A stretch of 64,000 bases of DNA from a virus. Every line of letters starts with the position of its first letter. Within the stretch, counting starts at the first letter, position 1. The notes beneath the pieces are model-generated. The model had not been told where the DNA came from, ran no database searches, and was given only the letters and a program-made list of their open reading frames with translations. The position numbers and the translations under genes are program-made. The stretch spans positions 99,544 through 163,543 of the IMG/VR virus record IMGVR_UViG_3300017917_002938; one strand, given 5' to 3'. This document shows positions 1 to 64,000 of this stretch, one piece after another.

Positions 1-192
1 AACATTCTTATATTTGTCTGAGGCTTGTTTGAAAAAATTCATGTATTCCTGACCTCTTTTACTCTCAGGAAAATCCATATCCTTAGCAACGCAAATATCC
101 CCGGAAAGGATCAATACGTCAGCTTCGGGCTGATCATCAAAACCTAGAGGACCAAACTCTAGATGCACATCAGACATTAATGCTAATTTCAT
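1..192 (-). CDS. Metallophosphoesterase, N-terminal part (runs off left edge)
   Basis: The first 64 codons of a gene whose 3' end lies outside the window. Residues 1-10 contain the D-x-H metal-binding motif (SDVH) and residues about 29-33 carry a second block (LSGDI), the typical opening of calcineurin-like phosphoesterases. These use two metal ions to hydrolyse phosphodi- or monoesters; the substrate cannot be read from this fragment. Its start overlaps the stop of the upstream gene by ATGA, so it is the last visible gene of the leftmost operon. Confidence 0.75.
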   Translation of the reverse strand, partial: MKLALMSDVHLEFGPLGFDDQPEADVLILSGDICVAKDMDFPESKRGQEYMNFFKQASDKYKNV

Positions 193-371
193 TTTATTTC
201 TTTCTTACGTCGTCTGTATTCGGCTCTAAGCCACCATTTATATTTTTTAAAATACTCCGCGGAGAGGTACTTAGGGTTTTCTCCCGTGATAGAGTAAATC
301 TCATCGCAATGCTCGTACCATATATTTCTTACCCAGTTGCGAAACAATTCATGTTTAGGTCCAGAGTGCAT
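189..371 (-). CDS. Small basic protein of unknown function (60 aa)
   Basis: A 60-residue protein with a Trp/Tyr/Arg/Lys-rich C-terminal half ending in a run of basic residues. I recognise no family. It overlaps the gene upstream by 17 bases and the phosphoesterase start downstream by ATGA, so it sits inside a translationally coupled operon. The aromatic and basic composition would suit nucleic-acid or protein contacts, but that is only inference. Confidence 0.6.
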   Translation of the reverse strand: MHSGPKHELFRNWVRNIWYEHCDEIYSITGENPKYLSAEYFKKYKWWLRAEYRRRKKEIK

Positions 372-1194
372 GGCGTACCTTGATAAGTCTGATCAACATT
401 TGTTCATCCTCTTCATCATACTCTTGCTCTATTTCTTGACATCTCTTAAGTGAGCTTTCACCTAGAGCTTTTGTTTCAGGATCCTTAGAATCAACCCCTA
501 TCCATCTTATACCGTCGCCCTTCTCTTTGCGCATACGTTCACAATACTCCGACCATCCGCTAGCATCATGTGGATCAGGACGATTGGGATATACTTCCTT
601 CCACCATTTGTAAAGGGTAAGTATTTCCTCAGCATTTTTAGCTTGTGGTGTAAGTTCTCCTAGTGATGCAGAGTCTTCTCCTACCTCTTCTTCTTTCCAG
701 CGAAGTTTTCTTTGCCACTCAAGGTTGGCTAGTCCAGCTTCAGGGCAACGCCATACTCTCCAGCGGAACCATCCTGACCCCCAGAAAGGAGCATTATATA
801 GTTTCTTTTTTTCTGGACTCCAAACTATCTCCCACCATGCTAGTTCTACTTCTACAAATTCTACTAGCTCATTGAATAAGCAAGGAAGAAAACGATTTCC
901 TACATCGCGCCACTCACCAGGTTTAATATCCCGGGGATGAGCAGTAAGAGCGTGAGTGCGAGTGACCCAGCGATTATTTACATAGTATTTTACCGAGTAA
1001 ATTTTATCAACGGGCCACCAAATAAAGTTCTGAATAGCATCAAGAGCTTCCTCGGCAATCCAATATCTAACTGGATACGTTTTACTAGCCAGCCTCTGCC
1101 AACTATCCCATCCCTCGGAAGTTTCTGCTTTTGGTTTTGGAGTTCCACGAAGCCAGTCAGCAAACTTAGAACACGACCAATAATTACTGCGCAT
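355..1194 (-). CDS. Conserved phage protein with N-terminal FADWLRG motif (279 aa)
   Basis: A 279-residue protein very rich in Trp and charged residues. The N-terminal region (FADWLRGTPKP near residues 11-21, then a conserved RYWIAEEALD block near 43-52) resembles a hypothetical protein family I have seen in many tailed phages; no biochemical role is known to me. The start is supported by an ACGGAG ribosome binding site 7 bases upstream and by an early-type promoter at 1218-1246. No signal peptide, membrane segment or catalytic motif is visible. Confidence 0.75.
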   Translation of the reverse strand: MRSNYWSCSKFADWLRGTPKPKAETSEGWDSWQRLASKTYPVRYWIAEEALDAIQNFIWWPVDKIYSVKYYVNNRWVTRTHALTAHPRDIKPGEWRDVGNRFLPCLFNELVEFVEVELAWWEIVWSPEKKKLYNAPFWGSGWFRWRVWRCPEAGLANLEWQRKLRWKEEEVGEDSASLGELTPQAKNAEEILTLYKWWKEVYPNRPDPHDASGWSEYCERMRKEKGDGIRWIGVDSKDPETKALGESSLKRCQEIEQEYDEEDEQMLIRLIKVRHALWT

Positions 1195-1217
1195 AAATTT
1201 CTCCGTTTAATGATTAC

Positions 1218-1246
1218 ATTATATCTATAACGAGAAATTAAATCAA
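1218..1246 (-). promoter_or_regulatory. Early sigma70-type promoter
   Basis: Minus strand TTGATT, 17 bp, TATAAT, with the TAATTTC spacer start shared by the other early promoters of the window. It lies between the terminator that closes the pqqA operon and the 279-aa gene, which it should drive. Confidence 0.85.
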
Positions 1247-1249
1247 CAT

Positions 1250-1273
1250 AAAAAAAACGCCCCGTACGGGGCG
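1250..1273 (-). terminator. Rho-independent terminator after pqqA
   Basis: A perfect self-complementary hairpin CGCCCCGTACGGGGCG (1258-1273) is followed on the minus strand by eight T. It ends the AhpC-SGNH-AhpD-PqqA operon directly after the pqqA stop codon. Confidence 0.9.
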
Positions 1274-1278
1274 TTTGG

Positions 1279-1350
1279 TTAACGATTTGCGATATACATC
1301 GTAATCTCAAACCCAAATCTCATATCCACTGCTTCTGGCTTAGTCCACAT
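1279..1350 (-). CDS. pqqA: PqqA-like pyrroloquinoline quinone precursor peptide (23 aa)
   Basis: A 23-codon gene preceded by AAAGGAG six bases before ATG. The peptide has the length and layout of PqqA of the Klebsiella/Pseudomonas type: Met-Trp at 1-2, Lys-Pro at 4-5, Asp9, Arg11, Gly-Phe-Glu at 13-15, Thr17, Tyr19 and a C-terminal Asn-Arg. In known PqqA a Glu and a Tyr three residues apart are cross-linked by the radical SAM enzyme PqqE with the chaperone PqqD, and become the PQQ skeleton; here Glu15 and Tyr19 are exactly so spaced. No pqqB-E gene is seen in the window, so host enzymes would have to process it. It is the last gene of the peroxiredoxin operon and is followed by a strong terminator. 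Such a short match could in principle be chance, but the number of matching positions plus the ribosome binding site make that unlikely. Confidence 0.85.
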
Positions 1351-1363
1351 ACCGATCTCCTTT

Positions 1364-1389
1364 GTGAAAAACGTGTACAAAGGTACACG
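1364..1389 (-). other. Stem-loop between ahpD-like gene and pqqA
   Basis: CGTGTAC/GTACACG, seven base pairs with a four-base loop (1372-1389), followed on the minus strand by five T. It could be a leaky terminator or an RNA processing and stability element that sets pqqA expression apart from the upstream genes. Confidence 0.5.
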
Positions 1390-1440
1390 TAATATATTGC
1401 TTAGTTTAAGCGATAGTCACATACAGAAAATCATTAATTA

Positions 1441-1962
1441 CTAACTATTAAGGACTCGCGACACAGATGTAATGACTGCAGCAATACGACCAATATCACG
1501 GAGTTGTTCAACCGTGTAACCTTCCTTCTTGAGCGTGTCGTAGTGTGCCTTGACACAGAAATGACATTTACCTACAATCGAAGCAGACAGGCTATACGCT
1601 TCAAATTTTGCTTTAGTAGTACCACCGTGATTAGCAATCGCGTTCATTCGTAGTTGAGCGGGCAACCCTTTCAGGCTTTCATCCTCGGCCATTTCAACGT
1701 AAGGATACCAAACGTTATTTTGCGCCATGATACTAGCTGCAATCATTGCTGGGTCGTAATTTACTCCCTCAGCTCCTAGAATGGTACCAAGCCATCCTAC
1801 CAACTTACCGTTACCTGTAGCAAATGCTGCTGCCATAGCACAAAGAGCGGCTTCCTCTTTATCCAAAGTGCTGCGTTTCAATACCGCATCTAAGTTAAGT
1901 TTAGTATCCTTGGCATACTCAGGGATACTATCCTTGAGTTGGTCTACCCAATCTAAATTCAT
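1441..1962 (-). CDS. ahpD: AhpD-like alkylhydroperoxidase (carboxymuconolactone decarboxylase fold)
   Basis: A 173-residue protein with the AhpD signature in its C-terminal third: a Cys-x-x-Cys pair (KCHFCVKAH) followed by His, preceded by acidic residues about a dozen positions earlier. In the family this thiol pair reduces peroxides or recycles AhpC through a disulfide relay. Its start overlaps the SGNH gene by ATGA, and a peroxiredoxin lies two genes upstream, so a paired AhpC/AhpD peroxide-detoxifying system acting in the cytoplasm is the natural reading. Electron source (lipoylated host protein or other) is not visible. Confidence 0.85.
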   Translation of the reverse strand: MNLDWVDQLKDSIPEYAKDTKLNLDAVLKRSTLDKEEAALCAMAAAFATGNGKLVGWLGTILGAEGVNYDPAMIAASIMAQNNVWYPYVEMAEDESLKGLPAQLRMNAIANHGGTTKAKFEAYSLSASIVGKCHFCVKAHYDTLKKEGYTVEQLRDIGRIAAVITSVSRVLNS

Positions 1963-2372
1963 TTTGTTTGTTCTCCTAAAATCTTGTAACCTTTACCTGT
2001 AGGATGTATTCCATCACCACTCATATGACCTTTAGGGCGAGCAATAATTGTGTCTCCGTACTCTTGAGCAATGCGAGTAATTGCATCATGTGGAATAGGT
2101 TTACGGTCTTGCCCGGGGTCAATCCAAAACACACGCTCACCTTTGATGGAGGAACGCATCTTCCTTAATTCACTTTCAGTCTTCACTCCCTTGTGGTCGT
2201 TTGCACCCAGACTGATGATCACGGTTCTTGCCGGTTGAGATGAGGCTTTGGGTAGGTAGTCTTTGTTCCACTGCCAACTGTTCCATCCACCTTTAGAGTA
2301 GCTTACACATTCAGGACGAGCCATCGACGTTCCTACTGCGATGCTGTCACCTATGATCATACAGTCAATCAT
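1959..2372 (-). CDS. SGNH/GDSL-type hydrolase
   Basis: A 137-residue protein with the family blocks in order: GDSIAVG near residues 8-14 (nucleophile Ser), a Gly-Ala-Asn-Asp block near 55-58, and DGIHPTGKGY near 120-129 (catalytic Asp and His). These are esterases or lipases with broad substrates such as acyl esters, acetylated sugars or thioesters. It has no signal peptide, so it should act in the cytoplasm or in the lysate. It begins by TAATG overlap with the peroxiredoxin stop and overlaps the ahpD start by ATGA. Its place between the two peroxide genes is unexplained. Confidence 0.8.
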   Translation of the reverse strand: MIDCMIIGDSIAVGTSMARPECVSYSKGGWNSWQWNKDYLPKASSQPARTVIISLGANDHKGVKTESELRKMRSSIKGERVFWIDPGQDRKPIPHDAITRIAQEYGDTIIARPKGHMSGDGIHPTGKGYKILGEQTK

Positions 2373-2914
2373 TAGAGAGTCTCCCCACCAACGACTCGGT
2401 TACATGCACAAAGTTCTCCAGTTTGCAATGCATCAAGTACGCGCAAAGTTTCTTCTGGAGAGCGACCTACGTTTAAATTGTTGACAGTTACATGTTGAAT
2501 AACGTTATCAGGATCTACAATAAATGTAGCGCGCAATGCTGCACCAGCAGGGGCATAGAATACGCCAAGCTGGTCAATCAATGATTTGTCCCATTCACGA
2601 GATGTGTCGGCAAACTGAATATGCTTGATCTTAGCCAAATCAGGGTGTGCTTTCTGCCATGCTAGTTTACAGAACTCATTATCTGTTGAACCTGTTAGCA
2701 GAACTGCATCACGGTCTGCAAAGTCCTGGAATAGTTTATCATATGCAACTATCTCGGTTGGACATACGAATGTGAAATCTTTTGGATAGTAAACGATTAC
2801 TTTCCATTTACCTTCAAACGATTCTTCTGTGATGTCAAAAAACGCATCTTCTGGTTGACCAGGTTTAACTCCCGTGATAGCGAACGGGTGTAGTTTATCT
2901 CCTACTGTAAGCAT
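2372..2914 (-). CDS. ahpC: Peroxiredoxin (AhpC/Prx1 type)
   Basis: A 180-residue thiol peroxidase. The peroxidatic Cys is in the block DFTFVCPTE near residues 46-54; a C-terminal CAC motif near residues 168-170 can supply the resolving Cys. The family reduces hydrogen peroxide and organic peroxides. Length and motifs are complete, so the enzyme looks functional. It opens the operon with the SGNH hydrolase, AhpD-like protein and PqqA. The ribosome binding site is AGGAG seven bases before ATG. A phage could use it to blunt oxidative stress during infection, which is inference. Confidence 0.92.
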   Translation of the reverse strand: MLTVGDKLHPFAITGVKPGQPEDAFFDITEESFEGKWKVIVYYPKDFTFVCPTEIVAYDKLFQDFADRDAVLLTGSTDNEFCKLAWQKAHPDLAKIKHIQFADTSREWDKSLIDQLGVFYAPAGAALRATFIVDPDNVIQHVTVNNLNVGRSPEETLRVLDALQTGELCACNRVVGGETL

Positions 2915-2934
2915 ATTTTCTCCTAAGTGAAAGT

Positions 2935-2957
2935 AAAAAGAGTGCCTGAAGCACTCT
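2935..2957 (-). terminator. Terminator-like hairpin upstream of the peroxiredoxin gene
   Basis: AGAGTGC/GCACTCT with a five-base loop (2939-2957), followed on the minus strand by a T run. It can end the transcript of the gene at 3042-3524. It also lies downstream of the promoter candidate at 2969-2997, so it may act as a leader hairpin or attenuator for the peroxiredoxin operon. Confidence 0.75.
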
Positions 2958-2968
2958 TACATTGTATG

Positions 2969-2997
2969 ATTATCTATAATTGAAAACCAGAATACAA
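2969..2997 (-). promoter_or_regulatory. Candidate sigma70 promoter of the AhpC-PqqA operon
   Basis: Minus strand TTGTAT, 17 bp, GATAAT. The boxes are good but the spacer does not share the TAATTTC sequence of the early promoter family, so this operon may be timed differently from the other accessory genes. Confidence 0.5.
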
Positions 2998-3041
2998 TTG
3001 AATATTTCTATTGAATGTTTCTATAACGATGATCGATTTTA

Positions 3042-3524
3042 TTAATCATCCTTAGGTGCTTCTACATACTTACGTTCGGGGGCGTATGGGAAGTTAACTT
3101 CTACTCTTGAATCGCGGCTGGTGAAATAACTCTTATATTTTTCACCTGTCTCCTCATCTGTATGCCAATCGTAGAACACTACTCCATCGATATCATAAGC
3201 GCCCGATTCATCTTTGAAGACATGGGAACAGCGTTTGTTCTGCCATAACTTACCCCCATCTCGTCCACCCCTATCACTTACATCTGTCCATTCCCAGTCT
3301 TCACCAGTCAATGGTACAATAGGTTTGAACATAGCCAATTGTTGAAACATATTAATGGCATATGGTGCAGTTGAACCAGAATGTCCTTCACCACTAAACA
3401 CTTCTAATAATTTTAGAACATGATTACAGATTGCTTCCTGCATATCATCATCGTATTTTCCATTCTCGTCTACCCAACCAGCGGCACGGAATTCTTCTTT
3501 AGCGTGATTCAATAAGTTACTCAT
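3042..3524 (-). CDS. Acidic protein of unknown function (160 aa)
   Basis: A 160-residue, strongly acidic soluble protein without a motif I recognise. A central tract (residues about 85-110) is rich in Gly, Trp and Asp. It is the last gene of an overlapping operon that starts near 6.5 kb; the hairpin at 2935-2957 should end that transcript. Confidence 0.65.
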   Translation of the reverse strand: MSNLLNHAKEEFRAAGWVDENGKYDDDMQEAICNHVLKLLEVFSGEGHSGSTAPYAINMFQQLAMFKPIVPLTGEDWEWTDVSDRGGRDGGKLWQNKRCSHVFKDESGAYDIDGVVFYDWHTDEETGEKYKSYFTSRDSRVEVNFPYAPERKYVEAPKDD

Positions 3525-3684
3525 TATGTTCTCTCCACATCTTGATTGCTTTTTTCAACTCATCCATCTGTTCAAGTCGAATATGATCCATGATACCCCA
3601 TTCATCTTTGTTCTTCGACATATCCCAAAGTTTATCATGGTGTTTCTGTAATACATCAATTACTACATCATAATCTTCACTCAC
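3517..3684 (-). CDS. Small charged helical protein, GTG start (55 aa)
   Basis: Open frame of 55 codons starting with GTG inside GAGTGAAG, overlapping the stop of the upstream gene, and ending eight bases inside the start of the next gene. This coupling on both sides, together with dense charged and Met/Trp residues suggesting one or two helices, supports a real gene. No family recognised. Confidence 0.6.
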   Translation of the reverse strand: MSEDYDVVIDVLQKHHDKLWDMSKNKDEWGIMDHIRLEQMDELKKAIKMWREHNE

Positions 3685-3925
3685 TTGGCACTCCTACTTT
3701 TGGACCAACAAGTGAATTACCCCATTGGTCTGTTTCCACTGCCCAATGTACCACGATCCAATCATCTAGTGCAGCCTGGTCTGTCATTAAATGGGCTTTA
3801 TCGGCTTGACACATCATCATAACCCAATTGCGATACCATGCACTTCTCAGTATCTGTTCTTCAGACCAAGTCTCTACAACATGCTGATCTTCTTCACCAG
3901 GGAAAGATATAGTCCAGTATTTCAT
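3677..3925 (-). CDS. Acidic hypothetical protein (82 aa)
   Basis: An 82-residue soluble protein, rich in Trp, Asp and Glu, with no recognised family. It overlaps its upstream neighbour by ATGA at 3922-3925 and its downstream neighbour by eight bases. Confidence 0.6.
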   Translation of the reverse strand: MKYWTISFPGEEDQHVVETWSEEQILRSAWYRNWVMMMCQADKAHLMTDQAALDDWIVVHWAVETDQWGNSLVGPKVGVPSE

Positions 3926-4092
3926 TTATCTTTTTCGGTAAGAAATGTACTGTGCGTATTTTGAACGAGTGGGCTTGTGTTTGAAGCTGACTCCACCTTT
4001 GGAGGACAATAGAAACACATATGTGTTGTAGGTGCATATACGCGATTACAAAGTGGGCATTGCCAGCCTTGTTGTGGGGTATTAAACATCAT
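3922..4092 (-). CDS. Small zinc-ribbon protein (56 aa)
   Basis: Two Cys-x-x-Cys knuckles (CPLC and CFYC) about 14 residues apart in a 56-residue protein mark a zinc ribbon, a fold used by phages to bind nucleic acid or host proteins. I chose the ATG at 4092, which has GGAG six bases before it, over an ATG 45 bases further upstream that would overlap the preceding gene more. Confidence 0.65.
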   Translation of the reverse strand: MMFNTPQQGWQCPLCNRVYAPTTHMCFYCPPKVESASNTSPLVQNTHSTFLTEKDK

Positions 4093-4294
4093 CTTCTTCT
4101 CCGTACCCAATTTCATCCAAAGCTTTGTCAAACTCATGATCTAGCCCTCTACATTCACAAACAGTATCACAATCATGACTTTCGAAATGATCGATATACA
4201 ACTTATATAACTCTTTTCGATACTTTTTAGGAACGGCTTTCTGGGTAGAAAGAATAACATCCCTTAACAGATCAGAACCTGATGCCCATCCCAT
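4082..4294 (-). CDS. Hypothetical protein with Cys/His cluster (70 aa)
   Basis: A 70-residue protein with a short cluster of Asp, Cys and His in the middle (HDCDTVCEC) that might bind a metal. Start at 4294 is preceded by GGAG and follows directly on the upstream stop. No family recognised. Confidence 0.6.
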   Translation of the reverse strand: MGWASGSDLLRDVILSTQKAVPKKYRKELYKLYIDHFESHDCDTVCECRGLDHEFDKALDEIGYGEEDDV

Positions 4295-4295
4295 T

Positions 4296-4622
4296 TTATA
4301 CTCCAAACATTCTTTTCAGTTGTTCGATATGCAAAGATCTCAAATTGGATTCAATCTCAACATTAGCGGCTTCTCTAACACATTCTTCAATGTCAATCTG
4401 ACCACCAACGATTGCCGCTGTCACCAGCAGCCTCATCTCATCAAGATGTAAATCAAACTTTTTGGTTTCTTTATTGTGTTCAATGGTATAATCCATTCCT
4501 TCACCGTTCCACCATTCAGAAAAATGAACAGAGACGGGGCCGTGTAGGCTGCTATCCTCAATTATACCGACTGTCCCGGTCTTCCTGACGTTTGCAAATT
4601 TCTTTTGCTGATTCAAATCCAT
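4296..4622 (-). CDS. Hypothetical protein (108 aa)
   Basis: A 108-residue protein. The longer frame starting at 4751 is unlikely, because the ATG at 4622 has AAGGAG ten bases upstream and the added residues would lie wholly within the upstream gene. A C-terminal helical stretch contains repeated Ile/Val/Glu. It overlaps the upstream gene by 65 bases in another frame, unusually long for this region. Confidence 0.6.
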   Translation of the reverse strand: MDLNQQKKFANVRKTGTVGIIEDSSLHGPVSVHFSEWWNGEGMDYTIEHNKETKKFDLHLDEMRLLVTAAIVGGQIDIEECVREAANVEIESNLRSLHIEQLKRMFGV

Positions 4623-4908
4623 AATCAAATGTCTCCTTAATAAGTTGTTCAAATTCTTGAGGGGAAAAGCAGTAGGTTGAAATAGAATATTCTTTACCCA
4701 TAAGCTCGGGGCGGTCTCTTTGAGATAGGAGTACCAACTTTGGTTTATCAATAATAGCCTGTGCTATAGCTTGTCTTAAACCATCGGTGATCATATGATG
4801 TACATCTACATCATTTTTAATATCTAGTATGCTACTGACTATTGTCTTGCATTCTAGCCTACAATCTACTTTTTTACCTTTGAGGTACTTTACCAACATA
4901 TCATTCAC
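4558..4908 (-). CDS. Hypothetical protein (116 aa)
   Basis: A 116-residue protein, mixed alpha/beta in appearance, without a recognised family. I accept the GTG start at 4908 because AAGGGGA lies six bases before it and the gene then overlaps the stop of the 53-aa membrane protein; an ATG at 4899 is the alternative. Confidence 0.6.
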   Translation of the reverse strand: MNDMLVKYLKGKKVDCRLECKTIVSSILDIKNDVDVHHMITDGLRQAIAQAIIDKPKLVLLSQRDRPELMGKEYSISTYCFSPQEFEQLIKETFDYGFESAKEICKRQEDRDSRYN

Positions 4909-5062
4909 TGTTCTTCCCCTTATAATTACCTAGTAGTAAGACAGTGAGTAAGAACCACCAAGGAGACCAGTCCCACATCTGTACCATATACGCAGTACCG
5001 GCTAGTAGGGAGAGATTATAGACGGCGACGATAATTATTGCTATTAATTTTATCATATTCAT
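4901..5062 (-). CDS. Small membrane protein (53 aa)
   Basis: A 53-codon frame with two hydrophobic segments (residues about 4-26 and 34-45) separated by a short polar turn and followed by a Lys-rich tail, as in a helical hairpin inserted in the inner membrane. It overlaps both neighbours. Start could be 5062 or, in the same frame, 5056. Function unknown. Confidence 0.6.
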   Translation of the reverse strand: MNMIKLIAIIIVAVYNLSLLAGTAYMVQMWDWSPWWFLLTVLLLGNYKGKNSE

Positions 5063-5207
5063 CTTGACTGTCCCTATCAATTTTTCTCAAACCGGAAAAC
5101 AAAAAAATGAAGCCGGTTACCAATACTGTCAACCATTGATACGGTGCTAACATTTCATCGTAGGTTCCGTAGAAGATAATGATCAACCCTATCCATAGTC
5201 TGATCAT
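5016..5207 (-). CDS. Small membrane protein (63 aa)
   Basis: Two predicted membrane segments (residues about 2-14 and 24-40), then a polar, Asp/Arg-rich tail. It directly precedes and overlaps another small membrane protein, so the two may work as a pair. No family recognised. Confidence 0.6.
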   Translation of the reverse strand: MIRLWIGLIIIFYGTYDEMLAPYQWLTVLVTGFIFLFSGLRKIDRDSQDEYDKINSNNYRRRL

Positions 5208-5419
5208 TTGATGGCTCTCACCCTATCAATTACTTCATTGGCAAGAGTATAATCACCACTCAACTCTACCGCTTGATCGATCAAATCAAGTCTGTAACAT
5301 CTAAGCAATTCCATAGCATATTCCCTATCATCAGAAGAAATCGTATCCCACCATTCGTCAAGATCCTTTTTCTTAAGGTTCAATATGAAGTTGAGGTTGT
5401 TCAGATCATACTCATCCAT
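5204..5419 (-). CDS. Acidic helical hypothetical protein (71 aa)
   Basis: A 71-residue protein of Asp, Glu, Leu and Arg-rich helices with no recognised family. Overlaps the next gene by ATGA at 5204-5207. Confidence 0.6.
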   Translation of the reverse strand: MDEYDLNNLNFILNLKKKDLDEWWDTISSDDREYAMELLRCYRLDLIDQAVELSGDYTLANEVIDRVRAIK

Positions 5420-5420
5420 A

Positions 5421-5615
5421 TTAACTCCCTCCGCCGGCGTATGCGTGATGAAGTACGTAATTGATCACTTCTTTTTGTCCTCTTTCTCCACTGATCCACA
5501 GATCAATAGGGCGTTGGAACTTGAAGGAAGCGTTAGGACTATCCCACCATTTAGAAACAAAATCTTCTGATCCTAGCATGGCCAGAAGGTGTTTATCCAC
5601 GATATGTTTGTACAT
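5421..5615 (-). CDS. Hypothetical protein (64 aa)
   Basis: A 64-residue soluble protein with no recognised family; it ends one base before its neighbour begins. A short Gly-rich C-terminus follows a helical middle. Confidence 0.55.
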   Translation of the reverse strand: MYKHIVDKHLLAMLGSEDFVSKWWDSPNASFKFQRPIDLWISGERGQKEVINYVLHHAYAGGGS

Positions 5616-5802
5616 CCCAATACTCCTCTAATAACTGTGCACCATATACACAGTTATTTTCTTTTAAATATTCTATAGATTCTTCTATGGACTTATGTAC
5701 AGCTTCAGGGACCTGATCACGGGTGCGCATCCATTTACCATCGATAGATTTTTCGGCCTGTTCAACCAGATCGGCAATTTGCCTCTTACGCCACCCACTC
5801 AT
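5593..5802 (-). CDS. Helical hypothetical protein (69 aa)
   Basis: A 69-residue protein with a basic N-terminus (WRKRQ) and amphipathic helices. It overlaps its upstream gene by ATGA and its downstream gene by 23 bases. No family recognised. Confidence 0.58.
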   Translation of the reverse strand: MSGWRKRQIADLVEQAEKSIDGKWMRTRDQVPEAVHKSIEESIEYLKENNCVYGAQLLEEYWDVQTYRG

Positions 5803-6071
5803 AACGCTCTCCCTGTCTTAATGTAGAGGTATTCATCCAGTTCTTGATCGAAAGGTTTACCTTGACGGCGTAGGTGGAAGATCTTATCAATCAGGCTCTC
5901 CGAATCACCGTATGTCGGATGAAACAGATCCCGCTTTTGACACTCTTCAATCAATTCTTGATCGGAGGTGTTTTCTAGAAAATCATAACCACGACATTGA
6001 AGCTCATCGATCAAATCATCTTCATCGAAGTCTTCCAGATCTACATCTACATCTACACTTTTACGAACCAT
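5799..6071 (-). CDS. Acidic conserved phage protein (90 aa)
   Basis: The N-terminal 25 residues are almost all Asp, Glu and Val/Leu, leading into a DELQCRGYDF block that I have seen in short acidic proteins of many phages (an EL-x-x-RGY motif). Function unknown. Such acidic proteins are sometimes DNA mimics, but nothing here proves it. Confidence 0.62.
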   Translation of the reverse strand: MVRKSVDVDVDLEDFDEDDLIDELQCRGYDFLENTSDQELIEECQKRDLFHPTYGDSESLIDKIFHLRRQGKPFDQELDEYLYIKTGRAL

Positions 6072-6309
6072 ATAACATCTCCTGAATTCGTCTCTTGGCC
6101 TCAGTAATAGACTTACATACCACGTTATTAACAGCTATCTTGTTATGGGCGGCAATCGCTACCTCATACTCATCGGTAGATAGATTATAAACTTTTTTAT
6201 TATTTACTACAACTTTATCATAGGTAGGACGTTGACCGGTCGCAAAGAAGAGTGTATCGGATAATTCCTCGCGAGCGGTCATCATCAGAAACGCATTATT
6301 GGCCTGCAT
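6061..6309 (-). CDS. Hypothetical protein (82 aa)
   Basis: An 82-residue protein of mixed composition with a beta-like centre rich in Val, Asn and Lys. No recognised family. It overlaps the genes on both sides by 11 and 14 bases. Confidence 0.58.
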   Translation of the reverse strand: MQANNAFLMMTAREELSDTLFFATGQRPTYDKVVVNNKKVYNLSTDEYEVAIAAHNKIAVNNVVCKSITEAKRRIQEMLYGS

Positions 6310-6460
6310 TCAACGCCTCCTGGTACTTAGTCGAGTGGCAGTACTTAAAGAGCATGACGTGGTATTTGAACTGTTTGGGGTGGTGTTCAAAACTGGGAAG
6401 GTTATCTCCCCAAATCTCTACCATTGCCTGGTACAGGTTCATGATTTGTTTTTCCGTCAT
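6296..6460 (-). CDS. Hypothetical protein (54 aa)
   Basis: A 54-codon frame rich in aromatic residues and His/Lys, overlapping the next gene by 14 bases. Its ribosome binding site is weak. It is the first gene after the GC-rich hairpin at 6492-6508, so expression may depend on read-through from upstream. Confidence 0.55.
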   Translation of the reverse strand: MTEKQIMNLYQAMVEIWGDNLPSFEHHPKQFKYHVMLFKYCHSTKYQEALNAGQ

Positions 6461-6491
6461 ACTGAAAAAGGGGAGTATACTTTAGATGCAA

Positions 6492-6508
6492 GGGCCCCGC
6501 AGGGGCCC
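6492..6508 (-). other. GC-only hairpin without T run
   Basis: GGGCCCC/GGGGCCC with a three-base loop, flanked by further G/C runs (6509-6520). No T tract follows on either strand, so it is not a classical terminator; it may pause RNA polymerase or set a processing site between two gene groups. Confidence 0.55.
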
Positions 6509-6521
6509 CCCCGCCGCCGGC

Positions 6522-6998
6522 TCAGGCCAACTCTTTGCACTTGTTGAAGTAGATGGTAGCGTTGTTCTTAGACACCACCAAACTGGCCATGATAGACTGA
6601 ATGCACTCCAGACGGACTTCCTTGGAGAATTCAGTTTGACCGAACCCTTTGTAGATGTCCAATGCTTTCGAAAGCTTGGAGGTGGTGCGAGGCAGTTTAG
6701 CCACTTTCACACCGACCACATCGGTCTTCATGCGAGCCATTTTCTTACCTTTGGCAGGTTTGGTAGTAGCTTGAACTTCTTGACTAGTATTTTCCATAAC
6801 AGATTTCCTTTTCACTTTTTTACTAGGTTTAAGCAAGTCCTCGGCCGTACAATACGGAACGATTACTTGACGATAACAAACGGCGTAGGTGCCGTCTGGT
6901 CTACTGACGAATTCGCTTTTATACGAACGCATCAATCCTTGGGCCTTCAGATCCTGATCGTACTGATCGGTCATCGGTATCTTCTTCATTCTGGCCAT
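6522..6998 (-). CDS. Two-part protein, C-terminal domain paralogous to the gene at 12476-12700 (158 aa)
   Basis: The C-terminal 52 residues can be aligned with the 74-aa protein at 12476-12700: both have a Thr/Ser-x-Leu helix start, a middle I-x-x-M helix and a closing NA-x-IYF-x-K-x-K motif, which looks like a small helical (winged-helix-like) DNA-binding domain. The N-terminal half is different and is joined by a Lys/Pro-rich linker (residues about 55-95). It has its own early promoter at 7031-7059 and an AAAGG ribosome binding site. Confidence 0.65.
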   Translation of the reverse strand: MARMKKIPMTDQYDQDLKAQGLMRSYKSEFVSRPDGTYAVCYRQVIVPYCTAEDLLKPSKKVKRKSVMENTSQEVQATTKPAKGKKMARMKTDVVGVKVAKLPRTTSKLSKALDIYKGFGQTEFSKEVRLECIQSIMASLVVSKNNATIYFNKCKELA

Positions 6999-7030
6999 TT
7001 CAACATCCTTTTCTCATTCACTATACATTA

Positions 7031-7059
7031 ATTATAGCGACATGTCGAAATTAAATCCA
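7031..7059 (-). promoter_or_regulatory. Early sigma70-type promoter
   Basis: Minus strand TGGATT, 17 bp, TATAAT, with the TAATTTCGACAT spacer. A leader ending in GTGAATGAGAAAAGGA carries the ribosome binding site of the 158-aa gene. Confidence 0.88.
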
Positions 7060-7116
7060 CTGTTTTTTCATTGAAAAACACCCACGGATTCTGTAGTGTC
7101 TGAGGTTATTGAAACG

Positions 7117-7458
7117 TTAATTACCCGAGTTTTGGAGAAATTCCCCTCTGACACCGCACATTCCGGCGATGATCGTACGTATATCAGAATCTCCTTCATT
7201 CCAAAGAGGGCGCTTGGCGATGACGTTGCCGTACCGTTCCACTGAATCCAGGTATCGTTGATCAAATATTTTACCGATAGTATCGAACATCAGAAGGCGT
7301 TCTTCTTCGGTGAGATTGGCCATGGCAATGGCTTCCATGATTTTTGACTTATTCTCCCGACCGGTCGTCCATACTCGGTGGTCATCGGAATATTCATAGA
7401 AGTGATCAAAGTTGATGATAGCGTTAATCAGGTATTGGAGTTGTTGTAGTGTTCTCAT
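7117..7458 (-). CDS. Hypothetical protein (113 aa)
   Basis: A 113-residue soluble, largely helical protein with no recognised family. The gene upstream ends one base before it begins. Downstream lies the promoter of the next gene group. Confidence 0.62.
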   Translation of the reverse strand: MRTLQQLQYLINAIINFDHFYEYSDDHRVWTTGRENKSKIMEAIAMANLTEEERLLMFDTIGKIFDQRYLDSVERYGNVIAKRPLWNEGDSDIRTIIAGMCGVRGEFLQNSGN

Positions 7459-7632
7459 TTAAACCTCTCGCAAAAGAATACAATGGTCATAAAGTTCTAG
7501 AAGATCAACGTCAGATAGATCCTCCACCTCTTGGGGAGTCATGGAATATTCAGCCATCAACATATCTTCATCTAACGCAAAGAATATGTATTCGACTAAA
7601 AGTTCCCGAAGGGAGAGTTCAGTCTTTACCAT
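7459..7632 (-). CDS. Acidic helical protein (57 aa)
   Basis: A 57-residue protein rich in Leu, Glu and Asp. The frame is open further upstream, but the ATG at 7632 follows the stop of the neighbour by one base (TGATATG) and avoids a 74-base overlap. No family recognised. Confidence 0.58.
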   Translation of the reverse strand: MVKTELSLRELLVEYIFFALDEDMLMAEYSMTPQEVEDLSDVDLLELYDHCILLREV

Positions 7633-7633
7633 A

Positions 7634-8059
7634 TCAGTACCAAGTCCTATGTTCTTCAGCCACATGTTCGCGTCCATCATACTCATCAATGTACCACTTA
7701 ACATCATCTGGAATCTCTACAACAGCAAGTTCAGCAGCTACTCCATCAGCTTCACTACCCATCTCTTCAACTACTTGAACCAATGCTGGATCATGTCGTT
7801 CGATATCTCGTTCATAAAAACTCTGCGCAGAATACAACTTATTGTAAGCAACACGCTCTTCTCTAGACATGGCGCGCCATGCATCACCTTCTTTAGATTC
7901 AATGCGATCTTCTGGCTTAACTAGCCAGTAAGTCCAAAACTTCCAGTTACGGTTATTCTGTTCTGGGTATACAGTGATACCTTTGATCTCGAAGTATCGC
8001 ATAACAGCTTCATGACTCAAACCAAAGCCACCAAAGCATCTATTAATTACTACTTTCAT
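7634..8059 (-). CDS. Conserved phage protein with MKVVINRCFGGFGLS start (141 aa)
   Basis: The N-terminal block (FGGFGLS then an Ala-Val helix) and the C-terminal DEYDGREHV-x-E-x-HRTW block are shared with a hypothetical protein common in tailed phages of proteobacteria, so this is a genuine conserved family. I know no biochemical role. Starts by overlap with nothing upstream but directly follows the gene at 8056-8298 by an ATGA junction. Confidence 0.7.
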   Translation of the reverse strand: MKVVINRCFGGFGLSHEAVMRYFEIKGITVYPEQNNRNWKFWTYWLVKPEDRIESKEGDAWRAMSREERVAYNKLYSAQSFYERDIERHDPALVQVVEEMGSEADGVAAELAVVEIPDDVKWYIDEYDGREHVAEEHRTWY

Positions 8060-8298
8060 TCTTTAACTCCGAAACGTTCCTTGATATCATCAATTAATAT
8101 ACTCAGCCCATAATCTGATGCTTCACCACGCCTACAGTTTGAATACTCAAGCGCATCGATGAATTCATTTAGCAACAACTCGGCAAATTTTTCTACTTCT
8201 GATCCCAATAGGACGTTTGCCGATTCGTAGATGTCTTGGGATTTCAGAGCCTCTGCTGGCCTGCATGATCTGTAGATTTCAGTTAGTCGTTCGTTCAT
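8056..8298 (-). CDS. Hypothetical protein (80 aa)
   Basis: An 80-residue soluble, helical, acidic protein without recognised family. It begins with MNER like the gene upstream, which may only reflect the shared start-codon context. Overlap of one base upstream and four bases downstream. Confidence 0.58.
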   Translation of the reverse strand: MNERLTEIYRSCRPAEALKSQDIYESANVLLGSEVEKFAELLLNEFIDALEYSNCRRGEASDYGLSILIDDIKERFGVKE

Positions 8299-8504
8299 TA
8301 TCGTTCTCTGAATAATGGCATACTGTCAGTCATGTGTCTAATATACACCAAGTCAGGGAAAGTATCAAGGGAACCTCTATGGCTTTTGATTTTAATGTGA
8401 TGTTCAACCAAGTCTTTGGCGATAGTCTCAATCCCATAGAAAAACATTTCTGTGGCGCCTTGTTCTATTTGTTTTGCAAAGTGTTCTTTCATACGTTCGT
8501 TCAT
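8298..8504 (-). CDS. Hypothetical protein (68 aa)
   Basis: A 68-residue protein with no recognised family, sharing its last base with the start of the next gene and overlapping the zinc-ribbon gene upstream by ATGA. Confidence 0.56.
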   Translation of the reverse strand: MNERMKEHFAKQIEQGATEMFFYGIETIAKDLVEHHIKIKSHRGSLDTFPDLVYIRHMTDSMPLFRER

Positions 8505-8704
8505 CTCAACTCCGGCTCTTTATCATAGCATGTCAAACACACCGCATCGTACTTTGGACCCATACAGTGGTAGATGGCACCGTTGCAATACTTACACAAA
8601 ATAAATGCATGGGTCACAATGGATCCTTTTGGTGGTGCATACAGTTTATAGAACCCCTCTTCTCTTTCTACGTAACCAATATGTTCACGTATTAGTTCGT
8701 TCAT
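8501..8704 (-). CDS. Small zinc-ribbon protein (67 aa)
   Basis: Two Cys-x-x-Cys pairs (CKYC and CLTC, about 19 residues apart) with nearby His form a zinc ribbon. I use the ATG at 8704 rather than the one at 8740, which would lie far inside the upstream gene. Zinc ribbons recur three times among the small early genes of this region. Confidence 0.62.
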   Translation of the reverse strand: MNELIREHIGYVEREEGFYKLYAPPKGSIVTHAFILCKYCNGAIYHCMGPKYDAVCLTCYDKEPELR

Positions 8705-8897
8705 TCTGGTAATACTCTTCTTGCAGGAATATGGGGCCATTTATTTCATGGAAAATCTCCAGCACCTCATCAAACTTCAATCCATGGCGATGGGAAACCA
8801 ATCGAAGTTGCTCCATGATCTGGGTATAGGTTTGATTGGTGGAGACTTGGCGAACTTCTTCTTCAATACCCATGTAAAAGTCCTTCAATTTACCCAT
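8685..8897 (-). CDS. Helical hypothetical protein, paralogue of next gene upstream (70 aa)
   Basis: A 70-residue helical protein. Its DEVLEIFHEI block matches DEMLEVFNEI in the gene at 8890-9081, and both have a following I-x-x-x-H/Y-x-D pattern, so the two are probably tandem duplicates. No function known. Confidence 0.6.
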   Translation of the reverse strand: MGKLKDFYMGIEEEVRQVSTNQTYTQIMEQLRLVSHRHGLKFDEVLEIFHEINGPIFLQEEYYQNERTNT

Positions 8898-9081
8898 GAT
8901 CTACTCCTGCCTTGACATCCATGTCGTGATAGATTTCCCAGACGTAGTCGGTACCGATTTGGTATTCAGAGGCAATCTCGTTGAATACTTCTAGCATTTC
9001 GTCAAAGGTCTCAAAACCCTTGGCTACCTCTTCGGCGACAGCCTCTCGTACATCCATGATTACTCGCTTGTAATATGCCAT
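8890..9081 (-). CDS. Helical hypothetical protein, tandem paralogue (63 aa)
   Basis: A 63-residue protein with Ala/Glu-rich helices and the F-D-E-M-L-E-V-F block shared with its downstream neighbour. It overlaps that gene by eight bases and shares one base with the gene upstream. Confidence 0.6.
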   Translation of the reverse strand: MAYYKRVIMDVREAVAEEVAKGFETFDEMLEVFNEIASEYQIGTDYVWEIYHDMDVKAGVDHG

Positions 9082-9452
9082 TATGCTATCTCCTTTGGCA
9101 CTAAATCACCGTCAATCGTAATACGGGGTTCGGGGAATTGAACAAACCCTTCGTACTCCATCTGGCTTTGTTCGAACTCAGATACCCATCCGTTATCCTC
9201 GATCGAATACCCCAGGATGTATTCCCGGCAGTACTCGTTGTTTCGTTCGATCTTGGGACCGATGATGTTATCCACGATATCGCGGATCTTCTTATCGAAG
9301 AACTCATCGGTAGGACGGACGGAGTATTCCACGTCTTCAACCACGTACGAAGAACCACCCTTCATCTTCCAATACTGGGGGCACTCACCTTTGCCATCCC
9401 AATCGTGGGCACCGTAGTTTTCCATGTATTGGGTATTAATAACTAATTTCAT
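9081..9452 (-). CDS. Conserved phage protein, MKLVINTQYMENYGAHDW type (123 aa)
   Basis: A 123-residue protein with an N-terminal beta strand (KLVINTQ) followed by a Gly/Trp-rich loop, similar in layout to the 141-aa protein at 7634-8059. I recall similar starts in other phages but no function. It has its own early promoter at 9482-9510. An eight-codon frame in the leader overlaps its ATG. Confidence 0.65.
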   Translation of the reverse strand: MKLVINTQYMENYGAHDWDGKGECPQYWKMKGGSSYVVEDVEYSVRPTDEFFDKKIRDIVDNIIGPKIERNNEYCREYILGYSIEDNGWVSEFEQSQMEYEGFVQFPEPRITIDGDLVPKEIA

Positions 9453-9481
9453 ACCGTTCCTTTCTCATTCATCATAATACA

Positions 9482-9510
9482 ATTATAGAGAAATGTCGAA
9501 ATTAAATCAA
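9482..9510 (-). promoter_or_regulatory. Early sigma70-type promoter
   Basis: Minus strand TTGATT, 17 bp, TATAAT with the TAATTTCGACAT spacer. The stop codon of the 56-aa gene upstream lies inside the -35 box. The leader contains ATGATGAATGAGAAAGGA. Confidence 0.9.
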
Positions 9511-9677
9511 CAGGTTTTTTCGCCATGGAGACACTCATGGATAAGAGAGTTCACGAAATCACAATACTCTTGATCCAGTAAGGCCAAATACTCCTCTTCT
9601 TGACGAAGTTCTAACATGTAGTTGTAGAACTCGTATCCGGAGTCTTCTTCACACTGAATTTGATCAAATGAGTCCAT
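9507..9677 (-). CDS. Acidic small protein (56 aa)
   Basis: A 56-codon frame, rich in Glu, Asp, Tyr and Leu, with four Cys. It starts two bases after the stop of the gene upstream and its TGA is part of the -35 box of the next promoter, an economical arrangement also seen at 11430. No family recognised. Confidence 0.6.
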   Translation of the reverse strand: MDSFDQIQCEEDSGYEFYNYMLELRQEEEYLALLDQEYCDFVNSLIHECLHGEKTC

Positions 9678-9679
9678 GA

Positions 9680-9994
9680 TTAAGATCCCATAGAGACTTC
9701 GAACTTACCGTTACGGCGGTAGAAACGTTCGATGAAATTACCCCAGTATCCGGCCTTCTCTACAATCTCACCAATGGATACTTTAGCCTGGGGAATATTG
9801 AATTTACCGTCTTTGACTTCTACGGTGGTAGAGAACCCATCATACCATACCTCATGGATGCCATCGTGCATCATGCGGACTTGATTGTGGGGGGAGCCTT
9901 TGCAGTCCATATCGAAGAAGATAGCAGCATCCATTTCCTGCCAATCATCGTAATCGCCGGAAGTATCTTTGTAGATTGACCAAACCATCTGCAT
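9680..9994 (-). CDS. Hypothetical protein (104 aa)
   Basis: A 104-residue protein with beta-rich, aromatic composition and an internal FFDMDCKG stretch. AAGGAG lies eight bases before the ATG. No recognised family. Confidence 0.62.
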   Translation of the reverse strand: MQMVWSIYKDTSGDYDDWQEMDAAIFFDMDCKGSPHNQVRMMHDGIHEVWYDGFSTTVEVKDGKFNIPQAKVSIGEIVEKAGYWGNFIERFYRRNGKFEVSMGS

Positions 9995-10006
9995 TTGATT
10001 ATCTCC

Positions 10007-10102
10007 TTAGATGAAGCAAATTGCGATCATGAAAACCGCAAAAGCCGCACAACACAACACTTCTTCTACTTTCTCGCGAAACGTCAGATCTTTGAATTCC
10101 AT
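10007..10102 (-). CDS. Tiny single-pass membrane peptide (31 aa)
   Basis: A 31-codon gene with a charged N-terminal third (KDLTFREKVEE) and a C-terminal hydrophobic helix of about 17 residues containing two Cys. It is the first gene after an early promoter (10133-10161) and has AAAGG upstream, which makes it credible despite its length. Short phage membrane peptides often act on host membrane enzymes; the role here is unknown. Confidence 0.62.
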   Translation of the reverse strand: MEFKDLTFREKVEEVLCCAAFAVFMIAICFI

Positions 10103-10132
10103 TTCATCACCTTTCTTAATCATCATACCTTA

Positions 10133-10161
10133 ATTATAAGGATATGTCGAAATTAAATCAA
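10133..10161 (-). promoter_or_regulatory. Early sigma70-type promoter
   Basis: Minus strand TTGATT, 17 bp, TATAAT with spacer TAATTTCGACAT. It drives the 31-aa membrane peptide and the genes after it. Confidence 0.9.
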
Positions 10162-10192
10162 CTGTTTATAAAGTAATAAGAAATAGTTACTT

Positions 10193-10477
10193 TTACGGTT
10201 GTTCGGTGTAAGGGATTCGAACGATGAGAGACTGAAGGAAAACCATTCTACCCCAGACACGGGCAGGTATAGTTTTGATTGAAAAGTCGTTAACGCCGGA
10301 TTTAATCAAAGTCTGGCGGATGTCCATGATTAGATCGTGAGCGCTATCGCGTGAGTAGCACTTGACCGTGCGGCATTTTTCGTACCGGTTGGTGTAAATC
10401 ATGTAACTCGGTTTACCGTACTGGCGCATGACCGAACGTACGATTTGGGTAGGGCGAATACAATCTTTGATTTCCAT
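10193..10477 (-). CDS. Hypothetical protein (94 aa)
   Basis: A 94-residue basic protein. The frame is open six codons further upstream, but that start lies inside the conserved leader; the ATG at 10477 has GAAAGGA at normal distance. Regular alternation of Arg/Lys and hydrophobic residues suggests a small alpha/beta fold. No family recognised. Confidence 0.62.
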   Translation of the reverse strand: MEIKDCIRPTQIVRSVMRQYGKPSYMIYTNRYEKCRTVKCYSRDSAHDLIMDIRQTLIKSGVNDFSIKTIPARVWGRMVFLQSLIVRIPYTEQP

Positions 10478-10508
10478 AATATCATCCTTTCTCATTCATC
10501 ATACGTTC

Positions 10509-10537
10509 ATTATAGAGAAACTCGGAAATTAAATCCA
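10509..10537 (-). promoter_or_regulatory. Early sigma70-type promoter
   Basis: Minus strand TGGATT, 17 bp, TATAAT; leader contains ATGATGAATGAGAAAGGA before the ATG at 10477. Confidence 0.88.
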
Positions 10538-10548
10538 CGGTTACTATT

Positions 10549-10704
10549 TTAATAACCCTTGGATCTAGCGGCTTTTCCGGCCGCTATGATACCCAGGAGG
10601 CAGCGCTGGGGGATGATGAGTCCACAGATGATGATGAGAAAGCCCAGCGCTGCCAAAACCAGACGTAGCCATACGTTATACAATACAACCTTGATCCACT
10701 TCAT
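10549..10704 (-). CDS. Small membrane protein (51 aa)
   Basis: A 51-codon frame with one long hydrophobic segment (residues about 13-31), a short polar turn and a second weaker one, then a basic C-terminus. It starts within the 3' end of the gene upstream (29-base overlap) after an AGGATC sequence. A perfect inverted repeat AGCGCTG/CAGCGCT lies inside it, so a regulatory RNA structure is also possible. Confidence 0.5.
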   Translation of the reverse strand: MKWIKVVLYNVWLRLVLAALGFLIIICGLIIPQRCLLGIIAAGKAARSKGY

Positions 10705-10903
10705 TAATTGATCCTAATTCTTTTGAAATCGTGTTTACTACTACCCATACGGCGGTCATCACCGCGGCTGGGTTATCGGAGGCGTTGGCCACCTTAACAG
10801 CATAATCAAACGCCTCCGACAGTGTCTCGCGGTCGGCAAACAACGAGCTCTTGATTTGTTTTCGGTATTCGTCTAAACTCATTTTGTTAGGTTCCCAATT
10901 CAT
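10676..10903 (-). CDS. Hypothetical protein (75 aa)
   Basis: A 75-residue protein with a helical, Ala/Val-rich middle and no recognised family. Overlaps the upstream gene by ATGA at 10900-10903. Confidence 0.6.
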   Translation of the reverse strand: MNWEPNKMSLDEYRKQIKSSLFADRETLSEAFDYAVKVANASDNPAAVMTAVWVVVNTISKELGSINEVDQGCIV

Positions 10904-11100
10904 TCTACCAGCGCCCCCTCAAATTGTTCGTACATCTGAATGAAATCTTTGCATTGGGTGTACATATGGTGAAAGGCTCGGAGTTCGTACTCATTCATAT
11001 CCATTTCACCATGGCCAAAGCAAAACTGTTCCATCTTATCCAGGCATTGGCCCAGATCACCGGAGGTGTTCTCAAACACACAATATGACATGGAAGGCAT
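10900..11100 (-). CDS. Hypothetical protein with scattered Cys/His (66 aa)
   Basis: A 66-residue acidic protein with four Cys and four His that might bind a metal. I chose the ATG at 11100, which forms TAATG with the stop of a 29-codon frame and has AAAGGA upstream, over the longer frame beginning at 11151. Confidence 0.58.
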   Translation of the reverse strand: MPSMSYCVFENTSGDLGQCLDKMEQFCFGHGEMDMNEYELRAFHHMYTQCKDFIQMYEQFEGALVE

Positions 11101-11189
11101 TATTCTACATCCTTTAGAGTAACGGGGTTCAACAACTGCTTGACCATCCACTCGAACACTTTTTGACTCAATTCTGAATTCGATTCCAT
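11100..11189 (-). CDS. Possible tiny protein (29 aa)
   Basis: A 29-codon frame joined to both neighbours by TAATG overlaps. The peptide is amphipathic and helical. Its context argues for translation; its length leaves doubt. Confidence 0.45.
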   Translation of the reverse strand: MESNSELSQKVFEWMVKQLLNPVTLKDVE

Positions 11190-11374
11190 TACACCACCTC
11201 TTTCACTTGAAACAACTTTCTACCTTCGGCCATGAACATTCTGAATTCACGTCCAACTTGTGTACCGCGATACTCTTCGAAGTTCTCATCAATGAACTGC
11301 ATGGCTTCGAGGATTCCAAAGCCTTTCCAGGCCTGGCGGATACACTCTACTTCATTCATCAGATTCTCGTACAT
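11189..11374 (-). CDS. Helical hypothetical protein (61 aa)
   Basis: A 61-residue protein with Glu, Phe and Met-rich helices. The frame extends eight codons into the conserved leader, but the ATG at 11374, five bases after AAAGGAA, is the better start. First gene after the promoter at 11405-11433. Confidence 0.62.
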   Translation of the reverse strand: MYENLMNEVECIRQAWKGFGILEAMQFIDENFEEYRGTQVGREFRMFMAEGRKLFQVKEVV

Positions 11375-11404
11375 TTGATTTCCTTTCTCATTCATCATAA
11401 TACA

Positions 11405-11433
11405 ATTATAAGGATATGTCGAAATTAAATCAA
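11405..11433 (-). promoter_or_regulatory. Early sigma70-type promoter
   Basis: Minus strand TTGATT, 17 bp, TATAAT with spacer TAATTTCGACAT. The TGA stop of the zinc-ribbon gene at 11430 is inside the -35 box. Confidence 0.9.
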
Positions 11434-11597
11434 CTGTTTTCTTCCACGGCTTCCTTGATGCAATCCAGGCATTGGATGAGGCCGGAGAACATCTTGAAAT
11501 TCCCCTTGATCTTGGACTGGCCGCACACCGGGCACAGCTGGCGTTCGCCCAAGTACCGTTGGGTGGAGTATTTGGATTGATAGAAGAACGTAGCCAT
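11430..11597 (-). CDS. Small zinc-ribbon protein (55 aa)
   Basis: A 55-codon gene with two Cys-x-x-Cys pairs (CPVC near residue 22 and CLDC near residue 43) and basic residues between, the layout of a zinc ribbon. It starts by TAATG overlap with the gene upstream. Role unknown; nucleic-acid binding or host-protein binding is likely for this fold. Confidence 0.65.
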   Translation of the reverse strand: MATFFYQSKYSTQRYLGERQLCPVCGQSKIKGNFKMFSGLIQCLDCIKEAVEENS

Positions 11598-11884
11598 TAT
11601 GCGGTCTCCTCAATCAACCCCAGACACTCCAGCACTCGAATCTCGGCCATATAGTTCTTCCCACCGATGTGCCAGCGATGGAGCCCCATGGGTGTGGTAT
11701 ACTCTTTCCAATCGTAGATCGTGGCGATCGTACCGTCTTCAAACTCCAGGCACCATTCACAGGTGGTTTTATCGCCACCCAGAGAATCAGGTTCCCCGAA
11801 CACCTCTACCAGGCGGTGGTAGTAGGTTTCCACGTAGCCGACTCGGCCGGTCATATTAGGGTTTGCGTCTTTGGTGAATTTCAT
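11597..11884 (-). CDS. Conserved hypothetical protein (95 aa)
   Basis: A 95-residue protein. The blocks RVGYVETYYHRLVEVFGEP and TTCEWCLEF, then TPMGLHRWHIGG, recall a small phage protein of unknown function that I have seen in other genomes. Mixed alpha/beta. Overlaps the upstream gene by ATGA and the downstream one by TAATG. Confidence 0.66.
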   Translation of the reverse strand: MKFTKDANPNMTGRVGYVETYYHRLVEVFGEPDSLGGDKTTCEWCLEFEDGTIATIYDWKEYTTPMGLHRWHIGGKNYMAEIRVLECLGLIEETA

Positions 11885-12171
11885 ACAATCTCCTTACCAT
11901 CGGACGTTACCAGCACCATTTCTTCGCTTTCACGTCTATCCATCATTTCACTCAGAATGAACTTCGCGCGATTGAGTTGCTTGCGAACGTACTCGTTAGA
12001 GTTAGGGGAAGGGATGGTTGGATTATTCATCTCGATCATCTCTTGGCAATCGGACAAGATACCCATCACCACCATTTCCAAACCGGAGAACTTAGCGGTA
12101 ATGGATTCCATGTATTGTCTACGGATCTCAACTTCTGTCATACCGTAGCAGCGCTTTTCAAATTCAGTCAT
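11881..12171 (-). CDS. Helical hypothetical protein (96 aa)
   Basis: A 96-residue protein, mostly helical and rich in Met and Glu. ATG at 12171 is preferred because AAAGGA lies six bases before it; the in-frame codons upstream belong to the conserved leader. First gene after the promoter at 12203-12231. Confidence 0.62.
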   Translation of the reverse strand: MTEFEKRCYGMTEVEIRRQYMESITAKFSGLEMVVMGILSDCQEMIEMNNPTIPSPNSNEYVRKQLNRAKFILSEMMDRRESEEMVLVTSDGKEIV

Positions 12172-12202
12172 TTCATTTCCTTTCTCATTCATCATAAGAA
12201 TA

Positions 12203-12231
12203 ATTATAGAGAAATGACGAAATTAAATCAA
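12203..12231 (-). promoter_or_regulatory. Early sigma70-type promoter
   Basis: Minus strand TTGATT, 17 bp, TATAAT with a TAATTTCGTCAT spacer and the ATGATGAATGAGAAAGGA leader. It lies immediately after the structured stretch 12242-12472. Confidence 0.9.
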
Positions 12232-12241
12232 CCGCTTTTTT

Positions 12242-12472
12242 CCTCACAGAATCCGTGGGGTCTCCAATACCTTACTGAGCCGTATGGGTATTGGAGGGGA
12301 AAAGGTGCCTGTTTTTAGATCATGCCCAGGCTCGATCCTGCTCTTAAACACCGGACGGATTTGGCAGCCGTTACCGTCCTACTATGGGGCGCCTTTTGGT
12401 CCTTTAATACCGAGGTGGATCTCACGTAAGAGATAAGCCACCGATACCCCGTACTCCAACCCCTCCCGGGGT
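12242..12472 (-). ncRNA. Structured non-coding stretch, possible RNA element
   Basis: Between 12232 and 12475 I find no credible gene, but a row of stem-loops: ACCCC/GGGGT with a GGGA tetraloop (12459-12472), GGTGG-ATCTC/GAGAT-CCACC (12414-12442), GGACGG/CCGTCC (12353-12379), a CAGG/CCTG arm (12327-12340), a ten-pair stem CTCCAATACC/GGTATTGGAG (12262-12296) and a near-perfect stem at 12242-12260. The 12327-12340 arm looks like a tRNA T-arm short by one base, but I cannot fold a whole tRNA. It could be a phage regulatory RNA or a decayed tRNA cluster transcribed from 12727-12755. Confidence 0.5.
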
Positions 12473-12475
12473 GTC

Positions 12476-12700
12476 TTATAGACCGGCTTCTACAATAGCC
12501 TTGGCTTTAGCAAAGTAGATAGAAGCGTTGGTCTTGGTGATTTTGAGGTCTTCTACCATCACCTGGATGATTTCATCCTTAGGCAACAGACCATTCACAC
12601 GGAACAACTCCACCGCTACAGCCAACTTGGTGCCGGCCTTGGGCGCTCGCTTGAACACGTACTGCTTACCTTTGAGCTTGGTTACGGATTCGATTTTCAT
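12476..12700 (-). CDS. Small helical domain protein, paralogue of the C-terminus at 6522-6998 (74 aa)
   Basis: A 74-residue basic protein. After a Lys-rich start (residues 1-22) it shares its helices and the closing NA-x-IYF-x-K-x-K motif with the 158-aa protein at 6522-6998. The pattern of a helix, I-x-V-M helix and aromatic end suggests a small DNA-binding fold. It has its own early promoter and an AAGGAG ribosome binding site. Confidence 0.66.
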   Translation of the reverse strand: MKIESVTKLKGKQYVFKRAPKAGTKLAVAVELFRVNGLLPKDEIIQVMVEDLKITKTNASIYFAKAKAIVEAGL

Positions 12701-12726
12701 GGTTTCTCCTTATTCACTATACCTCT

Positions 12727-12755
12727 ATTATGGATTCTACCGGAAATTAAATCAA
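12727..12755 (-). promoter_or_regulatory. Early sigma70-type promoter
   Basis: Minus strand TTGATT, 17 bp, CATAAT. The spacer keeps TAATTTC at its start. It can drive both the 74-aa gene and the structured stretch after it. Confidence 0.82.
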
Positions 12756-12943
12756 CTGAATTCATGACTAAAGAGCCCCTTTTCTGCTTGATTTAATTTA
12801 TGAGTCTGAGCCAGACTTCAGAATTCTTCTGAGACCCTCTTCTCCCAGGAGCTCTCCAGGCAGAGCATTATTCCCAGAGCATTTCCCTATTTTCTTCTGT
12901 AAATTGCTAAATAAACAAATCTAATTCATTCAGGAGCCCGTCC

Positions 12944-13441
12944 ATGTACTTTTTCTATCTCACCAAAGACTCTATCATCATTACTGAGGAGAGGTTAAAG
13001 CATGAGCAAATACAATCGACCAAAGACTATGACAATATTGACAAGATCGTAGATCAATTGAAGAGGACTTATAAAGATTGTTCTATTGATAGACGTGTCA
13101 AGGTCAAGAGACAATTTGGATGGAAGTATTGGTCTGATGAAACCAAAGAAAAGAGTAGGAAAGCCATTTCCCGTTCTCTGACTGGATTGTTAAAGAGCGA
13201 GGAGCACAAGAGAGCGATCTCTCTGGCCCGTAAGGGTAAAGGTAACTTTACCGGTAAGAAACATACTGACTATACTAAAGCACTTCTATCTCATGCCAGA
13301 CGAGGTAAGGATCCTATTAAAGGTAAACGTTGGTGTCATAATCCTTTAACCGGGGAAGAGAGACGTCTCTATGAGTTAATTGAAGGATTTACTTGGGGTC
13401 GTTCACCAGAAATCAAAGATTACTTCGGTCGTTGGCGTTAA
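12944..13441 (+). CDS. NUMOD3-containing homing-endonuclease-like protein (165 aa)
   Basis: This is the only convincing gene on the plus strand. Residues about 60-130 hold repeated Ser/Lys-rich helices with H-K-R-A-I and G-K-x-H-T motifs, the pattern of NUMOD3 DNA-binding modules found in GIY-YIG and HNH homing endonucleases; the C-terminal block NPLTGEERR...GRSPEIKDYFGRW is typical of phage members. I do not see a GIY-YIG or HNH catalytic core, so it may be a catalytic-domain-less relative or a shortened mobile gene. AGGAG lies eight bases before the ATG. Its 3' end overlaps the minus-strand gene at 13438 by four bases. Confidence 0.75.
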   Translation: MYFFYLTKDSIIITEERLKHEQIQSTKDYDNIDKIVDQLKRTYKDCSIDRRVKVKRQFGWKYWSDETKEKSRKAISRSLTGLLKSEEHKRAISLARKGKGNFTGKKHTDYTKALLSHARRGKDPIKGKRWCHNPLTGEERRLYELIEGFTWGRSPEIKDYFGRWR

Positions 13442-13800
13442 CGCCTCATCTGGGCCACATCAATGGCATGCTGTTCATCAATAATAGGAATAGCATTTGA
13501 CTTATGCATCGTAGCAATTCCTTTGATTAACGTCCCCGTATAAACCTTTCTTTCTACCGGGGCCGTCGATCCACTACCCGTATCTAACGAAGGATAATGA
13601 GGAACCTCTCGAATAGGCTGACGCGTGACGATCGGCGATCGTATATTCTTTACCGCCTCGACCTTGATATTAGAGTAAGTAGTCTTATACTTCTTCTCCA
13701 ACTCCTCGTTCTGCCTCTTGAATGCAGCCTTAGAACGGGCAGCCAGCTTCTTACCCTTCTTCGTTGACTTAGATGATTGATAGGTATAAATCAGACTCAT
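13438..13800 (-). CDS. Conserved phage protein ending in MHKSNAIP...MRR (120 aa)
   Basis: A 120-residue protein with a very basic N-terminal half (TYQSSKSTKKGKKLAARS, residues 6-23) and a C-terminal MHKSNAIPI block that recurs in hypothetical proteins of diverse tailed phages. Basic composition suggests nucleic-acid contact. No function is known to me. Its end meets the plus-strand gene head-on within a GGCGTTAACGCC palindrome. Confidence 0.7.
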   Translation of the reverse strand: MSLIYTYQSSKSTKKGKKLAARSKAAFKRQNEELEKKYKTTYSNIKVEAVKNIRSPIVTRQPIREVPHYPSLDTGSGSTAPVERKVYTGTLIKGIATMHKSNAIPIIDEQHAIDVAQMRR

Positions 13801-13994
13801 TCGTTATCCTTCCATATCCATCCCAACATTATACGCGTATACCATCGATGAATCAACTTCGGTCTCTTGGTACAGTGCACATGAAACGATTCATTAATCT
13901 CCCACCTCCCCTTGTATTGAGGGGGAGAGAATACTTCTAAGTGATGATTACTCACCACTTCTTTTAGTTTAAGTAGACTATTGTCCTCGTTCAT
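13797..13994 (-). CDS. Hypothetical protein (65 aa)
   Basis: A 65-residue protein, rich in His, Trp and Lys, with no recognised family. It is coupled by ATGA overlaps to the genes on both sides, including the AAA+ ATPase upstream. Confidence 0.6.
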   Translation of the reverse strand: MNEDNSLLKLKEVVSNHHLEVFSPPQYKGRWEINESFHVHCTKRPKLIHRWYTRIMLGWIWKDNE

Positions 13995-14887
13995 CCTTGA
14001 ACCAACATGTACTTGGCCAATTGCTTCCAGTTAGAGTTGCCAGAGTTGGCAATCTTGGCCGTTTGAATCAGAGTTCGTAGAGAGATCTCCTTGCACTCAT
14101 TCATGTTCTGACGAATGATCTCCAACGCCGACCTCTTACTGTCAATCGATACGTTAGGCAAGAACTCATCCGAAGACATGATCGTCTCCATACGCTCGAG
14201 CTTTTGCTCGGTATTCATCGACAAATCAATATTCATCGATCGAGTCTTCAACGCCTGATCCAGTCTTTCGGGGGAGAGGTTAGAGATAAAGATCACCCCG
14301 CCCTTGAATGAGAACGAACGAGGAAGATTGGGATCTCGCATCTCACTGTTCCAAGTGATGATACGACGATCGAACGAGTCCAACGCACCCTTCAATAGGT
14401 TCAAAGCATCAGGGTCCTTCAATACAGAATCACAATCGTCAAACACAATGACACTGTTACGATTCTCATAAAGAATACGATAGAGAGCCTTAGCAGTAGA
14501 AAAGCCCTTGATCACAGAGAACATCATGTTGGTCATCACTACCGAACCAATATCCTTCTCCGCTAACACATCGGACATATCTCGGAGCCCGGCTGCCTCT
14601 AACGCTTTGATCACAGTATAAGACTTACCCAACCCTCCCTCACCAGTAATAATCACCGAGGGAGTTTGCTTCTTAGCTACCATCTCAACCACATTCTGCA
14701 CAAAGCCAAAACGTTCATTGATAGGAAACTCAATGGACTTCTCTTTCTGCTTGGCTTGCTCGACCTTGGAGTCAGCAGCATGGGAGGCCAGTTGTCGTTC
14801 AACATAGTACTTCGAAGAACTCTTTACAACTAACTTACCGTTCACATATCCGTGATACTTACCTGAAATCAACTCAATCTTAGTCAT
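13991..14887 (-). CDS. AAA+ ATPase (298 aa)
   Basis: A complete AAA+ module: Walker A GEGGLGKS near residues 82-89, Walker B VIVFDDCDS near 147-155 and a sensor-1-like VIFISNLS near 201-208, followed by an Arg-containing helical lid. The N-terminal 60 residues are separate and Lys-rich. The Asp-Asp-x-Asp Walker B resembles phage ATPases of unknown role more than clamp loaders or helicase loaders. It has its own early promoter (14918-14946) and leads a three-gene operon. Confidence 0.8.
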   Translation of the reverse strand: MTKIELISGKYHGYVNGKLVVKSSSKYYVERQLASHAADSKVEQAKQKEKSIEFPINERFGFVQNVVEMVAKKQTPSVIITGEGGLGKSYTVIKALEAAGLRDMSDVLAEKDIGSVVMTNMMFSVIKGFSTAKALYRILYENRNSVIVFDDCDSVLKDPDALNLLKGALDSFDRRIITWNSEMRDPNLPRSFSFKGGVIFISNLSPERLDQALKTRSMNIDLSMNTEQKLERMETIMSSDEFLPNVSIDSKRSALEIIRQNMNECKEISLRTLIQTAKIANSGNSNWKQLAKYMLVQG

Positions 14888-14917
14888 GTCATACCTTTCT
14901 CAATCATCAATATACCA

Positions 14918-14946
14918 ATTGTAAGGATGTCAGGAAATTAAATCAA
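14918..14946 (-). promoter_or_regulatory. Early sigma70-type promoter
   Basis: Minus strand TTGATT, 17 bp, TACAAT with the TAATTTC spacer start, followed by a leader with GATGATTGAGAAAGG before the AAA+ ATPase. Confidence 0.82.
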
Positions 14947-15023
14947 CAACTTTCTCCCCCTGAAAATCATCAATAAAATCAATGAGTTATACCAGAGAAT
15001 GTGGGGAAACGCTGGTTTTCCCA

Positions 15024-15050
15024 TAAAAAAAGGAGGGAAAACCCTCCTTT
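15024..15050 (-). terminator. Rho-independent terminator ending the envelope cassette
   Basis: AAAGGAGGG/CCCTCCTTT with a four-base loop followed on the minus strand by a T run. It ends the operon of secreted and membrane proteins and precedes an early promoter. Confidence 0.9.
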
Positions 15051-15071
15051 TTGCTCAGGTATTTCTGAGTG

Positions 15072-15317
15072 TTACGCTAACTTGCTTCCAAGCATGATAG
15101 CACTCACCAGCATATTCTTTACCTCCATGTCGTCGGCCTCGGCTTCCAACTCATCTACTTTGATTAAGTCTAACATCAAAGCAGAGAATTCTGAATCAGA
15201 TAACTGACCGCTCTCCATTCCCTCAATGAGTTGAAGGGCCATCTGAGCACGAGTCTCAGCCCATGGGCGCCCGCATGTGGATACTGCTTGTAAAGTACCT
15301 TTGTCTTGAATTAACAT
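15072..15317 (-). CDS. Hypothetical protein (81 aa)
   Basis: An 81-residue acidic helical protein with no recognised family, last gene of the envelope cassette. The ATG at 15317 forms TAATG with the lipoprotein stop and has AGGGAG six bases upstream, so I prefer it to the ATG two codons earlier. Confidence 0.6.
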   Translation of the reverse strand: MLIQDKGTLQAVSTCGRPWAETRAQMALQLIEGMESGQLSDSEFSALMLDLIKVDELEAEADDMEVKNMLVSAIMLGSKLA

Positions 15318-15697
15318 TACCATCTCCCTAATATGACTTTAGATGCACGCTCACTTTGTTGTAAGAGAATCTTCTTCTTCATCTCACAATATAGTGTAGC
15401 TCCCTCTCCCCTTTGTTGCCACTCATTGATAGTGAACCTCATAGGTTCAACTAGTCTGAGCACATCTTTCTGAAGAGCACCCTTGGCTTGACTATACAAC
15501 TCAAACCTCTTGATGTCTTCAGAAACAAGATTGACTTGGGGGATCTGTGGCTTCTCACAATCAATCTTTCCTATCGATATTCTAGCCTGAATTATATAGT
15601 TAGACTGATTATCATCCCAGAACGAGGGAATCCACTTCTCAATAGTAGAACACCCTGTCAACATTACCATAGTTACTGCTGCTAAGAGCATTCTCAT
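15317..15697 (-). CDS. Predicted lipoprotein (126 aa)
   Basis: The N-terminus is a lipoprotein signal: Met-Arg, a short hydrophobic run and the lipobox LTGC with Cys16. After cleavage and lipidation it would be anchored in the inner or outer membrane, facing the periplasm. The mature part is about 110 residues, helical, with two Cys. An outer-membrane spanin subunit is one option, but it is not nested in or next to a clear inner-membrane spanin partner. Confidence 0.7.
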   Translation of the reverse strand: MRMLLAAVTMVMLTGCSTIEKWIPSFWDDNQSNYIIQARISIGKIDCEKPQIPQVNLVSEDIKRFELYSQAKGALQKDVLRLVEPMRFTINEWQQRGEGATLYCEMKKKILLQQSERASKVILGRW

Positions 15698-15698
15698 G

Positions 15699-16190
15699 TT
15701 ATAGCTCCGGTTGAGGTTCTTGAACAGGCATTGGTTTACCAGTCGATGACATCATCACGGGACCTTGGGTGGCAGGAGCTACAGTGCCCGGACTATTAAA
15801 TTGCGGAGTGAACACGGGAGCGCTTGTTCTCGCTGGGGCTGGCTGTGTTTGAATAGGAGTAGGAGGCTTGTCCCATCCTTTATTAGCTGCTGCTAATGCT
15901 TGCTTCTGTGCATCCTTATCATTTCCAGCCAGCATTATCCCTGATAGAGTACCAGTTAGGAAAGTAGCAATAGGAATGATCAACTCAAAGAACTTCTGAT
16001 CGATAGGTGAGATCGCATTCAATGGTTGAGTTACAAATATGATAGAATAAAGAACAACAAATACAATACCGGTAAGCGTTAATGCTAAACATATACCGAT
16101 GAAGAAGCGCAAACGCGCCATAAGTTGATCTTCTGTGTAGATGAATGTATCATCTGCCTCTTTTTCTTTGAAAAAATTAATGTCTTTCAT
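15699..16190 (-). CDS. Two-pass membrane protein with Pro-rich tail (163 aa)
   Basis: Two hydrophobic segments (residues about 30-54 and 66-89) followed by a long Pro, Ala, Gln and Thr-rich tail (residues about 105-163). ATG at 16190 overlaps the stop upstream by ATGA; a TTG two codons earlier is the alternative. It sits between a lipoprotein and another membrane protein. Function unknown. Confidence 0.68.
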   Translation of the reverse strand: MKDINFFKEKEADDTFIYTEDQLMARLRFFIGICLALTLTGIVFVVLYSIIFVTQPLNAISPIDQKFFELIIPIATFLTGTLSGIMLAGNDKDAQKQALAAANKGWDKPPTPIQTQPAPARTSAPVFTPQFNSPGTVAPATQGPVMMSSTGKPMPVQEPQPEL

Positions 16191-16474
16191 TTGCAATTCG
16201 CTCCTTGTTGTGTTTGTGGGGCAGCAGGAGCCGCTCCCACTTGTCCTTCTAATCTGGTTGGAGGTGGTCCTAATCTAGGATCTCTCTGACCTTTAAAAAT
16301 ATGCTCTGGGCATGTTCTAGTCACATCACATAGAGGCATCTTACAGTAATCCTTATCCCAGTTGGCTGGGTCTTGACATGGATAGCGGAACTTATCCCCT
16401 CCAAAGATGGCAAGCATCAATGGAAGGAATAGCAGCAACGCCAGCCATCTAAACATTTTTCTATCATTCATCAT
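16187..16474 (-). CDS. Single-pass membrane protein with YPCQDP-NWDK motif (95 aa)
   Basis: One membrane segment (residues about 9-25) followed by a short Cys-rich domain with five Cys in the pattern YPCQDPANWDKDYC...C...C, and a Pro/Ala tail. I recall this Cys block from membrane proteins of marine T4-like phages, always of unknown function. If exported the Cys pairs could form disulfides in the periplasm. Confidence 0.7.
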   Translation of the reverse strand: MMNDRKMFRWLALLLFLPLMLAIFGGDKFRYPCQDPANWDKDYCKMPLCDVTRTCPEHIFKGQRDPRLGPPPTRLEGQVGAAPAAPQTQQGANCK

Positions 16475-16493
16475 TCCATCCTTCTCGTTATAA

Positions 16494-17024
16494 TTATTTG
16501 GCTAACGGATTGTCTAACGCTTTTTGTATTTTTGAGTCGACAGTTCGTTCCATATTCTTTAGTGCCCCGTCCGTCTCTTTACGAGATTGGCGAAGCTCAT
16601 CACGCACATCTTTAACAGCCAAGTCCGTCTCTCTTTGAGATTGTTTGGCCGAACGCTCAACATTATCCACAGTGCTTTCCAAGCGACGGATGTCACTCTT
16701 CAAATCATTCTTAATGTTATTGGTATAATCTTGAGCAGATTCTGCTTGTTTAGAAATAACAGCTAATCTTTTGTCAAACTCTGATAAATCAGGAGCCACA
16801 TACTCTGCAATTCTTTTCTTCATACTTTGATAGTCTTTATATACTTCAAACGCACCATACAATCCACCTAGTATTGAAGATACGATTGTGAATGCAACCA
16901 TTAGCTTTGCTGGAGTAAATTCATATCCGCCAATACTGATGACGGTATCTTTACTCGCATACTTTTTAACTCCTGCTTCCAGATCATCAATTTTCTTATT
17001 TACATCTTTGATTTCTTCTGGCAT
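16494..17024 (-). CDS. Membrane-anchored coiled-coil protein (176 aa)
   Basis: A short N-terminal charged region, one hydrophobic segment (residues about 34-57, containing AFTIVSSILGGLYGAF) and then about 110 residues of heptad-like, highly charged helix that should form a long coiled coil on one side of the membrane. Similar single-span coiled-coil proteins occur in phage lysis and in superinfection systems; nothing decides the role here. Confidence 0.68.
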   Translation of the reverse strand: MPEEIKDVNKKIDDLEAGVKKYASKDTVISIGGYEFTPAKLMVAFTIVSSILGGLYGAFEVYKDYQSMKKRIAEYVAPDLSEFDKRLAVISKQAESAQDYTNNIKNDLKSDIRRLESTVDNVERSAKQSQRETDLAVKDVRDELRQSRKETDGALKNMERTVDSKIQKALDNPLAK

Positions 17025-17032
17025 AACTTTTC

Positions 17033-17239
17033 CTATTTCTGTCTGTCCAACTGTTTGGCCAACGATCTCATCTTAATCAAGTCAGAAGGGGTTGGACCTT
17101 TCTCCTTCTTTTCTTCTATATCCTTTGTACTAACATCATTTTGTTCAGATTCTTTATAAAGGTAGAACGCATATATTACTAAAACCATTACCTCTATAAG
17201 ATAAAATACTATGAATGATTCAAGAAGAAGGCTCATCAT
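17033..17239 (-). CDS. Small single-pass membrane protein (68 aa)
   Basis: One hydrophobic segment (residues about 4-26) followed by a Lys/Glu-rich cytoplasmic-looking tail. Its start overlaps the stop of the large secreted Cys-repeat protein, so the two are translated together. Confidence 0.65.
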   Translation of the reverse strand: MMSLLLESFIVFYLIEVMVLVIYAFYLYKESEQNDVSTKDIEEKKEKGPTPSDLIKMRSLAKQLDRQK

Positions 17240-18717
17240 CTGTACTGTTGATTAACCATTTCTTCATGAAGCCTATCCGACCCTCCAAATAATCTTCTTC
17301 CTGCGTTTCTATTATCTACAACATCTTTTCCATATTGTCTTTGTAATTGCTTTTGAAGCAGATCAGGAACGTTTGCTTGAGCGTAAGAAGCAAACCCAGG
17401 AACAAATCCCATTGCCCCTATGACATTTTGTTGCACGGCTACTTGACTTTCAAATGTAGTAGCTGTTTGAGCTTTTTTCATCTCATCTCTTGCTTTTTCA
17501 TTTGCTGCTCTCTTTATCTCGGCACTAGGTTTACCTTCATTAGAATTAGCTCTTGCCTCAGCTCTCTCAGCTCTTTCTGCCCTAACTGATTTAGGGGCGG
17601 GTTGCTCTTGAGAGTTACTTCCTTGTTTAGGTTCTGGCTTTTGCTGTTGAGCAACTTGATTTGGTCCACCTTGTCCTCCTTGTGAAGGGGCTAATTGTAC
17701 GGGGGCTGTCGCACTAGGAGTAACAGAAGATTTTGATTCTATTGTTTTATCTACGTTACTATCTCCTGTAGTTGATACCTGTGTCTCTACCTTACCATCA
17801 GATGAAACTGTAGTAGAAGGTTCAGATTTAGGCTTAACAGTAGATGTGGAAGATGTAGAAGATATTCCTAATACATTTTTCTTAGCATATGCAGCTGCAT
17901 AATCCGGGCACGAAGTACTATAGAGACTATCTAATGTGCATTGTTGTGCAAGATAAGCCGATTGATATCCCGGGCATGATTGAGAGAATAATGGATTGAT
18001 TGTACATTGAGCAGTTGTATATCCTGGGCATGATGGATCATGCAATGGATTAATAGAGCATTGCTGTGTTAGATAAGCGGCTGCATAACCTGGACATGAA
18101 GCATTAGATAAAGGATCAGAAGCACATATGTCTGCGGTATAGTTAAATCTCAAATATGGATCTTTAAACTGAGGTCCATAGTAACCAGCCCAGAATCTAC
18201 TATCTTTTCCTGTAAATGTTAATCTTGCATTACCAACACTAGCTAATGAATAAGGAGAAGAAAATATTTTTGTTTGATCCCATTGAGTCCATCCATTGGT
18301 AGTCTGAGGTAAATTATCATTATATGATTGTAAGGTTTCACCTGATGGACTTAAAATAGACGCTCCCACAGATAATGTTCCTGAATAATCATTTTGATTA
18401 TAGTAAGTTAATCCATATTCTATTCCGTTGATCTGAAGACCAGACCCAGACAAAGCAGAATTAATTGCCATTGAGTATGCAATTGTTCCTTGAGTATAGC
18501 CAAACATGAACTGCCCTGTTGAACTATTATATCCAGGTTGGTTTCCCCCTGCAAATCCCCCTCCTGTAGAATTAGTAACAGTAAATCCTGTCCAGTTGTA
18601 ATCAACTCCAGCTGGAGCGGGACTTACAGTTGTTCCAACTACATTAGGAGAAGTCTGGATCTGTGCGTAAACAGATCCAGCTAGCAAGAATAAGAATATA
18701 GAAAGAAACTTTTTCAT
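17236..18717 (-). CDS. Secreted Cys-repeat protein (493 aa)
   Basis: A cleavable signal peptide (residues 1-18, ending Ser-Val-Tyr-Ala) leads into a beta-like domain of about 180 residues. Then come four repeats of 18-23 residues with the pattern C-x-x-[ND]-[PS]-L-x(4)-CP-[GD]-Y at about residues 199-285, eight Cys in all, and a long Ser/Thr/Gln/Pro linker. The Ala/Glu/Arg helical C-terminal part ends in an MGFVPGF...GSDRLHEEMV block. I recall such repeat proteins from uncultured aquatic T4-like phages, without function. Export plus disulfide-ready repeats suggests a periplasmic or surface role. It is the largest gene of the envelope cassette. Confidence 0.75.
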   Translation of the reverse strand: MKKFLSIFLFLLAGSVYAQIQTSPNVVGTTVSPAPAGVDYNWTGFTVTNSTGGGFAGGNQPGYNSSTGQFMFGYTQGTIAYSMAINSALSGSGLQINGIEYGLTYYNQNDYSGTLSVGASILSPSGETLQSYNDNLPQTTNGWTQWDQTKIFSSPYSLASVGNARLTFTGKDSRFWAGYYGPQFKDPYLRFNYTADICASDPLSNASCPGYAAAYLTQQCSINPLHDPSCPGYTTAQCTINPLFSQSCPGYQSAYLAQQCTLDSLYSTSCPDYAAAYAKKNVLGISSTSSTSTVKPKSEPSTTVSSDGKVETQVSTTGDSNVDKTIESKSSVTPSATAPVQLAPSQGGQGGPNQVAQQQKPEPKQGSNSQEQPAPKSVRAERAERAEARANSNEGKPSAEIKRAANEKARDEMKKAQTATTFESQVAVQQNVIGAMGFVPGFASYAQANVPDLLQKQLQRQYGKDVVDNRNAGRRLFGGSDRLHEEMVNQQYR

Positions 18718-19259
18718 TTAGCTGCTTCTTCTTTCTTATCTTCTTTTTTGTCTTCTTTCTTTTCCGGCTCTCTTAAATCAACTATAGGAGGTTTAATAGC
18801 GTAATTACCTACTTCGTCTTTCTTTGCCCTGTTTAATGCTCCTCGTCTTTCCCATTCTGTTTTAGCATCAGCACCTATCTTACCGTCGATTGGGCAAGGG
18901 GTTCCAGCTGCTATCATAGCAGTAAAGATACGCTCATCTTGACACAATGTTGCAACTGCAGCAACCTTCATGCCCATGTCGTAGAGGTTTTTAGATAATT
19001 TAATTCTCTCGCAATTTAAATCCTTTTGCGTCCCTCCCATCGAGATGCCAAGTATTTGCGTTTGAACGGCGCCAGATGCTGCTACAGCGCACACGTCATT
19101 ATTAATTGTTGTGATTGCGGGAGCCACAGCCGTAGGAGGCGGTGACTTTACCGTAGTTTCTGAGGTGCTTCTTGAAGTCGAGTCAGTAACAATTGTTTGA
19201 CCAATTGCAGGTGATGATAACATAACAAAAAGCACCGCAGCTGCGAGCTTTCTGTTCAT
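18714..19259 (-). CDS. Secreted protein with Lys/Glu tail (181 aa)
   Basis: A signal peptide (residues 1-20, ending Ala-Ile-Gly before Gln) is followed by a Ser/Thr-rich stretch, a middle domain with four Cys and a C-terminal tail of alternating Lys/Glu/Asp. It overlaps the start of the 493-aa secreted protein by ATGA, so both are likely made together. Unknown function. Confidence 0.7.
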   Translation of the reverse strand: MNRKLAAAVLFVMLSSPAIGQTIVTDSTSRSTSETTVKSPPPTAVAPAITTINNDVCAVAASGAVQTQILGISMGGTQKDLNCERIKLSKNLYDMGMKVAAVATLCQDERIFTAMIAAGTPCPIDGKIGADAKTEWERRGALNRAKKDEVGNYAIKPPIVDLREPEKKEDKKEDKKEEAAK

Positions 19260-19276
19260 TTCGTTTGTTCCTTAAC

Positions 19277-19522
19277 TTAAATAATTGTTTGTTCTATCCA
19301 AAACATTACAAATTGGTTGGCAGAATTTTCTTCTTCGAACAAACCTATCTTAGTTACATGTAGTAGTCTATGATGCATCACTACTAGAATAGTGTCGAGA
19401 TTAGTCATTGAGGCCTTCAATACCCAATCATTAATAACGACAGGCTCAACCGAAGTTAATTCTAATCCACTCTCAAGGGACTTTACTTTTGTTAAGTATT
19501 TTGTTCTTTCTGGTTGAGACAT
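19277..19522 (-). CDS. Hypothetical protein (81 aa)
   Basis: An 81-residue soluble protein with beta-like segments and no recognised family. TAGGAGG lies close to the ATG, an unusually strong ribosome binding site. A CCTAAATAG sequence upstream (19545-19553) may be a weak late-promoter variant. Confidence 0.6.
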   Translation of the reverse strand: MSQPERTKYLTKVKSLESGLELTSVEPVVINDWVLKASMTNLDTILVVMHHRLLHVTKIGLFEEENSANQFVMFWIEQTII

Positions 19523-19567
19523 AAGACCTCCTACGACTATTTAGGAGGACTCAAGTTGAGGGTGATA

Positions 19568-20143
19568 TTATAAACCGAATGTTTCCACGTATCTCGAGAA
19601 TAAACCTAACTCTCTTCCATACGCTTCTATTTCCCAAGGTTGATCCCAGTAATCAATCTTATTATTTTCAAAGTGTCTATCATGCCAGGTAGTCGGGCGA
19701 GAGAATACAAACCCGTTAGACAATTCACCTAGAGCAAATTGTTTAAGATGTACCATCTCATGGGCAAGATTTTTAAGTAAATCTTCCTTCTTTTCTTTCT
19801 TATCTAACTCAATGATAAAAAATCTATGAGGTCCATCCTTATCTGAGTATTCACAATATCCAGAAGCATTATCATCTAGCTTTCCTTTAAGAAGAATATC
19901 TAAACTGATATTATTAGTCATTCTTCGAGGTAAAAGAATGGATCCGTAGAACTCAGCTGCTTGCGCTAGCTCGTTCTTAAGCTTGGAAGATCTATGTCCT
20001 TTAACCTCTATATCCATAAGATTACCTACAGAATAACGATAACTAAAAGTCCTCGTAAAGTGAAACGCTCGATCGTATCTTGCCTTTTTCTTCCTATAAG
20101 ATCCAATATGTTCTTGATTTTGAAGATAATAACTGTATCTCAT
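19568..20143 (-). CDS. SprT-like zinc metallopeptidase (191 aa)
   Basis: Residues about 130-134 contain the zinc-binding HEMVH motif in a helix (KNLAHEMVHLKQ), and a further Glu-containing block PWEIEAYG follows near residue 173, as in SprT-like and related gluzincin-type proteases. The N-terminus is basic. Substrate unknown; such proteases can process DNA-protein crosslinks. Found directly after helicase gene 41 in the direction of transcription. Confidence 0.7.
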   Translation of the reverse strand: MRYSYYLQNQEHIGSYRKKKARYDRAFHFTRTFSYRYSVGNLMDIEVKGHRSSKLKNELAQAAEFYGSILLPRRMTNNISLDILLKGKLDDNASGYCEYSDKDGPHRFFIIELDKKEKKEDLLKNLAHEMVHLKQFALGELSNGFVFSRPTTWHDRHFENNKIDYWDQPWEIEAYGRELGLFSRYVETFGL

Positions 20144-20161
20144 TGGTTTTATAATGCAAAA

Positions 20162-21544
20162 TTATTTGAAGGAATCGAAAAGATTCTTTCTCTCAGTATT
20201 TATTCTTTTCCCGGTTGCTGAGCTATCAAAAACAGGTGTATCATCTTGAATGTTTTGCTGAGCATGTTGTTCTACATCGTATAAACGCATCTTAGACTTA
20301 TCCACACCAATAACGAACTTGCGATGAAAGCCTGGATCTGAATATCGATTCTTCAATTGTTTAACCATGAATTGCCCTAGATCCTGTAGTTCTTCAGAGG
20401 ATATTAAAGCAAACATAAAGTCAGCAGTTGCAGGCAATCCAAACGATTCAGAAGTATCTTCTAACCCTAAGTCGGTATTCGTGTAACCCGAGCGAGTAGT
20501 CTGAGTAGCGGATACGATAGGGACGTTAAATTCAACCGCCAAACCTCTTAACTCTTCAGCAATAGCCTTTACATAAGAATAAGAATTAACATTGCTTCCA
20601 AATTTAAGTCTAGAACTTATACAGATATTTAAATAGTCAATATAGATGATATCAGGTACGAAGTTACGTTTAAGCTTAAGCTCATTCAACAGATGCCTGA
20701 AGTTAGCCGATCCAGCACTAGCGGTAGGATACTCTTTGATGATTAGTTTACCGGTAGTCTTTTCTTTTACTCTTGCGATCTTCTTTTCGTATACATCTAG
20801 AGGGAGTACGGAAAGCATATCGATAGTCTCATTTAGAAGATTAGCATCGATCCTCTCTGCAATCTTCTCTTCCGCCATTTCTAACGTAATGTAAAGAACA
20901 TCATATCCTTTAGAGAGGTTAGATGCAGCACAATGACACATGAACAAAGACTTACCAACACCAGTACCAGCAAGTGCCACATTAAGGGTCTTAGCCGGTA
21001 AGCCTCCCTTTGTAATTTTATTAAAGTATTCGAGATCAAATTCAACTCGCTTTATCTTTTCATGATACGAATCGTAACGATCTTCAAAGTCTTCCAAAAA
21101 GTCATGCCCGATGCTCGTATCAAATGACACCGATAATGCTTCTGATAATAACGCTGGAATACTTCCCTTTGAAAGCTTTCCAGTCTTATCGTCGAGTATG
21201 TGGATTGATTCCATGATCGCATTCTGAATAGCTTTATCTTGACAGAATTTCTCAGTTACATCTAACAACCACTCTACATCGTCTTGTTTGTCTTCTTCTT
21301 TCAGAGTATGAATATAATCTTTCAGATGTTGAACTTCTTCATCAGATAGACCATCAACGTTATCTGCATCAACTAATAGTGCAGTTTGATTAGGAGACTT
21401 ATTATAGAGTTCTGTATATTGCTTGATTAACTTATATGTCGTCTTTGTAATTCTATCAGCAAAGTAGCTATCTTTGAGGAATGGTAATACTTTTCTTGTG
21501 TACTCTTCATTATGAATTAGATTGAACAGTATCGTCTTTTCCAC
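20162..21544 (-). CDS. 41: Replicative DNA helicase, T4 gp41 type
   Basis: A 460-residue DnaB-family helicase: an N-terminal helical domain of about 150 residues, then the RecA-like motor with Walker A AGTGVGKS (residues about 192-199), Walker B DIIYIDYLN near 308-316 and a closing Arg-containing motif near 390. It unwinds DNA ahead of the leading-strand polymerase and would work with a primase not seen here. The frame begins with GTG. The gene position, next to uvsX and 43, is that of T4-like genomes. Confidence 0.92.
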   Translation of the reverse strand: MEKTILFNLIHNEEYTRKVLPFLKDSYFADRITKTTYKLIKQYTELYNKSPNQTALLVDADNVDGLSDEEVQHLKDYIHTLKEEDKQDDVEWLLDVTEKFCQDKAIQNAIMESIHILDDKTGKLSKGSIPALLSEALSVSFDTSIGHDFLEDFEDRYDSYHEKIKRVEFDLEYFNKITKGGLPAKTLNVALAGTGVGKSLFMCHCAASNLSKGYDVLYITLEMAEEKIAERIDANLLNETIDMLSVLPLDVYEKKIARVKEKTTGKLIIKEYPTASAGSANFRHLLNELKLKRNFVPDIIYIDYLNICISSRLKFGSNVNSYSYVKAIAEELRGLAVEFNVPIVSATQTTRSGYTNTDLGLEDTSESFGLPATADFMFALISSEELQDLGQFMVKQLKNRYSDPGFHRKFVIGVDKSKMRLYDVEQHAQQNIQDDTPVFDSSATGKRINTERKNLFDSFK

Positions 21545-21749
21545 TATTTCTTTCCTTCCAGGAGCTATTTTCTATAATTATAGAACCATCTTCATTTATT
21601 TTCCATTCAAGGGTATCATTCACACGCCAGTCCCATTCTTCCAGCGTTCCCTCGTCAAAAACCAGAAATTGATCTCCGTTTTCGTCTTCTTCTACATTTG
21701 CTACTATCGTCTTACTTTGAAGGGGATGTACTTTTGTATTTGGCTGCAC
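21510..21749 (-). CDS. Hypothetical protein, GTG start (79 aa)
   Basis: A 79-residue acidic protein with beta strands around WDWRVNDTLEWKI, a motif that resembles a swapped-hairpin (AbrB-like) strand pattern but without a basic DNA-binding face. No ATG is available upstream; AGGAG precedes the GTG by seven bases. Overlaps helicase start by 35 bases. Confidence 0.6.
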   Translation of the reverse strand: MQPNTKVHPLQSKTIVANVEEDENGDQFLVFDEGTLEEWDWRVNDTLEWKINEDGSIIIENSSWKERNSGKDDTVQSNS

Positions 21750-22035
21750 GAACTTGCTCCTGAGGGACTTTAAATCTCGTGTCTGGGTATCTTGTTTTTG
21801 CAGCTAGCTCAAGATCTTCAAATGTCTTTCCTTGAGCAATAAAGTCTCCTTTATCGGAGTAGAGAAGAAAGAATCCGCTATGCTCTTCTATAGATGCATC
21901 AACAATTATCTCTTCTACTTCCTCTAATGCTCGATGAAAGAATTCTTCTTCAACCTTGGCTTTTGCTACACGGTACAATGCATATATGAACCCAATTATG
22001 AAACCTAAAGCAATTAAAAATAAATCATCAAACAT
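21712..22035 (-). CDS. Membrane-anchored hypothetical protein (107 aa)
   Basis: One N-terminal membrane segment (residues about 5-22), a Glu-rich helix and then a small alpha/beta domain (FLLYSDKGDFIAQGKTFEDLE). A similar architecture recurs in T4-like phages without assigned function. Confidence 0.63.
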   Translation of the reverse strand: MFDDLFLIALGFIIGFIYALYRVAKAKVEEEFFHRALEEVEEIIVDASIEEHSGFFLLYSDKGDFIAQGKTFEDLELAAKTRYPDTRFKVPQEQVRAAKYKSTSPSK

Positions 22036-22312
22036 TACTTTTAAGGTCTTTTTCGAATGTAAAAAAGGCTTTCATTTTTTGTTCTTCTGTCCATGAAGAA
22101 CAATAATCATTATCAACATCACATAGAGATAATGCTTGTTCTTGTGATACTACTCGATGAGAAACAATAGTCTCTCCTAAGTGCTCTTGACTAAATTCCT
22201 GAGCCTCTTGACATACTACGGTGTCAAGGGCGTATTCAGGATGACTGTCTGGCGTCTCAACCATGTAACGCATACGGAACATTGATACTGCTTCTACTAA
22301 TACCCAGGCCAT
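22028..22312 (-). CDS. Hypothetical protein (94 aa)
   Basis: A 94-residue acidic soluble protein with three Cys and no recognised family. It overlaps neighbours by one and eight bases in the uvsX-41 operon. Confidence 0.6.
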   Translation of the reverse strand: MAWVLVEAVSMFRMRYMVETPDSHPEYALDTVVCQEAQEFSQEHLGETIVSHRVVSQEQALSLCDVDNDYCSSWTEEQKMKAFFTFEKDLKSNV

Positions 22313-22584
22313 TATATTTTTCTCCTACAATCAAAACTATCTACCATTACTCTAAATGAACCAGCATACTTGCAATCAAGAACGATGTCCTGTCCTCTGA
22401 AGTGACTTCCGGTCCAAAACCCAATAGCAAAAATAATAAACACTAACGCATAGGTGGGAGCTGCTTGAAGAAAACCTTTTTTAAAGCTTCTCCAATCTCT
22501 CTTACTAAACCAAACGTTATTATAATCACTCCGCTGCGACTGCCTCGACGAGTTCTTCGTCGACCGAACGCCCTGCTGTTCCAT
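22312..22584 (-). CDS. Small membrane protein overlapping uvsX (90 aa)
   Basis: A basic N-terminal tail, one hydrophobic segment (residues about 44-60) and a short domain with two Cys. The first 20 codons lie inside the uvsX 3' end in another frame; AAGGAA seven bases before the ATG at 22584 supports that start. Confidence 0.6.
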
Positions 22585-23590
22585 AGCTAAATTCCTTTTT
22601 GGCTGCTTCCTCAAGCTGCTTCATAATGTCTTCCGTGAAGTACTTTTCTGGATTCTCATTAATATTTTTACCAAATACCTTTGTGCCATCTGGTAATTCA
22701 TAACGAGTAGAGGATTTTTTGATAATGTTATACTTCTCTGCTAGCTCTAGGAGCCCATAGTACCTATCGAGCCCTTTGGAGAAAGTAAGTAACACTTCGA
22801 CTTGGGCTTGCTCTTTTGATAGCCTAGATTTATACATCTTGACTTTGATGATATTACCGATAACTTCTGTTCCATCTTTTTCACGTCTTTTGGTGAGCAT
22901 AGCAATCGTGCTAGCCGCATATTTGAGTCCTGTTCCACCGCCTAGCTCCTTTGTAGGTACGTAAGATCCAACTAAATCATAAACATGATTAGTCACTAAC
23001 ATTGGCACTTTAACCTTAGCTAATTTCAAAGTAATTACTCTGAAAGCAGCTTTAATGACCTGCGCCTTAGTCATATCTCTAGTATCCTTACCTTCAAGAG
23101 AGTCTTCCATCTCTTTAGAGGTCGATAGCATTCCTAAACTATCTAATACAAATAGCATAGGAGGACGTTTATTCTCAGGTTGTTTATCATATGCATCAAG
23201 CATCTTTAATGCATGAGTTTTAAACTTCTGAATAGTATCCGGCTCAGCAATAATTACTCTTCCGGTATCAATACCTCTTTCCTCCATCATACCTTTGGTA
23301 ACGGCGGCTTCAGTATCGTAATATACTACTCCTCCCTCGGGGTTTTGTTCAAGGAAGGATCTGACGACCCCAAGAACGAAGTAAGTCTTACCAGTAGCGG
23401 ACTCTCCTGCAAAAGCAGTAACTTTATTATCAGGGACGCCACCGTAGAGGCTACCACTGAGAACAGCGTTGAGAATGTAGCTGCCAGTATCAATAAAACC
23501 CCCAAACTCAGCACTGCCGTTGCCGTCAGCGGCAATAGAAGTATCTTCATCTTTAATTTCCTCTACTAAATTTCTAAAAAAACTAGTCAT
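22526..23590 (-). CDS. uvsX: UvsX recombinase (RecA-like)
   Basis: A 354-residue RecA/Rad51-family strand-exchange protein. Walker A GESATGKT lies near residues 62-69, Walker B LFVLDSLG near 145-152, followed by the L1/L2 region with [14 protein letters not shown]. It forms filaments on single-stranded DNA and drives recombination-dependent replication together with UvsY and gp41, both present in this window. Length and motifs match T4 UvsX. Confidence 0.94.
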
Positions 23591-23769
23591 TGTATATTAT
23601 CCTCTATTTGTTTCTGATAATGATTTTTTAATCGAATGTATGCGTCGTATACAGATTTAGGAATTACTTTGCCGTAAGAGGTTAGTTCTTGTTCGATAGC
23701 TAGCGCAAGCTCCCTCGACAATTTAATCTCTTGTGCGTATCCAATAGGGTGAACTTCGAAGTCAGGCAT
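23587..23769 (-). CDS. Hypothetical protein (60 aa)
   Basis: A 60-residue helical protein upstream of uvsX, overlapping its start by ATGA. The ATG at 23769 follows GGAG and is preferred to an in-frame TTG nine codons earlier. Confidence 0.58.
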
Positions 23770-23980
23770 TTTGTCTCCAAGGGTCTTTACTTTCAAGTAT
23801 ACTAGGATTATTCTCCGCTAACAAATCCATTTCATAACGGTGAGGATAATGTCTAAGAATAGTTCTAGCTTGGTCACGAATACTCTTAGGTAATCGGGGT
23901 GTCTTTTTAGGGTCAATAAGTTCAAGCATGAATTCTTCAGCCCAAATTACTGCACGGTATCTTTCATATGGTATAGTCAA
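23762..23980 (-). CDS. Hypothetical protein, TTG start (72 aa)
   Basis: A 72-residue basic protein with two helical segments. TTG is the only plausible start: GGAGG lies six bases before it and it overlaps the stop of the gene upstream (TTGA). No recognised family. Confidence 0.58.
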   Translation of the reverse strand: MTIPYERYRAVIWAEEFMLELIDPKKTPRLPKSIRDQARTILRHYPHRYEMDLLAENNPSILESKDPWRQNA

Positions 23981-24900
23981 AACGAACCTCCATCCTTCAT
24001 ATCTTTAATCTGATTGGGATCTATCTCTATTTTACCTGCTTTTCGTTTTCTGTTCAACTCTTGTGTACGTCTGATCCATCTAGGGACATAGTCTTTTTTT
24101 TCATCTTTGTCTTCTCTTATCATTTCTGCAATGACAGGATCTTCTTCTATTGGACGTCTATAATTGATAGAACTGTTAGCAGCTATAAGAAGAGCAAGAG
24201 CAAGAGGATCAAACACCACTACGATAAGAATAATAACCCATCTGACAGATTTGTCAATGATAGAGTCAGAAGCTTCCCCGTATATTAACTCAGCAATGTA
24301 CTTGATGGGTCCTACTTCTGCAGTTACTTTTCTTAATTCAGATGCTATGGGAGCTCGTTCTTCATTCAGTCTGGCGATTCTTCCTTGAGCTGATCCAATG
24401 TCAGCCATAAGTGAGGTTCGTTCCTTCTGTTGTCCTCGTCTAATTTGTACAGCTCTCTCCATTCCCTTCTCATCTGAGCTTCGTGTAACTGTCTGGTCAA
24501 CCTGCGCGTCCAGTTGATTGAGTGCTTTTCTTGCTGTTTCAATTGTATCTCTCTCTGTTTTTATTTTTTCGTCTATAATTGAAAGTTTACTTGCAACGTC
24601 TCCAGTAGGGACAGCTTGATCGAGATGGGCTTTGGAAAGATATCCAAACGTTCCCATCGATGTTATTAACATGAGTACTGCTACAGCTGCAGTCAAATAA
24701 TACTTAATAGTTTTAGGAGCTGTATACCAGTTTCTATAGACCCAAGATGCAGCTACTACTTTAGCTAACTCTAACGACCCGCCCATGATTACAATAGGCC
24801 AGAAGGCAGTTGAAAAAATAGCGGTAAGGCCTACTACAGAGTAAAAGGCCGCTACTGTAGAAAGTAGTAAAGCAGTAAAAAGGGTCAATAAATTAATCAT
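23977..24900 (-). CDS. Multi-pass membrane protein with coiled-coil loop (307 aa)
   Basis: Three hydrophobic segments in the first 90 residues, then about 110 residues of charged coiled coil (residues about 105-205), then a fourth membrane segment (about 225-250) and a basic, Lys/Arg-rich tail. Membrane proteins with this layout occur near gene 43/uvsX in aquatic T4-like phages; the role is unknown. A large periplasmic or cytoplasmic coiled-coil loop could contact other envelope proteins. Confidence 0.7.
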   Translation of the reverse strand: MINLLTLFTALLLSTVAAFYSVVGLTAIFSTAFWPIVIMGGSLELAKVVAASWVYRNWYTAPKTIKYYLTAAVAVLMLITSMGTFGYLSKAHLDQAVPTGDVASKLSIIDEKIKTERDTIETARKALNQLDAQVDQTVTRSSDEKGMERAVQIRRGQQKERTSLMADIGSAQGRIARLNEERAPIASELRKVTAEVGPIKYIAELIYGEASDSIIDKSVRWVIILIVVVFDPLALALLIAANSSINYRRPIEEDPVIAEMIREDKDEKKDYVPRWIRRTQELNRKRKAGKIEIDPNQIKDMKDGGSF

Positions 24901-25189
24901 TTACAATCTTATTCACTCTATCAATAAAAGCTTTCATCTTTACGGATCTATCAGGCCAGTGAATATATTCTTTATTGTCGTCTTTGGCTAGATTTTTTAA
25001 CAAAGGCATTACTGCCTTATACAATTGTTCTAGTTTACCTTTGTAGGTTTGTTCGATTTCTTCAATATCTTTTGATTGTTTAGTAACTTGTTGTTGAAGG
25101 GCTCGTTCTCTTGCTCTCAACTCCTCTTCACTAACAGCACTAAATCCAAAGTCATCGTCATCATATGCGTCGTCTATGCTTAGTCTCAT
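24893..25189 (-). CDS. Coiled-coil hypothetical protein (98 aa)
   Basis: An acidic N-terminus (DDAYDDDDFGF) followed by a heptad-like Gln/Glu/Lys helix of about 60 residues. It is joined to DNA polymerase upstream by ATGA overlap. No recognised family. Confidence 0.62.
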   Translation of the reverse strand: MRLSIDDAYDDDDFGFSAVSEEELRARERALQQQVTKQSKDIEEIEQTYKGKLEQLYKAVMPLLKNLAKDDNKEYIHWPDRSVKMKAFIDRVNKIVND

Positions 25190-27723
25190 CCGAAAAATGC
25201 CTCCAGGTTATTTCTTTTTTCAACATGCCATCCAATAGTGTTTAGAATAGACTGTAGTGGATCAATAAAAGCTTTTTCAAATTGCTTATTATAGTCAATA
25301 TAGCTATCTAAGTTCAACTCTTTAGGTAGTTTACCCGGGGTCGAGATAACATGCTCTCCAATATAGTTAGGGGTCTTGAGATAACAGAATTTTATCTTCT
25401 CACCTCTATTAACTAAATCGTATTTTTTATCCAGCTGTTTTTGCTTTAAGAAGTGATTATATAGTAGTGCGCCTTTAACATGAATAGGAGTACCGGTCTT
25501 GAATATAGTGTTAACATCTTGCCATTTTCCTAACTCTTTACACCCTCTAGGAAACGCCACAACATCAAATGGTTGTTGGAAGAAGTTGTCTTTAGTCTGT
25601 TCGACAAACTTAATCAAATCATCTTCCGTATCATTCATAATAATATTAAACGCTTTGGTAATCGATTCTTTTACGATAGCAGGAGTAGAAGAGCGTACCG
25701 CCTCTACACCCATCATCTTAAGTTTAGGTTCTTTATACCTTACGCCTTCGTTGTCATGTACGTTTAAGATGTAGCGTTTCTTAGCAATAAAAATTCCTTT
25801 GTCAGCAATAGCCTCACGCTTCATCTTCATCTTCTGATCGTAAGCGTTTACATATACTGCAAGTTCATCGTATTGTTTGTCAATGAAAGGTTCAAGCGCT
25901 GACTGGCAATACTTGTCAATCATCTCGATGATCTTTTCTTTTGAGGGAGATTGTTGACCCTCGAAAGCTTTCTTAATAAAAGGACCAAAGTCAATATACA
26001 TCGAGTCAGTATCAACAGCAATTACATAATCTACACCCTGTGTTTTGAGTGCTTTGTTGAAGTACTCATTAATCTTGTTCTCTATCCAACGAATAGATAA
26101 TTGACCGGACTTAGTAATAGACTCAGCAAAGCGAGTATCAAACCATCTGAAGAACTTATTAGCCAAAGCACCATAAGCAGAGTTTAACTGAATCTTTTTC
26201 GCAAGCTGCATATTATGGCAGCGAGCGATCTCCTTTTCCAACTCATACGTCTTTTCTTTCTCATACTTACGTTTGGCATCGAGCATTTCGTTCTTGAATT
26301 TGACACGGTCATTGTACATCTTCTCCATTAGCTTAGGAAGGAATCCTTGGCGGTCTCTGTCATAATAACATCCACTTGCTGCTACGGTGTAGTTGCACGA
26401 TAACATCTCATTACGAATTCCAAAATCGTTCAGAGCACCGCCAAGAATTTTTTCAACACCCTCAGAGGTTGCAAGGGAACTAAAGGTACCCTTATACGTC
26501 TCTGGTGAAATATTATACTGCATAATAAGGTGAGGGTATAAGCTATTTAAGTCAAACGATACTACCCATTCATGCATTCCTACTTGAGGGTCTTTTACGT
26601 AAGCACCTACAATAGGTTCGTCTTTCTCTCGATCAGATGGATTAAACATAGGCACCACAACTTTCTGTTCGAGCAGATAGTTGTGGATAATAATGTCCCA
26701 CATGCGCACAGAGGTAAACGTATCTAAGTAGTTCACTTTACCGTCATATGCTAGAGCAAAGACTTGGTCAATAAATTTAAGCTTATCGTCTAACTTATAA
26801 ACCAGCTCTACATCTCGAATATTATACTCCATGTATTTCTGAAAGTCTTTTTCATAAAACTCAGTCAGGTTTTCATATCCAAGTGCTTGATAGTCTAACT
26901 TACGCTCCCCTAATACCACAAACGCAATATGGTCTAGTTTATAGGACTCCTGCATGGTGAAAGAGAATTTTCGGTACAGTTGTAGGTAATCAAGAATAGT
27001 AATACCAACAATGACTGGTATGGTATACTGTTTACCTACAATTTCAACTTCCCGTTCAGTTAACAATCCCCATGGTGAGAGACGTTTAGCTGCTTCAATC
27101 CCTTTAAGTCTAGTGATGCGATTGAGTAGATAAGGCATATCAAAGAACTCAACGTTCCATCCTGTAATAATATCAGGGAGGAATTGTTTTGATCGCCATA
27201 CAGTAATAAATTTTTCTAACAGGTCGTTCTCATCCTTACATTTTAGATAAGTGATGTTAGGATTGTCTGTTTTGAATTCGTGATATCCGAACGCAATAGA
27301 CTTACTGTTTTTAGTGAGCGTGATAGCAGTGACAGCTCTATCCGCTACTGAGATGTCAGGGAAGCCTCCATCAGCCTCGATCTCAATATCAATTACAACT
27401 GTAGAGATTAGCTTGGGATCATAGTCTATCACGCCAGGATAGTGATCGTTAATAAATTGGTACAGGTAATTGGTAAGACCGTATAAGGTTTTACCTGACA
27501 CATTTTCATTCTCTTGTTTGTAGTTGCGAGCTTCGTAAACAGAGTCAAACTCTTTCTTGAAGACGGTCTTACCTTCAAGAGTTTTATATTCGTCTAGACT
27601 GACGCGATCGGTAGTGAAGAGATAAGGCTTGAGAGGGATCGATTTGTGTATTCGTTGCCCGTTCTCAAAACCTCTTAGTAGAATCTCATTCTTATGTAAA
27701 TGAACATTAGTATAAAAGTTCAT
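25186..27723 (-). CDS. 43: DNA polymerase, T4 gp43 (family B)
   Basis: An 845-residue family B polymerase. The exonuclease domain begins with VIDIEIE near residue 111; polymerase motif A DLNSLYP is near residue 393, motif B with LNSAYGALANK near 517 and motif C AVDTDSMY near 570. It copies the phage genome with 3'-5' proofreading and is held to DNA by the gp45 clamp encoded nearby. Slightly shorter than T4 gp43 (898 aa). No intein or split is visible. Confidence 0.97.
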   Translation of the reverse strand: MNFYTNVHLHKNEILLRGFENGQRIHKSIPLKPYLFTTDRVSLDEYKTLEGKTVFKKEFDSVYEARNYKQENENVSGKTLYGLTNYLYQFINDHYPGVIDYDPKLISTVVIDIEIEADGGFPDISVADRAVTAITLTKNSKSIAFGYHEFKTDNPNITYLKCKDENDLLEKFITVWRSKQFLPDIITGWNVEFFDMPYLLNRITRLKGIEAAKRLSPWGLLTEREVEIVGKQYTIPVIVGITILDYLQLYRKFSFTMQESYKLDHIAFVVLGERKLDYQALGYENLTEFYEKDFQKYMEYNIRDVELVYKLDDKLKFIDQVFALAYDGKVNYLDTFTSVRMWDIIIHNYLLEQKVVVPMFNPSDREKDEPIVGAYVKDPQVGMHEWVVSFDLNSLYPHLIMQYNISPETYKGTFSSLATSEGVEKILGGALNDFGIRNEMLSCNYTVAASGCYYDRDRQGFLPKLMEKMYNDRVKFKNEMLDAKRKYEKEKTYELEKEIARCHNMQLAKKIQLNSAYGALANKFFRWFDTRFAESITKSGQLSIRWIENKINEYFNKALKTQGVDYVIAVDTDSMYIDFGPFIKKAFEGQQSPSKEKIIEMIDKYCQSALEPFIDKQYDELAVYVNAYDQKMKMKREAIADKGIFIAKKRYILNVHDNEGVRYKEPKLKMMGVEAVRSSTPAIVKESITKAFNIIMNDTEDDLIKFVEQTKDNFFQQPFDVVAFPRGCKELGKWQDVNTIFKTGTPIHVKGALLYNHFLKQKQLDKKYDLVNRGEKIKFCYLKTPNYIGEHVISTPGKLPKELNLDSYIDYNKQFEKAFIDPLQSILNTIGWHVEKRNNLEAFFG

Positions 27724-27747
27724 ACATTCCTTTGAGGAAAAATTATA

Positions 27748-28038
27748 TTATAGTGATTGTGCGATTTGAATGCCAGATCCAAATAGTCGGTTGTAGTTGT
27801 TAAGCAAATCAACTGACGGTTTATGGTTTATAACTATTACTGAGCTACTGATGTAGAACTTAGAATCTTCTGAGTATGGGAGAAAGGGAATCAACCCCAT
27901 AGACATCTTTGATGGGTCAGAACCAGGTACCATGTAAATAGAAGCCACTTCACCGATAACAATACCGGTTTCAGTTTCTTCAATAAGGTTACCAACCAAC
28001 TCATCGCCACTTAGTAGCTTGAGACAAATAACAGACAT
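27748..28038 (-). CDS. Sm-like/LSm-fold hypothetical protein (96 aa)
   Basis: The N-terminal 80 residues (V-x-x-LKLLSGDELVG, G-V-V/I strand, PFLPYSED, then a V-I-x-x-x-KPS strand) align with the first 80 of the 131-aa protein at 46401-46796, and both have the strand pattern of Sm-like proteins. Such proteins bind RNA or DNA tails. It lies between polymerase and Hsp20; the hairpin at 28057-28076 separates it from the latter. Confidence 0.68.
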   Translation of the reverse strand: MSVICLKLLSGDELVGNLIEETETGIVIGEVASIYMVPGSDPSKMSMGLIPFLPYSEDSKFYISSSVIVINHKPSVDLLNNYNRLFGSGIQIAQSL

Positions 28039-28056
28039 AATAATCCTTTAATTAAG

Positions 28057-28076
28057 AAGGCGGCCGAAGCCGCCTT
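28057..28076 (-). terminator. Terminator-like hairpin after Hsp20 gene
   Basis: AAGGCGGC/GCCGCCTT with a UUCG-type loop, followed only by CTTAATTAAA, so it may be a leaky terminator between the Hsp20/phasin operon and the polymerase operon. Confidence 0.65.
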
Positions 28077-28079
28077 TGA

Positions 28080-28580
28080 TCACATAGAGAAGTTTTCAGT
28101 TAAGAGTTCAGCTTTTTTTGCTTTAGCTGTTTTCTCTCTTTCTTGTACTTCAATTTTCTTTGGCTTTTTGTGCTCGGGAATGATACGCTCAAGAGCAATT
28201 TTTAGCATACCGTTTAACATCTCTGCATCCTTCACTTCAATCTGATCGTTGATAGCAAAGGTGCGAGTAAATGCACGGTTAGCAATACCCTTGAAGACGT
28301 AATCGGAATTATCGTCCTGAGTTTGCCCGCGAATGATTAGTTGATCATTAGCGAGTTCAACGTCAATTTCATGCTTAGCAAAACCTGCAACTGCAATTTC
28401 AATCTGGTAAGTGTTATCACCAGTTTTCTTAACGTTGTAAGGAGGATAATTAGGAATATGTTTAGTCATATCGTCATGTAATTTAGCGATACGATTAAAC
28501 TGATCATCAAAACCAATGAACAACTTATCAAAGTCTTTCAAGTTGGGATGTAAAAGATTACTAGGAATAAATTGGTTCAT
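28080..28580 (-). CDS. Small heat-shock protein Hsp20 (alpha-crystallin family)
   Basis: A 166-residue chaperone. The alpha-crystallin domain runs from about residue 47 to 135 (YQIEIAVAGFAKHEIDVEL, then a G-x-L-x-I-x-L ending near residue 121). Hsp20 proteins hold unfolding proteins in large oligomers; T4-like phages of aquatic hosts often carry one. It follows a phasin gene and has both an early and a late promoter at 28883-28921, so it may be made throughout infection. Confidence 0.93.
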   Translation of the reverse strand: MNQFIPSNLLHPNLKDFDKLFIGFDDQFNRIAKLHDDMTKHIPNYPPYNVKKTGDNTYQIEIAVAGFAKHEIDVELANDQLIIRGQTQDDNSDYVFKGIANRAFTRTFAINDQIEVKDAEMLNGMLKIALERIIPEHKKPKKIEVQEREKTAKAKKAELLTENFSM

Positions 28581-28589
28581 GGTTTCTCC

Positions 28590-28823
28590 TTAAACAGCTT
28601 TGAAGTTTTTGAAGGTGTCTTGCATAGAGCCTACAAAGTCATACTTGGAGGCTTTCTCTACAAACTCATCAGAAGCACTTACCATTTGACGAGCAAACTG
28701 AGCTTGTGCATTTACAAATTGTTGTAGAGGTTCGCGAAACAACTCTTCTTTTACAAAAGTGTTAAGGAATTGTGTTTTAGCGTATTGAACGGAATCAATA
28801 GCCGTATTGAGATATGATTTCAT
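28590..28823 (-). CDS. Phasin-like protein (77 aa)
   Basis: A 77-residue amphipathic helical protein with the phasin pattern: F-V-N-A-Q-A-Q-F near the centre, aromatic and Ala/Gln-rich helices and short length for the family. Phasins coat polyhydroxyalkanoate granules, although some act as general chaperones. Its place directly before Hsp20 suggests a protein-protecting role, but a link to host PHA stores is possible and would hint at a PHA-making host. Confidence 0.7.
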   Translation of the reverse strand: MKSYLNTAIDSVQYAKTQFLNTFVKEELFREPLQQFVNAQAQFARQMVSASDEFVEKASKYDFVGSMQDTFKNFKAV

Positions 28824-28884
28824 GCTTTTTCTCCTTGAATTAAGCGAGTTTCAAAAATAGAGTGGCCCAATTGGCACCACCCTA

Positions 28885-28892
28885 TATTTATA
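28885..28892 (-). promoter_or_regulatory. T4-type late promoter of the phasin/Hsp20 operon
   Basis: Minus strand TATAAATA, the motif read by gp55-directed RNA polymerase. It overlaps the downstream side of an early promoter. Confidence 0.75.
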
Positions 28893-28921
28893 TTATATAA
28901 CCCTTATGGGTATAAAATCAA
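28892..28921 (-). promoter_or_regulatory. Early sigma70-type promoter of the phasin/Hsp20 operon
   Basis: Minus strand TTGATT, 18 bp, TATAAT. The spacer lacks the TAATTTCGACAT pattern. The -35 box includes the TGA stop of the H1-like gene upstream. Confidence 0.7.
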
Positions 28922-29115
28922 GCAGCTTTTTGTTCTTTTCTTGAATTTCGCTCGTCAGAAATTTCTGTTCTACGAGCCTTTACCAATTTTCCAATTGCTT
29001 GAAGGGACTTACGGGCCCTGGTACCAGCGGCGTTATTACCACCCCAGAACTTCGCATCTTCAGCTAGAAATGTTTCAAGTTCGCGCTTCATTAAATCTAC
29101 TGTTTCATTTGACAT
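28918..29115 (-). CDS. Histone H1-like (Hc1-type) basic protein (65 aa)
   Basis: A 65-residue protein with the AAGTRARKSLQ core and a Lys/Arg-rich C-terminus, as in small Hc1/histone-H1-like proteins of bacteria and phages. These bind DNA without sequence preference. The family match is by pattern, without an alignment. Confidence 0.65.
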   Translation of the reverse strand: MSNETVDLMKRELETFLAEDAKFWGGNNAAGTRARKSLQAIGKLVKARRTEISDERNSRKEQKAA

Positions 29116-29133
29116 GATTAAGTCCTCATAAAT

Positions 29134-29523
29134 TTATTTCTTTTTTCCAATGTTGTACTTTGTCACTAATTCCCAGTCATCCTTTTCTTTATAAGGAAGA
29201 ACTTTAATTTGTGATAGAGCAGCAACAGGCTCTTTTGTTTTCTGGGTGTCAACTAATTCTACCAATCCCCACTCAGCTATTAAGTTAGCAATTGTGTTGC
29301 GTCTACCTTTATCTTCGTCGGAAAAGTTAGATGGTTTTCCATCCAGTAAAAACAATTCTTTAAAATGAACGATATAATATCGCCCTTGTTTATGTAAAAT
29401 ATGGCATGACTGATATAGTTTCTGATCTTTTTTTGAAGCCACGCCGATTCTTGTTAGAGTCTCTCTAACCTTTAAGAAGTCATCCTCGTCCTTAAGTTTA
29501 ACCTCTACTAGAGAATCAAGCAT
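29134..29523 (-). CDS. regA: RegA translational repressor
   Basis: A 129-residue protein that follows T4 RegA block for block: DDFLKVRETLTRIG near residue 12, YQSCHILHKQGRYYIVHFKE near 38-57 and WELVTKYNIG at the end. In T4 RegA binds the ribosome binding sites of early mRNAs and stops their translation. The ATG at 29523 is preferred over an in-frame GTG at 29532. Order 44-62-regA-43 is as in T4. Confidence 0.93.
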   Translation of the reverse strand: MLDSLVEVKLKDEDDFLKVRETLTRIGVASKKDQKLYQSCHILHKQGRYYIVHFKELFLLDGKPSNFSDEDKGRRNTIANLIAEWGLVELVDTQKTKEPVAALSQIKVLPYKEKDDWELVTKYNIGKKK

Positions 29524-29524
29524 A

Positions 29525-29905
29525 TTATCCACCTTTTTCTAATTTTTGTTTTATCATCTTGATTTGTTCGGGGGATAATAATGACAGAGCTGTCTGGGCT
29601 TTCTCATTGCCGTAGCCATAATATTCTTTGACAATATCTAAATCATTACTATCTTGTTTTTTCACCCATTTTGCAAATCGCTTTTGGGGTCTAATGCTAT
29701 TTAGCAGATAGTGGTATTGCATGATTTTATCAAGATGTCCAAGTCTATTCATCTCGTTAGCGTAGAGAAGAGTATCCTTATGGTAGGAAAAGGCTTTGTT
29801 GACCATCCAAGGTTGATAGCCATCTTCCATCAGTTTTTCATTATCTGACCCTCTAATGATATCTTTATTAGAGTTGATCGAATTAACATAATCAAACGGA
29901 TTCAT
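29525..29905 (-). CDS. 62: Clamp loader small subunit gp62
   Basis: A 126-residue helical protein with PFDYVNSIN start and the QYHYLLNSIRPQKRFAKWVK block typical of phage gp62. With four gp44 subunits it loads the gp45 sliding clamp. It is shorter than T4 gp62 (187 aa), as in many relatives. Coupled to regA. Confidence 0.88.
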   Translation of the reverse strand: MNPFDYVNSINSNKDIIRGSDNEKLMEDGYQPWMVNKAFSYHKDTLLYANEMNRLGHLDKIMQYHYLLNSIRPQKRFAKWVKKQDSNDLDIVKEYYGYGNEKAQTALSLLSPEQIKMIKQKLEKGG

Positions 29906-30126
29906 TTTACTGTTACCTTACTCTCGGTCTCTATCCAGACCCTTGCCCCACAGCTAAGAGGCTTATCAGGGGAGTATACAACTTTACTAGGACCATCTAT
30001 TGTAACGTTATTACCGTAGGTGTTTGACTTATAAGTCTTAACAGTAAGTACTGGAACTCTATCTTCCGGTTCTGCCTTCTTGTTGCTTCGAATATAGGCT
30101 TGATTAACGTGGATGTATGTTTTCAT
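29902..30126 (-). CDS. Hypothetical protein between genes 62 and 44 (74 aa)
   Basis: A 74-residue beta-rich protein (VPVLTVKTYKSNTYGNNVTI) overlapping both clamp-loader genes by ATGA. Its position between two subunits of one complex suggests a role linked to nucleic acid or the loader, but no family is recognised. Confidence 0.65.
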   Translation of the reverse strand: MKTYIHVNQAYIRSNKKAEPEDRVPVLTVKTYKSNTYGNNVTIDGPSKVVYSPDKPLSCGARVWIETESKVTVK

Positions 30127-31067
30127 TTAAATTCACACTCCACCATAATCTCAGTTAGGCAAGCTACGATATTGATCTCTGAATCAGCTACGAAAGCGGC
30201 TTTATATTGATAGTCAGCAACAATCAATACCAGTTGAGGGATGGACGAGGGTTTTAAGTAAGTGTTAGCTTGATCGTAAAGGCGTCTTAAAAATACTGTG
30301 GTATCAAGATCGTTATTTTCTCCCACCCATTTACGAACATTGGTGAAGTTTTTTTCTTTAAGGCTCTTGATAAGGTCTTGTATGTTCTCTTCGGCGAGAT
30401 TAGTTAACATACCCGAGTCAATTCTTCCAATCGCACTATAACGCTGCAACTCATTCAAGGTACGGCGAAAGTCAGGAAAGTGCTTCTCTACTACTACAGC
30501 TAATACTTTACTATCAAACTCAACACTCTCTTGAGTAAGAATATCTACTACACGACGATAAAAATTAGCAGCAAGAGTAGGCTTTTCCGTCTTAGGGATG
30601 TTAAACTCAACGACTGAGCATCGAGAGTGAAGTTCGGGAATGATTCTATTCTTATAGTTACAGGTAAGAATAAATCCGCAGTTCTTAGAGAACTCTTCCA
30701 TAAAATTTCTAAGAGCGGGCTGAGTAGAGTTTGCGTTTAAATAATCAGCTTCATCGATAATAACGTATTTACGACCACCAGTAAGACTAACAGCGGATGC
30801 AAATTGTTTAATATCGTTACGAAGAGTGTCAATATTTCCATACAGAGATCCATTTATTAAGTAGTAATCGCATCCCAATTCTTCCATCATAGCTCTTGCT
30901 ACAGTAGTTTTACCAATACCAGCCTTGCCCGTAAGCAAGAGGTTAGGGATGTTACCTTGTTCAATAAATTGTTTAAACGTTGCTTTATATGCTTGAGGAA
31001 GGATAGTATCGTCTATTTTACGAGGACGGTATTTTTCAACCCAAAGAAAGTTATCCAAATTATTCAT
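30123..31067 (-). CDS. 44: Clamp loader large subunit gp44 (AAA+)
   Basis: A 314-residue AAA+ ATPase with the EKYRPRKIDD start, Walker A TGKAGIGKTT near residues 46-55, Walker B VIIDEADYL near 104-112 and the SRC motif (HSRCS) near 147-151. It opens and loads the gp45 clamp at primer ends. Confidence 0.95.
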   Translation of the reverse strand: MNNLDNFLWVEKYRPRKIDDTILPQAYKATFKQFIEQGNIPNLLLTGKAGIGKTTVARAMMEELGCDYYLINGSLYGNIDTLRNDIKQFASAVSLTGGRKYVIIDEADYLNANSTQPALRNFMEEFSKNCGFILTCNYKNRIIPELHSRCSVVEFNIPKTEKPTLAANFYRRVVDILTQESVEFDSKVLAVVVEKHFPDFRRTLNELQRYSAIGRIDSGMLTNLAEENIQDLIKSLKEKNFTNVRKWVGENNDLDTTVFLRRLYDQANTYLKPSSIPQLVLIVADYQYKAAFVADSEINIVACLTEIMVECEFK

Positions 31068-31095
31068 TACGACTCCATGATAAAAAAATCAAAAA

Positions 31096-31752
31096 TTATT
31101 CAGTAAATGCAGAAGTAGCCTCAGTGGCTACCCAATACGTTACGTCCTTTCCTTTAAACTCTCCGATACCTCTTTTTGAGATCTTTACTGAATAGTCTCC
31201 GGGCAGGAACTTAACGTTATCAGCTCTGAATATCATTTTAAACTTTATAGAGGTATCATTCAACCTGATTCTGAACGTATCAGAAGTACTATTCTTCGAA
31301 TCGCTAGCTTCAAGATACATCGATCCATCTTCACCTACTACCGCTAGTTCAGGTAGTTGCATCACTCCCATAGCTTTGAGAACCGATTGCAGTTGGGCCT
31401 CACTTAGATCAAACTCTATTTCTGCTTCGGGCATAGTAATCTCTTTAGTGGGGGTAACTACCAAAGAGGGATCGGCAAAAGTATAGTTGACCTTAGCCGT
31501 GTCTGATTTGATCACCATATGCTTATCCTTCACTTCTAGTTCTGGTGAAGTGAAGAGAGAAAGCACCCCAAGAAAACGTGATATATCGTAAATGGCAAAG
31601 CCTCCGGTCAGATCTTCTTGAACGGATGCTTTTGCCATGATAGTCTTGTTAGGAGAACATGTAGTAAGGTTCTTACCCGGCTTAAAGACGATTGAGGGGT
31701 TGATGGTGGAAAAATTCTTCAAAATTTGTAAGGTACGACCTTCCAGTTTCAT
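31096..31752 (-). CDS. 45: Sliding clamp gp45
   Basis: A 218-residue protein, close to T4 gp45 (228 aa), with the N-terminal LEGRTLQILKNFSTINPS helix-strand pattern and the repeated two-domain beta layout of processivity clamps. The trimer encircles DNA, tethers gp43 and, with gp55, activates late transcription in T4. Here gene 55 is also present. Confidence 0.93.
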   Translation of the reverse strand: MKLEGRTLQILKNFSTINPSIVFKPGKNLTTCSPNKTIMAKASVQEDLTGGFAIYDISRFLGVLSLFTSPELEVKDKHMVIKSDTAKVNYTFADPSLVVTPTKEITMPEAEIEFDLSEAQLQSVLKAMGVMQLPELAVVGEDGSMYLEASDSKNSTSDTFRIRLNDTSIKFKMIFRADNVKFLPGDYSVKISKRGIGEFKGKDVTYWVATEATSAFTE

Positions 31753-31768
31753 AATATATTACTCCAGT

Positions 31769-32635
31769 TTACTTGTTAGCTTCAGCTAGTTTTTTATCCT
31801 TCTTTAACTGGGCCACATCAGCTGTTGCTGCAGCTCCAATTTGTGCAAGATCAATCAATGAACCTCCAAACACATAACTTCCTACGTGCTGTAGTTTCAT
31901 CCATGGGCACAACCATACCTTCTTACCCATCTTCTCTACATTATAGCAGAACATGTAGTCTTCAGACAAGTAACGCTTTGACTTAGGATCGATAATACAA
32001 TCAAAGTAAGCCATAATTTCTCTTGAGCCATCAAAATGTTCAGTACGAACATGATCAGGCTTGTAGCTCTGAGATGGGTACTGCTTATCATACTCTTCGA
32101 AGACTGATCGCTTGATCATCATGAAACCAGTTCCAATCTCCATAACCTGGGCTGGCTCGTCTAGTCTAATTTCTCTCTGGCCGCCTGCAGGGTTAAAGAC
32201 ATAATCACCAACAAAGTTTTCAAGTTTGTTAGGTTCGTCATCTGCAAAACCTTTATCAACAGCTTGTTTGATCTTCTCCCAGGAAATACATTTCTTAGGA
32301 TAAGGGCCACCGATTACATCGTAAGGAGAATCATCGGTCTGCATTGCCAACATTGCGATAATATCTTGAGGATTGAATCCAATATCACTATCAATGAACA
32401 TTAGGTTAGTAGCACCGGAGCGTAAAAACTCATCAACGCAATAGTTACGAGCACGAGTAATTAATGACTCGTTAAAGAGGTAGTATAGCTGTAGAGGAAT
32501 GTTATACTTGGCGCAGAAAGCCGATAGGTCGGCAACTGAGCGGGTGTATAGACCTGCACATTGTCCTCCGTACATGGGTGTAGCTACGAACAGCTTTCTC
32601 TTCTGAAGCTCTTCAATATTAATTTGTAATTGCAT
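31769..32635 (-). CDS. Glycosyltransferase-like protein (GT-A fold)
   Basis: A 288-residue protein: FVATPMYGGQC start, then NLMFIDSDIGF near residues 78-88 with the D-x-D metal-binding motif of GT-A enzymes, and a later EDYMFCYNVEKMG block. T4-like phages use such enzymes to glucosylate modified bases or surface sugars; this one stands between the clamp gene and the nucleotide genes. The sugar and acceptor are unknown. Confidence 0.75.
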   Translation of the reverse strand: MQLQINIEELQKRKLFVATPMYGGQCAGLYTRSVADLSAFCAKYNIPLQLYYLFNESLITRARNYCVDEFLRSGATNLMFIDSDIGFNPQDIIAMLAMQTDDSPYDVIGGPYPKKCISWEKIKQAVDKGFADDEPNKLENFVGDYVFNPAGGQREIRLDEPAQVMEIGTGFMMIKRSVFEEYDKQYPSQSYKPDHVRTEHFDGSREIMAYFDCIIDPKSKRYLSEDYMFCYNVEKMGKKVWLCPWMKLQHVGSYVFGGSLIDLAQIGAAATADVAQLKKDKKLAEANK

Positions 32636-32637
32636 AA

Positions 32638-33132
32638 TTATACTCCGTATTTTTTATCGTGTTGTTTGCCGATGCCGTAATCGCCATCGTATGAAGAAAG
32701 AGATTCAGAATCAAATAATATAAATTGACCTACTCGAGTACCTCTTTTAATTCTTGCAGGGCCAGAAGTTACGTGTAGTACTCCTGCCATAACTCCGTGG
32801 TAACCAGAGTCATAAAGACCGGAAGTAATGTATACGCCGTTACGGTTTAGAGTAGAACGTGTTATAACCCAACCAGCTTCCCCTTCACCTAATTGAACGA
32901 TGTTCTCCATAACAATCTCATAAGAGCCTGGTTTAAGAAAGAAGAATCCTTCAGGGTCAGTTTTAAGTTCTAAAGTCCCGCGGTGTTTTTTGTCTTCGTT
33001 GGAAATCTGGAATACCTTATCGCTAATTGCAAAGACTTTGTCTAGTCTAAGATCGACGGCATTAGGTTGACTGTCACCCTCTCGTACTTGGGTAAGGGTT
33101 GACTTAGAGTTAGGTCCAAGTATATGTTTCAA
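32638..33132 (-). CDS. dCTP deaminase/dUTPase superfamily enzyme
   Basis: A 164-residue trimeric-fold nucleotide enzyme with GWVITRSTLNRNG near residues 84-96 and a dUTPase-like YDSGYHG block near 105-111. Members convert dCTP to dUTP or dUTP to dUMP and so feed dTTP synthesis; I cannot decide which from the sequence. The gene starts with TTG, supported by GGAG seven bases before and a TTGA overlap with the upstream gene. Confidence 0.8.
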   Translation of the reverse strand: MKHILGPNSKSTLTQVREGDSQPNAVDLRLDKVFAISDKVFQISNEDKKHRGTLELKTDPEGFFFLKPGSYEIVMENIVQLGEGEAGWVITRSTLNRNGVYITSGLYDSGYHGVMAGVLHVTSGPARIKRGTRVGQFILFDSESLSSYDGDYGIGKQHDKKYGV

Positions 33133-33764
33133 TTATCATCTCCGAAATAATATGGATTTTCCACAGTCCTGAATTCAGCAACCGGGTCCAGTAGTTTGCT
33201 ATCAAGTCGCATCAACAACACTTTGTTTGCGTCGGTAGGGTTACTACCTTCAAATCTTGTTGATGAAATATTTAGCTCAGAATCATAGAACATTGGTGAT
33301 ATTTCATTTCTAAACAAAAATAATTGTTTACCTTTATGCATTAGACAACTAAACGTACCATCAATATCGTTTAGAGCATCCCATCCGTCATTAATTATTT
33401 CATGCATTAGTAATAAAGTATCCCAGTCCTTCAACCAACTATGCTTTTCGTGTAATTTTTTTATCTGATTGGTTTTTAGTATACCATTATGCCATAGATG
33501 GTCGTTTGTAAATGTGGCAGGATGAATAGAGTCAATACTTTTATTATCGGTAGTAGGAGCTTGTACGTGTACAATTCCATACCAACCTTCGGGTATATTA
33601 ATTTTACTCTCTTTAATAGGTCCTAGTTCCTGAGCCGTAACAATAAAGATTTTACTGGTAGGATTATAAAGAGAGAAAGAATGGGAGTGTTGTCCTCTAT
33701 ATGAGTTCAGCTTTACTAACTCTTTAAGAGTATCGGTATCAAAAGATCCTACAATTGCACACAT
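33129..33764 (-). CDS. Class II glutamine amidotransferase
   Basis: A 211-residue Ntn-type amidotransferase domain: after Met the nucleophile Cys2 in MCAIVGSF, then SYRGQHSHS (glutamine binding, near 24-32) and WHNGIL near 91-96. It releases ammonia from glutamine, but no synthase domain follows, so a partner must use it. It lies two genes from QueC. In phages making archaeosine-like bases a Gat domain fused to QueC supplies ammonia to preQ0, so this could be a split version. Confidence 0.85.
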   Translation of the reverse strand: MCAIVGSFDTDTLKELVKLNSYRGQHSHSFSLYNPTSKIFIVTAQELGPIKESKINIPEGWYGIVHVQAPTTDNKSIDSIHPATFTNDHLWHNGILKTNQIKKLHEKHSWLKDWDTLLLMHEIINDGWDALNDIDGTFSCLMHKGKQLFLFRNEISPMFYDSELNISSTRFEGSNPTDANKVLLMRLDSKLLDPVAEFRTVENPYYFGDDN

Positions 33765-33765
33765 A

Positions 33766-34272
33766 TTACATTCCAAAGTAATGTTTGAGTTTAATTATAG
33801 TCTCTTCTGCTGTTCTATGCAAGCTTCCTGAACCTCCATTATCCTCAAAACGAAGTACAACATCATCGGTATCATCAATGATGAATGAGTCTTTAGTAGC
33901 GTAGGCAGACTTAAACCGTCTTCCAGGTACCGTAATAACTTGATATGGAATATCGTGCTTCTCGATCCATTTTAGCTTCTGATCAGTTACAGTGTTATGA
34001 AAGTCAAACCCCCCTGTAGAGGTTAGAATAGACTTTTGGACGTTGCCAGGAATTGTTCTGATAAACTCTAACAACTCTTCTGCTCCAGGGTACATTTCTA
34101 GTTTAGTAAACCCGTCATTATCAATAAACTTTGCCCAGCAATTGGAGTAGGTGGTGTGAGCACCAGCTTTCCTGGCATCTCTCACCTCTTTAGGAGACAT
34201 GCCAAACATATCGGTGAAGCCTTTTTCAAAATTGGAGAGAACTCCGTCCATGTCAATGTAGAGATATTTCAT
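33766..34272 (-). CDS. HAD-family 5'(3')-deoxyribonucleotidase-like protein
   Basis: A 168-residue HAD phosphatase with the nucleophile motif DMDGVLSNF near residues 7-15, a Ser/Thr motif LTSTGG near 87-92 and an acidic DDTDDV block near 139-144. Family members remove phosphate from deoxynucleotides. Shares one base with the next gene upstream and ends just before the amidotransferase. Confidence 0.82.
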   Translation of the reverse strand: MKYLYIDMDGVLSNFEKGFTDMFGMSPKEVRDARKAGAHTTYSNCWAKFIDNDGFTKLEMYPGAEELLEFIRTIPGNVQKSILTSTGGFDFHNTVTDQKLKWIEKHDIPYQVITVPGRRFKSAYATKDSFIIDDTDDVVLRFEDNGGSGSLHRTAEETIIKLKHYFGM

Positions 34273-35033
34273 TATGAGTACTTTGCAATAAGATTTACCC
34301 AGTCAATGTTAATAGAGTAAGGTATCGGGTCTTTAATACCTACCTTGGCGAAATTAGCGATACGTTCCGAACAAGAAGGACACTTTCCACAACTTCTTCC
34401 CTCTTCGTCTGGATCATAACATGTTAAAGTAAAATCAAATCTAACTCCACCCAATTCTTCAGCAATTTTAATCTCATGCTCTTTTGATAGATGACTGAAT
34501 GGTGCTAGTAGCTCTACTTTGTGAGTTCGATTCTGTGCTGCTACTGCATTCATACTATCGACAAACTTTTGAGATGTGTCCCAGTAACCATACTCATCAT
34601 GCACTTGAAGACCAGTGAACACATGAGACGCTTTATTTGCTTCTGCAAATGAAAATGCTAGTGAGTTAAGAATCATATTACGAAACGGTACGTAAGTCTT
34701 AGGCTGAGGATCTCCGAGAACCTCTTTGATAGTAGGCATTGCTACATTGGTTCCACCGATATTAGCGGATACTTCCTTTACTATATCGCCAAGGATGCTA
34801 AGATCTAGAATCTTATGCTTGACGCCTCCGAGGTAGTTACATGTCATTGCTGCCATCTGTAACTCTCGTTTCTGCTTCTGCCCGTAATTATACGACAACG
34901 CAAATACCCTACTCCTACCATACTTCTTAACAAGCAAGTAGGTCATTATAGTAGAGTCAAGACCTCCAGATAAAACCGATACAACGTTATGCTCAGTTTC
35001 CGGTAGGATTTGAAGTGCTTGTTCTAAGTTCAT
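34272..35033 (-). CDS. queC: QueC, 7-cyano-7-deazaguanine (preQ0) synthase
   Basis: A 253-residue enzyme with the PP-loop SGGLDST near residues 22-28 and a zinc site at the C-terminus (C-x(10)-C-x-x-C-x-x-C: TCYDPDEEGRSCGKCPSC). It turns 7-carboxy-7-deazaguanine into preQ0 using ATP and ammonia. folE, queD, queE and queF in the same region complete the preQ1 route. Confidence 0.95.
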   Translation of the reverse strand: MNLEQALQILPETEHNVVSVLSGGLDSTIMTYLLVKKYGRSRVFALSYNYGQKQKRELQMAAMTCNYLGGVKHKILDLSILGDIVKEVSANIGGTNVAMPTIKEVLGDPQPKTYVPFRNMILNSLAFSFAEANKASHVFTGLQVHDEYGYWDTSQKFVDSMNAVAAQNRTHKVELLAPFSHLSKEHEIKIAEELGGVRFDFTLTCYDPDEEGRSCGKCPSCSERIANFAKVGIKDPIPYSINIDWVNLIAKYS

Positions 35034-35247
35034 CTTTTAACCTTTCAACATATACTGCAGCATCTAGTAACTCTTCTTGTAAGTGCTGTAACCATCCCAT
35101 TAAATCAATATCAGTTCGTTCTGTAGTAGTTCCGTACTTTTTATATCCTGAAGACATTCGTTGCCAGAGCATTCTACGAACTGATTCAACATTCTTATCG
35201 ATAGGGATATCACTATACCCTTTTTCGTCTAGTTCAGAAGGATGCAT
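34993..35247 (-). CDS. MazG-like/NTP pyrophosphatase-type protein (84 aa)
   Basis: An 84-residue helical protein. The central MGWLQHLQEELLDAAVYVERL block contains the E-E-x-x-D metal-binding pattern of all-alpha NTP pyrophosphohydrolases (MazG/dUTPase type). It overlaps queC by 41 bases. It may clear nucleotide by-products. Confidence 0.7.
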   Translation of the reverse strand: MHPSELDEKGYSDIPIDKNVESVRRMLWQRMSSGYKKYGTTTERTDIDLMGWLQHLQEELLDAAVYVERLKDELRTSTSNPTGN

Positions 35248-36170
35248 TATTGTCTCGCAGTCTTGGTTGACACATTGAACACCCGGTACATAGGAGCTTT
35301 TCTCATTGCTAGCTCCATGCTAGTTGCCCGTACTGGATTAATATCGATACCGCCTCTTCTAGTATACAGACAAGCTACAAATAGTTCTTCAGGTTTAAGT
35401 AAGTCAAGCAAGCGCTTATAAATGCACTCACAAATCTCTTCGTGAAAATGATTTTCTTTACGCATGGAAACAATATACTTTAAAAGAGATTCAGGTGTAA
35501 CAGACTTCTCTCCCTTAATGTGAATGTATACATCGCCCCAGTCAGGTTGATTAGTTACTCGACAATTAGACCTTAAAGAGTTAGAGCGCCATGTTTCGTA
35601 TCGTCCTATGGATGGTACTACCTCAAGAATATCAGGACTCTCGTTATAGTCACTAAATACCATGTTGTTAACGTTACAGTAATTTTCAAGAGAAATAAAA
35701 TCTCCAACAATAGGTCTGGAGGTATCTACGTCTCCAATAGAGATTCCTACATCAACATTACCTCCTACTGCTGCACTTAAATCGTTAGAAATTCTTTCCT
35801 CAATATCCCATATGTCTTCATCTATATCAATGAGCTTAGCCATATTATAAGAGTTAAGATATAACTTAACTGACTTAGATTCTACGATGTTAGGGGTGTC
35901 TGAGGCATAAGTGAATTTTAACCAACCAGTAACAGGGAATCCATTCTTACGTAAGGTAGAAAACTCATAAGCATTCCATACATCAAACCCTTCGAAAGGA
36001 AGACTGTCTTCTTCGATGCCATATTGAGTTCGATTAAGTGAACGAGGTACTCCTACTAACAGAGTAGGATCAACATCGTCTGGGGTTACATACGGTTTAA
36101 CTACAGTTCCATCCCCCGCTTTACCTAGGTGAACCGATACCAGTTTATTAAGTTCTTCTTGATTACTCAT
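35247..36170 (-). CDS. queF: QueF, preQ0 reductase
   Basis: A 307-residue two-domain (E. coli-type) NADPH-dependent nitrile reductase. Seen are the substrate motif ESKSVKLYLNSYN near residues 94-106, the catalytic-Cys block SNCRVTNQPDWGD near 202-214 and NHFHEEICE near 242-250. It converts preQ0 to preQ1. Its presence means the base inserted in DNA is likely to be at the preQ1 level or beyond, not preQ0. Confidence 0.95.
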   Translation of the reverse strand: MSNQEELNKLVSVHLGKAGDGTVVKPYVTPDDVDPTLLVGVPRSLNRTQYGIEEDSLPFEGFDVWNAYEFSTLRKNGFPVTGWLKFTYASDTPNIVESKSVKLYLNSYNMAKLIDIDEDIWDIEERISNDLSAAVGGNVDVGISIGDVDTSRPIVGDFISLENYCNVNNMVFSDYNESPDILEVVPSIGRYETWRSNSLRSNCRVTNQPDWGDVYIHIKGEKSVTPESLLKYIVSMRKENHFHEEICECIYKRLLDLLKPEELFVACLYTRRGGIDINPVRATSMELAMRKAPMYRVFNVSTKTARQ

Positions 36171-36703
36171 TATCTTCCTTCCAGTAAGTCTATAATTTTA
36201 TTCACTCGATTACGCACCGAACCTTGAACTCGGTGCATGGATAATCTTTTTTTCTCAATTATACTTTCAAACAGCTCAGCAATATCATCTCTGAACTTAA
36301 GATCAGTACTTCTTGTTCCGTCGTTCTCAATTGGAAACTCTGGTTCAATATAAAACACATGGTCATATTGAGTCCATACTTTATCAAACACATCAGTAAC
36401 ATACTTCAATGTTGGCATATTTACTTTAGCATTTTTATAAAGATAGGTAGTATATACTAGCCCATCCAGCACTGTTCGATCAGTAAGCATATTTTCGTGC
36501 ATGAACACATTTACAATATGCTCGTTCATGATCAGTCGCTGGGTATTATCAGTACCATCTTCGTTGATTGGTAATCCATAACTTTTTACCCTGCGAGTAA
36601 CCTCGTCACAAATAGTATAATTCTGAAATATTTTTTCTGAGCGTAATCCATTCAGTAAAGTAGTTTTACCTACAGACTGCGCTCCTGTGATTCCAATTCT
36701 CAT
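36170..36703 (-). CDS. P-loop ATPase/kinase, NadR-like (AAA_28 type)
   Basis: A 177-residue P-loop protein with Walker A GAQSVGKTT near residues 7-15 and a DRTVLDGLVYTTY block near 75-87, as in NadR-type ribosylnicotinamide kinases and deoxynucleoside/nucleotide kinases. Its substrate cannot be read. It sits between queF and the formyltransferase in the deazaguanine operon, overlapping queF by one base. Confidence 0.72.
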   Translation of the reverse strand: MRIGITGAQSVGKTTLLNGLRSEKIFQNYTICDEVTRRVKSYGLPINEDGTDNTQRLIMNEHIVNVFMHENMLTDRTVLDGLVYTTYLYKNAKVNMPTLKYVTDVFDKVWTQYDHVFYIEPEFPIENDGTRSTDLKFRDDIAELFESIIEKKRLSMHRVQGSVRNRVNKIIDLLEGR

Positions 36704-37326
36704 CCTAGTAATAACCTCGTCTGTAAAAAATCAACCCATAGATCAATAGATTTTATTTTAAGTTCATTGATAAGTTCTTCTTCTGTCATGCCTGGTGTGA
36801 TTACTTGGTGATGTATACGAAGAATCTCTCCCTCATCAACCCCTGGAGTAACTTTATGAATTATTGTACCTGTGGAAGGAAGACCCAGTTCTATTGCTTT
36901 TCTTTGTGGGTCTTTACCTTTAAGTTGAGGGTATGTGATGATGTCTCCTGGATGACCGTTATACATCTCAAACATATTACATACACCTGCAGGAATAATT
37001 CTTAAGTAACCATGTAGAGTTATTATCCACCCTGCAGGTTCTACACTATCCAGGAACGCCATGATAGAGTCATGATGCCAGGCTGCAACGTTACATTCAC
37101 GCATAAACGGATGCCAGGTTTCTTCCTTCATATTATTGGTAAATATGACGGTAGGTTTACGATTAAGTTTGTTGCATATTCCTGCGATCTCAGAACCAGA
37201 TTGGCTGAACATGCAAGCCCAGCTCGGTTCCCTTATAGTGATATCTGCATCGCTGGAATCAACATTAACCGTTAACGATTGCTCTGAAACATTCGACGTT
37301 ATAGGTAATGCGATTGAGTTCGTCAT
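36700..37326 (-). CDS. Formyltransferase, candidate preQ1 formyltransferase (DpdN-like)
   Basis: A 208-residue formyl-tetrahydrofolate-dependent transferase domain. The catalytic triad of the GART/Fmt fold is present: Asn and His in MYNGHPGD near residues 121-128 and Asp in TPGVDEGE near 162-169. N-terminal residues 1-35 are extra. It overlaps the transglycosylase gene by 62 bases. Phages that carry 7-(formylamino)methyl-7-deazaguanine are predicted to use a preQ1 formyltransferase (DpdN); the neighbours queF and DpdA fit that role. Purine synthesis (PurN) is the alternative, less likely here. Confidence 0.75.
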   Translation of the reverse strand: MTNSIALPITSNVSEQSLTVNVDSSDADITIREPSWACMFSQSGSEIAGICNKLNRKPTVIFTNNMKEETWHPFMRECNVAAWHHDSIMAFLDSVEPAGWIITLHGYLRIIPAGVCNMFEMYNGHPGDIITYPQLKGKDPQRKAIELGLPSTGTIIHKVTPGVDEGEILRIHHQVITPGMTEEELINELKIKSIDLWVDFLQTRLLLG

Positions 37327-38053
37327 CAGTCACCTCTTGGTTGATCATAGTAAATAATTTTTGAGAGGGTTTATCTTCTAACCCTTTAGCTCCATTATAG
37401 CGAATACCCTTTAATCCGGCAACTACAGGATTGGATGTATCAATAGTATCAATCCAGGAGAAGTCTCTGTAACTTGAGAACTCTTGAGGTAGACCGCATC
37501 CGAGTAAATGATGTGGCTTATTAGTGTTAATTATATCGGCGTGAAGCATTCGATGTAACATTGCATCTCGCCCGTGCATGTAATGATGAAACTTTGTAGG
37601 AAGTTTACCGTTTAGTTGTTCATTAACGAAAAAAGAATAATCAAAAGAAATAGCTACTTTGTCTACGTATGGTTCAATCTCTTGATAACACCAGATAATT
37701 TCATCGAGAGTTTTACCTTGCACTACACCAATAACTTCTGAAGGGAAGTCATAAGTCCAGTTCTTGATATTACTTACCGTACGTTCAGCATCTTCCAATG
37801 CATCAGGGATAATATAAGCTGAAGGCTTAAGCTTCTCAATCCACTTTGAGAACTTATCAGCATCAAATGCCTCTCCTAATTCAAAGATTGAATTATCGAG
37901 AAGAACGTAACGTCCTTTTTTTACTGCTTTATGAAAAAGATCATAGTATTCTTCACTCTCCTCAAACAAATGAACTAATGCGTAGTCATAGTCTGTTACT
38001 TCTTGTATTCGAGGAAAAATAGAGATGGGTGCTTCATGTGCAATCTTAATCAT
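37265..38053 (-). CDS. dpdA: DpdA-like DNA guanine transglycosylase (TGT superfamily)
   Basis: A 262-residue TIM-barrel protein of the tRNA-guanine transglycosylase superfamily in the shape of phage DpdA: YIIPDALEDAERT near residues 79-91, GVVQGKTLDEI near 110-120 and LLGCGLPQEF...DTIDTSNPV near 182-207, the last including the candidate nucleophile Asp. It should exchange guanine in DNA for a 7-deazaguanine base. It lacks the C-terminal zinc domain of full TGT, as expected for phage DpdA. It is linked to the formyltransferase. Confidence 0.85.
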   Translation of the reverse strand: MIKIAHEAPISIFPRIQEVTDYDYALVHLFEESEEYYDLFHKAVKKGRYVLLDNSIFELGEAFDADKFSKWIEKLKPSAYIIPDALEDAERTVSNIKNWTYDFPSEVIGVVQGKTLDEIIWCYQEIEPYVDKVAISFDYSFFVNEQLNGKLPTKFHHYMHGRDAMLHRMLHADIINTNKPHHLLGCGLPQEFSSYRDFSWIDTIDTSNPVVAGLKGIRYNGAKGLEDKPSQKLFTMINQEVTDDELNRITYNVECFRAIVNG

Positions 38054-38432
38054 TCAGTTCAGCCTTTTCACGTTCGCGTTTCTTATAATAACGATCACTT
38101 AGTAGTGACATCTTCTCAATAATAGTATTAACTTGTTGTTGATTTAATACTACGATTTCCGTTACACCGGAAATTTTTTCTTCTAACCAAATATTTTTTG
38201 GATAGAATGCTTTAAAAGACTCTTCTATGCCTTTCATTTCATCAAGTGGGCCATAAATCGTTTTCATAATTTTAATGTCCCACTTTTCGTATTGCTCTGG
38301 AGAGTATTTGAACCTCTCCAGAGCATCATAGTTAGCGGTATGCCCGAACTTATAGAATTCTACCTTCCCTGTACTTTTGTTCGTAAACCGCGCCAAGTAT
38401 ACCTTGCCTGTCTTGCTCACTGATGTATTCAT
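38046..38432 (-). CDS. GIY-YIG/T5orf172-like nuclease domain protein (128 aa)
   Basis: A 128-residue protein with strand-helix pattern VYLARFTNKSTGKVEFYKFGHT (residues 11-32) then an Arg-containing helix (RFKYSPEQ) and a Glu-containing helix (GIEESFKAF), similar to T5orf172/Mug113-type members of the GIY-YIG superfamily. Substrate unknown. Confidence 0.6.
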   Translation of the reverse strand: MNTSVSKTGKVYLARFTNKSTGKVEFYKFGHTANYDALERFKYSPEQYEKWDIKIMKTIYGPLDEMKGIEESFKAFYPKNIWLEEKISGVTEIVVLNQQQVNTIIEKMSLLSDRYYKKREREKAELND

Positions 38433-38709
38433 AAAATTTATCCTCGTCGTCTACATCATCAATAAATTCTCTTTGATCAAATCTTTTCTCCTGTATAGTT
38501 TTTTCTTTGAAAAACTTTCTCGGGTTACCACACAAATGACATTTAGGATCTCCACAATTGGTTGCATGCATTTTATGGACGCGATGTGGTTGTTTTGAAA
38601 CTTTTTCCGATAAAAAGTATTTACCTGCGATCTTAATTTGTTTTTTTATTTTCACCGACTTCTGGTGAATTCTCTCGCTGTGTTTTAGTTTGTCTAATTC
38701 GTTCGACAT
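38350..38709 (-). CDS. Conserved phage protein with CxxC motif (119 aa)
   Basis: A basic 119-residue protein with HRVHKMHATNCGDPKCHLCGNPRKFF near residues 42-67, a block recurring in phage hypothetical proteins and likely binding zinc by three Cys and His. It overlaps the next gene by 83 bases. Confidence 0.66.
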   Translation of the reverse strand: MSNELDKLKHSERIHQKSVKIKKQIKIAGKYFLSEKVSKQPHRVHKMHATNCGDPKCHLCGNPRKFFKEKTIQEKRFDQREFIDDVDDEDKFYEYISEQDRQGILGAVYEQKYREGRIL

Positions 38710-38863
38710 TAGCTCTCCTACACTCTTCTTTTACTTGTACAGGATAGTCCGGGCTCATTTCAACCAGACTACAATTGTAGTATCTTCCTTGGGGCTGATT
38801 TTCTCCTATTAAAAATGATAACCCTAGTAAGGTGATTAGAAGTATAGGAAGAGCTAACTTCAT
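38633..38863 (-). CDS. Small secreted or membrane-anchored protein (76 aa)
   Basis: A hydrophobic N-terminal segment (residues 2-19) resembles a signal peptide or anchor. The remaining 55 residues are charged with two Cys. No lipobox. Overlaps its downstream neighbour by 77 bases, so start or reading of one of them may be less certain. Confidence 0.55.
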   Translation of the reverse strand: MKLALPILLITLLGLSFLIGENQPQGRYYNCSLVEMSPDYPVQVKEECRRANVERIRQTKTQRENSPEVGENKKTN

Positions 38864-39147
38864 GTTAACATCCTTACTAGACCTATAGTATCTATCGTAG
38901 TTAGCAAGATGTAGTTAGCAAGCATCCCAAAAGATTTCCTACTATAAGCAGCCCAAGCATAGATAGCGCAGCCAGCAATCCACACAGGATAAAGAGCCAA
39001 GAGGGGAGGGTTTGGTACGGTAAGTGCCATTGTAATGCTACACCCAATACTAATAGCCCAAGCAAGAAGCTCGGCAACAAAGCGAGTAGGATGAGAGTTC
39101 CAGTCATCTTTTATCCATTTAAAGGTGTTAAGTAATATATCGTTCAT
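38860..39147 (-). CDS. Multi-pass membrane protein (95 aa)
   Basis: Three hydrophobic segments (residues about 22-40, 46-68 and 75-95). It directly follows a stem-loop that covers the region just before its ATG, so its translation may be controlled. No recognised family. Confidence 0.65.
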   Translation of the reverse strand: MNDILLNTFKWIKDDWNSHPTRFVAELLAWAISIGCSITMALTVPNPPLLALYPVWIAGCAIYAWAAYSRKSFGMLANYILLTTIDTIGLVRMLT

Positions 39148-39401
39148 ACTTTCTTGCCTTCACCGGCAAGAAAGTAGTTAGTTACTTTTGACATCATCGT
39201 TGCTTTGGAATTAACCTGCTTAATAAGATTGGTAAATTTAAGTTTGGTTTCAGCTTTACCTGTCGATTCTTCGATTGTTTGAATACACAATAGACGAAAA
39301 TCTTCTGCCGGCATACTGGTGAAGCTTTCAAAGATATATTTCATTCTTTCTTCACCAATACCGTCATGTTTTACGCGTACGCGAGAACTATTTTGAGTCA
39401 T
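39144..39401 (-). CDS. Hypothetical protein (85 aa)
   Basis: An 85-residue basic helical protein (RMKYIFESFTSMPAEDFR near the start). The ATG at 39401 follows AAAGG; a longer frame would begin inside the promoter at 39433-39461. The end of the gene forms the 11-pair hairpin described separately. Confidence 0.65.
   Translation of the reverse strand: MTQNSSRVRVKHDGIGEERMKYIFESFTSMPAEDFRLLCIQTIEESTGKAETKLKFTNLIKQVNSKATMMSKVTNYFLAGEGKKV
39148..39175 (-). promoter_or_regulatory. Stem-loop covering the ribosome binding site of the gene at 38860-39147
   Basis: Minus strand ACTTTCTTGCC pairs with GGCAAGAAAGT, 11 perfect pairs with a six-base loop GGTGAA. The 3' arm ends at the base before the ATG at 39147 and the Shine-Dalgarno GAAGG lies in the loop and arm. 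Confidence 0.65.
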
Positions 39402-39432
39402 AATACCTTTCGTTATAGATGATCTTATTTTC

Positions 39433-39461
39433 ATTATAACTGAAGGTGGAATTAAAATCAA
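39433..39461 (-). promoter_or_regulatory. Early sigma70-type promoter
   Basis: Minus strand TTGATT, 17 bp, TATAAT with a TTAATTC spacer start. It would drive the 85-aa gene and the deazaguanine genes after it. Confidence 0.85.
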
Positions 39462-39464
39462 GAG

Positions 39465-40163
39465 TTATTTACAAGCATATTGTTGTTGTAGCATAATATT
39501 GTCAAAGAACTCTTTCTTAGCTGCACTATCGGTCTGAAACAATCCATGTAATACTGTCGTCTGCGTTAGTGAACTATGAGCCATAATTCCTCTATTCTCG
39601 CAACAACCATGCGTGGCTTGAACGTATACAGCTACGTCATCACTATCTGTTGCCTTCATGATTTCTCGCGCAATGTCGTTACAAAGTTCTTCTTGCAACG
39701 TTCCTCGTCTTGCGCACCATTGGGCGATCCGAGTATACTTTGATAAACCAATAAGTTTATTAGCTGCGATAATTCCGATATACGCCACACCAACAACAGG
39801 TTGGTGATGGTGAGAACACATACTACGAAGCTCAGAACGCACAACCAACATACCCTCATATCGATCTTCTGAATCATTTGGAAAAGCCGTTGCATCGGGG
39901 GCGTGTTCATATCTGCCTGCCATTATTTCGTTATAGTACATTTTAGCCAAACGACGAGCTGTACCTTTAGAGTTAGGATCATTTTCACGGTCAATTAATA
40001 AACGATCAAGAACCGTTTCAAATGCTTCAGTTGCTTCTTCAATTAGTTGTTCTTTCATTCTATCATCTAGAATATATTCACTAATATTATCACCAGCCCA
40101 GAAGCGCTTGCCGTCGCGCTTCATATTTTCTCTAATTACTTGACTTAGATTCTTTTCTGACAT
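39465..40163 (-). CDS. folE: FolE, GTP cyclohydrolase I
   Basis: A 232-residue enzyme with the zinc and catalytic residues in MCSHHHQPVVG (near residues 115-125) and VYVQATHGCCENRG (near 184-197). It makes dihydroneopterin triphosphate, first intermediate of preQ0. The ATG at 40163 lies just after the queD stop. Confidence 0.95.
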   Translation of the reverse strand: MSEKNLSQVIRENMKRDGKRFWAGDNISEYILDDRMKEQLIEEATEAFETVLDRLLIDRENDPNSKGTARRLAKMYYNEIMAGRYEHAPDATAFPNDSEDRYEGMLVVRSELRSMCSHHHQPVVGVAYIGIIAANKLIGLSKYTRIAQWCARRGTLQEELCNDIAREIMKATDSDDVAVYVQATHGCCENRGIMAHSSLTQTTVLHGLFQTDSAAKKEFFDNIMLQQQYACK

Positions 40164-40165
40164 TA

Positions 40166-40666
40166 TCACTCCGCAAATAAATCTTCATTCCACTCACGAT
40201 GACCTTCTCTATAAGCCATATTAGATTGTGTCTCTCTTACCTCTACTCTGAAGCACCATAGACGTTCGGCTTCCCCTGGACCCCAGAAGTCAGGAATATA
40301 AACACCGTTAACATACTTGTATAGTTGATCGGCTAGTCCCTCACATCCTAGTTTAGGTAAAATGGTTAACTTAGCCATTTTACGTCGCTCAAGCTCTTTA
40401 TACATCTCTAGTTCAGGATCATCTTGTGCAACTAGCAATGTATGATCAAATTGACTTTCCAGTACACCCTTAAGCTCTTTAAGACCACCGTAGTCTGCCA
40501 CCCAGTTACGAGCATCCAGTGTATCGGTACCAAAATAAAACTTCATACTGAAAGAGTATCCATGAATTAAATTACAATGAGAGTCGGCTCTCCATTGACG
40601 GTATGCGCATGGAAATGCATCATGATATTCTTTTGTGCTAACGTATTTGTAAGTAATAGGTGTCAT
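40166..40666 (-). CDS. queD: QueD-like 6-carboxytetrahydropterin synthase
   Basis: A 166-residue member of the 6-pyruvoyltetrahydropterin synthase family, phage type: FPCAYRQWRADSHCNLIHGYSF near residues 16-37 with Cys and His for zinc and catalysis, and FDHTLL near 87-92. The first His of the usual bacterial A-A-H-R motif is replaced by Tyr-Arg, as in other phage homologues I recall. Second step of the preQ0 route. Confidence 0.88.
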   Translation of the reverse strand: MTPITYKYVSTKEYHDAFPCAYRQWRADSHCNLIHGYSFSMKFYFGTDTLDARNWVADYGGLKELKGVLESQFDHTLLVAQDDPELEMYKELERRKMAKLTILPKLGCEGLADQLYKYVNGVYIPDFWGPGEAERLWCFRVEVRETQSNMAYREGHREWNEDLFAE

Positions 40667-41097
40667 ATTTTCTCCCACCAAAAGTCAATCCAATTAGGAA
40701 TGAAATTTCTGTCAATCCTCCACCCGTGATAGGTGGGCGTGATAAGTTGCTGATCGGAATTGTATATCAGTGTAGCGGTGTCCATCTTACCATACGCTTC
40801 CATAATTTCTACCATGGTCTGGCCAGAGTCAATAATATCATCCACCAGTAATGTATCAGCATCAAGCTCAGCTGAAGCATCAAACATAACTGGTCTATCT
40901 TTTGACCACTCTAAACAATAAAACGGTAGTTTGATATGGTGGCTGATAATTACTGCGGGTATAACTCCACCCCTTGCAATACCTACTACCTTATTATACT
41001 TTCTATCAGACTCTCTTATTTCTTTAATCATTTTCTGTAGGTGAGATCTCATTACTGTCTCACCATAGTACAGAGCATTGCTCTTTTCGTCTATCAT
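40663..41097 (-). CDS. Phosphoribosyltransferase (type I)
   Basis: A 144-residue PRTase with IARGGVIPAV near residues 40-49 and the PRPP motif LLVDDIIDSGQT near 83-94. This family includes xanthine-guanine and hypoxanthine PRTases. In the deazaguanine operon it may salvage bases or recycle guanine released by DpdA, which is inference. ATG at 41097 forms TAATG with the queE stop. Confidence 0.85.
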   Translation of the reverse strand: MIDEKSNALYYGETVMRSHLQKMIKEIRESDRKYNKVVGIARGGVIPAVIISHHIKLPFYCLEWSKDRPVMFDASAELDADTLLVDDIIDSGQTMVEIMEAYGKMDTATLIYNSDQQLITPTYHGWRIDRNFIPNWIDFWWEKI

Positions 41098-41945
41098 TAA
41101 GTTCCCCACTCATTTTTAAAGAGAGGTACTTGTAATCTGTCAGAGTAGCGGTAACCTCTCTTCATCGCTAACTCTGCTACACGTCTGTTATTCAGAACAT
41201 AAACGGATTCTACTCCTCCTACCGGCATTAAATAAACCGGACCTCTGAACCCTGCTTGTCTATATTCACTTACTGCTCTATCAGCCTCTTCAGCATCCTC
41301 TTCCGTAGCTACAACGAACTTAAGGTATGCATATCCGTACCATTCGTACATAGCCACAATATCGGGACAAATAGCATCTTCCCATTTTTCTCCTGATACG
41401 GATAGTTTAGGAGAGATAGAAAACGTAAGTTGGTCTCGTCTCTTTTTTGTCCAGTTATCGTTAAGATACTTTCTAAATTCGTTAGAAAGATCTTGCGTAC
41501 CGTTCGTTTCAAAGGTTAGTTCTTTAAGTTGAACCATCTTAGGGTGATTGAGCAGATCTGGATATGATCGCTGCCATCCTAGTAAAGGTTCACCTCCAGT
41601 AATTACCAGATGTTCGTCTTTCCATTCCTTGTACGGAAGGATATCCATAATTGAATCGGCCAGACCATCAGTAGATACCACAGGGCTAAGATGCTTAAAA
41701 CGAACATCCCAGCTAGCATAGCTGTCACAGCCCGTGCTAACCAAAGGAAGTGCTTTGTAGTCTGAATAATCTTGAGGGTTAATTTTGAGGTGCTCATCAC
41801 TTTTTTGTCCTTTAGGCATTCCAAAACCTGAGCAAGTGAAGTTACATCCGAATGTTCTTAAAAAGACGGATGGGACACCCATGTAGCGTCCTTCACCTTG
41901 AATGGAGTAGAATAACTCCGCGACTTTAATTTTCGACAATTTCAT
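41097..41945 (-). CDS. queE: QueE, 7-carboxy-7-deazaguanine synthase (radical SAM)
   Basis: A 282-residue radical SAM enzyme: ELFYSIQGEGRYMG start, then CNFTC near residues 34-38, while the third cluster Cys seems to be in STGCDSYASWD about 34 residues later. GGEPLLGW near 121 binds SAM. It makes the 7-deazaguanine ring. The unusual spacing (C-x3-C-x34-C) with an inserted loop seems to be a phage form. Confidence 0.92.
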   Translation of the reverse strand: MKLSKIKVAELFYSIQGEGRYMGVPSVFLRTFGCNFTCSGFGMPKGQKSDEHLKINPQDYSDYKALPLVSTGCDSYASWDVRFKHLSPVVSTDGLADSIMDILPYKEWKDEHLVITGGEPLLGWQRSYPDLLNHPKMVQLKELTFETNGTQDLSNEFRKYLNDNWTKKRRDQLTFSISPKLSVSGEKWEDAICPDIVAMYEWYGYAYLKFVVATEEDAEEADRAVSEYRQAGFRGPVYLMPVGGVESVYVLNNRRVAELAMKRGYRYSDRLQVPLFKNEWGT

Positions 41946-42507
41946 CTCCTAGTTTACGTGGAAGGGCACGTGATAGTTTATATAGCTCGTCAACAGTTCC
42001 TTCAAGGGTTCTTTTCAGCTTCCTGTTACGATTTTTTTCTTGACGAGCGGCGCGTTCATAGTGAATTCTATTAGCTCTTGTAGTATAATCTACTCCGTTT
42101 AAATGATCCAGTTCGTGCTGAATACAACGTGCAGTCATACCAATAAATTTCTCAGTAACCGTTTCACCTGTGTGCTTTGTATAACGAATCCTGATGAATG
42201 CTGGACGTTTAATTTTTACAAAAAAGTTTGGGCGAGACAGACAACCTTCTTCCAGTAGCACCGTTTCAGTTGATGTGTCCACAATTCTAGGATTGAACAA
42301 TACCAAAGGCTGTTCTGAATAGAGAGCGAAGACACTATAAGGCAAGCCTACTTGGTTGGCTGCCAGCCCAATTCCTTTATACTTAATCATAGTCTCAATT
42401 AAATCATTCGCTAGTTCAGCGGGATTCATTGGAGGATCTTGAAAGTCAAATTTTTGTGTAGGAGTGTTCAGAATAGGAGCTGAACAACTTAATATATCAC
42501 GAATCAT
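41926..42507 (-). CDS. def: Peptide deformylase
   Basis: A 193-residue metallohydrolase with all three motifs: GIGLAANQVG near 45-54, EEGCLSRP near 91-98 and QHELDHLNG near 134-142. It removes formyl from the N-terminal Met of new proteins. Known in several aquatic phages. Here it stands directly next to the deazaguanine genes and a formyltransferase. Overlaps queE by 20 bases. Confidence 0.94.
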   Translation of the reverse strand: MIRDILSCSAPILNTPTQKFDFQDPPMNPAELANDLIETMIKYKGIGLAANQVGLPYSVFALYSEQPLVLFNPRIVDTSTETVLLEEGCLSRPNFFVKIKRPAFIRIRYTKHTGETVTEKFIGMTARCIQHELDHLNGVDYTTRANRIHYERAARQEKNRNRKLKRTLEGTVDELYKLSRALPRKLGDEIVEN

Positions 42508-44219
42508 TGTGCTATCCTCGAAAAGTTTTTATGTTTCTCAAACTTAATCACGCTATTGAACTTATCAAATAGTTGATCGCCTTTATGGCTGATAATAAAA
42601 ATATTTGTATCTCCGGTGATGCTATTAATAATTTTTAGAAACTCATCTGTACCAGAGTTATCTAAAGAACTATCAAACACCTCATCCATTATTAGAAGAT
42701 TAGTTGAAGCAGAATTGCGCAACTTAGCCACAGCTCTCCAGGTAAATAGTAGAGCCAAGTCAATTCGCATTTTTTCGCCTTCTGAAAAGCTTTCGTAACT
42801 AAATTCATCTCTAAACCTCGACTTTATTTTTTCTTCAAAATTTTCATTCAGTTCAAAGTTAACAAAGAAGTCCATAGACGCTAGGTACTTGTTTATCAAC
42901 TTATTCATGATCGGGATATACTGCTTTATAATTTTAGTCTTTATTCCTGAATCTTTCAACAGCAATTGTGCCACATCTAATACTGTCTTATCCGTTGTTA
43001 AAGTTTCCTTTAATTCGATATGTTGTTTTAAAGATGTCTTTAAGTCTTTCAGTTCAGCTGAATTATCTTCACTTCCTGTAGACTCTACTTTGAGTTCATC
43101 AATTTCTTTCTGTAGATCACTAATAAAATTATTCCAGGTAGTGACTTGCACATTATAGTTACTGATGCTAGTGTTCAGTCTATTAATTTCCATAAGAGCG
43201 TTATTAATATCTGTCAAACGGGAATTAAGATTATTATATTCTTCTTGCAGCTTATTTTTTCCACTCTCAATCTCTGCCACTTGAGAATTATTTCGTTGTA
43301 TAATTTCATCTTTGTGATCATGTTCAATGCCTTGACGACAGGTAGGACAATCATCATGATCTGTAAAGAATGTAATGTCTTTTTGAAGCTTACTAAGTCT
43401 TTGATCGATTTGAGCACTAAGGGTATCAAGCTGCTTGATTTTTGTCTTGACCTTCTCATGATCAGAGATACTATCAACTGCTCCTTGAAGTGTAGTTTGT
43501 ACTTGAGAGATCGAATTTCTCGCCTCTTGAATTGATTGCTGGTACTCTGCAATCTTTGTGTTCTTTTGCTGTATGATATCGTTAGTATTAGCTTTTAATG
43601 TATCAAGATGCTTTTTCAGCATCTCAATTTTTTCTGCTGAGAGCTTAATATTAAAGTCACAATCACTTATTTTAGTCTTGTTATCTGATACTTTATCTTT
43701 TAACAAGGTATTCATTGTAGAGAAGATCTGAATATCTAAAAGATCCTCAATCACCTCACGTCTATGGGAGGCAGGTAGTTGCATGAAGGGTACAAACGAT
43801 GCACTACCCAATACTACAATTTGACTGAACGACTTATGATTAAGTTTGAGAATAGATCTCTCAAACATTTCTTGATATTCTTTTGACTCTGCATCTTGAT
43901 TGAGTAGATTGCCGTCTTGATGTATTTCAAACAAGTTAGGCTTAATTCCTCTTTTAACCGTATAGTTACGCTTACCTATAGTAAACTCAAGATGTACTTC
44001 TAGACCTTTTTGATTGATAGCATTAATGAGTTGGGGCTTGTTAATTTTTCTAAACGGCTTGCCGTATAATGCAAACGACAGAGCGTCGAGAATGGTAGAC
44101 TTTCCTGCACCATTCTCCCCCACAATAAGGGTAGATTTTGACTTAGTAAAATCTATCTCTGTAAATGCATTACCGGTAGATAGAAAGTTTTTCCATTTAA
44201 TATTTCTAAAATAAATCAT
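42504..44219 (-). CDS. 46: Recombination endonuclease subunit gp46 (Rad50-like)
   Basis: A 571-residue SMC/Rad50-type ATPase. Walker A GENGAGKST is near residues 34-42; a long coiled coil holds the zinc-hook CPTC near 293; the signature YESFSEGEKMR near 481 and Walker B LLIMDEVFD near 509-517 close the ATPase. With gp47 it resects double-strand breaks. Coupled to gene 47 through the small gene between. Confidence 0.95.
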   Translation of the reverse strand: MIYFRNIKWKNFLSTGNAFTEIDFTKSKSTLIVGENGAGKSTILDALSFALYGKPFRKINKPQLINAINQKGLEVHLEFTIGKRNYTVKRGIKPNLFEIHQDGNLLNQDAESKEYQEMFERSILKLNHKSFSQIVVLGSASFVPFMQLPASHRREVIEDLLDIQIFSTMNTLLKDKVSDNKTKISDCDFNIKLSAEKIEMLKKHLDTLKANTNDIIQQKNTKIAEYQQSIQEARNSISQVQTTLQGAVDSISDHEKVKTKIKQLDTLSAQIDQRLSKLQKDITFFTDHDDCPTCRQGIEHDHKDEIIQRNNSQVAEIESGKNKLQEEYNNLNSRLTDINNALMEINRLNTSISNYNVQVTTWNNFISDLQKEIDELKVESTGSEDNSAELKDLKTSLKQHIELKETLTTDKTVLDVAQLLLKDSGIKTKIIKQYIPIMNKLINKYLASMDFFVNFELNENFEEKIKSRFRDEFSYESFSEGEKMRIDLALLFTWRAVAKLRNSASTNLLIMDEVFDSSLDNSGTDEFLKIINSITGDTNIFIISHKGDQLFDKFNSVIKFEKHKNFSRIAQ

Positions 44220-44701
44220 TGACTAAACCAGGTAGGTGTAGGTCTGTTGGTCCAACGAGCAAAGTGAGCTTTAGCGCCTTTGTAGTAGTTTTTATACGAC
44301 TGAATTGCTGATGTTACTTTATATTCATCAGGCATAGCGGGAGGAGGCTCGTTGAATACGATAGACTTACCAATATTAACAGGGGGTTGTTTGAGAATGT
44401 CAAGTAAACCTTCTCTCTCTATTTTATGTACTTTACCATAACGATGAGTGTACTCCTTACACAAAGCGTGAAGTAGAGACCAAAGCCAGTCATAGTGAGC
44501 AGAACATTTACGAACCCATACAGCGGATGGGTGGTTTTTATGAGTTAGTTTATAGATTGGGATGATGACTTGTTCACCGTCAATCATATGGTGGGCGTTA
44601 GAAAGTAGTTGAGCGGTTTCTAATACCATTTTAACAACATGCTTGTCACAGTGCTGTTTAGCACACTCAACCGGATCATGATCTAAGTAAAATATATTCA
44701 C
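44216..44701 (-). CDS. Conserved phage protein, GTG start (161 aa)
   Basis: A 161-residue protein with an N-terminal YLDHDPVECAKQHCDKHVVKM helix and an HPSAVWVR block, resembling a family annotated in phages as pyrimidine-dimer-glycosylase-like, though evidence for activity is lacking. It lies between 46 and 47. GGAG precedes the GTG by five bases. Confidence 0.72.
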   Translation of the reverse strand: MNIFYLDHDPVECAKQHCDKHVVKMVLETAQLLSNAHHMIDGEQVIIPIYKLTHKNHPSAVWVRKCSAHYDWLWSLLHALCKEYTHRYGKVHKIEREGLLDILKQPPVNIGKSIVFNEPPPAMPDEYKVTSAIQSYKNYYKGAKAHFARWTNRPTPTWFSQ

Positions 44702-44703
44702 GC

Positions 44704-45762
44704 TTACTCCAATGATAATGCCTCATTATACAGGCTTCGCAATAAATTTTCAAGCTTCTGTTTGTCTGTTTTAATTTCTAGTTGATCGACATACTTGTTA
44801 AGTATGGTGAGCGTATCTTCTGCTTCGTTTATAATGTCATCATCTTCTTCCAGATTGAGATTAAGATGATCTTCTACTACCTGTAAATCGACGATGCCTG
44901 CCTTTTCGAGTTTATCGATATACAGATCAAACCATGTAGGGTTGGTTTTATTAGTAACAATAACCTTCACGATAGAGTCTTTATATTGACTGAAGTCTTG
45001 CGTAATTATTTCAGTCATAGTTTTGTTCATGTCATCATACCATACCTTATGAAACATTTTATACGGGTTAGGAATAAATTCTAACTCCCTGGTAGTGGTG
45101 TCTAGGATATGAAATCCTCTATCATCACTCCAATCGGACCAAGTCATCTCATATGGGGTACCGACATAATGTATATTACGTCTGGATGATTTGTGATGAA
45201 AGTGACCAGATATGACAAGATCAAACTTATCAAACACAGAAGGATCAAGTCCCTCATCATTCATTGCTCCTTTATACATTTCAAACCCTTGTATCTCAAA
45301 GTGACCACATACAATCTGTGATCTGGACATTTCCATAGCTTTAAGTACGTCTAGTTGATTTTCTGGGCATATCCAGGGCACCATCAGTACAGACGTACCT
45401 CCGAAAGAGGTTTCGTAAGGCTGATGTACTTGATTGATGTTTGAATATTGATTAAGCAGAAGGCCAATAGAGTTAACCTCATTGGTATTTTTATAGTATG
45501 TGTCGTGATTACCAACCAACAACCACGACCTATGATTTTCATCGAGTTTACTAAAGAAGTATTGACGAGCCAGGCTTAAGGTTTGAAAATTAATAAATTT
45601 TCTTCTATCAAATACATCTCCTAACTGAATGACATATTCGATATCGTTTTCTTCCAGATATGGAAAGAATACTTCGTTATAAAACTTACTAAAGTATTTG
45701 TGAAAGGATGGGTTGTCACCCCTCGCACCAAAATGCGTGTCACCAAGAATCGCAACCTTCAT
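44704..45762 (-). CDS. 47: Recombination endonuclease subunit gp47 (Mre11-like)
   Basis: A 352-residue calcineurin-like nuclease with all metal motifs: GDTHFG near 7-12, LGDVFDRR near 47-54, GNHDTYY near 85-91, GHFEIQG near 155 and SGHFHHK near 191-197. Partner of gp46. Confidence 0.95.
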   Translation of the reverse strand: MKVAILGDTHFGARGDNPSFHKYFSKFYNEVFFPYLEENDIEYVIQLGDVFDRRKFINFQTLSLARQYFFSKLDENHRSWLLVGNHDTYYKNTNEVNSIGLLLNQYSNINQVHQPYETSFGGTSVLMVPWICPENQLDVLKAMEMSRSQIVCGHFEIQGFEMYKGAMNDEGLDPSVFDKFDLVISGHFHHKSSRRNIHYVGTPYEMTWSDWSDDRGFHILDTTTRELEFIPNPYKMFHKVWYDDMNKTMTEIITQDFSQYKDSIVKVIVTNKTNPTWFDLYIDKLEKAGIVDLQVVEDHLNLNLEEDDDIINEAEDTLTILNKYVDQLEIKTDKQKLENLLRSLYNEALSLE

Positions 45763-45764
45763 AA

Positions 45765-46337
45765 TTATTCGCTTTCTTCGTCTTCGGTTTCTACTTGTTC
45801 TTCGTCAATAAACTTTTCAATACCTTTTTTACGCTTAACTCTTTTCTTATCGAGACTATCTTCAAAATTTCTAATAAAGTCAGAAACATTCTCGTTATCA
45901 AAGTCGATGTATGCAGGCTGAAAGTCACCTTCTTCAAACTCTCCTTGCTCTACCAGCGTATTCATTATCATACTATGCTCAACCGTTTTATGTTTGATGT
46001 ATAGCTGCTTTCTTTCTTTTTGAATTCGTCTTAAAAAAGCAAAGTAAATAATCTGAGTAAAATATGCGAAAGGATTATCTGATTTATCAGGATCGAAGTT
46101 ATCAATATAACAAATACAGTTCTCAATACCGTCCGAAATCATTTCCTCTCTATACGAGTAGTTAATAAAATTAGGCTTATGTGATAATCGATTGGCAATC
46201 ATCAACATACACTCACCAAGATAACGAGGTATTTGAGGCTTTTGAGTTTTATTTTTCTTTGATTCGTTGACAGCTTCTCTGTACTTTTTTATCTCTTCGT
46301 ACATCTTCTTATTGTCAACGTAATGGTTAGTAGACAT
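45765..46337 (-). CDS. 55: Late sigma factor gp55
   Basis: A 190-residue sigma-family protein. The middle region DGIENCICYIDNFDPDKSDNP...AYFTQIIYFAFLRRIQKERKQ corresponds to sigma region 2 in gp55. It redirects host RNA polymerase to TATAAATA promoters, several of which I find before virion genes in this window. It has an early-type promoter (46369-46397). Confidence 0.92.
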   Translation of the reverse strand: MSTNHYVDNKKMYEEIKKYREAVNESKKNKTQKPQIPRYLGECMLMIANRLSHKPNFINYSYREEMISDGIENCICYIDNFDPDKSDNPFAYFTQIIYFAFLRRIQKERKQLYIKHKTVEHSMIMNTLVEQGEFEEGDFQPAYIDFDNENVSDFIRNFEDSLDKKRVKRKKGIEKFIDEEQVETEDEESE

Positions 46338-46368
46338 TATTATTTAATCCTTATTATGCAACAAAGTT

Positions 46369-46397
46369 ATTATAAACCTTTGTCTTATCAAAATCCA
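46369..46397 (-). promoter_or_regulatory. Early-type promoter before gene 55
   Basis: Minus strand TGGATT, 17 bp, TATAAT. The spacer does not share TAATTTC. Close to the gp55 start, allowing late sigma production early. Confidence 0.75.
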
Positions 46398-46400
46398 CAT

Positions 46401-46796
46401 TCAGTTGATGGTATGCTTACCCTTCATTCTTTCTAACATGGCTACAGCTACTTCAAGTTCCTCTTCGGAAGGTTCTTCTTCTTTTGACGCAGCAATCAAT
46501 TCATTCTCAATCATCTTGTCTACGTGATATTCGATTTGTCTTAGAGCATTGTTGTAGTAGTTGGTCATACCGTCTTTAGGTTTAACTACTGCAACTACAT
46601 GCTCTCTTTTAAACTCAATTTCTTTTGATTCAGCAAAAGGAATGTATCTTTGTATTGACACTGCAGGAGGATGTCCTGATGCTTTGATGTAGTAATTAAG
46701 TTGTAGAGGGTTGCTTACCAGTATATGACTGTTACTATCTTGCTTGATTGTTCCTACAACCTCGGTACCATTAGTTAATTTTATTAAAGATACCAT
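46401..46796 (-). CDS. Sm-like/LSm-fold hypothetical protein (131 aa)
   Basis: Residues 1-85 align by strand pattern with the 96-aa protein at 27748-28038 (KLTNGTEVVG start; PFAESKEIEF; V-A-V-VKPK end). The C-terminal tail is acidic and different (residues about 95-131). A nucleic-acid-binding Sm-like role is possible. Confidence 0.68.
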   Translation of the reverse strand: MVSLIKLTNGTEVVGTIKQDSNSHILVSNPLQLNYYIKASGHPPAVSIQRYIPFAESKEIEFKREHVVAVVKPKDGMTNYYNNALRQIEYHVDKMIENELIAASKEEEPSEEELEVAVAMLERMKGKHTIN

Positions 46797-48252
46797 TATC
46801 TCTCCTGATATTTACTGAGTAAATTTTATAGTTAAATTTTTCTTCGTTGTAGATTTTCATTCGCTCAGCAAAGTGTAATAGAGTATAATTTTTCTTTGAC
46901 TTCCAGGATAGGTCGTCGGCGATATCATACAATACTGCCTCAGTTTTGAACTCTCCAAGTCTAAGGCCGCGGCCAATAGATTGCAAGGTTCTTATGCGCG
47001 ATTTCGAAGGGCTTGCAAATATAACGTTATGTAGGTTCTTAATATTAATACCAGTTGAGAACGTACCATAGGATGCTATGAGAATAGCGTTTTTTGTTTC
47101 TTCAACAGCCTTACGAATATCTTCTCTTACCATACCGTCTATATTACCATCCACATAGAAAACATTACTATGTGTTGTCCCTTGTTTAACCGTGTTATAC
47201 AAGGTTTGTCCTTGGGCTATAGTCTTGAATAAGACCAGTGTGTTCCCCTTGAGAGACATTGAGAGATTAGAGATAAAGTCGTTTCTCGAGTCAGATGTAG
47301 CTATAAAGTCCGACTCCGTTTGATAATCACTCTTAGAGTATTGTTTTTTAGTATCTTCATCCCAATTCAATACTATAGCTTTTATATTAAGCTCGGATAC
47401 ATGTCCTTGTTCCATTAGTTCGGATGTGGTGATAATTTTTCTTACCGGTCCAAACAATCCTTCAAGAACTAATTTATTGGTATGAGCGCCGTCTAAGGTT
47501 CCGGTAAAACCAAAACGATAAGGAGTGTTAATCATCTTGGTCATTATACCAACTAAAGACTTTGCTTTAAATTGATGAGCCTCATCTCCTACTACACAAT
47601 GAAATTGCTCAAACCAAGACTTGGGCATTTTGTAAATAGATTGCCAAGTAGTAACTACTATAGGCTCATCGGTAAGTTTTTCTTGACCGGAAAATATTTT
47701 ATGCACTCTATTTTCATCAAAACCATAATCACCGAAGTCAGTAGCCATCTGGTGAACTAGTGACGTGGTTGGTACAATGATTAATATTTTTGATTCTTTG
47801 TGCATGAACATTCTGCACAGTAAATAAATTATTAGTGACTTGCCTGAGGCGGTAGGAGATAATAATAATGCCCTTCCTTTTCTTACTGCGTGTACAAAGG
47901 CGTCTATTTGATAGTCTCTGGGAGGTAGGGTAAGAGTTTTAAGCTTTGAGATGAATTGCTGGGCTTCGGCCAAACTAAAATTAAAGTCACTAAAATCGCC
48001 AGAGTCGATAAAATCAATCTCATACTCTCTTTCTTTCGCAAACTTTTCTATGTGATGGGTTAGACCTCTGTAAATAAGTCTAGTAGCAGTAGAGAATAAT
48101 CTAATCTTCCCATCCCATTGGCGTCTTTTCACCTTAGGTGAGAACCTTGCATTAGGTACATCAAAAGTAAAATACTCAGCCATCTCCATTGCAACGTCTG
48201 GGTCGCAATGTACTTTGTTATATACTTCGGAGTACTTTTCTAATTTAATCAT
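46771..48252 (-). CDS. uvsW: UvsW helicase (SF2)
   Basis: A 493-residue superfamily 2 helicase with Walker A PTASGKS near residues 137-143, DEAH box VVGDEAHQF near 230-238, FGFTGTLDG near 252-260 and motif VI SIGRGLRLGE near 426-435. It unwinds R-loops and branched DNA, moving the phage from origin-dependent to recombination-dependent replication. Confidence 0.94.
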   Translation of the reverse strand: MIKLEKYSEVYNKVHCDPDVAMEMAEYFTFDVPNARFSPKVKRRQWDGKIRLFSTATRLIYRGLTHHIEKFAKEREYEIDFIDSGDFSDFNFSLAEAQQFISKLKTLTLPPRDYQIDAFVHAVRKGRALLLSPTASGKSLIIYLLCRMFMHKESKILIIVPTTSLVHQMATDFGDYGFDENRVHKIFSGQEKLTDEPIVVTTWQSIYKMPKSWFEQFHCVVGDEAHQFKAKSLVGIMTKMINTPYRFGFTGTLDGAHTNKLVLEGLFGPVRKIITTSELMEQGHVSELNIKAIVLNWDEDTKKQYSKSDYQTESDFIATSDSRNDFISNLSMSLKGNTLVLFKTIAQGQTLYNTVKQGTTHSNVFYVDGNIDGMVREDIRKAVEETKNAILIASYGTFSTGINIKNLHNVIFASPSKSRIRTLQSIGRGLRLGEFKTEAVLYDIADDLSWKSKKNYTLLHFAERMKIYNEEKFNYKIYSVNIRRDNGIFNKIN

Positions 48253-48683
48253 GCACCAACTTTAAACTTTTCCCAATCGATTGCAGATTTTATTTGATAC
48301 CCTCTTGCAGGGAGGGATTTAATAATACTTTCAACAAAATCAACTTTGTCTCGTTGAAACTCAAGCCTCACATTAAGGTTAACAATGTCGTCATCACTTT
48401 CAAGATACATTGGAATATCTGAACGTAGTATTTTTAACGGGTTAGGTTCCCAGTTACGTTCTTTGAGTTCTTCTTCACTTATTGTTCCTGCGTACCATTC
48501 ATACTTGGCACGTTTGAGATTGATCATTTTATACTCTAACTGTCGCATCTGTGAGCGCTCAGCTGAATACATTTGATAGTATTTGGAATGTAGTTGTGGG
48601 ATACGTAATGACTCTTCACCTAACTCTGTACGATCTATGCAAGCGTCGCGTTCCCAATGTTGCTGAATTTCTTCTAGTTTCAT
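48249..48683 (-). CDS. uvsY: UvsY recombination mediator
   Basis: A 144-residue helical protein, close to T4 UvsY (137 aa), with the N-terminal LEEIQQHWERDACID helix and the YQMYSAERSQMRQLEYKM helix that match the family. It loads UvsX on gp32-covered single strands. It starts an early operon with uvsW. Confidence 0.88.
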   Translation of the reverse strand: MKLEEIQQHWERDACIDRTELGEESLRIPQLHSKYYQMYSAERSQMRQLEYKMINLKRAKYEWYAGTISEEELKERNWEPNPLKILRSDIPMYLESDDDIVNLNVRLEFQRDKVDFVESIIKSLPARGYQIKSAIDWEKFKVGA

Positions 48684-48709
48684 GCTCTACTCACGTTAAA
48701 ATAATTAAT

Positions 48710-48738
48710 ATTATAGACTATCACCTACATTAAATCAA
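48710..48738 (-). promoter_or_regulatory. Early sigma70-type promoter before uvsY
   Basis: Minus strand TTGATT, 17 bp, TATAAT with TAATGTAG spacer start. Upstream edge overlaps the stop region of the tail-tube-like gene. Confidence 0.85.
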
Positions 48739-49266
48739 ATATTCTATATCATAACCTTGTATGTTAAACGAACAAGAAGCTTTGACATATTGTACGTCAT
48801 CATCTGTGGAACTGAAGTTAATGTCAGTAAGAGTAACTGGATAGATGTTTCTAAAATTAATATTAATGATTGGGTTTTTTGCACTTGATAAAACCGTTAA
48901 GGTTGCATCAGAGTAAACCCCTGGACCGTCACCTGAACTTGTATCATAAGTTTTTCCTGCAACAGCTTTATATTGATCGAAAGAGTCAGGAAATCCAATC
49001 CCTTTAATCCAATCTAGTATCTCTTTGTAGTTACGAAGCTCTTCATCCACTAAGAAATCTATTTGTAGAACCCCGTATATGATGTGATCACCCGCTAGTG
49101 GTAGTCTAGAGAAGGGGGTAGGTACTACTGTTTCTCCCAAGGATACTGAAGGGATATTAACAGTTTGAACGGCATAGTTCGTACTCGGTGTTCGTTTAAT
49201 TTGAAACTTGAACCCAAGCGGAGAAAGCCAGTTCTTATTTGTTGGAATATTTGAAATTGCACTCAT
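48730..49266 (-). CDS. Tail-tube-like virion protein (gp19 family)
   Basis: A 178-residue protein. FQIKRTPSTNYAVQTVNIPS near 20-39 followed by PFSRLPLAGDHI, and the Y-P-V-x-L-T-D-I-x-F ending resemble the fold of gp19-like tail tube or baseplate tube-initiator proteins; gp19 itself is at 55322-55873. It may cap or start the tube. Function inferred from fold pattern. Confidence 0.68.
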   Translation of the reverse strand: MSAISNIPTNKNWLSPLGFKFQIKRTPSTNYAVQTVNIPSVSLGETVVPTPFSRLPLAGDHIIYGVLQIDFLVDEELRNYKEILDWIKGIGFPDSFDQYKAVAGKTYDTSSGDGPGVYSDATLTVLSSAKNPIININFRNIYPVTLTDINFSSTDDDVQYVKASCSFNIQGYDIEYLI

Positions 49267-49280
49267 GATAGTATTTAGGC

Positions 49281-49308
49281 AAAAAAAAGTCCCGCCGAAG
49301 CGGGACTT
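49281..49308 (-). terminator. Rho-independent terminator after gene 23
   Basis: AAGTCCCGC/GCGGGACTT hairpin with a short loop (49287-49308), followed by a run of eight T on the minus strand. It closes the capsid transcript. Confidence 0.92.
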
Positions 49309-49345
49309 AAAACTGCGTTGTTATAGTTTTTATATACGCAACTGA

Positions 49346-50689
49346 TTACATCAGGTTGTTAACTAGAACACGGCGGTAGTACACGTTCGAGTTCTCAGTG
49401 ATTGCGCCTAGACCAGCGCTTGAACCTTCAGCAAATGGGTTTGCAACCATACCGTAACGGGTCTTGAAACCAATCTTTGGTTGGAAGGTGTCTTGGTCAA
49501 CTGCACGAACCATTTGTAGAGGAACGTATGGGCAGTAGAACAGACCGGCGTCAAATGCTGACGAACCCTTATAACCCATCAGGAAGAAGTTTCCTGTTGA
49601 ATATGGGTCGATGTAAACACGTAGACGACCGTTTAGAACACCAGCGAATGTTGCGCCAGTATCATCAACTTGTAGGTTGTTGCTGTTTAGAGCAGGAGCG
49701 TAATCAAGAACACCAGCCATTTGCAGAGCAGACGCTACGTCTGAAGAGCAAAGAACGATGTTACCTTTACCTCTACGAGTATCTTTGGCAATCTTGTTCG
49801 CTTCTCTTTCGAGTTGGAACATCAAGCCTTTGAACTTCTCAACAGACCAACGACCGTTAGAGTCGGTGTCAAGGTCGAAAATACCAGCAGATGTTGTACC
49901 TTCTGTAGCACCACGAACACCGGTGATGTAGATTGTACGAACAACTTCGCGGTTAATTTCAGCAAGAATTTCTGAAGACAGAATGTTAGACAATTCTGTT
50001 TCAGCATCTAGACCGTGGATAGCACGTAGATCTTGTGCTAATTCCATGGTGTATTCAGCTTTTAGAGCACGTGACTTAGCAGTTACGCTAACTTTCTCGA
50101 TAGAGAAAGCCATTTGTGGGAATGTTAACGAGCTGTTTGAGCCAAGATATTCTGCAGAAGAAGTTGGCATACCTTCTGCATAGTTAACGTTAGCAGATTG
50201 TGCTAGCAATGTGGTGTTAGCACCGGAACCAAGTGCACCTAGATGAGTATTACCTAGTTGGTTACCACCGCCTTTTAGTGTAGAGAAGGCTGTGTTAACT
50301 TCACCGTAGAATGTCTCACCACCGGTTTGGTTAGCGTAACGAGCGCGCATTGCGAAGATAAGACCGGTAGGACCTGTCATTGGCTGAACGCCGCAGATGT
50401 CATACGCGATCAAGTTAGGCATCGCACGACGAACCAAGCTGATTAGAACTGGGTCGAATGTGTCGATAGATGTTGCACCATCGCCGGCTTGTACGGAGTT
50501 AACAGGCTGTCCTGCTTCAAACAGCGTCTGACCACCACCTGCAACACGAGTAGCTTCGCGAAGAGCTTTCTCGGTGTTTTCTAGGATAGTAGCAGTTACT
50601 GCTCGCTTGTGCGCATCCTTGATTGGCTCAAGATCTGCATGCTCAAGTACAGGCTGCCATTTTTTTTGAATTTCTTCATTTAGTAACAT
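49346..50689 (-). CDS. 23: Major capsid protein gp23
   Basis: A 447-residue HK97-fold capsid protein: after a Lys/Glu-rich N-terminal piece there is a likely prohead-protease cleavage site TLFE|AGQ at residues 55-61 (the L-x-E rule of gp21), then LVRRAMPNLIAYDICGVQPMTGPTG, highly conserved in T4-like capsids. Mature protein about 389 residues. Driven by a late promoter at 50726. Confidence 0.97.
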   Translation of the reverse strand: MLLNEEIQKKWQPVLEHADLEPIKDAHKRAVTATILENTEKALREATRVAGGGQTLFEAGQPVNSVQAGDGATSIDTFDPVLISLVRRAMPNLIAYDICGVQPMTGPTGLIFAMRARYANQTGGETFYGEVNTAFSTLKGGGNQLGNTHLGALGSGANTTLLAQSANVNYAEGMPTSSAEYLGSNSSLTFPQMAFSIEKVSVTAKSRALKAEYTMELAQDLRAIHGLDAETELSNILSSEILAEINREVVRTIYITGVRGATEGTTSAGIFDLDTDSNGRWSVEKFKGLMFQLEREANKIAKDTRRGKGNIVLCSSDVASALQMAGVLDYAPALNSNNLQVDDTGATFAGVLNGRLRVYIDPYSTGNFFLMGYKGSSAFDAGLFYCPYVPLQMVRAVDQDTFQPKIGFKTRYGMVANPFAEGSSAGLGAITENSNVYYRRVLVNNLM

Positions 50690-50725
50690 GTGAGTTTCCC
50701 CTTCCTTGTTTAATTGGGCTATTTT

Positions 50726-50733
50726 TATTTATA
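50726..50733 (-). promoter_or_regulatory. T4-type late promoter of gene 23
   Basis: Minus strand TATAAATA about 37 bases before the gp23 ATG. Confidence 0.85.
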
Positions 50734-50737
50734 AAAA

Positions 50738-51706
50738 TTATTTCTTGATGGTTCGAGAAATAGCTTGCATATAGCGAGCAACACTAGGATCTACAGCAGA
50801 TTTATGAGGCTGTGTATCTTCTTGAATGTCGTCGATCTCGCTTTCAACAATATCGCTTCCTACCTTTTTAGCAACAAAATAGTTTTCTTTTACGATTTCT
50901 AGTTTGCGCTTGTAAGTCTCAGCGTCGTTATAATCAACGCCTTCGGCAAGTGTAGTGAATTTATCAACTTGGGTTGCGGTCAAGCCTTCTGCCACCTCGG
51001 AGAAAACAGCCTGTTTTTGATACTCATCAACAGCTTTTTTCATCTCGATATTGTCTTGTACTTGTTCATTAAGTTTCTGCTCTAGCTCTTCTACTTGGGC
51101 AGATAGCTCTCCGATTACATCAGCTTTTTCTTCTGGAACATCAATATAGTTTTCTTGGAACAATGTCTTCATACCTTCGATGAAGCTCTCTGTGATTTCT
51201 GTGCGTAGAGAGTGTTCAACGGCTAGTTCATTTTGCTCCATCCATTGTTCTACAACATAGTTAAGGTACTCATCAATTCGTTGGTTGGTTTCTTCAACGA
51301 ATTGAGCAACTTGCTCCTCTAGTTGTACTTGAGTTTCTTCTTCTAGTTCTGCTTTGATTTGCTCTACTCGAGCACTAACAGCAGCTTCGAAAATAGTAGT
51401 TGCTTTTTCTTTGAATTCCTCGGTAAGTTCTTCACCTTGGAAAAGAGCATCCATATCTTCTTTCATTGCAACTGATGCCTTGTTAGCAGCAGATTTATCT
51501 GCTCCTTGTTTGGTGTTAGTATCAGAATCAGTATCCTCAACGCCAGGGTTGTTAGGATCTTGAATCTTCTGCATTGGTTCACCATTAGAGAGATTAGACT
51601 TGGGTAGAGTAGCGCGAACGCCAGTTGGATCTGCAGTGGTTGATTTACCAGTTTCACCGCCACCAACCTCTAACTTTTCGTCTAGTTTTTGTTTTTGTTT
51701 CAACAT
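50738..51706 (-). CDS. 22: Prohead core scaffold gp22
   Basis: A 322-residue acidic, coiled-coil-rich protein placed between capsid and protease genes, as gp22 in T4. Long Glu/Gln/Lys helices (residues about 90-260) form the inner scaffold that is later digested by gp21. Confidence 0.88.
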   Translation of the reverse strand: MLKQKQKLDEKLEVGGGETGKSTTADPTGVRATLPKSNLSNGEPMQKIQDPNNPGVEDTDSDTNTKQGADKSAANKASVAMKEDMDALFQGEELTEEFKEKATTIFEAAVSARVEQIKAELEEETQVQLEEQVAQFVEETNQRIDEYLNYVVEQWMEQNELAVEHSLRTEITESFIEGMKTLFQENYIDVPEEKADVIGELSAQVEELEQKLNEQVQDNIEMKKAVDEYQKQAVFSEVAEGLTATQVDKFTTLAEGVDYNDAETYKRKLEIVKENYFVAKKVGSDIVESEIDDIQEDTQPHKSAVDPSVARYMQAISRTIKK

Positions 51707-51735
51707 GTTTGACTCCTGTATAGGGATTTATTTAC

Positions 51736-51743
51736 TATTTATA
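51736..51743 (-). promoter_or_regulatory. T4-type late promoter of gene 22
   Basis: Minus strand TATAAATA about 30 bases before the gp22 ATG. Confidence 0.82.
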
Positions 51744-51746
51744 CTT

Positions 51747-52403
51747 TTAAGCCTTTGATATCTTATTCAGGAAGTCTTCGAACAATCTTATCTTAACCTC
51801 ATTAAGATTGCGAGAAGAAGTACGTGTAATTTCGTGCTTCATTTCTTCAATCTTTTGAGCTTTTAAGATTCCGTTGTCCCAGACCCACTCAACACCTTCC
51901 ATGATCCCGCGTACAAACGCGTCCGGCGCGGATGGATCAGCTACGATATCAGCAGCGGTGGCAAGGTAGAAATCATTTTGTACTTCCATTACGCCATTTC
52001 TCTCTTTTAGAGTTCCCATTCCTCTAGAAGAAACACCCAGGCATGCACCTTCGCCAATTAAATTTTTAACGATGTTACCATATGGTGTGTCCATGATCTT
52101 GGCTTTACCGATAACATCGTTACCCTCCATACGGAGTTCCTTGATCATGTGTGATACTCGCTCTAGATTAATTGTAGGACCAGATGGGTGGCCTAACTCT
52201 CCATAAGCGCGATTCTTTTCAACATACTCTTTATTGTAGCGGCCAACCTCTTGTTCCATGATTGATTTGCCGTACTTACGGTTGTTGCGGTTGACCCTTT
52301 CGGTCTGCATGAATATACCTTCAATGTAGTAGTCTTTTTGCCCAGACTCTTTTTGTTCTACAATGGTTTGTACATTTTCTACTAATTCGGTAAATAGCTT
52401 CAT
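51747..52403 (-). CDS. 21: Prohead protease gp21
   Basis: A 218-residue serine protease with His in ELGHPSG (near residues 67-73) and Ser in LGVSSRGMG (near 124-132), motifs of the T4/HK97-like prohead proteases. It cleaves gp23 and the scaffold during head maturation. Confidence 0.93.
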   Translation of the reverse strand: MKLFTELVENVQTIVEQKESGQKDYYIEGIFMQTERVNRNNRKYGKSIMEQEVGRYNKEYVEKNRAYGELGHPSGPTINLERVSHMIKELRMEGNDVIGKAKIMDTPYGNIVKNLIGEGACLGVSSRGMGTLKERNGVMEVQNDFYLATAADIVADPSAPDAFVRGIMEGVEWVWDNGILKAQKIEEMKHEITRTSSRNLNEVKIRLFEDFLNKISKA

Positions 52404-52412
52404 TTGTTATCC

Positions 52413-52691
52413 TTAATAGTACCCGATTGGTACTGCAAGCACTTTACCGGAAGAAGAAGTATTTGATTCAAAAGTATCTGTTGGATCTTTTATAAGGAAA
52501 ACTTCATCGCCTCCTTGACCGGCTTTATTAATAGTAATGGTACCTAGTACATTATTGCTAGAATCTCTTTGAGTAATAAGAAAAGCTGCTGCACTATCGG
52601 TATTAATCATTCTGATAAGTGAGCCAAGTGCAACAGTGTTAGCTGTATTAGCTAAAGATATTTCTGAGCCTTTCAGCTTAATATCAGCCAT
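52413..52691 (-). CDS. Small beta-rich structural-looking protein (92 aa)
   Basis: A 92-residue protein of Ser/Thr/Gly-rich beta strands, without Cys. ATG at 52691 is preferred to one five codons earlier. Its place among head genes suggests a virion or assembly part; no family named. Confidence 0.62.
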   Translation of the reverse strand: MADIKLKGSEISLANTANTVALGSLIRMINTDSAAAFLITQRDSSNNVLGTITINKAGQGGDEVFLIKDPTDTFESNTSSSGKVLAVPIGYY

Positions 52692-53493
52692 TGACTTGCT
52701 CCTCAATCAGAGAGAGAAGTTCATCTGATTGTCCAGATTCAATTATTTCAATCATAGCTTGTTGATTTTCTTCTGACAATTCAGCATATAGTTCTAATAG
52801 CTTAATGGTAGAATCATTAACCTCTGTTTCTTCTCTCATTTTTACTGGTTGTGGAGGCTTAGCATACTCGCCGTTTTCCAAAACTCTATCATGAATGTCT
52901 TGTAGTGAGCGATGAATGTCTTTCATTGTGCCTACATGGCCCCAATGGGCTTGACCACTAGTATATGTACTCTTGGTACTTACAGCACTTTTATGTTTAT
53001 TTAAACCTGTTTGAATGTTCTTCAACAGTTTTGCAGTATCAGCATGATACTTTAAATACTGGGCATGAGCTTCTGGCCCTTCTTTAATTTCTGTTTCTTC
53101 AGAAGTAGGAGCAACTCCAACTACTCGATCATGGGCACGTTGCAATGATTGAACATTTTTCTTAACTTTATCTTTTGAAGGATATTTGTTAGAGTAGATA
53201 TTGTCCATTTTCTTAGCAATGTATGATTTCAGAGTAGAACGCTTTAGCTCGTCAATCTGTTCTTGATCCTCTTCTTGGTCAATCTCTTCATATACTTTTT
53301 CATCCTCTTTAGGATTATATCCATGACCTTCATCTGAGCGATTGATAGCCTTTACATTAGTACCCTGGAATACATCATCTCCGTTACCATTAGCATCTTT
53401 TGTTTTAACAACAATGTGCTTGTCTTTAAATTTTTTTTCGTCTCCGGCTTTTGGCTCGTAGACTTCAAGCATTTTCTTGAGTGTCTTCTTCAT
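52684..53493 (-). CDS. Prohead-core-type protein, gp68-like position (269 aa)
   Basis: A 269-residue highly charged protein with Lys/Asp/Glu-rich helices. Located between gene 21 and the gp67-like gene, where T4 has gene 68. Longer than T4 gp68 (141 aa); assignment is by position and composition only. Overlaps the gp67-like gene by 29 bases. Confidence 0.65.
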   Translation of the reverse strand: MKKTLKKMLEVYEPKAGDEKKFKDKHIVVKTKDANGNGDDVFQGTNVKAINRSDEGHGYNPKEDEKVYEEIDQEEDQEQIDELKRSTLKSYIAKKMDNIYSNKYPSKDKVKKNVQSLQRAHDRVVGVAPTSEETEIKEGPEAHAQYLKYHADTAKLLKNIQTGLNKHKSAVSTKSTYTSGQAHWGHVGTMKDIHRSLQDIHDRVLENGEYAKPPQPVKMREETEVNDSTIKLLELYAELSEENQQAMIEIIESGQSDELLSLIEEQVNG

Positions 53494-53686
53494 TTTCTTC
53501 CCCTGATTGTTCTTCATCGGAAACCTCTTCTTGCGAAGCGTTAAATAAAGCACTTGCAATCTGAGCACGGCGCTCTTGTACGGCATCGTACACTTTACCG
53601 AGCATTAGACTGTTGAAGTGATTTCCAAATTCTACAGGCTGTGATTCGACTGCAGTGGTAATTAAATCGTTAATAGTTGATTCCAT
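53465..53686 (-). CDS. 67: Prohead core protein gp67-like (73 aa)
   Basis: A 73-residue protein with a helical N-terminal half and a very acidic tail (SDEEQSGEENEEDTQEN), the composition of T4 gp67 (80 aa), and the right place after portal gene 20. ATG at 53686 is preferred to one four codons earlier. Confidence 0.72.
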   Translation of the reverse strand: MESTINDLITTAVESQPVEFGNHFNSLMLGKVYDAVQERRAQIASALFNASQEEVSDEEQSGEENEEDTQENA

Positions 53687-53701
53687 ATATTTCTCCAATA
53701 A

Positions 53702-53711
53702 TATTTATTTA
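53702..53711 (-). promoter_or_regulatory. Possible variant late promoter before the gp67-like gene
   Basis: Minus strand AATAAATAAATA, one base from the TATAAATA consensus, about 20 bases before the start. Confidence 0.45.
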
Positions 53712-55280
53712 TTGTTGCTCTTGAGGGGGTAGCTCGGGCTCCTGGCCTGGCTGTCCTAGCTGTTCCGGTGGACGATATTGAACTAGCTCCATTTCCTCTG
53801 CAATCTCTTCATCCAATTCTTCAATATCTTCCTCAGTTTGTCTGAGTATATTTTTACGTATCCAAGTATGAGAGTAATATTTACCTGCAAACTGAGAAAC
53901 GTCTTGAAGAACAGATAAACGCTCTTTCATAACATCAATCTCTTTTAATTCAGCAAAGAAATTATCTTTAGCGTAATCAAAGCGAATCAACTGATGAAAT
54001 TCTTTCCAATCATCTTGAGTGATAACTCCTTTAAGCACTAATTGTTTTTCTAAGGCTTTAAGGAACAAATGAGAAAATCTTGCTCTTAGTCTGTTAACAA
54101 ACTTTGCAAATTTAACTTCATCACGAGTAATTTCTGTAGAGCGACCTACGTTAAAAGCAGTTTCAGTGTTAAGTCTAGAAGCAGGTACGTTTAATGAGGC
54201 AAGAAGTACCTTTTTAAAATACTCAACGTCTGTCATCTCTCCTAAATTTTGTCCAGCAGGAAGAGTAGTAATCTCTGTTCCTCTATTGCCTTCTCGACGA
54301 GGTAGCCAATAGTCTTCCAACATGGTCATAAATTTACGATCGTCTCTTATTTCTCCAGTTGACTGATCATAAACTACTTTATTCTTATGTCTGATCATCA
54401 TATCACGGAGGTATTGTTCAGCCTTCATTTTTGGAAGGTTACCTACGTCAATATAAAATATTCTTCTTTCAGGTGCTCTTGATACTCTATAAATTATAGT
54501 TGCATCTTCTAGAGTACGTAGCTGGTTAAGAGGCTTAATAGCCTTATGTAAATAGGAAAGAACAACCGAGTTGTTTTTATCCATTAAACCAGACGTACAA
54601 TGTATTACGCTATCTTTAGCAATTCTAAGCCCGGTAGTTCCTCCGGTAGCAAAATTAGGGTTACCTGCGCCCCAATTAGACTTATCATTGTATATGTAAT
54701 ATTCTCTTTCCGTTGAAGGAAGAGTTGCTTGTGTACGCGGGTCTTTTTTCTTTTTTACCTCTCGTATCTTTCTCATTTTACGAGGGTCAACATATCTCAG
54801 TTCTTTAATACCTGCACGAGGATCTTTTTCATCTATAACTACGTGATAGTACATTCGACCGTCTATATACCATCTTCTAAATAATTCGTATGATTGATTA
54901 CGGAAGTTAAGTAGCTCTAAAATATTATCAAATTCTTCTTTGATAAGCTTCTTAACGTTTGCTCCAGTCTTAAGATCATCTACGTTTATTTGTACTATAG
55001 GTTCTTCTGGCTCTTGAACTATTGCTTCATTAACAATATCATCAACCGCAGAGTCAACCTCTGGGTGCTGGGCCATTTCTCTATATCTTGTAACTAGCTC
55101 GGCCTCAGACTTAGCACTGCCTTCTAGATCAACATATGTGCCATAAACTCCCCCAGCCGCAACTACTACGGCGCCATCATCATATTCGTCCTGTTTAGGA
55201 ACGAACGACTTCTCACGCTCTTGTATTTGAGCTTCTTCTTGGGGTTTGCGGCGTATTTCAAAACCGAATAACTCTGCCAT
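53709..55280 (-). CDS. 20: Portal protein gp20
   Basis: A 523-residue portal, size of T4 gp20 (524 aa), with [26 protein letters not shown] near residues 60-85 and [41 protein letters not shown] region, both highly conserved. Dodecamer at the head vertex through which DNA is packaged. Confidence 0.96.
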   Translation of the reverse strand: [523 protein letters not shown]

Positions 55281-55296
55281 AATATCCTCAATAAAT

Positions 55297-55316
55297 GGGC
55301 GGCACTAATGCCGCCC
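55297..55316 (-). terminator. Hairpin terminator after gene 19
   Basis: GGGCGGCA/TGCCGCCC, eight pairs and a four-base loop, followed on the minus strand by ATTTATT. Weak T run, so partial read-through into gene 20 is likely. Confidence 0.75.
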
Positions 55317-55321
55317 TGTTC

Positions 55322-55873
55322 TTACGCGCCGCCGGCGCTACCAGTTGTACCACCAACTACTTCATGATAGTCGTATTGGAAGGTAACTGTAAATTCTTCA
55401 ATCACATCAGTAGAGTTCCAATCAACATCAATACCAGAAATTTCTGATGGGTAAATACCTACAAATTGATATGTTCTGATTGGATTACCAGTTTTAGAAT
55501 ACTGAGTCACTTGTGCTTGTGACTTGTATAGGTTTGGTGAAGATGAACCAAATTCTCTTAAGTTACCTGCAAGAGATTGAATCTTGTTCGACCATTCTTC
55601 CATTGCGTTGCGGATTAAAAAGTCCTCATCATTAATTACTGTAACAGTCCATTGTCCGAATGTTCTATCTCCAGCTAGTCTAATCTTTCTACCAAAATAA
55701 GGTACTTCTATTGTACCTAAAGTAGATGGAGGAATTTGAGCTGCTCTTACCAAGAAAGGTACCTTGATGTCTGCAGCTGAGTTAGCTGGGTTAGTAATCG
55801 CTACTTGGAAAAGGCTATTTCTAGCCCCTCCCAATGTTAGTTGACTTCTAATCTCGTTTACATTAAATGCCAT
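55322..55873 (-). CDS. 19: Tail tube protein gp19
   Basis: A 183-residue protein with FNVNEIRSQLTLGGARNSLFQVAITNP start, PYFGRKIRLAGDRTFGQWTVTVINDED and Y-PSEISGID end, conserved in T4-like tubes. Polymerises into the inner tail tube. Confidence 0.93.
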   Translation of the reverse strand: MAFNVNEIRSQLTLGGARNSLFQVAITNPANSAADIKVPFLVRAAQIPPSTLGTIEVPYFGRKIRLAGDRTFGQWTVTVINDEDFLIRNAMEEWSNKIQSLAGNLREFGSSSPNLYKSQAQVTQYSKTGNPIRTYQFVGIYPSEISGIDVDWNSTDVIEEFTVTFQYDYHEVVGGTTGSAGGA

Positions 55874-55901
55874 GTTTGTTCTCCTTGTCCTTAGTTATTT
55901 A

Positions 55902-58019
55902 TTAGAACTGTCCAACAATTTCGGAGAACTCAACACCTGTTCTAACCGCCACGAAATTCAATTGAATGTAATTGATTGACTTGGCAGGCTTGACGTAGAT
56001 GTCACCTACAAACTCGTTACGATCTACTATCTCAGGTGTGTTATTTGTCTCGTCGCAAACAACTTTGAAATCGTAGATACCGCGGCGACCTAAAACATCG
56101 CGCAGGAACGGTTCAACCAGATTCTTGAATTGTGCTCTAGTGAACTCATCGTTGAATTCAAACATGGTAAATTTAGCAGCGGTTGCAATTGCTTTTTCAA
56201 GCACGATGAATAAACGACGTACGTTGATTCGATCAAATGCTGATGGTCTTGCAAGCAATGTTTTGTCGCCATATAGAACAGTGCCTTGTCCTGGGAATGT
56301 TACCACAGGATTAATACCGTTTTTGTACAGAACATCTCGCTCTGCTTTGCTTGGATTGTAGGCTAGTTTAATAACATTCTTAATTGCACCTCTGTTGAAT
56401 CCAGCTGGCGAGAACCAAGGATCCCTTACATCATCAGTGCGTACACACAATCCTGCAATATCACCGTTCAACGGAATGTAACGGTATACATCGTTGTATT
56501 TGTCGTATTGATACTTGTATCCTGAGTCAAGTACAGCATAGGAAGTAGCCGTAACAGCATTACGGAAAGTAACAACATCATCTACCTCGTCAGAAGCTGC
56601 ATTTAGAACTACTGCTTCTCTATTAGGAGATACGAATACAACGCAATCTTTTCTAACTTCAGCAATATTCTCAATTAAGTAATTAGGAAGTTGAGCACCG
56701 TTCTGTGATCCACGAGCTTTTCCGGTAAGAATTAGAGATACATCCACATCTTCTGCAGATTGGAATAGCTCATAGCCAGAGAATAACTCAGTGACAGCTA
56801 TTGTTGATTCGTCAGCACCATCAGATCCTCCAACAAAAGAAACTGATAGAGGTGTGTTGTTTGCAAGTGAAGCCATGTTAACTGCGGTGTTAGTATAGCC
56901 CGCAACACGGTTTGCATTATAGAATACAAATTTAGATGTATTATTAATTACGTCACGTACAAATAAAGAGCTTCCATCTTCTGTCTTTGCATCAGAAGCA
57001 CGTGAAAGACCTTGGAATACTTCTAGAATAGTACCTGGTACGCCTGAAATTTGTCCGTCTTCGTCTTCAACCACTACATGCACTTGATCAATAGCAGATG
57101 AGTTGCCGAATGATTGTGTATAGGCGGTAGTAGAAGGAGCAGAATCAACGTTAAATGCATACTCCCAGTAGCGCTTTAGATAGCCTGATGCAATAGTAGC
57201 ATTATTAGATACAGCATTGTTACCGAAATCTGATAATGTAAATTTACTCTCAGTACCTACGCTAATGAAAGAATGGGTAGCATTTGTAGTGGTTGCACCA
57301 ATAGTAGATACTTTTAATAGGCGAGTACCGATAGATGAGTTACCTAATTCGATCAGATCACCAACGGAAAGCAAACCACGAAGTGTGTTCATTCTGGTAG
57401 TTGCTTCAGAAAGAACACCAGTAGATGAATTAGCGATGCGGATAGTGAATGTGTTTGAACCAGATGTAGCAACAATACCTGTTAATTGACCATTTGATGA
57501 TAGGTTAGCATCTCCACCGGTAATTAGAGTATTAGAGAAGAATGTGTTAGGAGTGTCACATACTGAGATTTTCAGAGAGTTTCCTAATGCACCTGGATAA
57601 CGAGCAATGTAACGAACGTTGGTTTCAGAAGCTATGTTCGTAGCAACAGTGCTATTATCAATATCGTCATCATTCTTGATAATTAAATTTGTGTTTGTAG
57701 TCACAGCACCGACGTTAGCATACGCAGAAAGTACCCCTGCAACACCAGTTGCATCAGTAGTATTAGCAGTTCTAACTACATACAGTTTGTTACCGTATGA
57801 TAAGAAATTAGCAGCTGTGAAAAATGATTCAGCGTTAAAATTGGTAGGTTTACCAAAGCGCTGGGCTAGAGTTTGTTCAGAATCAACTAGAATACGTTTG
57901 TCAACAGGTCCCCAACGGAAAACGCCAGCAAAGGCGCCTTCAGTAGTTGAGACTGCAGGGACAACCGTAGTCAAGTCAATTTCGGTTATATTTACGCCTG
58001 GACTAACTTGAAATGGCAT
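55902..58019 (-). CDS. 18: Tail sheath protein gp18
   Basis: A 705-residue contractile sheath with SPGVNITEIDLTTVVPAVSTTEGAF start and a conserved end NVRRLFIVLEKAIATAAKFTMFEFN. Late promoter at 58072. Confidence 0.96.
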   Translation of the reverse strand: MPFQVSPGVNITEIDLTTVVPAVSTTEGAFAGVFRWGPVDKRILVDSEQTLAQRFGKPTNFNAESFFTAANFLSYGNKLYVVRTANTTDATGVAGVLSAYANVGAVTTNTNLIIKNDDDIDNSTVATNIASETNVRYIARYPGALGNSLKISVCDTPNTFFSNTLITGGDANLSSNGQLTGIVATSGSNTFTIRIANSSTGVLSEATTRMNTLRGLLSVGDLIELGNSSIGTRLLKVSTIGATTTNATHSFISVGTESKFTLSDFGNNAVSNNATIASGYLKRYWEYAFNVDSAPSTTAYTQSFGNSSAIDQVHVVVEDEDGQISGVPGTILEVFQGLSRASDAKTEDGSSLFVRDVINNTSKFVFYNANRVAGYTNTAVNMASLANNTPLSVSFVGGSDGADESTIAVTELFSGYELFQSAEDVDVSLILTGKARGSQNGAQLPNYLIENIAEVRKDCVVFVSPNREAVVLNAASDEVDDVVTFRNAVTATSYAVLDSGYKYQYDKYNDVYRYIPLNGDIAGLCVRTDDVRDPWFSPAGFNRGAIKNVIKLAYNPSKAERDVLYKNGINPVVTFPGQGTVLYGDKTLLARPSAFDRINVRRLFIVLEKAIATAAKFTMFEFNDEFTRAQFKNLVEPFLRDVLGRRGIYDFKVVCDETNNTPEIVDRNEFVGDIYVKPAKSINYIQLNFVAVRTGVEFSEIVGQF

Positions 58020-58071
58020 GTTTTTCTCCCTTCAGAGGTTTTTTTCATTACAGTAAGACTGTCTTATACTC

Positions 58072-58079
58072 TATTTATA
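58072..58079 (-). promoter_or_regulatory. T4-type late promoter of gene 18
   Basis: Minus strand TATAAATA about 53 bases before the gp18 ATG. Confidence 0.85.
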
Positions 58080-58093
58080 AAACAAAGAATTTA

Positions 58094-59764
58094 TTATCTA
58101 GACAACCAGCTGTCGAGAGATTCACCTACTAATTCATGAGGTTTTATGTCATCGAGCGTAGGTCTTAGAAATTTATCTATGTCTTTATTATCTACAAAGT
58201 CCGAACTATCATCATATATGCCAAATGGTGTTAGTTCGTCTTCCAGTCTTTTTGCATTGTCTTCTTGGAATCGTTTTCGAATGTCCTTGGACATTAATTC
58301 GCGGAAATAATTCTGATCAGTCAACCATGAAAATAATACGCAACACATGACTAAGTCATCGTTTCCTTCTTCTGCTTCGTATGTCGATCCGGTCCACACA
58401 AAGCGAAACATTTCTTCTAATGTATCATAATCATTAATTATAAGTTTATCATTTTCCACCAATGATTTAAAGTTAGAGCACCCTAATTTTTTTACAGACT
58501 TAGTAGTGCGAACTCCAGGATGAGATCCGTGTCCAAAACCAGCTGTAACAGTAACGCCTTTTACTGGATTATTAACAGTAAAAAGCATATTTTCATATTC
58601 TAAATCATTAAACAGTATATCTGCTACTTGTTGGCCAACATCGTTAGTTTCAACTAACACAATAGCATTACTGTAGTGTCTTGCAATTTGCAGGACAGTG
58701 TCGGGTAGATTTAATGGGTCAACTTCTTTATTGCGGTAAGTGAATACATCTTTGAATGGATATTCAGTTACATCAAATACCTTAACGGCAGAATAATCGC
58801 CTTCCTTACCTCTTGCCACATCAACTGTAACACAATAAAAATGATCTTTTCTGCACTCATCATATACTTTTATGTATTCGTCTTGTTTAACCGGATCTCC
58901 GTAAACTAAATTACGAAGTTTAATACCAGAAATAAGTGTTGCAGATGATCCTAAGAACTCACATTCATATTCTTGTCTGAATTGTTCTTCAGACGTATTA
59001 CGAATAGTTTCTTCTTTCCATTTTTCATCTCGACCTGGAACATCAGACCAGTGAACGTCTACTCTAACAAAGTCATTTTTACCTCTCTCACTATCAGTCC
59101 AAAGTTTATAAAATTGATTTAATCCGTTTGGAGTAGATGTGATAAGAATCTTGGTAGTTTTACCAGATGAAATAGTAGGGTATACAGATGAAAAGAATGT
59201 CTGTTGTATATTTGCAGGGACGAAAGCAAATTCGTCCAGATAAACTAAGTTTTGAGAAGTTCCTCTAATCGCAGATGAAGCTGTTGAGCTTGCAATTATT
59301 GAAGATCCATTCTCTAACTCAACGCTAGTCTTATTCCATTCAATAATACCTTGTTGCATCCACCTTGGTAAATGTTCATATGCTAGTTGAATACGAGAAA
59401 GAATTTCAATAGCTTGAGCTTCTTTATGCGCCAAAAGTGCAACCGAGTACATCTCATTGAAAAGAATGCGATGTAAAATAATTCCTACAACAGTGGTAGT
59501 TTTACCGACTTGTCGAGGCATCTTACATATTACAAACCTATTATCATCAGCCGATTGTATCATTTCTTTTTGAAATTCGTACGGCTGAAAAGGAATTAGT
59601 CCATGGTCAACATGGACAATTTTTACATACTTTTCAATAAAATAAACAGGATCTTTTGAGCATTTGAGATATTCTTTAACCTTTTCCGGGGTCCATTCTA
59701 TCTCAACATATGCTCGTTTAAGATTTTTATTGCCAAGGTAGGTGTCGCTTTTATTAACTTTCAT
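58094..59764 (-). CDS. 17: Terminase large subunit gp17
   Basis: A 556-residue packaging motor. Walker A MPRQVGKTT near residues 79-87, Walker B LVYLDEFAF near 172-180, nuclease Asp in VTVDVARGKEGDYSAV near 312-327, ETNDVG near 374. Cuts and pumps concatemeric DNA. Complete and collinear with T4. Confidence 0.97.
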   Translation of the reverse strand: MKVNKSDTYLGNKNLKRAYVEIEWTPEKVKEYLKCSKDPVYFIEKYVKIVHVDHGLIPFQPYEFQKEMIQSADDNRFVICKMPRQVGKTTTVVGIILHRILFNEMYSVALLAHKEAQAIEILSRIQLAYEHLPRWMQQGIIEWNKTSVELENGSSIIASSTASSAIRGTSQNLVYLDEFAFVPANIQQTFFSSVYPTISSGKTTKILITSTPNGLNQFYKLWTDSERGKNDFVRVDVHWSDVPGRDEKWKEETIRNTSEEQFRQEYECEFLGSSATLISGIKLRNLVYGDPVKQDEYIKVYDECRKDHFYCVTVDVARGKEGDYSAVKVFDVTEYPFKDVFTYRNKEVDPLNLPDTVLQIARHYSNAIVLVETNDVGQQVADILFNDLEYENMLFTVNNPVKGVTVTAGFGHGSHPGVRTTKSVKKLGCSNFKSLVENDKLIINDYDTLEEMFRFVWTGSTYEAEEGNDDLVMCCVLFSWLTDQNYFRELMSKDIRKRFQEDNAKRLEDELTPFGIYDDSSDFVDNKDIDKFLRPTLDDIKPHELVGESLDSWLSR

Positions 59765-60152
59765 TCTGTTGCTTAATTAACTTCTGCAAGTCTGCAGTTG
59801 TTCCAACAAATAAATTATTATTAACAGTAGTAGGTTTGTTAGCACCTGCCGTTCCATTGAGTTCTTGTTTTTGTTTTGAAAGAACAAGCAAGTCTTTATT
59901 AGCTGCTACTATAGAATCTACTAATTTAGCTGCTACCTCATACGCTCTAGGCTGTTGAGACATTCCAGCAACATCCAATACATTCGAAAGAGCCTCTTGC
60001 CCTTTTTCTATTGCGGCGATCATATTACCCCTTGCATATTCAAAATCTGCTTGAACGTCTGGAGTAGAAGGGTTAATATCTACTACCTGAGCTGCAGCTG
60101 GAAGTATGTTGTTGATAGGGGAAAGATCTAGAGCTTGATCTATTGGTTTCAT
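59754..60152 (-). CDS. 16: Terminase small subunit gp16
   Basis: A 132-residue helical protein placed next to gp17; N-terminal DLSPINNIL and central NMIAAIEKGQEALSN helix agree with gp16-like proteins. Start moved to the ATG overlapping the gp15 stop by ATGA (60149-60152). Confidence 0.85.
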   Translation of the reverse strand: MKPIDQALDLSPINNILPAAAQVVDINPSTPDVQADFEYARGNMIAAIEKGQEALSNVLDVAGMSQQPRAYEVAAKLVDSIVAANKDLLVLSKQKQELNGTAGANKPTTVNNNLFVGTTADLQKLIKQQNES

Positions 60153-60964
60153 ATTGAATCCTTGGTTATAATATAATCCCAATTACTATTAGCCGCTATT
60201 TGTCTTCTATCTATTGTTAAATCGGCATTAGTAGTAGGAGAACCGTTAGCAAGAAGCCCTGGTGTTATGGTTATGTTTTCCACAGGAGTTGAGCCGACAG
60301 TTGTATTATCATAAAAGTTTGTATTAGCAAGTGTAATGATACCACTTCTTCTTACTGGTCCAAACAGATATGTCTTCATGTTAAAGGAAAGAGTCCAGAT
60401 TATTATTCTTCTCTCCTCAGCGCCTCCTTCATAATTATCCGTAACAGTAACAGTACTTATAGAAGTAGGAATATCTAACGGTAAATTCAACTCGGGCAGC
60501 AACTGAACAGTAGCAGTCCACTCAGGAGCAAAATATGGTAGTATTTGCTCAAGAATACGAGTACCGTCTTCTGCGTTTCTGACCATTATGCTAAGCTCAA
60601 ATCCAATATTATACGGTACAGGATTGTAAATGTATTTGTTTCTTGTAGGTGGGTTATCTCCTACATTATCAGACCTAACTGCAAATTTACCTACTGTAGG
60701 AAGTTTTCTGTTTGAGTCGTAAGAAAGCGATGTCATTTCAAACGACATTCTAGGTAATATAACAGCTACAGGGTTAGAGAGATTAGGGCTTGCTTCTACT
60801 CTAGCCAGCGTCTTTTCTTTTGGACCATAAGTTATAGGAACCTTTACTGTTTGTATTTCATTACCTTGTAGATCGTCTCTGGTAATGTATATGTCATTAA
60901 AAAGGGTTCCAAATAATATTACATTCTTACGAAGTGTTTTGTGATAGAAAGTTTGTCCAAACAT
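60149..60964 (-). CDS. 15: Tail sheath stabiliser gp15
   Basis: A 271-residue neck protein, size of T4 gp15 (272 aa), with FGQTFYHKTLRKNVILFGTLFNDIYI start and conserved NKYIYNPVPYNIGFELSI block. Caps the tail before joining to the head. Confidence 0.93.
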   Translation of the reverse strand: MFGQTFYHKTLRKNVILFGTLFNDIYITRDDLQGNEIQTVKVPITYGPKEKTLARVEASPNLSNPVAVILPRMSFEMTSLSYDSNRKLPTVGKFAVRSDNVGDNPPTRNKYIYNPVPYNIGFELSIMVRNAEDGTRILEQILPYFAPEWTATVQLLPELNLPLDIPTSISTVTVTDNYEGGAEERRIIIWTLSFNMKTYLFGPVRRSGIITLANTNFYDNTTVGSTPVENITITPGLLANGSPTTNADLTIDRRQIAANSNWDYIITKDSI

Positions 60965-61695
60965 TAGAATCGTCCTCCCTCGCTGAACGGATCAAACTCA
61001 GTAAAATCTACAAAATTGTCTGATTCGTCTTGTATCTCGTCATTATCAGCGGTAGGATCAATAATGTTTTGATCGTATTGGTCGTTTACAATTCTAGTAC
61101 CATCCTCATGTAATAAGAAGAATGGGTTTGTATCTTCAGTTTGAATTCCAAAGTTTGTAGTGGTAAGATTAAAGTTTCGATATACATTATCGATCTGGGG
61201 AAGACCAGTATTAAATGCCTGCCCGCTGTACTCGAACAACTCGCAAACTAAATCATATACCTGTAATTGTCCTAATTGATAGAATATTGCTTCGTGCTCT
61301 ACAAACTTTATTTCATACAGTTTATTATTTAAAGGAAAGAATAAAACATCTCCTTCGTTAGGTCTTGCCAATTGATTTGATGAGCCTATTTCTTCATTGA
61401 ACACTCTTCGAGCTACGGTAAATGTAATTCTATCTCGAATCTCTAAATTGAACTTGGTAAGGAGATCACCATCTCCTTCAAACCCTTGAAAGTTCTTGAT
61501 GTACATTTCTATCATGTACGGTTTATTGTATTGCATCAACGGATCTTCACCATATATTCCATCGTACGCTACTAACGTTTTAGGAATGTAGTACATATCG
61601 ATTCCATATATTTTTATGGACTCGATAATCAGGTTCTCAATTAAGTTTTGTTCTTGACTGGCCTGATAATTATTGAAGAATACATTTGTTGCCAT
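60964..61695 (-). CDS. 14: Neck protein gp14
   Basis: A 243-residue protein, like T4 gp14 (256 aa), with NVFFNNYQASQEQNLIENL start, YGEDPLMQYNKPYMIEMYI and LFEYSGQAFNTG end. Part of the head-tail connector. Confidence 0.93.
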   Translation of the reverse strand: MATNVFFNNYQASQEQNLIENLIIESIKIYGIDMYYIPKTLVAYDGIYGEDPLMQYNKPYMIEMYIKNFQGFEGDGDLLTKFNLEIRDRITFTVARRVFNEEIGSSNQLARPNEGDVLFFPLNNKLYEIKFVEHEAIFYQLGQLQVYDLVCELFEYSGQAFNTGLPQIDNVYRNFNLTTTNFGIQTEDTNPFFLLHEDGTRIVNDQYDQNIIDPTADNDEIQDESDNFVDFTEFDPFSEGGRF

Positions 61696-61696
61696 A

Positions 61697-62440
61697 TTAT
61701 CCTATCATATCCATAGCAGGTAAGGATAGGTTGGTTACCATTTCATTCTCTAAAAATTTAATCTCTTCTGTGGCCTCATCATATATTTTTTGTCCGTTGA
61801 ATTGCACTCCACCTGGCAGCTGAAGACCTTCAAATTTTTTAAGGTTATTACCCCACTGTTGCTTGATAAGAGCAGTAGTATAGTTAGCCAGCCATCTATC
61901 TTTCCATACTTCTGAGTAAACAGTAGGGTCTATTACTTCATATGCTTCTACTAAAAGAAATTGACCTGTATCAATCTTATTCCAGTCCATGTCAACGTAG
62001 AGTTTGTTTTTGTGTCTACTGTATCTGATTGGTTGTTGGCCTACCAATAGCTGCTGTATAAGTCCAAGATGCTGCATAACCATGAAGTAAGGAACCATGG
62101 ATACTGAAGTAAGGGTGTATAGATCGTTTAACGCTATTTGATAACGTATGTTAAACAAGTCTTGAGAGCCCATAGTAGTATCTCCGATCGGAAATATACG
62201 AACGGCTCCATTTATATTATCTGGAAGTGTGATGAATTTATCTGTTTTATTTTGATCAGTAACTTGATGCTTGTAATATATCATTTCTGAACCATCAAAA
62301 TGATAGTCCCAATAATACTTTAAAGCTTCATCAATTCGATCATCAACTTGATCATCATCTACGTTGATTTCAATGACGGGTTTTCCAAGTTTTCTAAGAC
62401 AAAACTCAGCAAACTCTGCACGAGAAGTAGGAACAGCCAT
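61697..62440 (-). CDS. 13: Neck protein gp13
   Basis: A 247-residue connector protein, FAEFCLRKLGKPVIEINVDDDQVDDRIDEALKYYWDYHFDGSE, conserved in gp13. Possible variant late promoter CATAAATA at 62459-62466. Confidence 0.94.
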   Translation of the reverse strand: MAVPTSRAEFAEFCLRKLGKPVIEINVDDDQVDDRIDEALKYYWDYHFDGSEMIYYKHQVTDQNKTDKFITLPDNINGAVRIFPIGDTTMGSQDLFNIRYQIALNDLYTLTSVSMVPYFMVMQHLGLIQQLLVGQQPIRYSRHKNKLYVDMDWNKIDTGQFLLVEAYEVIDPTVYSEVWKDRWLANYTTALIKQQWGNNLKKFEGLQLPGGVQFNGQKIYDEATEEIKFLENEMVTNLSLPAMDMIG

Positions 62441-62458
62441 GTTAACTCCTTTTTAGAG

Positions 62459-62466
62459 TATTTATG
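62459..62466 (-). promoter_or_regulatory. Possible variant late promoter before gene 13
   Basis: Minus strand CATAAATA about 18 bases before the gp13 ATG; one mismatch to TATAAATA. Confidence 0.5.
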
Positions 62467-62478
62467 GCCCTAGAGAAA

Positions 62479-62877
62479 TTAAGGTTCTACGGGCCAGGTT
62501 ATATTGAAAGGATCTTGACCTGACTGAGGTAAATCTCTTAATTCTTGAACATACTGCAAGACTGGAGTAATATCTTCTGAAGGAGTAACGTTTAAGGCTA
62601 TTTGCTGATTATATCGATCTATTCTCCATAAAACCGCAGACATTCTTTTTGCTCTTTCTTCTCTTATCTCAGCCCATCTGATGTTAGGATCTAACACCCA
62701 TTGAGAATTATCGAAGTCCCAGGCATGATAAGAGTCGGGACGCTCGGGTACAGATGGATCTTCTCCTCTTCTAGGAGATCCCTGATAATATTCTCCTGTT
62801 TCAGAATCCACCCATAACGCCATGCTAACCATTCTGGATGGAAGTACTGATAATAGTTGTTGTAGGTTCGTTGCCAT
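62479..62877 (-). CDS. Tail-assembly-chaperone-like protein (132 aa)
   Basis: The C-terminal half has W-x-x-IR-x-ERAKRM, a D-x-x-NQQ helix, then YVQELRDLPQSGQDPFNITWP, the arrangement of phage tail-fibre assembly chaperones (TAC31-like). It follows a large repetitive tail or fibre gene, its likely client. Confidence 0.75.
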   Translation of the reverse strand: MATNLQQLLSVLPSRMVSMALWVDSETGEYYQGSPRRGEDPSVPERPDSYHAWDFDNSQWVLDPNIRWAEIREERAKRMSAVLWRIDRYNQQIALNVTPSEDITPVLQYVQELRDLPQSGQDPFNITWPVEP

Positions 62878-62878
62878 T

Positions 62879-64000
62879 TTAGTATCCTGATACGATTGGA
62901 AGTATGATTATTCTATAGAAGTTACCAGCGGTCAAGCCTGATACAGTAAATGACGAGTGAGTAAATGAGGTCAAAGCTGTTACGCTTGTAGTTCTGTTAC
63001 CTGGAACGTTGTATGCTGTACCGTAGTTAATCACATAACCTATCATAGGAGTCCATGGTAGGTGTAAGGCTCTAGTAACTGAGGTTGCAGCCGCTTTAAA
63101 AATACCAGAATCATATACAGACTGGAATGTGGCTGGCTTCCAAGTCTTTACGGTATTGACAGCTCCGTATAATACTTCTCCGAGGTTGACAAGAGAAGAC
63201 TGTTGACCAGCTCTGTAATACGCTTTCTGAAGAGCTCTTGGAGCAGAATTTCCTGAACCTGATTCTTGACCGTAATATGGAAATACAGGACTCCAAGTTG
63301 TATAGCTTGAATTATAATACAAGTCAGGTTGATCGACTAGACTAACATCTCCTCCGTAAGAAACGTAGGTATTTGCAAAATGATAGTACGCAGCTTGAGC
63401 CCATCCATTCAATGCATGATAATAAGGCCCTTGATCTAGACTGGGGTTAACATATACAGAAGGTGCAACTGTCATTGTGGTGTTTGTTGCGAGTGTGGCG
63501 TTAGTATTTCTACTAATAAAAACAGTAGCCCCGCCTCCGTTGGTTCTAGAGATTCCTGTAATGTAAGTGTGAGTGCCATTTGAAGTATTCGACGCAGGAA
63601 TACCTGTACCCGTTACAGTATATCCATATCTCAGTCTTCTTATTGCTTGATTGTTAGTGGTATTTGAAGCAATAGTCAGCTCAATAGCGTTATTTACTGC
63701 TGTAGCGCCAAAAGTAAAGTTAGGATATCCAGTCGCATCAAGTACTGTATAGGTAAGTAATGTATTACCGGCCAGGTTAGCTGATATTTCATGCCCAGTT
63801 GGGCATAGAATTTGGAACTTACTCAACGGCCAGAATGTTAGAGTTACACTATTACCTGATGCTGTAGCAGTAGCGCTACTTTCCGTCCACATATTATTTA
63901 AAGTAGTGGTTGTATCACCTGGGTTAAGGTAAACGAAAGATGCTGCAGGTATACCAGTACCTGTTACGTAATAATAACCTGGTTGATTACCCCACACACC
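62879..64000 (-). CDS. Large tail-fibre or adhesin-like protein, C-terminal part (start beyond right edge)
   Basis: An open frame of 373 codons enters from the right and ends at 62879. It is rich in Thr, Ser, Asn, Gly and Tyr with repeated GTGIPA blocks (near 63590 and 63945) typical of beta-structured fibre or adhesin repeats. The chaperone-like gene follows directly. Host attachment is likely. Confidence 0.75.
   Translation of the reverse strand, partial: GVWGNQPGYYYVTGTGIPAASFVYLNPGDTTTTLNNMWTESSATATASGNSVTLTFWPLSKFQILCPTGHEISANLAGNTLLTYTVLDATGYPNFTFGATAVNNAIELTIASNTTNNQAIRRLRYGYTVTGTGIPASNTSNGTHTYITGISRTNGGGATVFISRNTNATLATNTTMTVAPSVYVNPSLDQGPYYHALNGWAQAAYYHFANTYVSYGGDVSLVDQPDLYYNSSYTTWSPVFPYYGQESGSGNSAPRALQKAYYRAGQQSSLVNLGEVLYGAVNTVKTWKPATFQSVYDSGIFKAAATSVTRALHLPWTPMIGYVINYGTAYNVPGNRTTSVTALTSFTHSSFTVSGLTAGNFYRIIILPIVSGY

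Follow-up and report, generated by a model that had tools for sequence, protein, structure and literature searches.

A stand-alone pqqA gene with host-type control elements in a T4-like phage and its probable part in PQQ supply

Why should a phage carry a gene for PqqA, the precursor peptide of PQQ, and that gene alone? The locus that raises this question lies in the window, the 64,000-nucleotide stretch of DNA analysed here, which comprises bases 99,544–163,543 of a 163,543-base IMG/VR virus record. An earlier note, made from the letters of the window, had read one short open reading frame as a phage gene for the PqqA precursor, and had considered that its product might either supply host PQQ synthesis or compete within it.

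The pqqA gene and its phage

The gene (pqqA, 1279–1350, minus strand) runs from an ATG at 1350–1348 to a TAA stop codon at 1281–1279. The ribosome-binding site AAAGGAG proposed for it is confirmed at 1357–1363 on the same strand, six nucleotides 5' of the ATG. Profile searches bear out the identity of its 23-residue product, which scored 41.9 bits against Pfam PqqA (PF08042; E 9.3e-11, cut-off 21.1) and 41.2 bits against the NCBIfam equivalog TIGR02107 (cut-off 20), each about twice the cut-off. No second PqqA match turned up in the 163,543-base record and none in 14 control genomes, and the match in the window is far above chance. No PHROGs family matched the peptide. The residues picked out earlier are all in place (Trp2, Lys4-Pro5, Arg11, Gly13-Phe14, Glu15, Tyr19 and Arg23), with Glu15 and Tyr19 in the E-x3-Y spacing of the cross-linked pair. 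The description of this layout as Klebsiella/Pseudomonas-type holds for these residues, but the IANR that follows Tyr19 is the ending common in Burkholderiales PqqA and is not strictly that of Klebsiella.

The surrounding open reading frames are those of a T4-like myovirus (recombinase, polymerase, clamp loader, terminase, sheath, portal and capsid, as read from the sequence), and the capsid protein matches Gp23 with 491.9 bits. With T4-like genes around it, and with the same gene present in phage isolates, pqqA is a metabolic gene of host type that resides in a true phage genome, and a candidate auxiliary metabolic gene. The virus record also carries a permuted betaproteobacterial tmRNA with the tag ANDERFALAA (L131, 18754–19123) and 29 tRNA genes (L132, 2604–11299).

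Immediately upstream of pqqA are three overlapping genes on the minus strand that the earlier note had not described. The first encodes an AhpC-like peroxiredoxin (2372–2914; PF00578, 73.9 bits), the second, which overlaps both its neighbours, a GDSL-type hydrolase-like protein (1959–2372; PF13472, 32.0 bits with a cut-off of 32.9), and the third an AhpD-like peroxidase of the CMD family with the CxxC motif CHFC (1441–1962; PF02627, 43.2 bits). The last also scored 114.5 bits against TIGR00777, under the cut-off of that model. Relatives of AhpD were found in at least 595 instances in viral contigs and in none of 50,697 phage records. AhpC adjoins AhpD in 78 of 80 viral loci (L254–L333).

Control elements around pqqA

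Further elements beyond the earlier note lie between the AhpD-like gene and pqqA, and just past the latter, all on the minus strand. The operator-like motif ATTAATGATTTTCTGTAT (1421–1438), which is related to the palindrome CTCATGAAAATCATGAG of bacterial pqqA genes, has a weight-matrix score of 24.8, the highest in the whole record. It is followed by a sigma70-like promoter (1391–1420) that consists of GTGACT (1420–1415), an 18-nt spacer and TATATT (1396–1391); its consensus match is at chance level when taken alone, and two of the promoter features in the window are individually weak. Between this promoter-like element and the ribosome-binding site is the inverted repeat ACGTGTAC-CTTT-GTACACGT (1371–1390; leader fold z = -2.57), a candidate 5' mRNA hairpin or operator. 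Directly 3' of pqqA an intrinsic terminator, AAACGCCCCGTACGGGGCGTTT followed by a T run (1255–1276), was read in the window and recurs in viral copies. Phage morons are extra genes in a phage genome with a promoter and terminator of their own. The window gene has such a terminator of its own (1276–1255), and together with the promoter-like element it completes a self-contained pqqA cassette, which differs from phage morons in having a host-type operator and in recurring in lytic-type phages, not only in prophages.

In viral leaders the motif takes the form T-TAATGATTTTC-N2-TA(T/G) and lies mostly 60–120 nt 5' of the pqqA ATG. By weight matrix, 132 of the 214 distinct leaders contain it, as against 2.8 in shuffled controls, which preserve composition only roughly; because 67 of those leaders served to train the matrix, the count is partly circular, and no bacterial leaders were used in training. 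Its orientation is fixed (126 of the 132), and across 244 viral pqqA loci (2.04 Mb) 110 of the 114 strong sites fall within 200 nt upstream of pqqA. The same element stands before bacterial genes. There it is the palindrome CTCATGA-AAA-TCATGAG, and the 15-bp core with two mismatches at most occurs in 73 of 177 bacterial pqqA leaders and in none of 885 shuffled ones. A comparison of coordinates in 12 bacterial genomes places every one of the 17 exact 15-bp sites about 100–200 nt upstream of a pqqA gene. The viral form looks like a Fur box, yet with every exact bacterial site at pqqA this assignment was rejected. A recurrent one-mismatch site in the 1.3-Mb genomes discussed below, at the start of a gene named from its sequence as oligoribonuclease-like, was taken as unrelated.

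Viral operators keep the left half of the palindrome; of the right half they retain chiefly C9, T/G12 and A13. This right half is degraded in the window phage, so that binding at the operator may be weak or absent. The degraded half, the phage location and the lack of pqqB–E nearby set the window copy apart from bacterial PqqA (PF08042/TIGR02107), with which it shares length, the Glu-x3-Tyr pair, flanks, profile score and an operator-like site upstream.

The other parts of the cassette recur as well. A -10-like box about 35–42 nt past the motif has at least five of six matches in 67 of 101 viral leaders (26 in shuffles), inverted repeats of at least 6 bp lie between the promoter-like element and the Shine-Dalgarno (SD) site in 113 of 246 (34 in shuffles), and SD-like sites precede 250 of 252 viral pqqA genes. 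Terminator-like hairpins within 90 nt past the stop codon follow 108 of the 252, against 0.4% in shuffles. A T4-type late promoter NATAAATA 5' of viral pqqA was unconvincing, at 11.9% against 6.8% in shuffles. A structured-RNA leader was dropped in favour of operator, promoter and inverted repeat because the motif turned out to be palindromic in bacteria; the window contains no Rfam match. Many bacterial leaders (e.g. L494, L502 and L484) share TTCA-N-G-TTT-N2-CGATG 3' of the palindrome, which is perhaps a second site.

Viral copies of pqqA, their isolation and their conservation

A search of 50,697 phage records recovered pqqA from nine methylophage records, those of MEP401, MEP402, MEP301, Venkman, four Melnitz strains and P19250A. 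These are all of the Methylophilales/Methylophilaceae phage records that were found, and in none is the gene labelled. A tenth record with a PqqA peptide is that of an uncultured spring podovirus. The phages span several lineages, MEP401/402 belonging to the Zobellviridae and Melnitz, with Gp23, to the Kyanoviridae; the others are without Gp23. As had been anticipated, so short a gene is readily overlooked: it is hidden from annotation by its length of only 23 codons. Five of the phage records have no annotation at pqqA, in those of Melnitz-1 (L123, 2961–3056) and the spring podovirus (L127, 2067–2195) a 'hypothetical protein' that is probably a false gene is annotated antisense over it, and the other Melnitz records have a hypothetical protein at its position. 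Pattern scans of IMG/VR yielded at least 119 contigs with a PqqA ending in (I/V)(A/S)NR and at least 120 with one ending in MN(R/K), at least 239 viral contigs in total. One record assigned to a phage, Acinetobacter phage MD-2021a (L126, CAKLQF020000010.1), holds a chromosome-like stretch with ppk and pqqABCDE and was set aside.

Viral pqqA is an orphan. In tblastn searches with Acinetobacter PqqB–E, none of the 119 viral pqqA loci listed had pqqB–E, whereas 92 of 119 bacterial pqqA loci had pqqB. No PqqE exceeded the cut-off in 49 pqqA-positive viral records, against 540 bits for a bacterial control, and the window gene stands outside any pqq operon, with no PqqE match in the record and no pqqB–E at the locus. 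Location in a pqq operon is usual for PqqA and not defining, since orphan bacterial copies are known (PMC9851590). Only 1 of 49 pqqA-positive viral records encodes a PQQ dehydrogenase as well, and no PQQ alcohol dehydrogenase was found in the record of the window phage. The 72-kb viral contig of L366 (G035) encodes a full PQQ-dependent alcohol dehydrogenase (34049–35731, 608 bits), a combination like that of VP_266 described below.

The viral gene is under purifying selection. Sixteen distinct copies from searches that did not use the core pattern (phage isolates, AhpD loci and the window) gave pN 0.13 and pS 0.70, a ratio of 0.19. The frame and the Glu/Tyr pair, whose conservation in other phages had been put forward as a check, are indeed kept: Glu15 and Tyr19 occur in 252 of 252 viral copies, most of which were found with a search pattern that required the pair, and in all 17 found by other routes. 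The codons of the pair vary synonymously (GAA/GAG and TAT/TAC). Scans of viral contigs returned no cores without Glu (non-G-initial codons) and none without Tyr (non-T-initial codons), against at least 119 with both.

The peptides also resemble those of particular bacteria. The ending VMNK is shared by methylophages and by 1.3-Mb Burkholderiales genomes, all of which have a methanol-type dehydrogenase and two or three pqqA copies each, and the P19250A peptide is identical to the form in these genomes. As VMNK is common to methylophages and methanol-dehydrogenase genomes, phage peptides track their hosts. We infer that the window phage infects a betaproteobacterium, which may or may not be a methylotroph. 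A metagenome-assembled genome labelled Candidatus Methylopumilus (L224, JAIPCU010000181.1) was left out as a methylotroph reference, being a 3-Mb genome with no methanol dehydrogenase over the cut-off; its PqqA is like that of Burkholderiaceae and the Methylopumilus label is probably wrong.

A proposed supply of consumable precursor to host enzymes

After cross-linking the remainder of the PqqA peptide is discarded, so one PqqA is spent for each PQQ. This suggests a reason for the carriage of pqqA alone, as the consumable part of a system in which one peptide is destroyed per PQQ. The host PQQ enzymes are catalytic and could outlast a shut-off of host transcription, so that a phage imposing such a shut-off would need to replace only pqqA, because only PqqA is consumed. 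The cassette of the T4-like phage, from host-type operator and sigma70-like promoter through inverted repeat and ribosome-binding site to the 23-codon gene and its terminator, would be expressed to yield a normal substrate, Glu15 and Tyr19 of which would be cross-linked by host PqqD/PqqE, and the host protease, PqqB and PqqC would then complete PQQ. The gain to the phage would be that PQQ dehydrogenases are still charged and periplasmic electron flow is maintained during infection. We consider it likely, from the features above, that a moron-type cassette thus provides a betaproteobacterial host's enzymes with the PQQ precursor that they consume, and the cassette probably keeps PQQ-dependent energy metabolism going during infection. 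Cyanophage psbA is an auxiliary metabolic gene through which the phage likewise replaces the host component spent fastest; it differs in encoding a high-turnover protein, whereas PqqA is a precursor of 23 residues that the reaction destroys.

Published work is consistent with parts of this scheme. One paper cites the reaction in which PqqE with PqqD cross-links Glu and Tyr of PqqA, and a rise of PQQ in Gluconobacter on overexpression of pqqA alone (PMC7936290). Methylotrophic Burkholderiales have, and use, as many as five additional orphan pqqA copies (PMC9851590). Such copies (G293, G387 and G472) are stand-alone and have the same kind of operator as the viral gene, but are chromosomal, with a full-palindrome operator about 112–125 nt upstream.

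Other uses of the gene have to be weighed against supply. The possibility, raised in the earlier note, that the phage peptide is a decoy or competitor, occupying PqqD/PqqE or the protease so as to lower host PQQ and slow periplasmic oxidation, draws on the fact that the residues presumed to touch PqqD and PqqE are retained, so that an overproduced peptide might compete. A decoy needs neither Glu15 nor Tyr19, yet the scans produced no core lacking either, and every copy found by non-pattern routes keeps both; an intact substrate is turned over and does not block the enzyme, and a host-matched sequence behind a host-type pqqA operator fits supply. We therefore regard competition as very unlikely, and the viral data support a genuine substrate that would be under host-type control. 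It also seems unlikely that pqqA works with AhpC-AhpD and that its PQQ serves mainly against oxidative stress and not dehydrogenase charging. That reading accounts for the order in the window phage and in seven viral loci (L056, L275, L287, L289, L295, L305 and L312), where AhpC-(GDSL)-AhpD is followed by pqqA after a gap of about 94–122 nt. Set against this, of the 78 viral AhpD loci with enough sequence past AhpD only 6 have pqqA within 300 nt of it, AhpD or AhpC occurs in just 3 of the 119 loci from the first scan for pqqA (among the matches listed), the methylophage isolates carry pqqA without AhpD, and pqqA has a promoter-like element and operator of its own.

There is, lastly, the view that the gene does nothing for the phage: the contigs may be misassigned and their DNA the host's, or pqqA may be a unit that is selfish or neutral. 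Host DNA can occur in IMG/VR contigs, and a genome scan showed several scattered orphan pqqA copies in bacterial hosts. Contamination is rejected in view of the phage isolates, the absence of pqqB–E from the viral loci listed and the T4-like context in the window, and a neutral passenger, with synonymous sites almost saturated, the amino acids conserved and the operator and terminator retained, is extremely unlikely.

Returning to precursor supply, the recurrence of the cassette allows a broader and less certain proposal. On balance we favour the idea that a widespread autonomous cassette of unrelated Burkholderiales phages links up with a host regulon dedicated to PQQ by way of an operator specific to pqqA (host CTCATGAAAATCATGAG, viral TAATGATTTTC-N2-TA) bound by a putative regulator, and that phages would tune cofactor supply by the consumable substrate alone. 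If so, a single metagenomic report would become a general rule for phages of PQQ-using betaproteobacteria, and phages, including every methylophage record found, would supply a consumable cofactor precursor to host metabolism. The shared palindrome would offer a handle on a regulator through which Burkholderiales control PQQ synthesis, and on how methylotrophs turn over methanol when infected by viruses.

Viral pqqA itself is already published, contrary to the earlier statement that no phage case had been described. According to the accessible text of Coutinho et al. (2020), the Lake Baikal viral population VP_266 has a methanol dehydrogenase and PqqA, and the latter was proposed to support host PQQ enzymes (PMC7678222). 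VP_266 shares phage-encoded PqqA with the window record, which differs in lacking a PQQ alcohol dehydrogenase; that text describes no cassette, operator or presence in isolates (PMC7678222). Viral pqqA, together with pqqE and pqqD, is also listed in a reservoir study of 2026 (PMC13188868). In publications on the OM43 phages Melnitz, MEP301, Venkman and MEP401/402 the main text, so far as accessible, mentions no PQQ gene; that on Melnitz names PQQ only as a medium vitamin. The extent and wiring of viral pqqA, including its control region, appear to be new.

Some further observations concern the neighbourhood of the gene. Just 3' of pqqA there is a possible H-type pseudoknot in L064, L074, L078, L087, L106, L044 and L079, with stems that change but stay paired (e.g. 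ATCGG-TTGGTAG-A-TCCGAT-TAAAA-CTACC); in some loci it follows a TATAAATA-like late promoter and precedes differing genes. It was above threshold in 18 of 252 regions downstream of pqqA against 3 in shuffles, with no convincing case in the window. A permuted tmRNA lies within about 1.5 kb of pqqA in 9 of the 16 loci searched with Rfam (L008, L043, L061, L078, L082, L087, L090, L098 and L117). Elsewhere in the window, QueC-, FolE-, QueD- and QueE-like genes read from the sequence (34272–35033, 39465–40681 and 41097–41945) suggest 7-deazaguanine synthesis or DNA modification by the phage.
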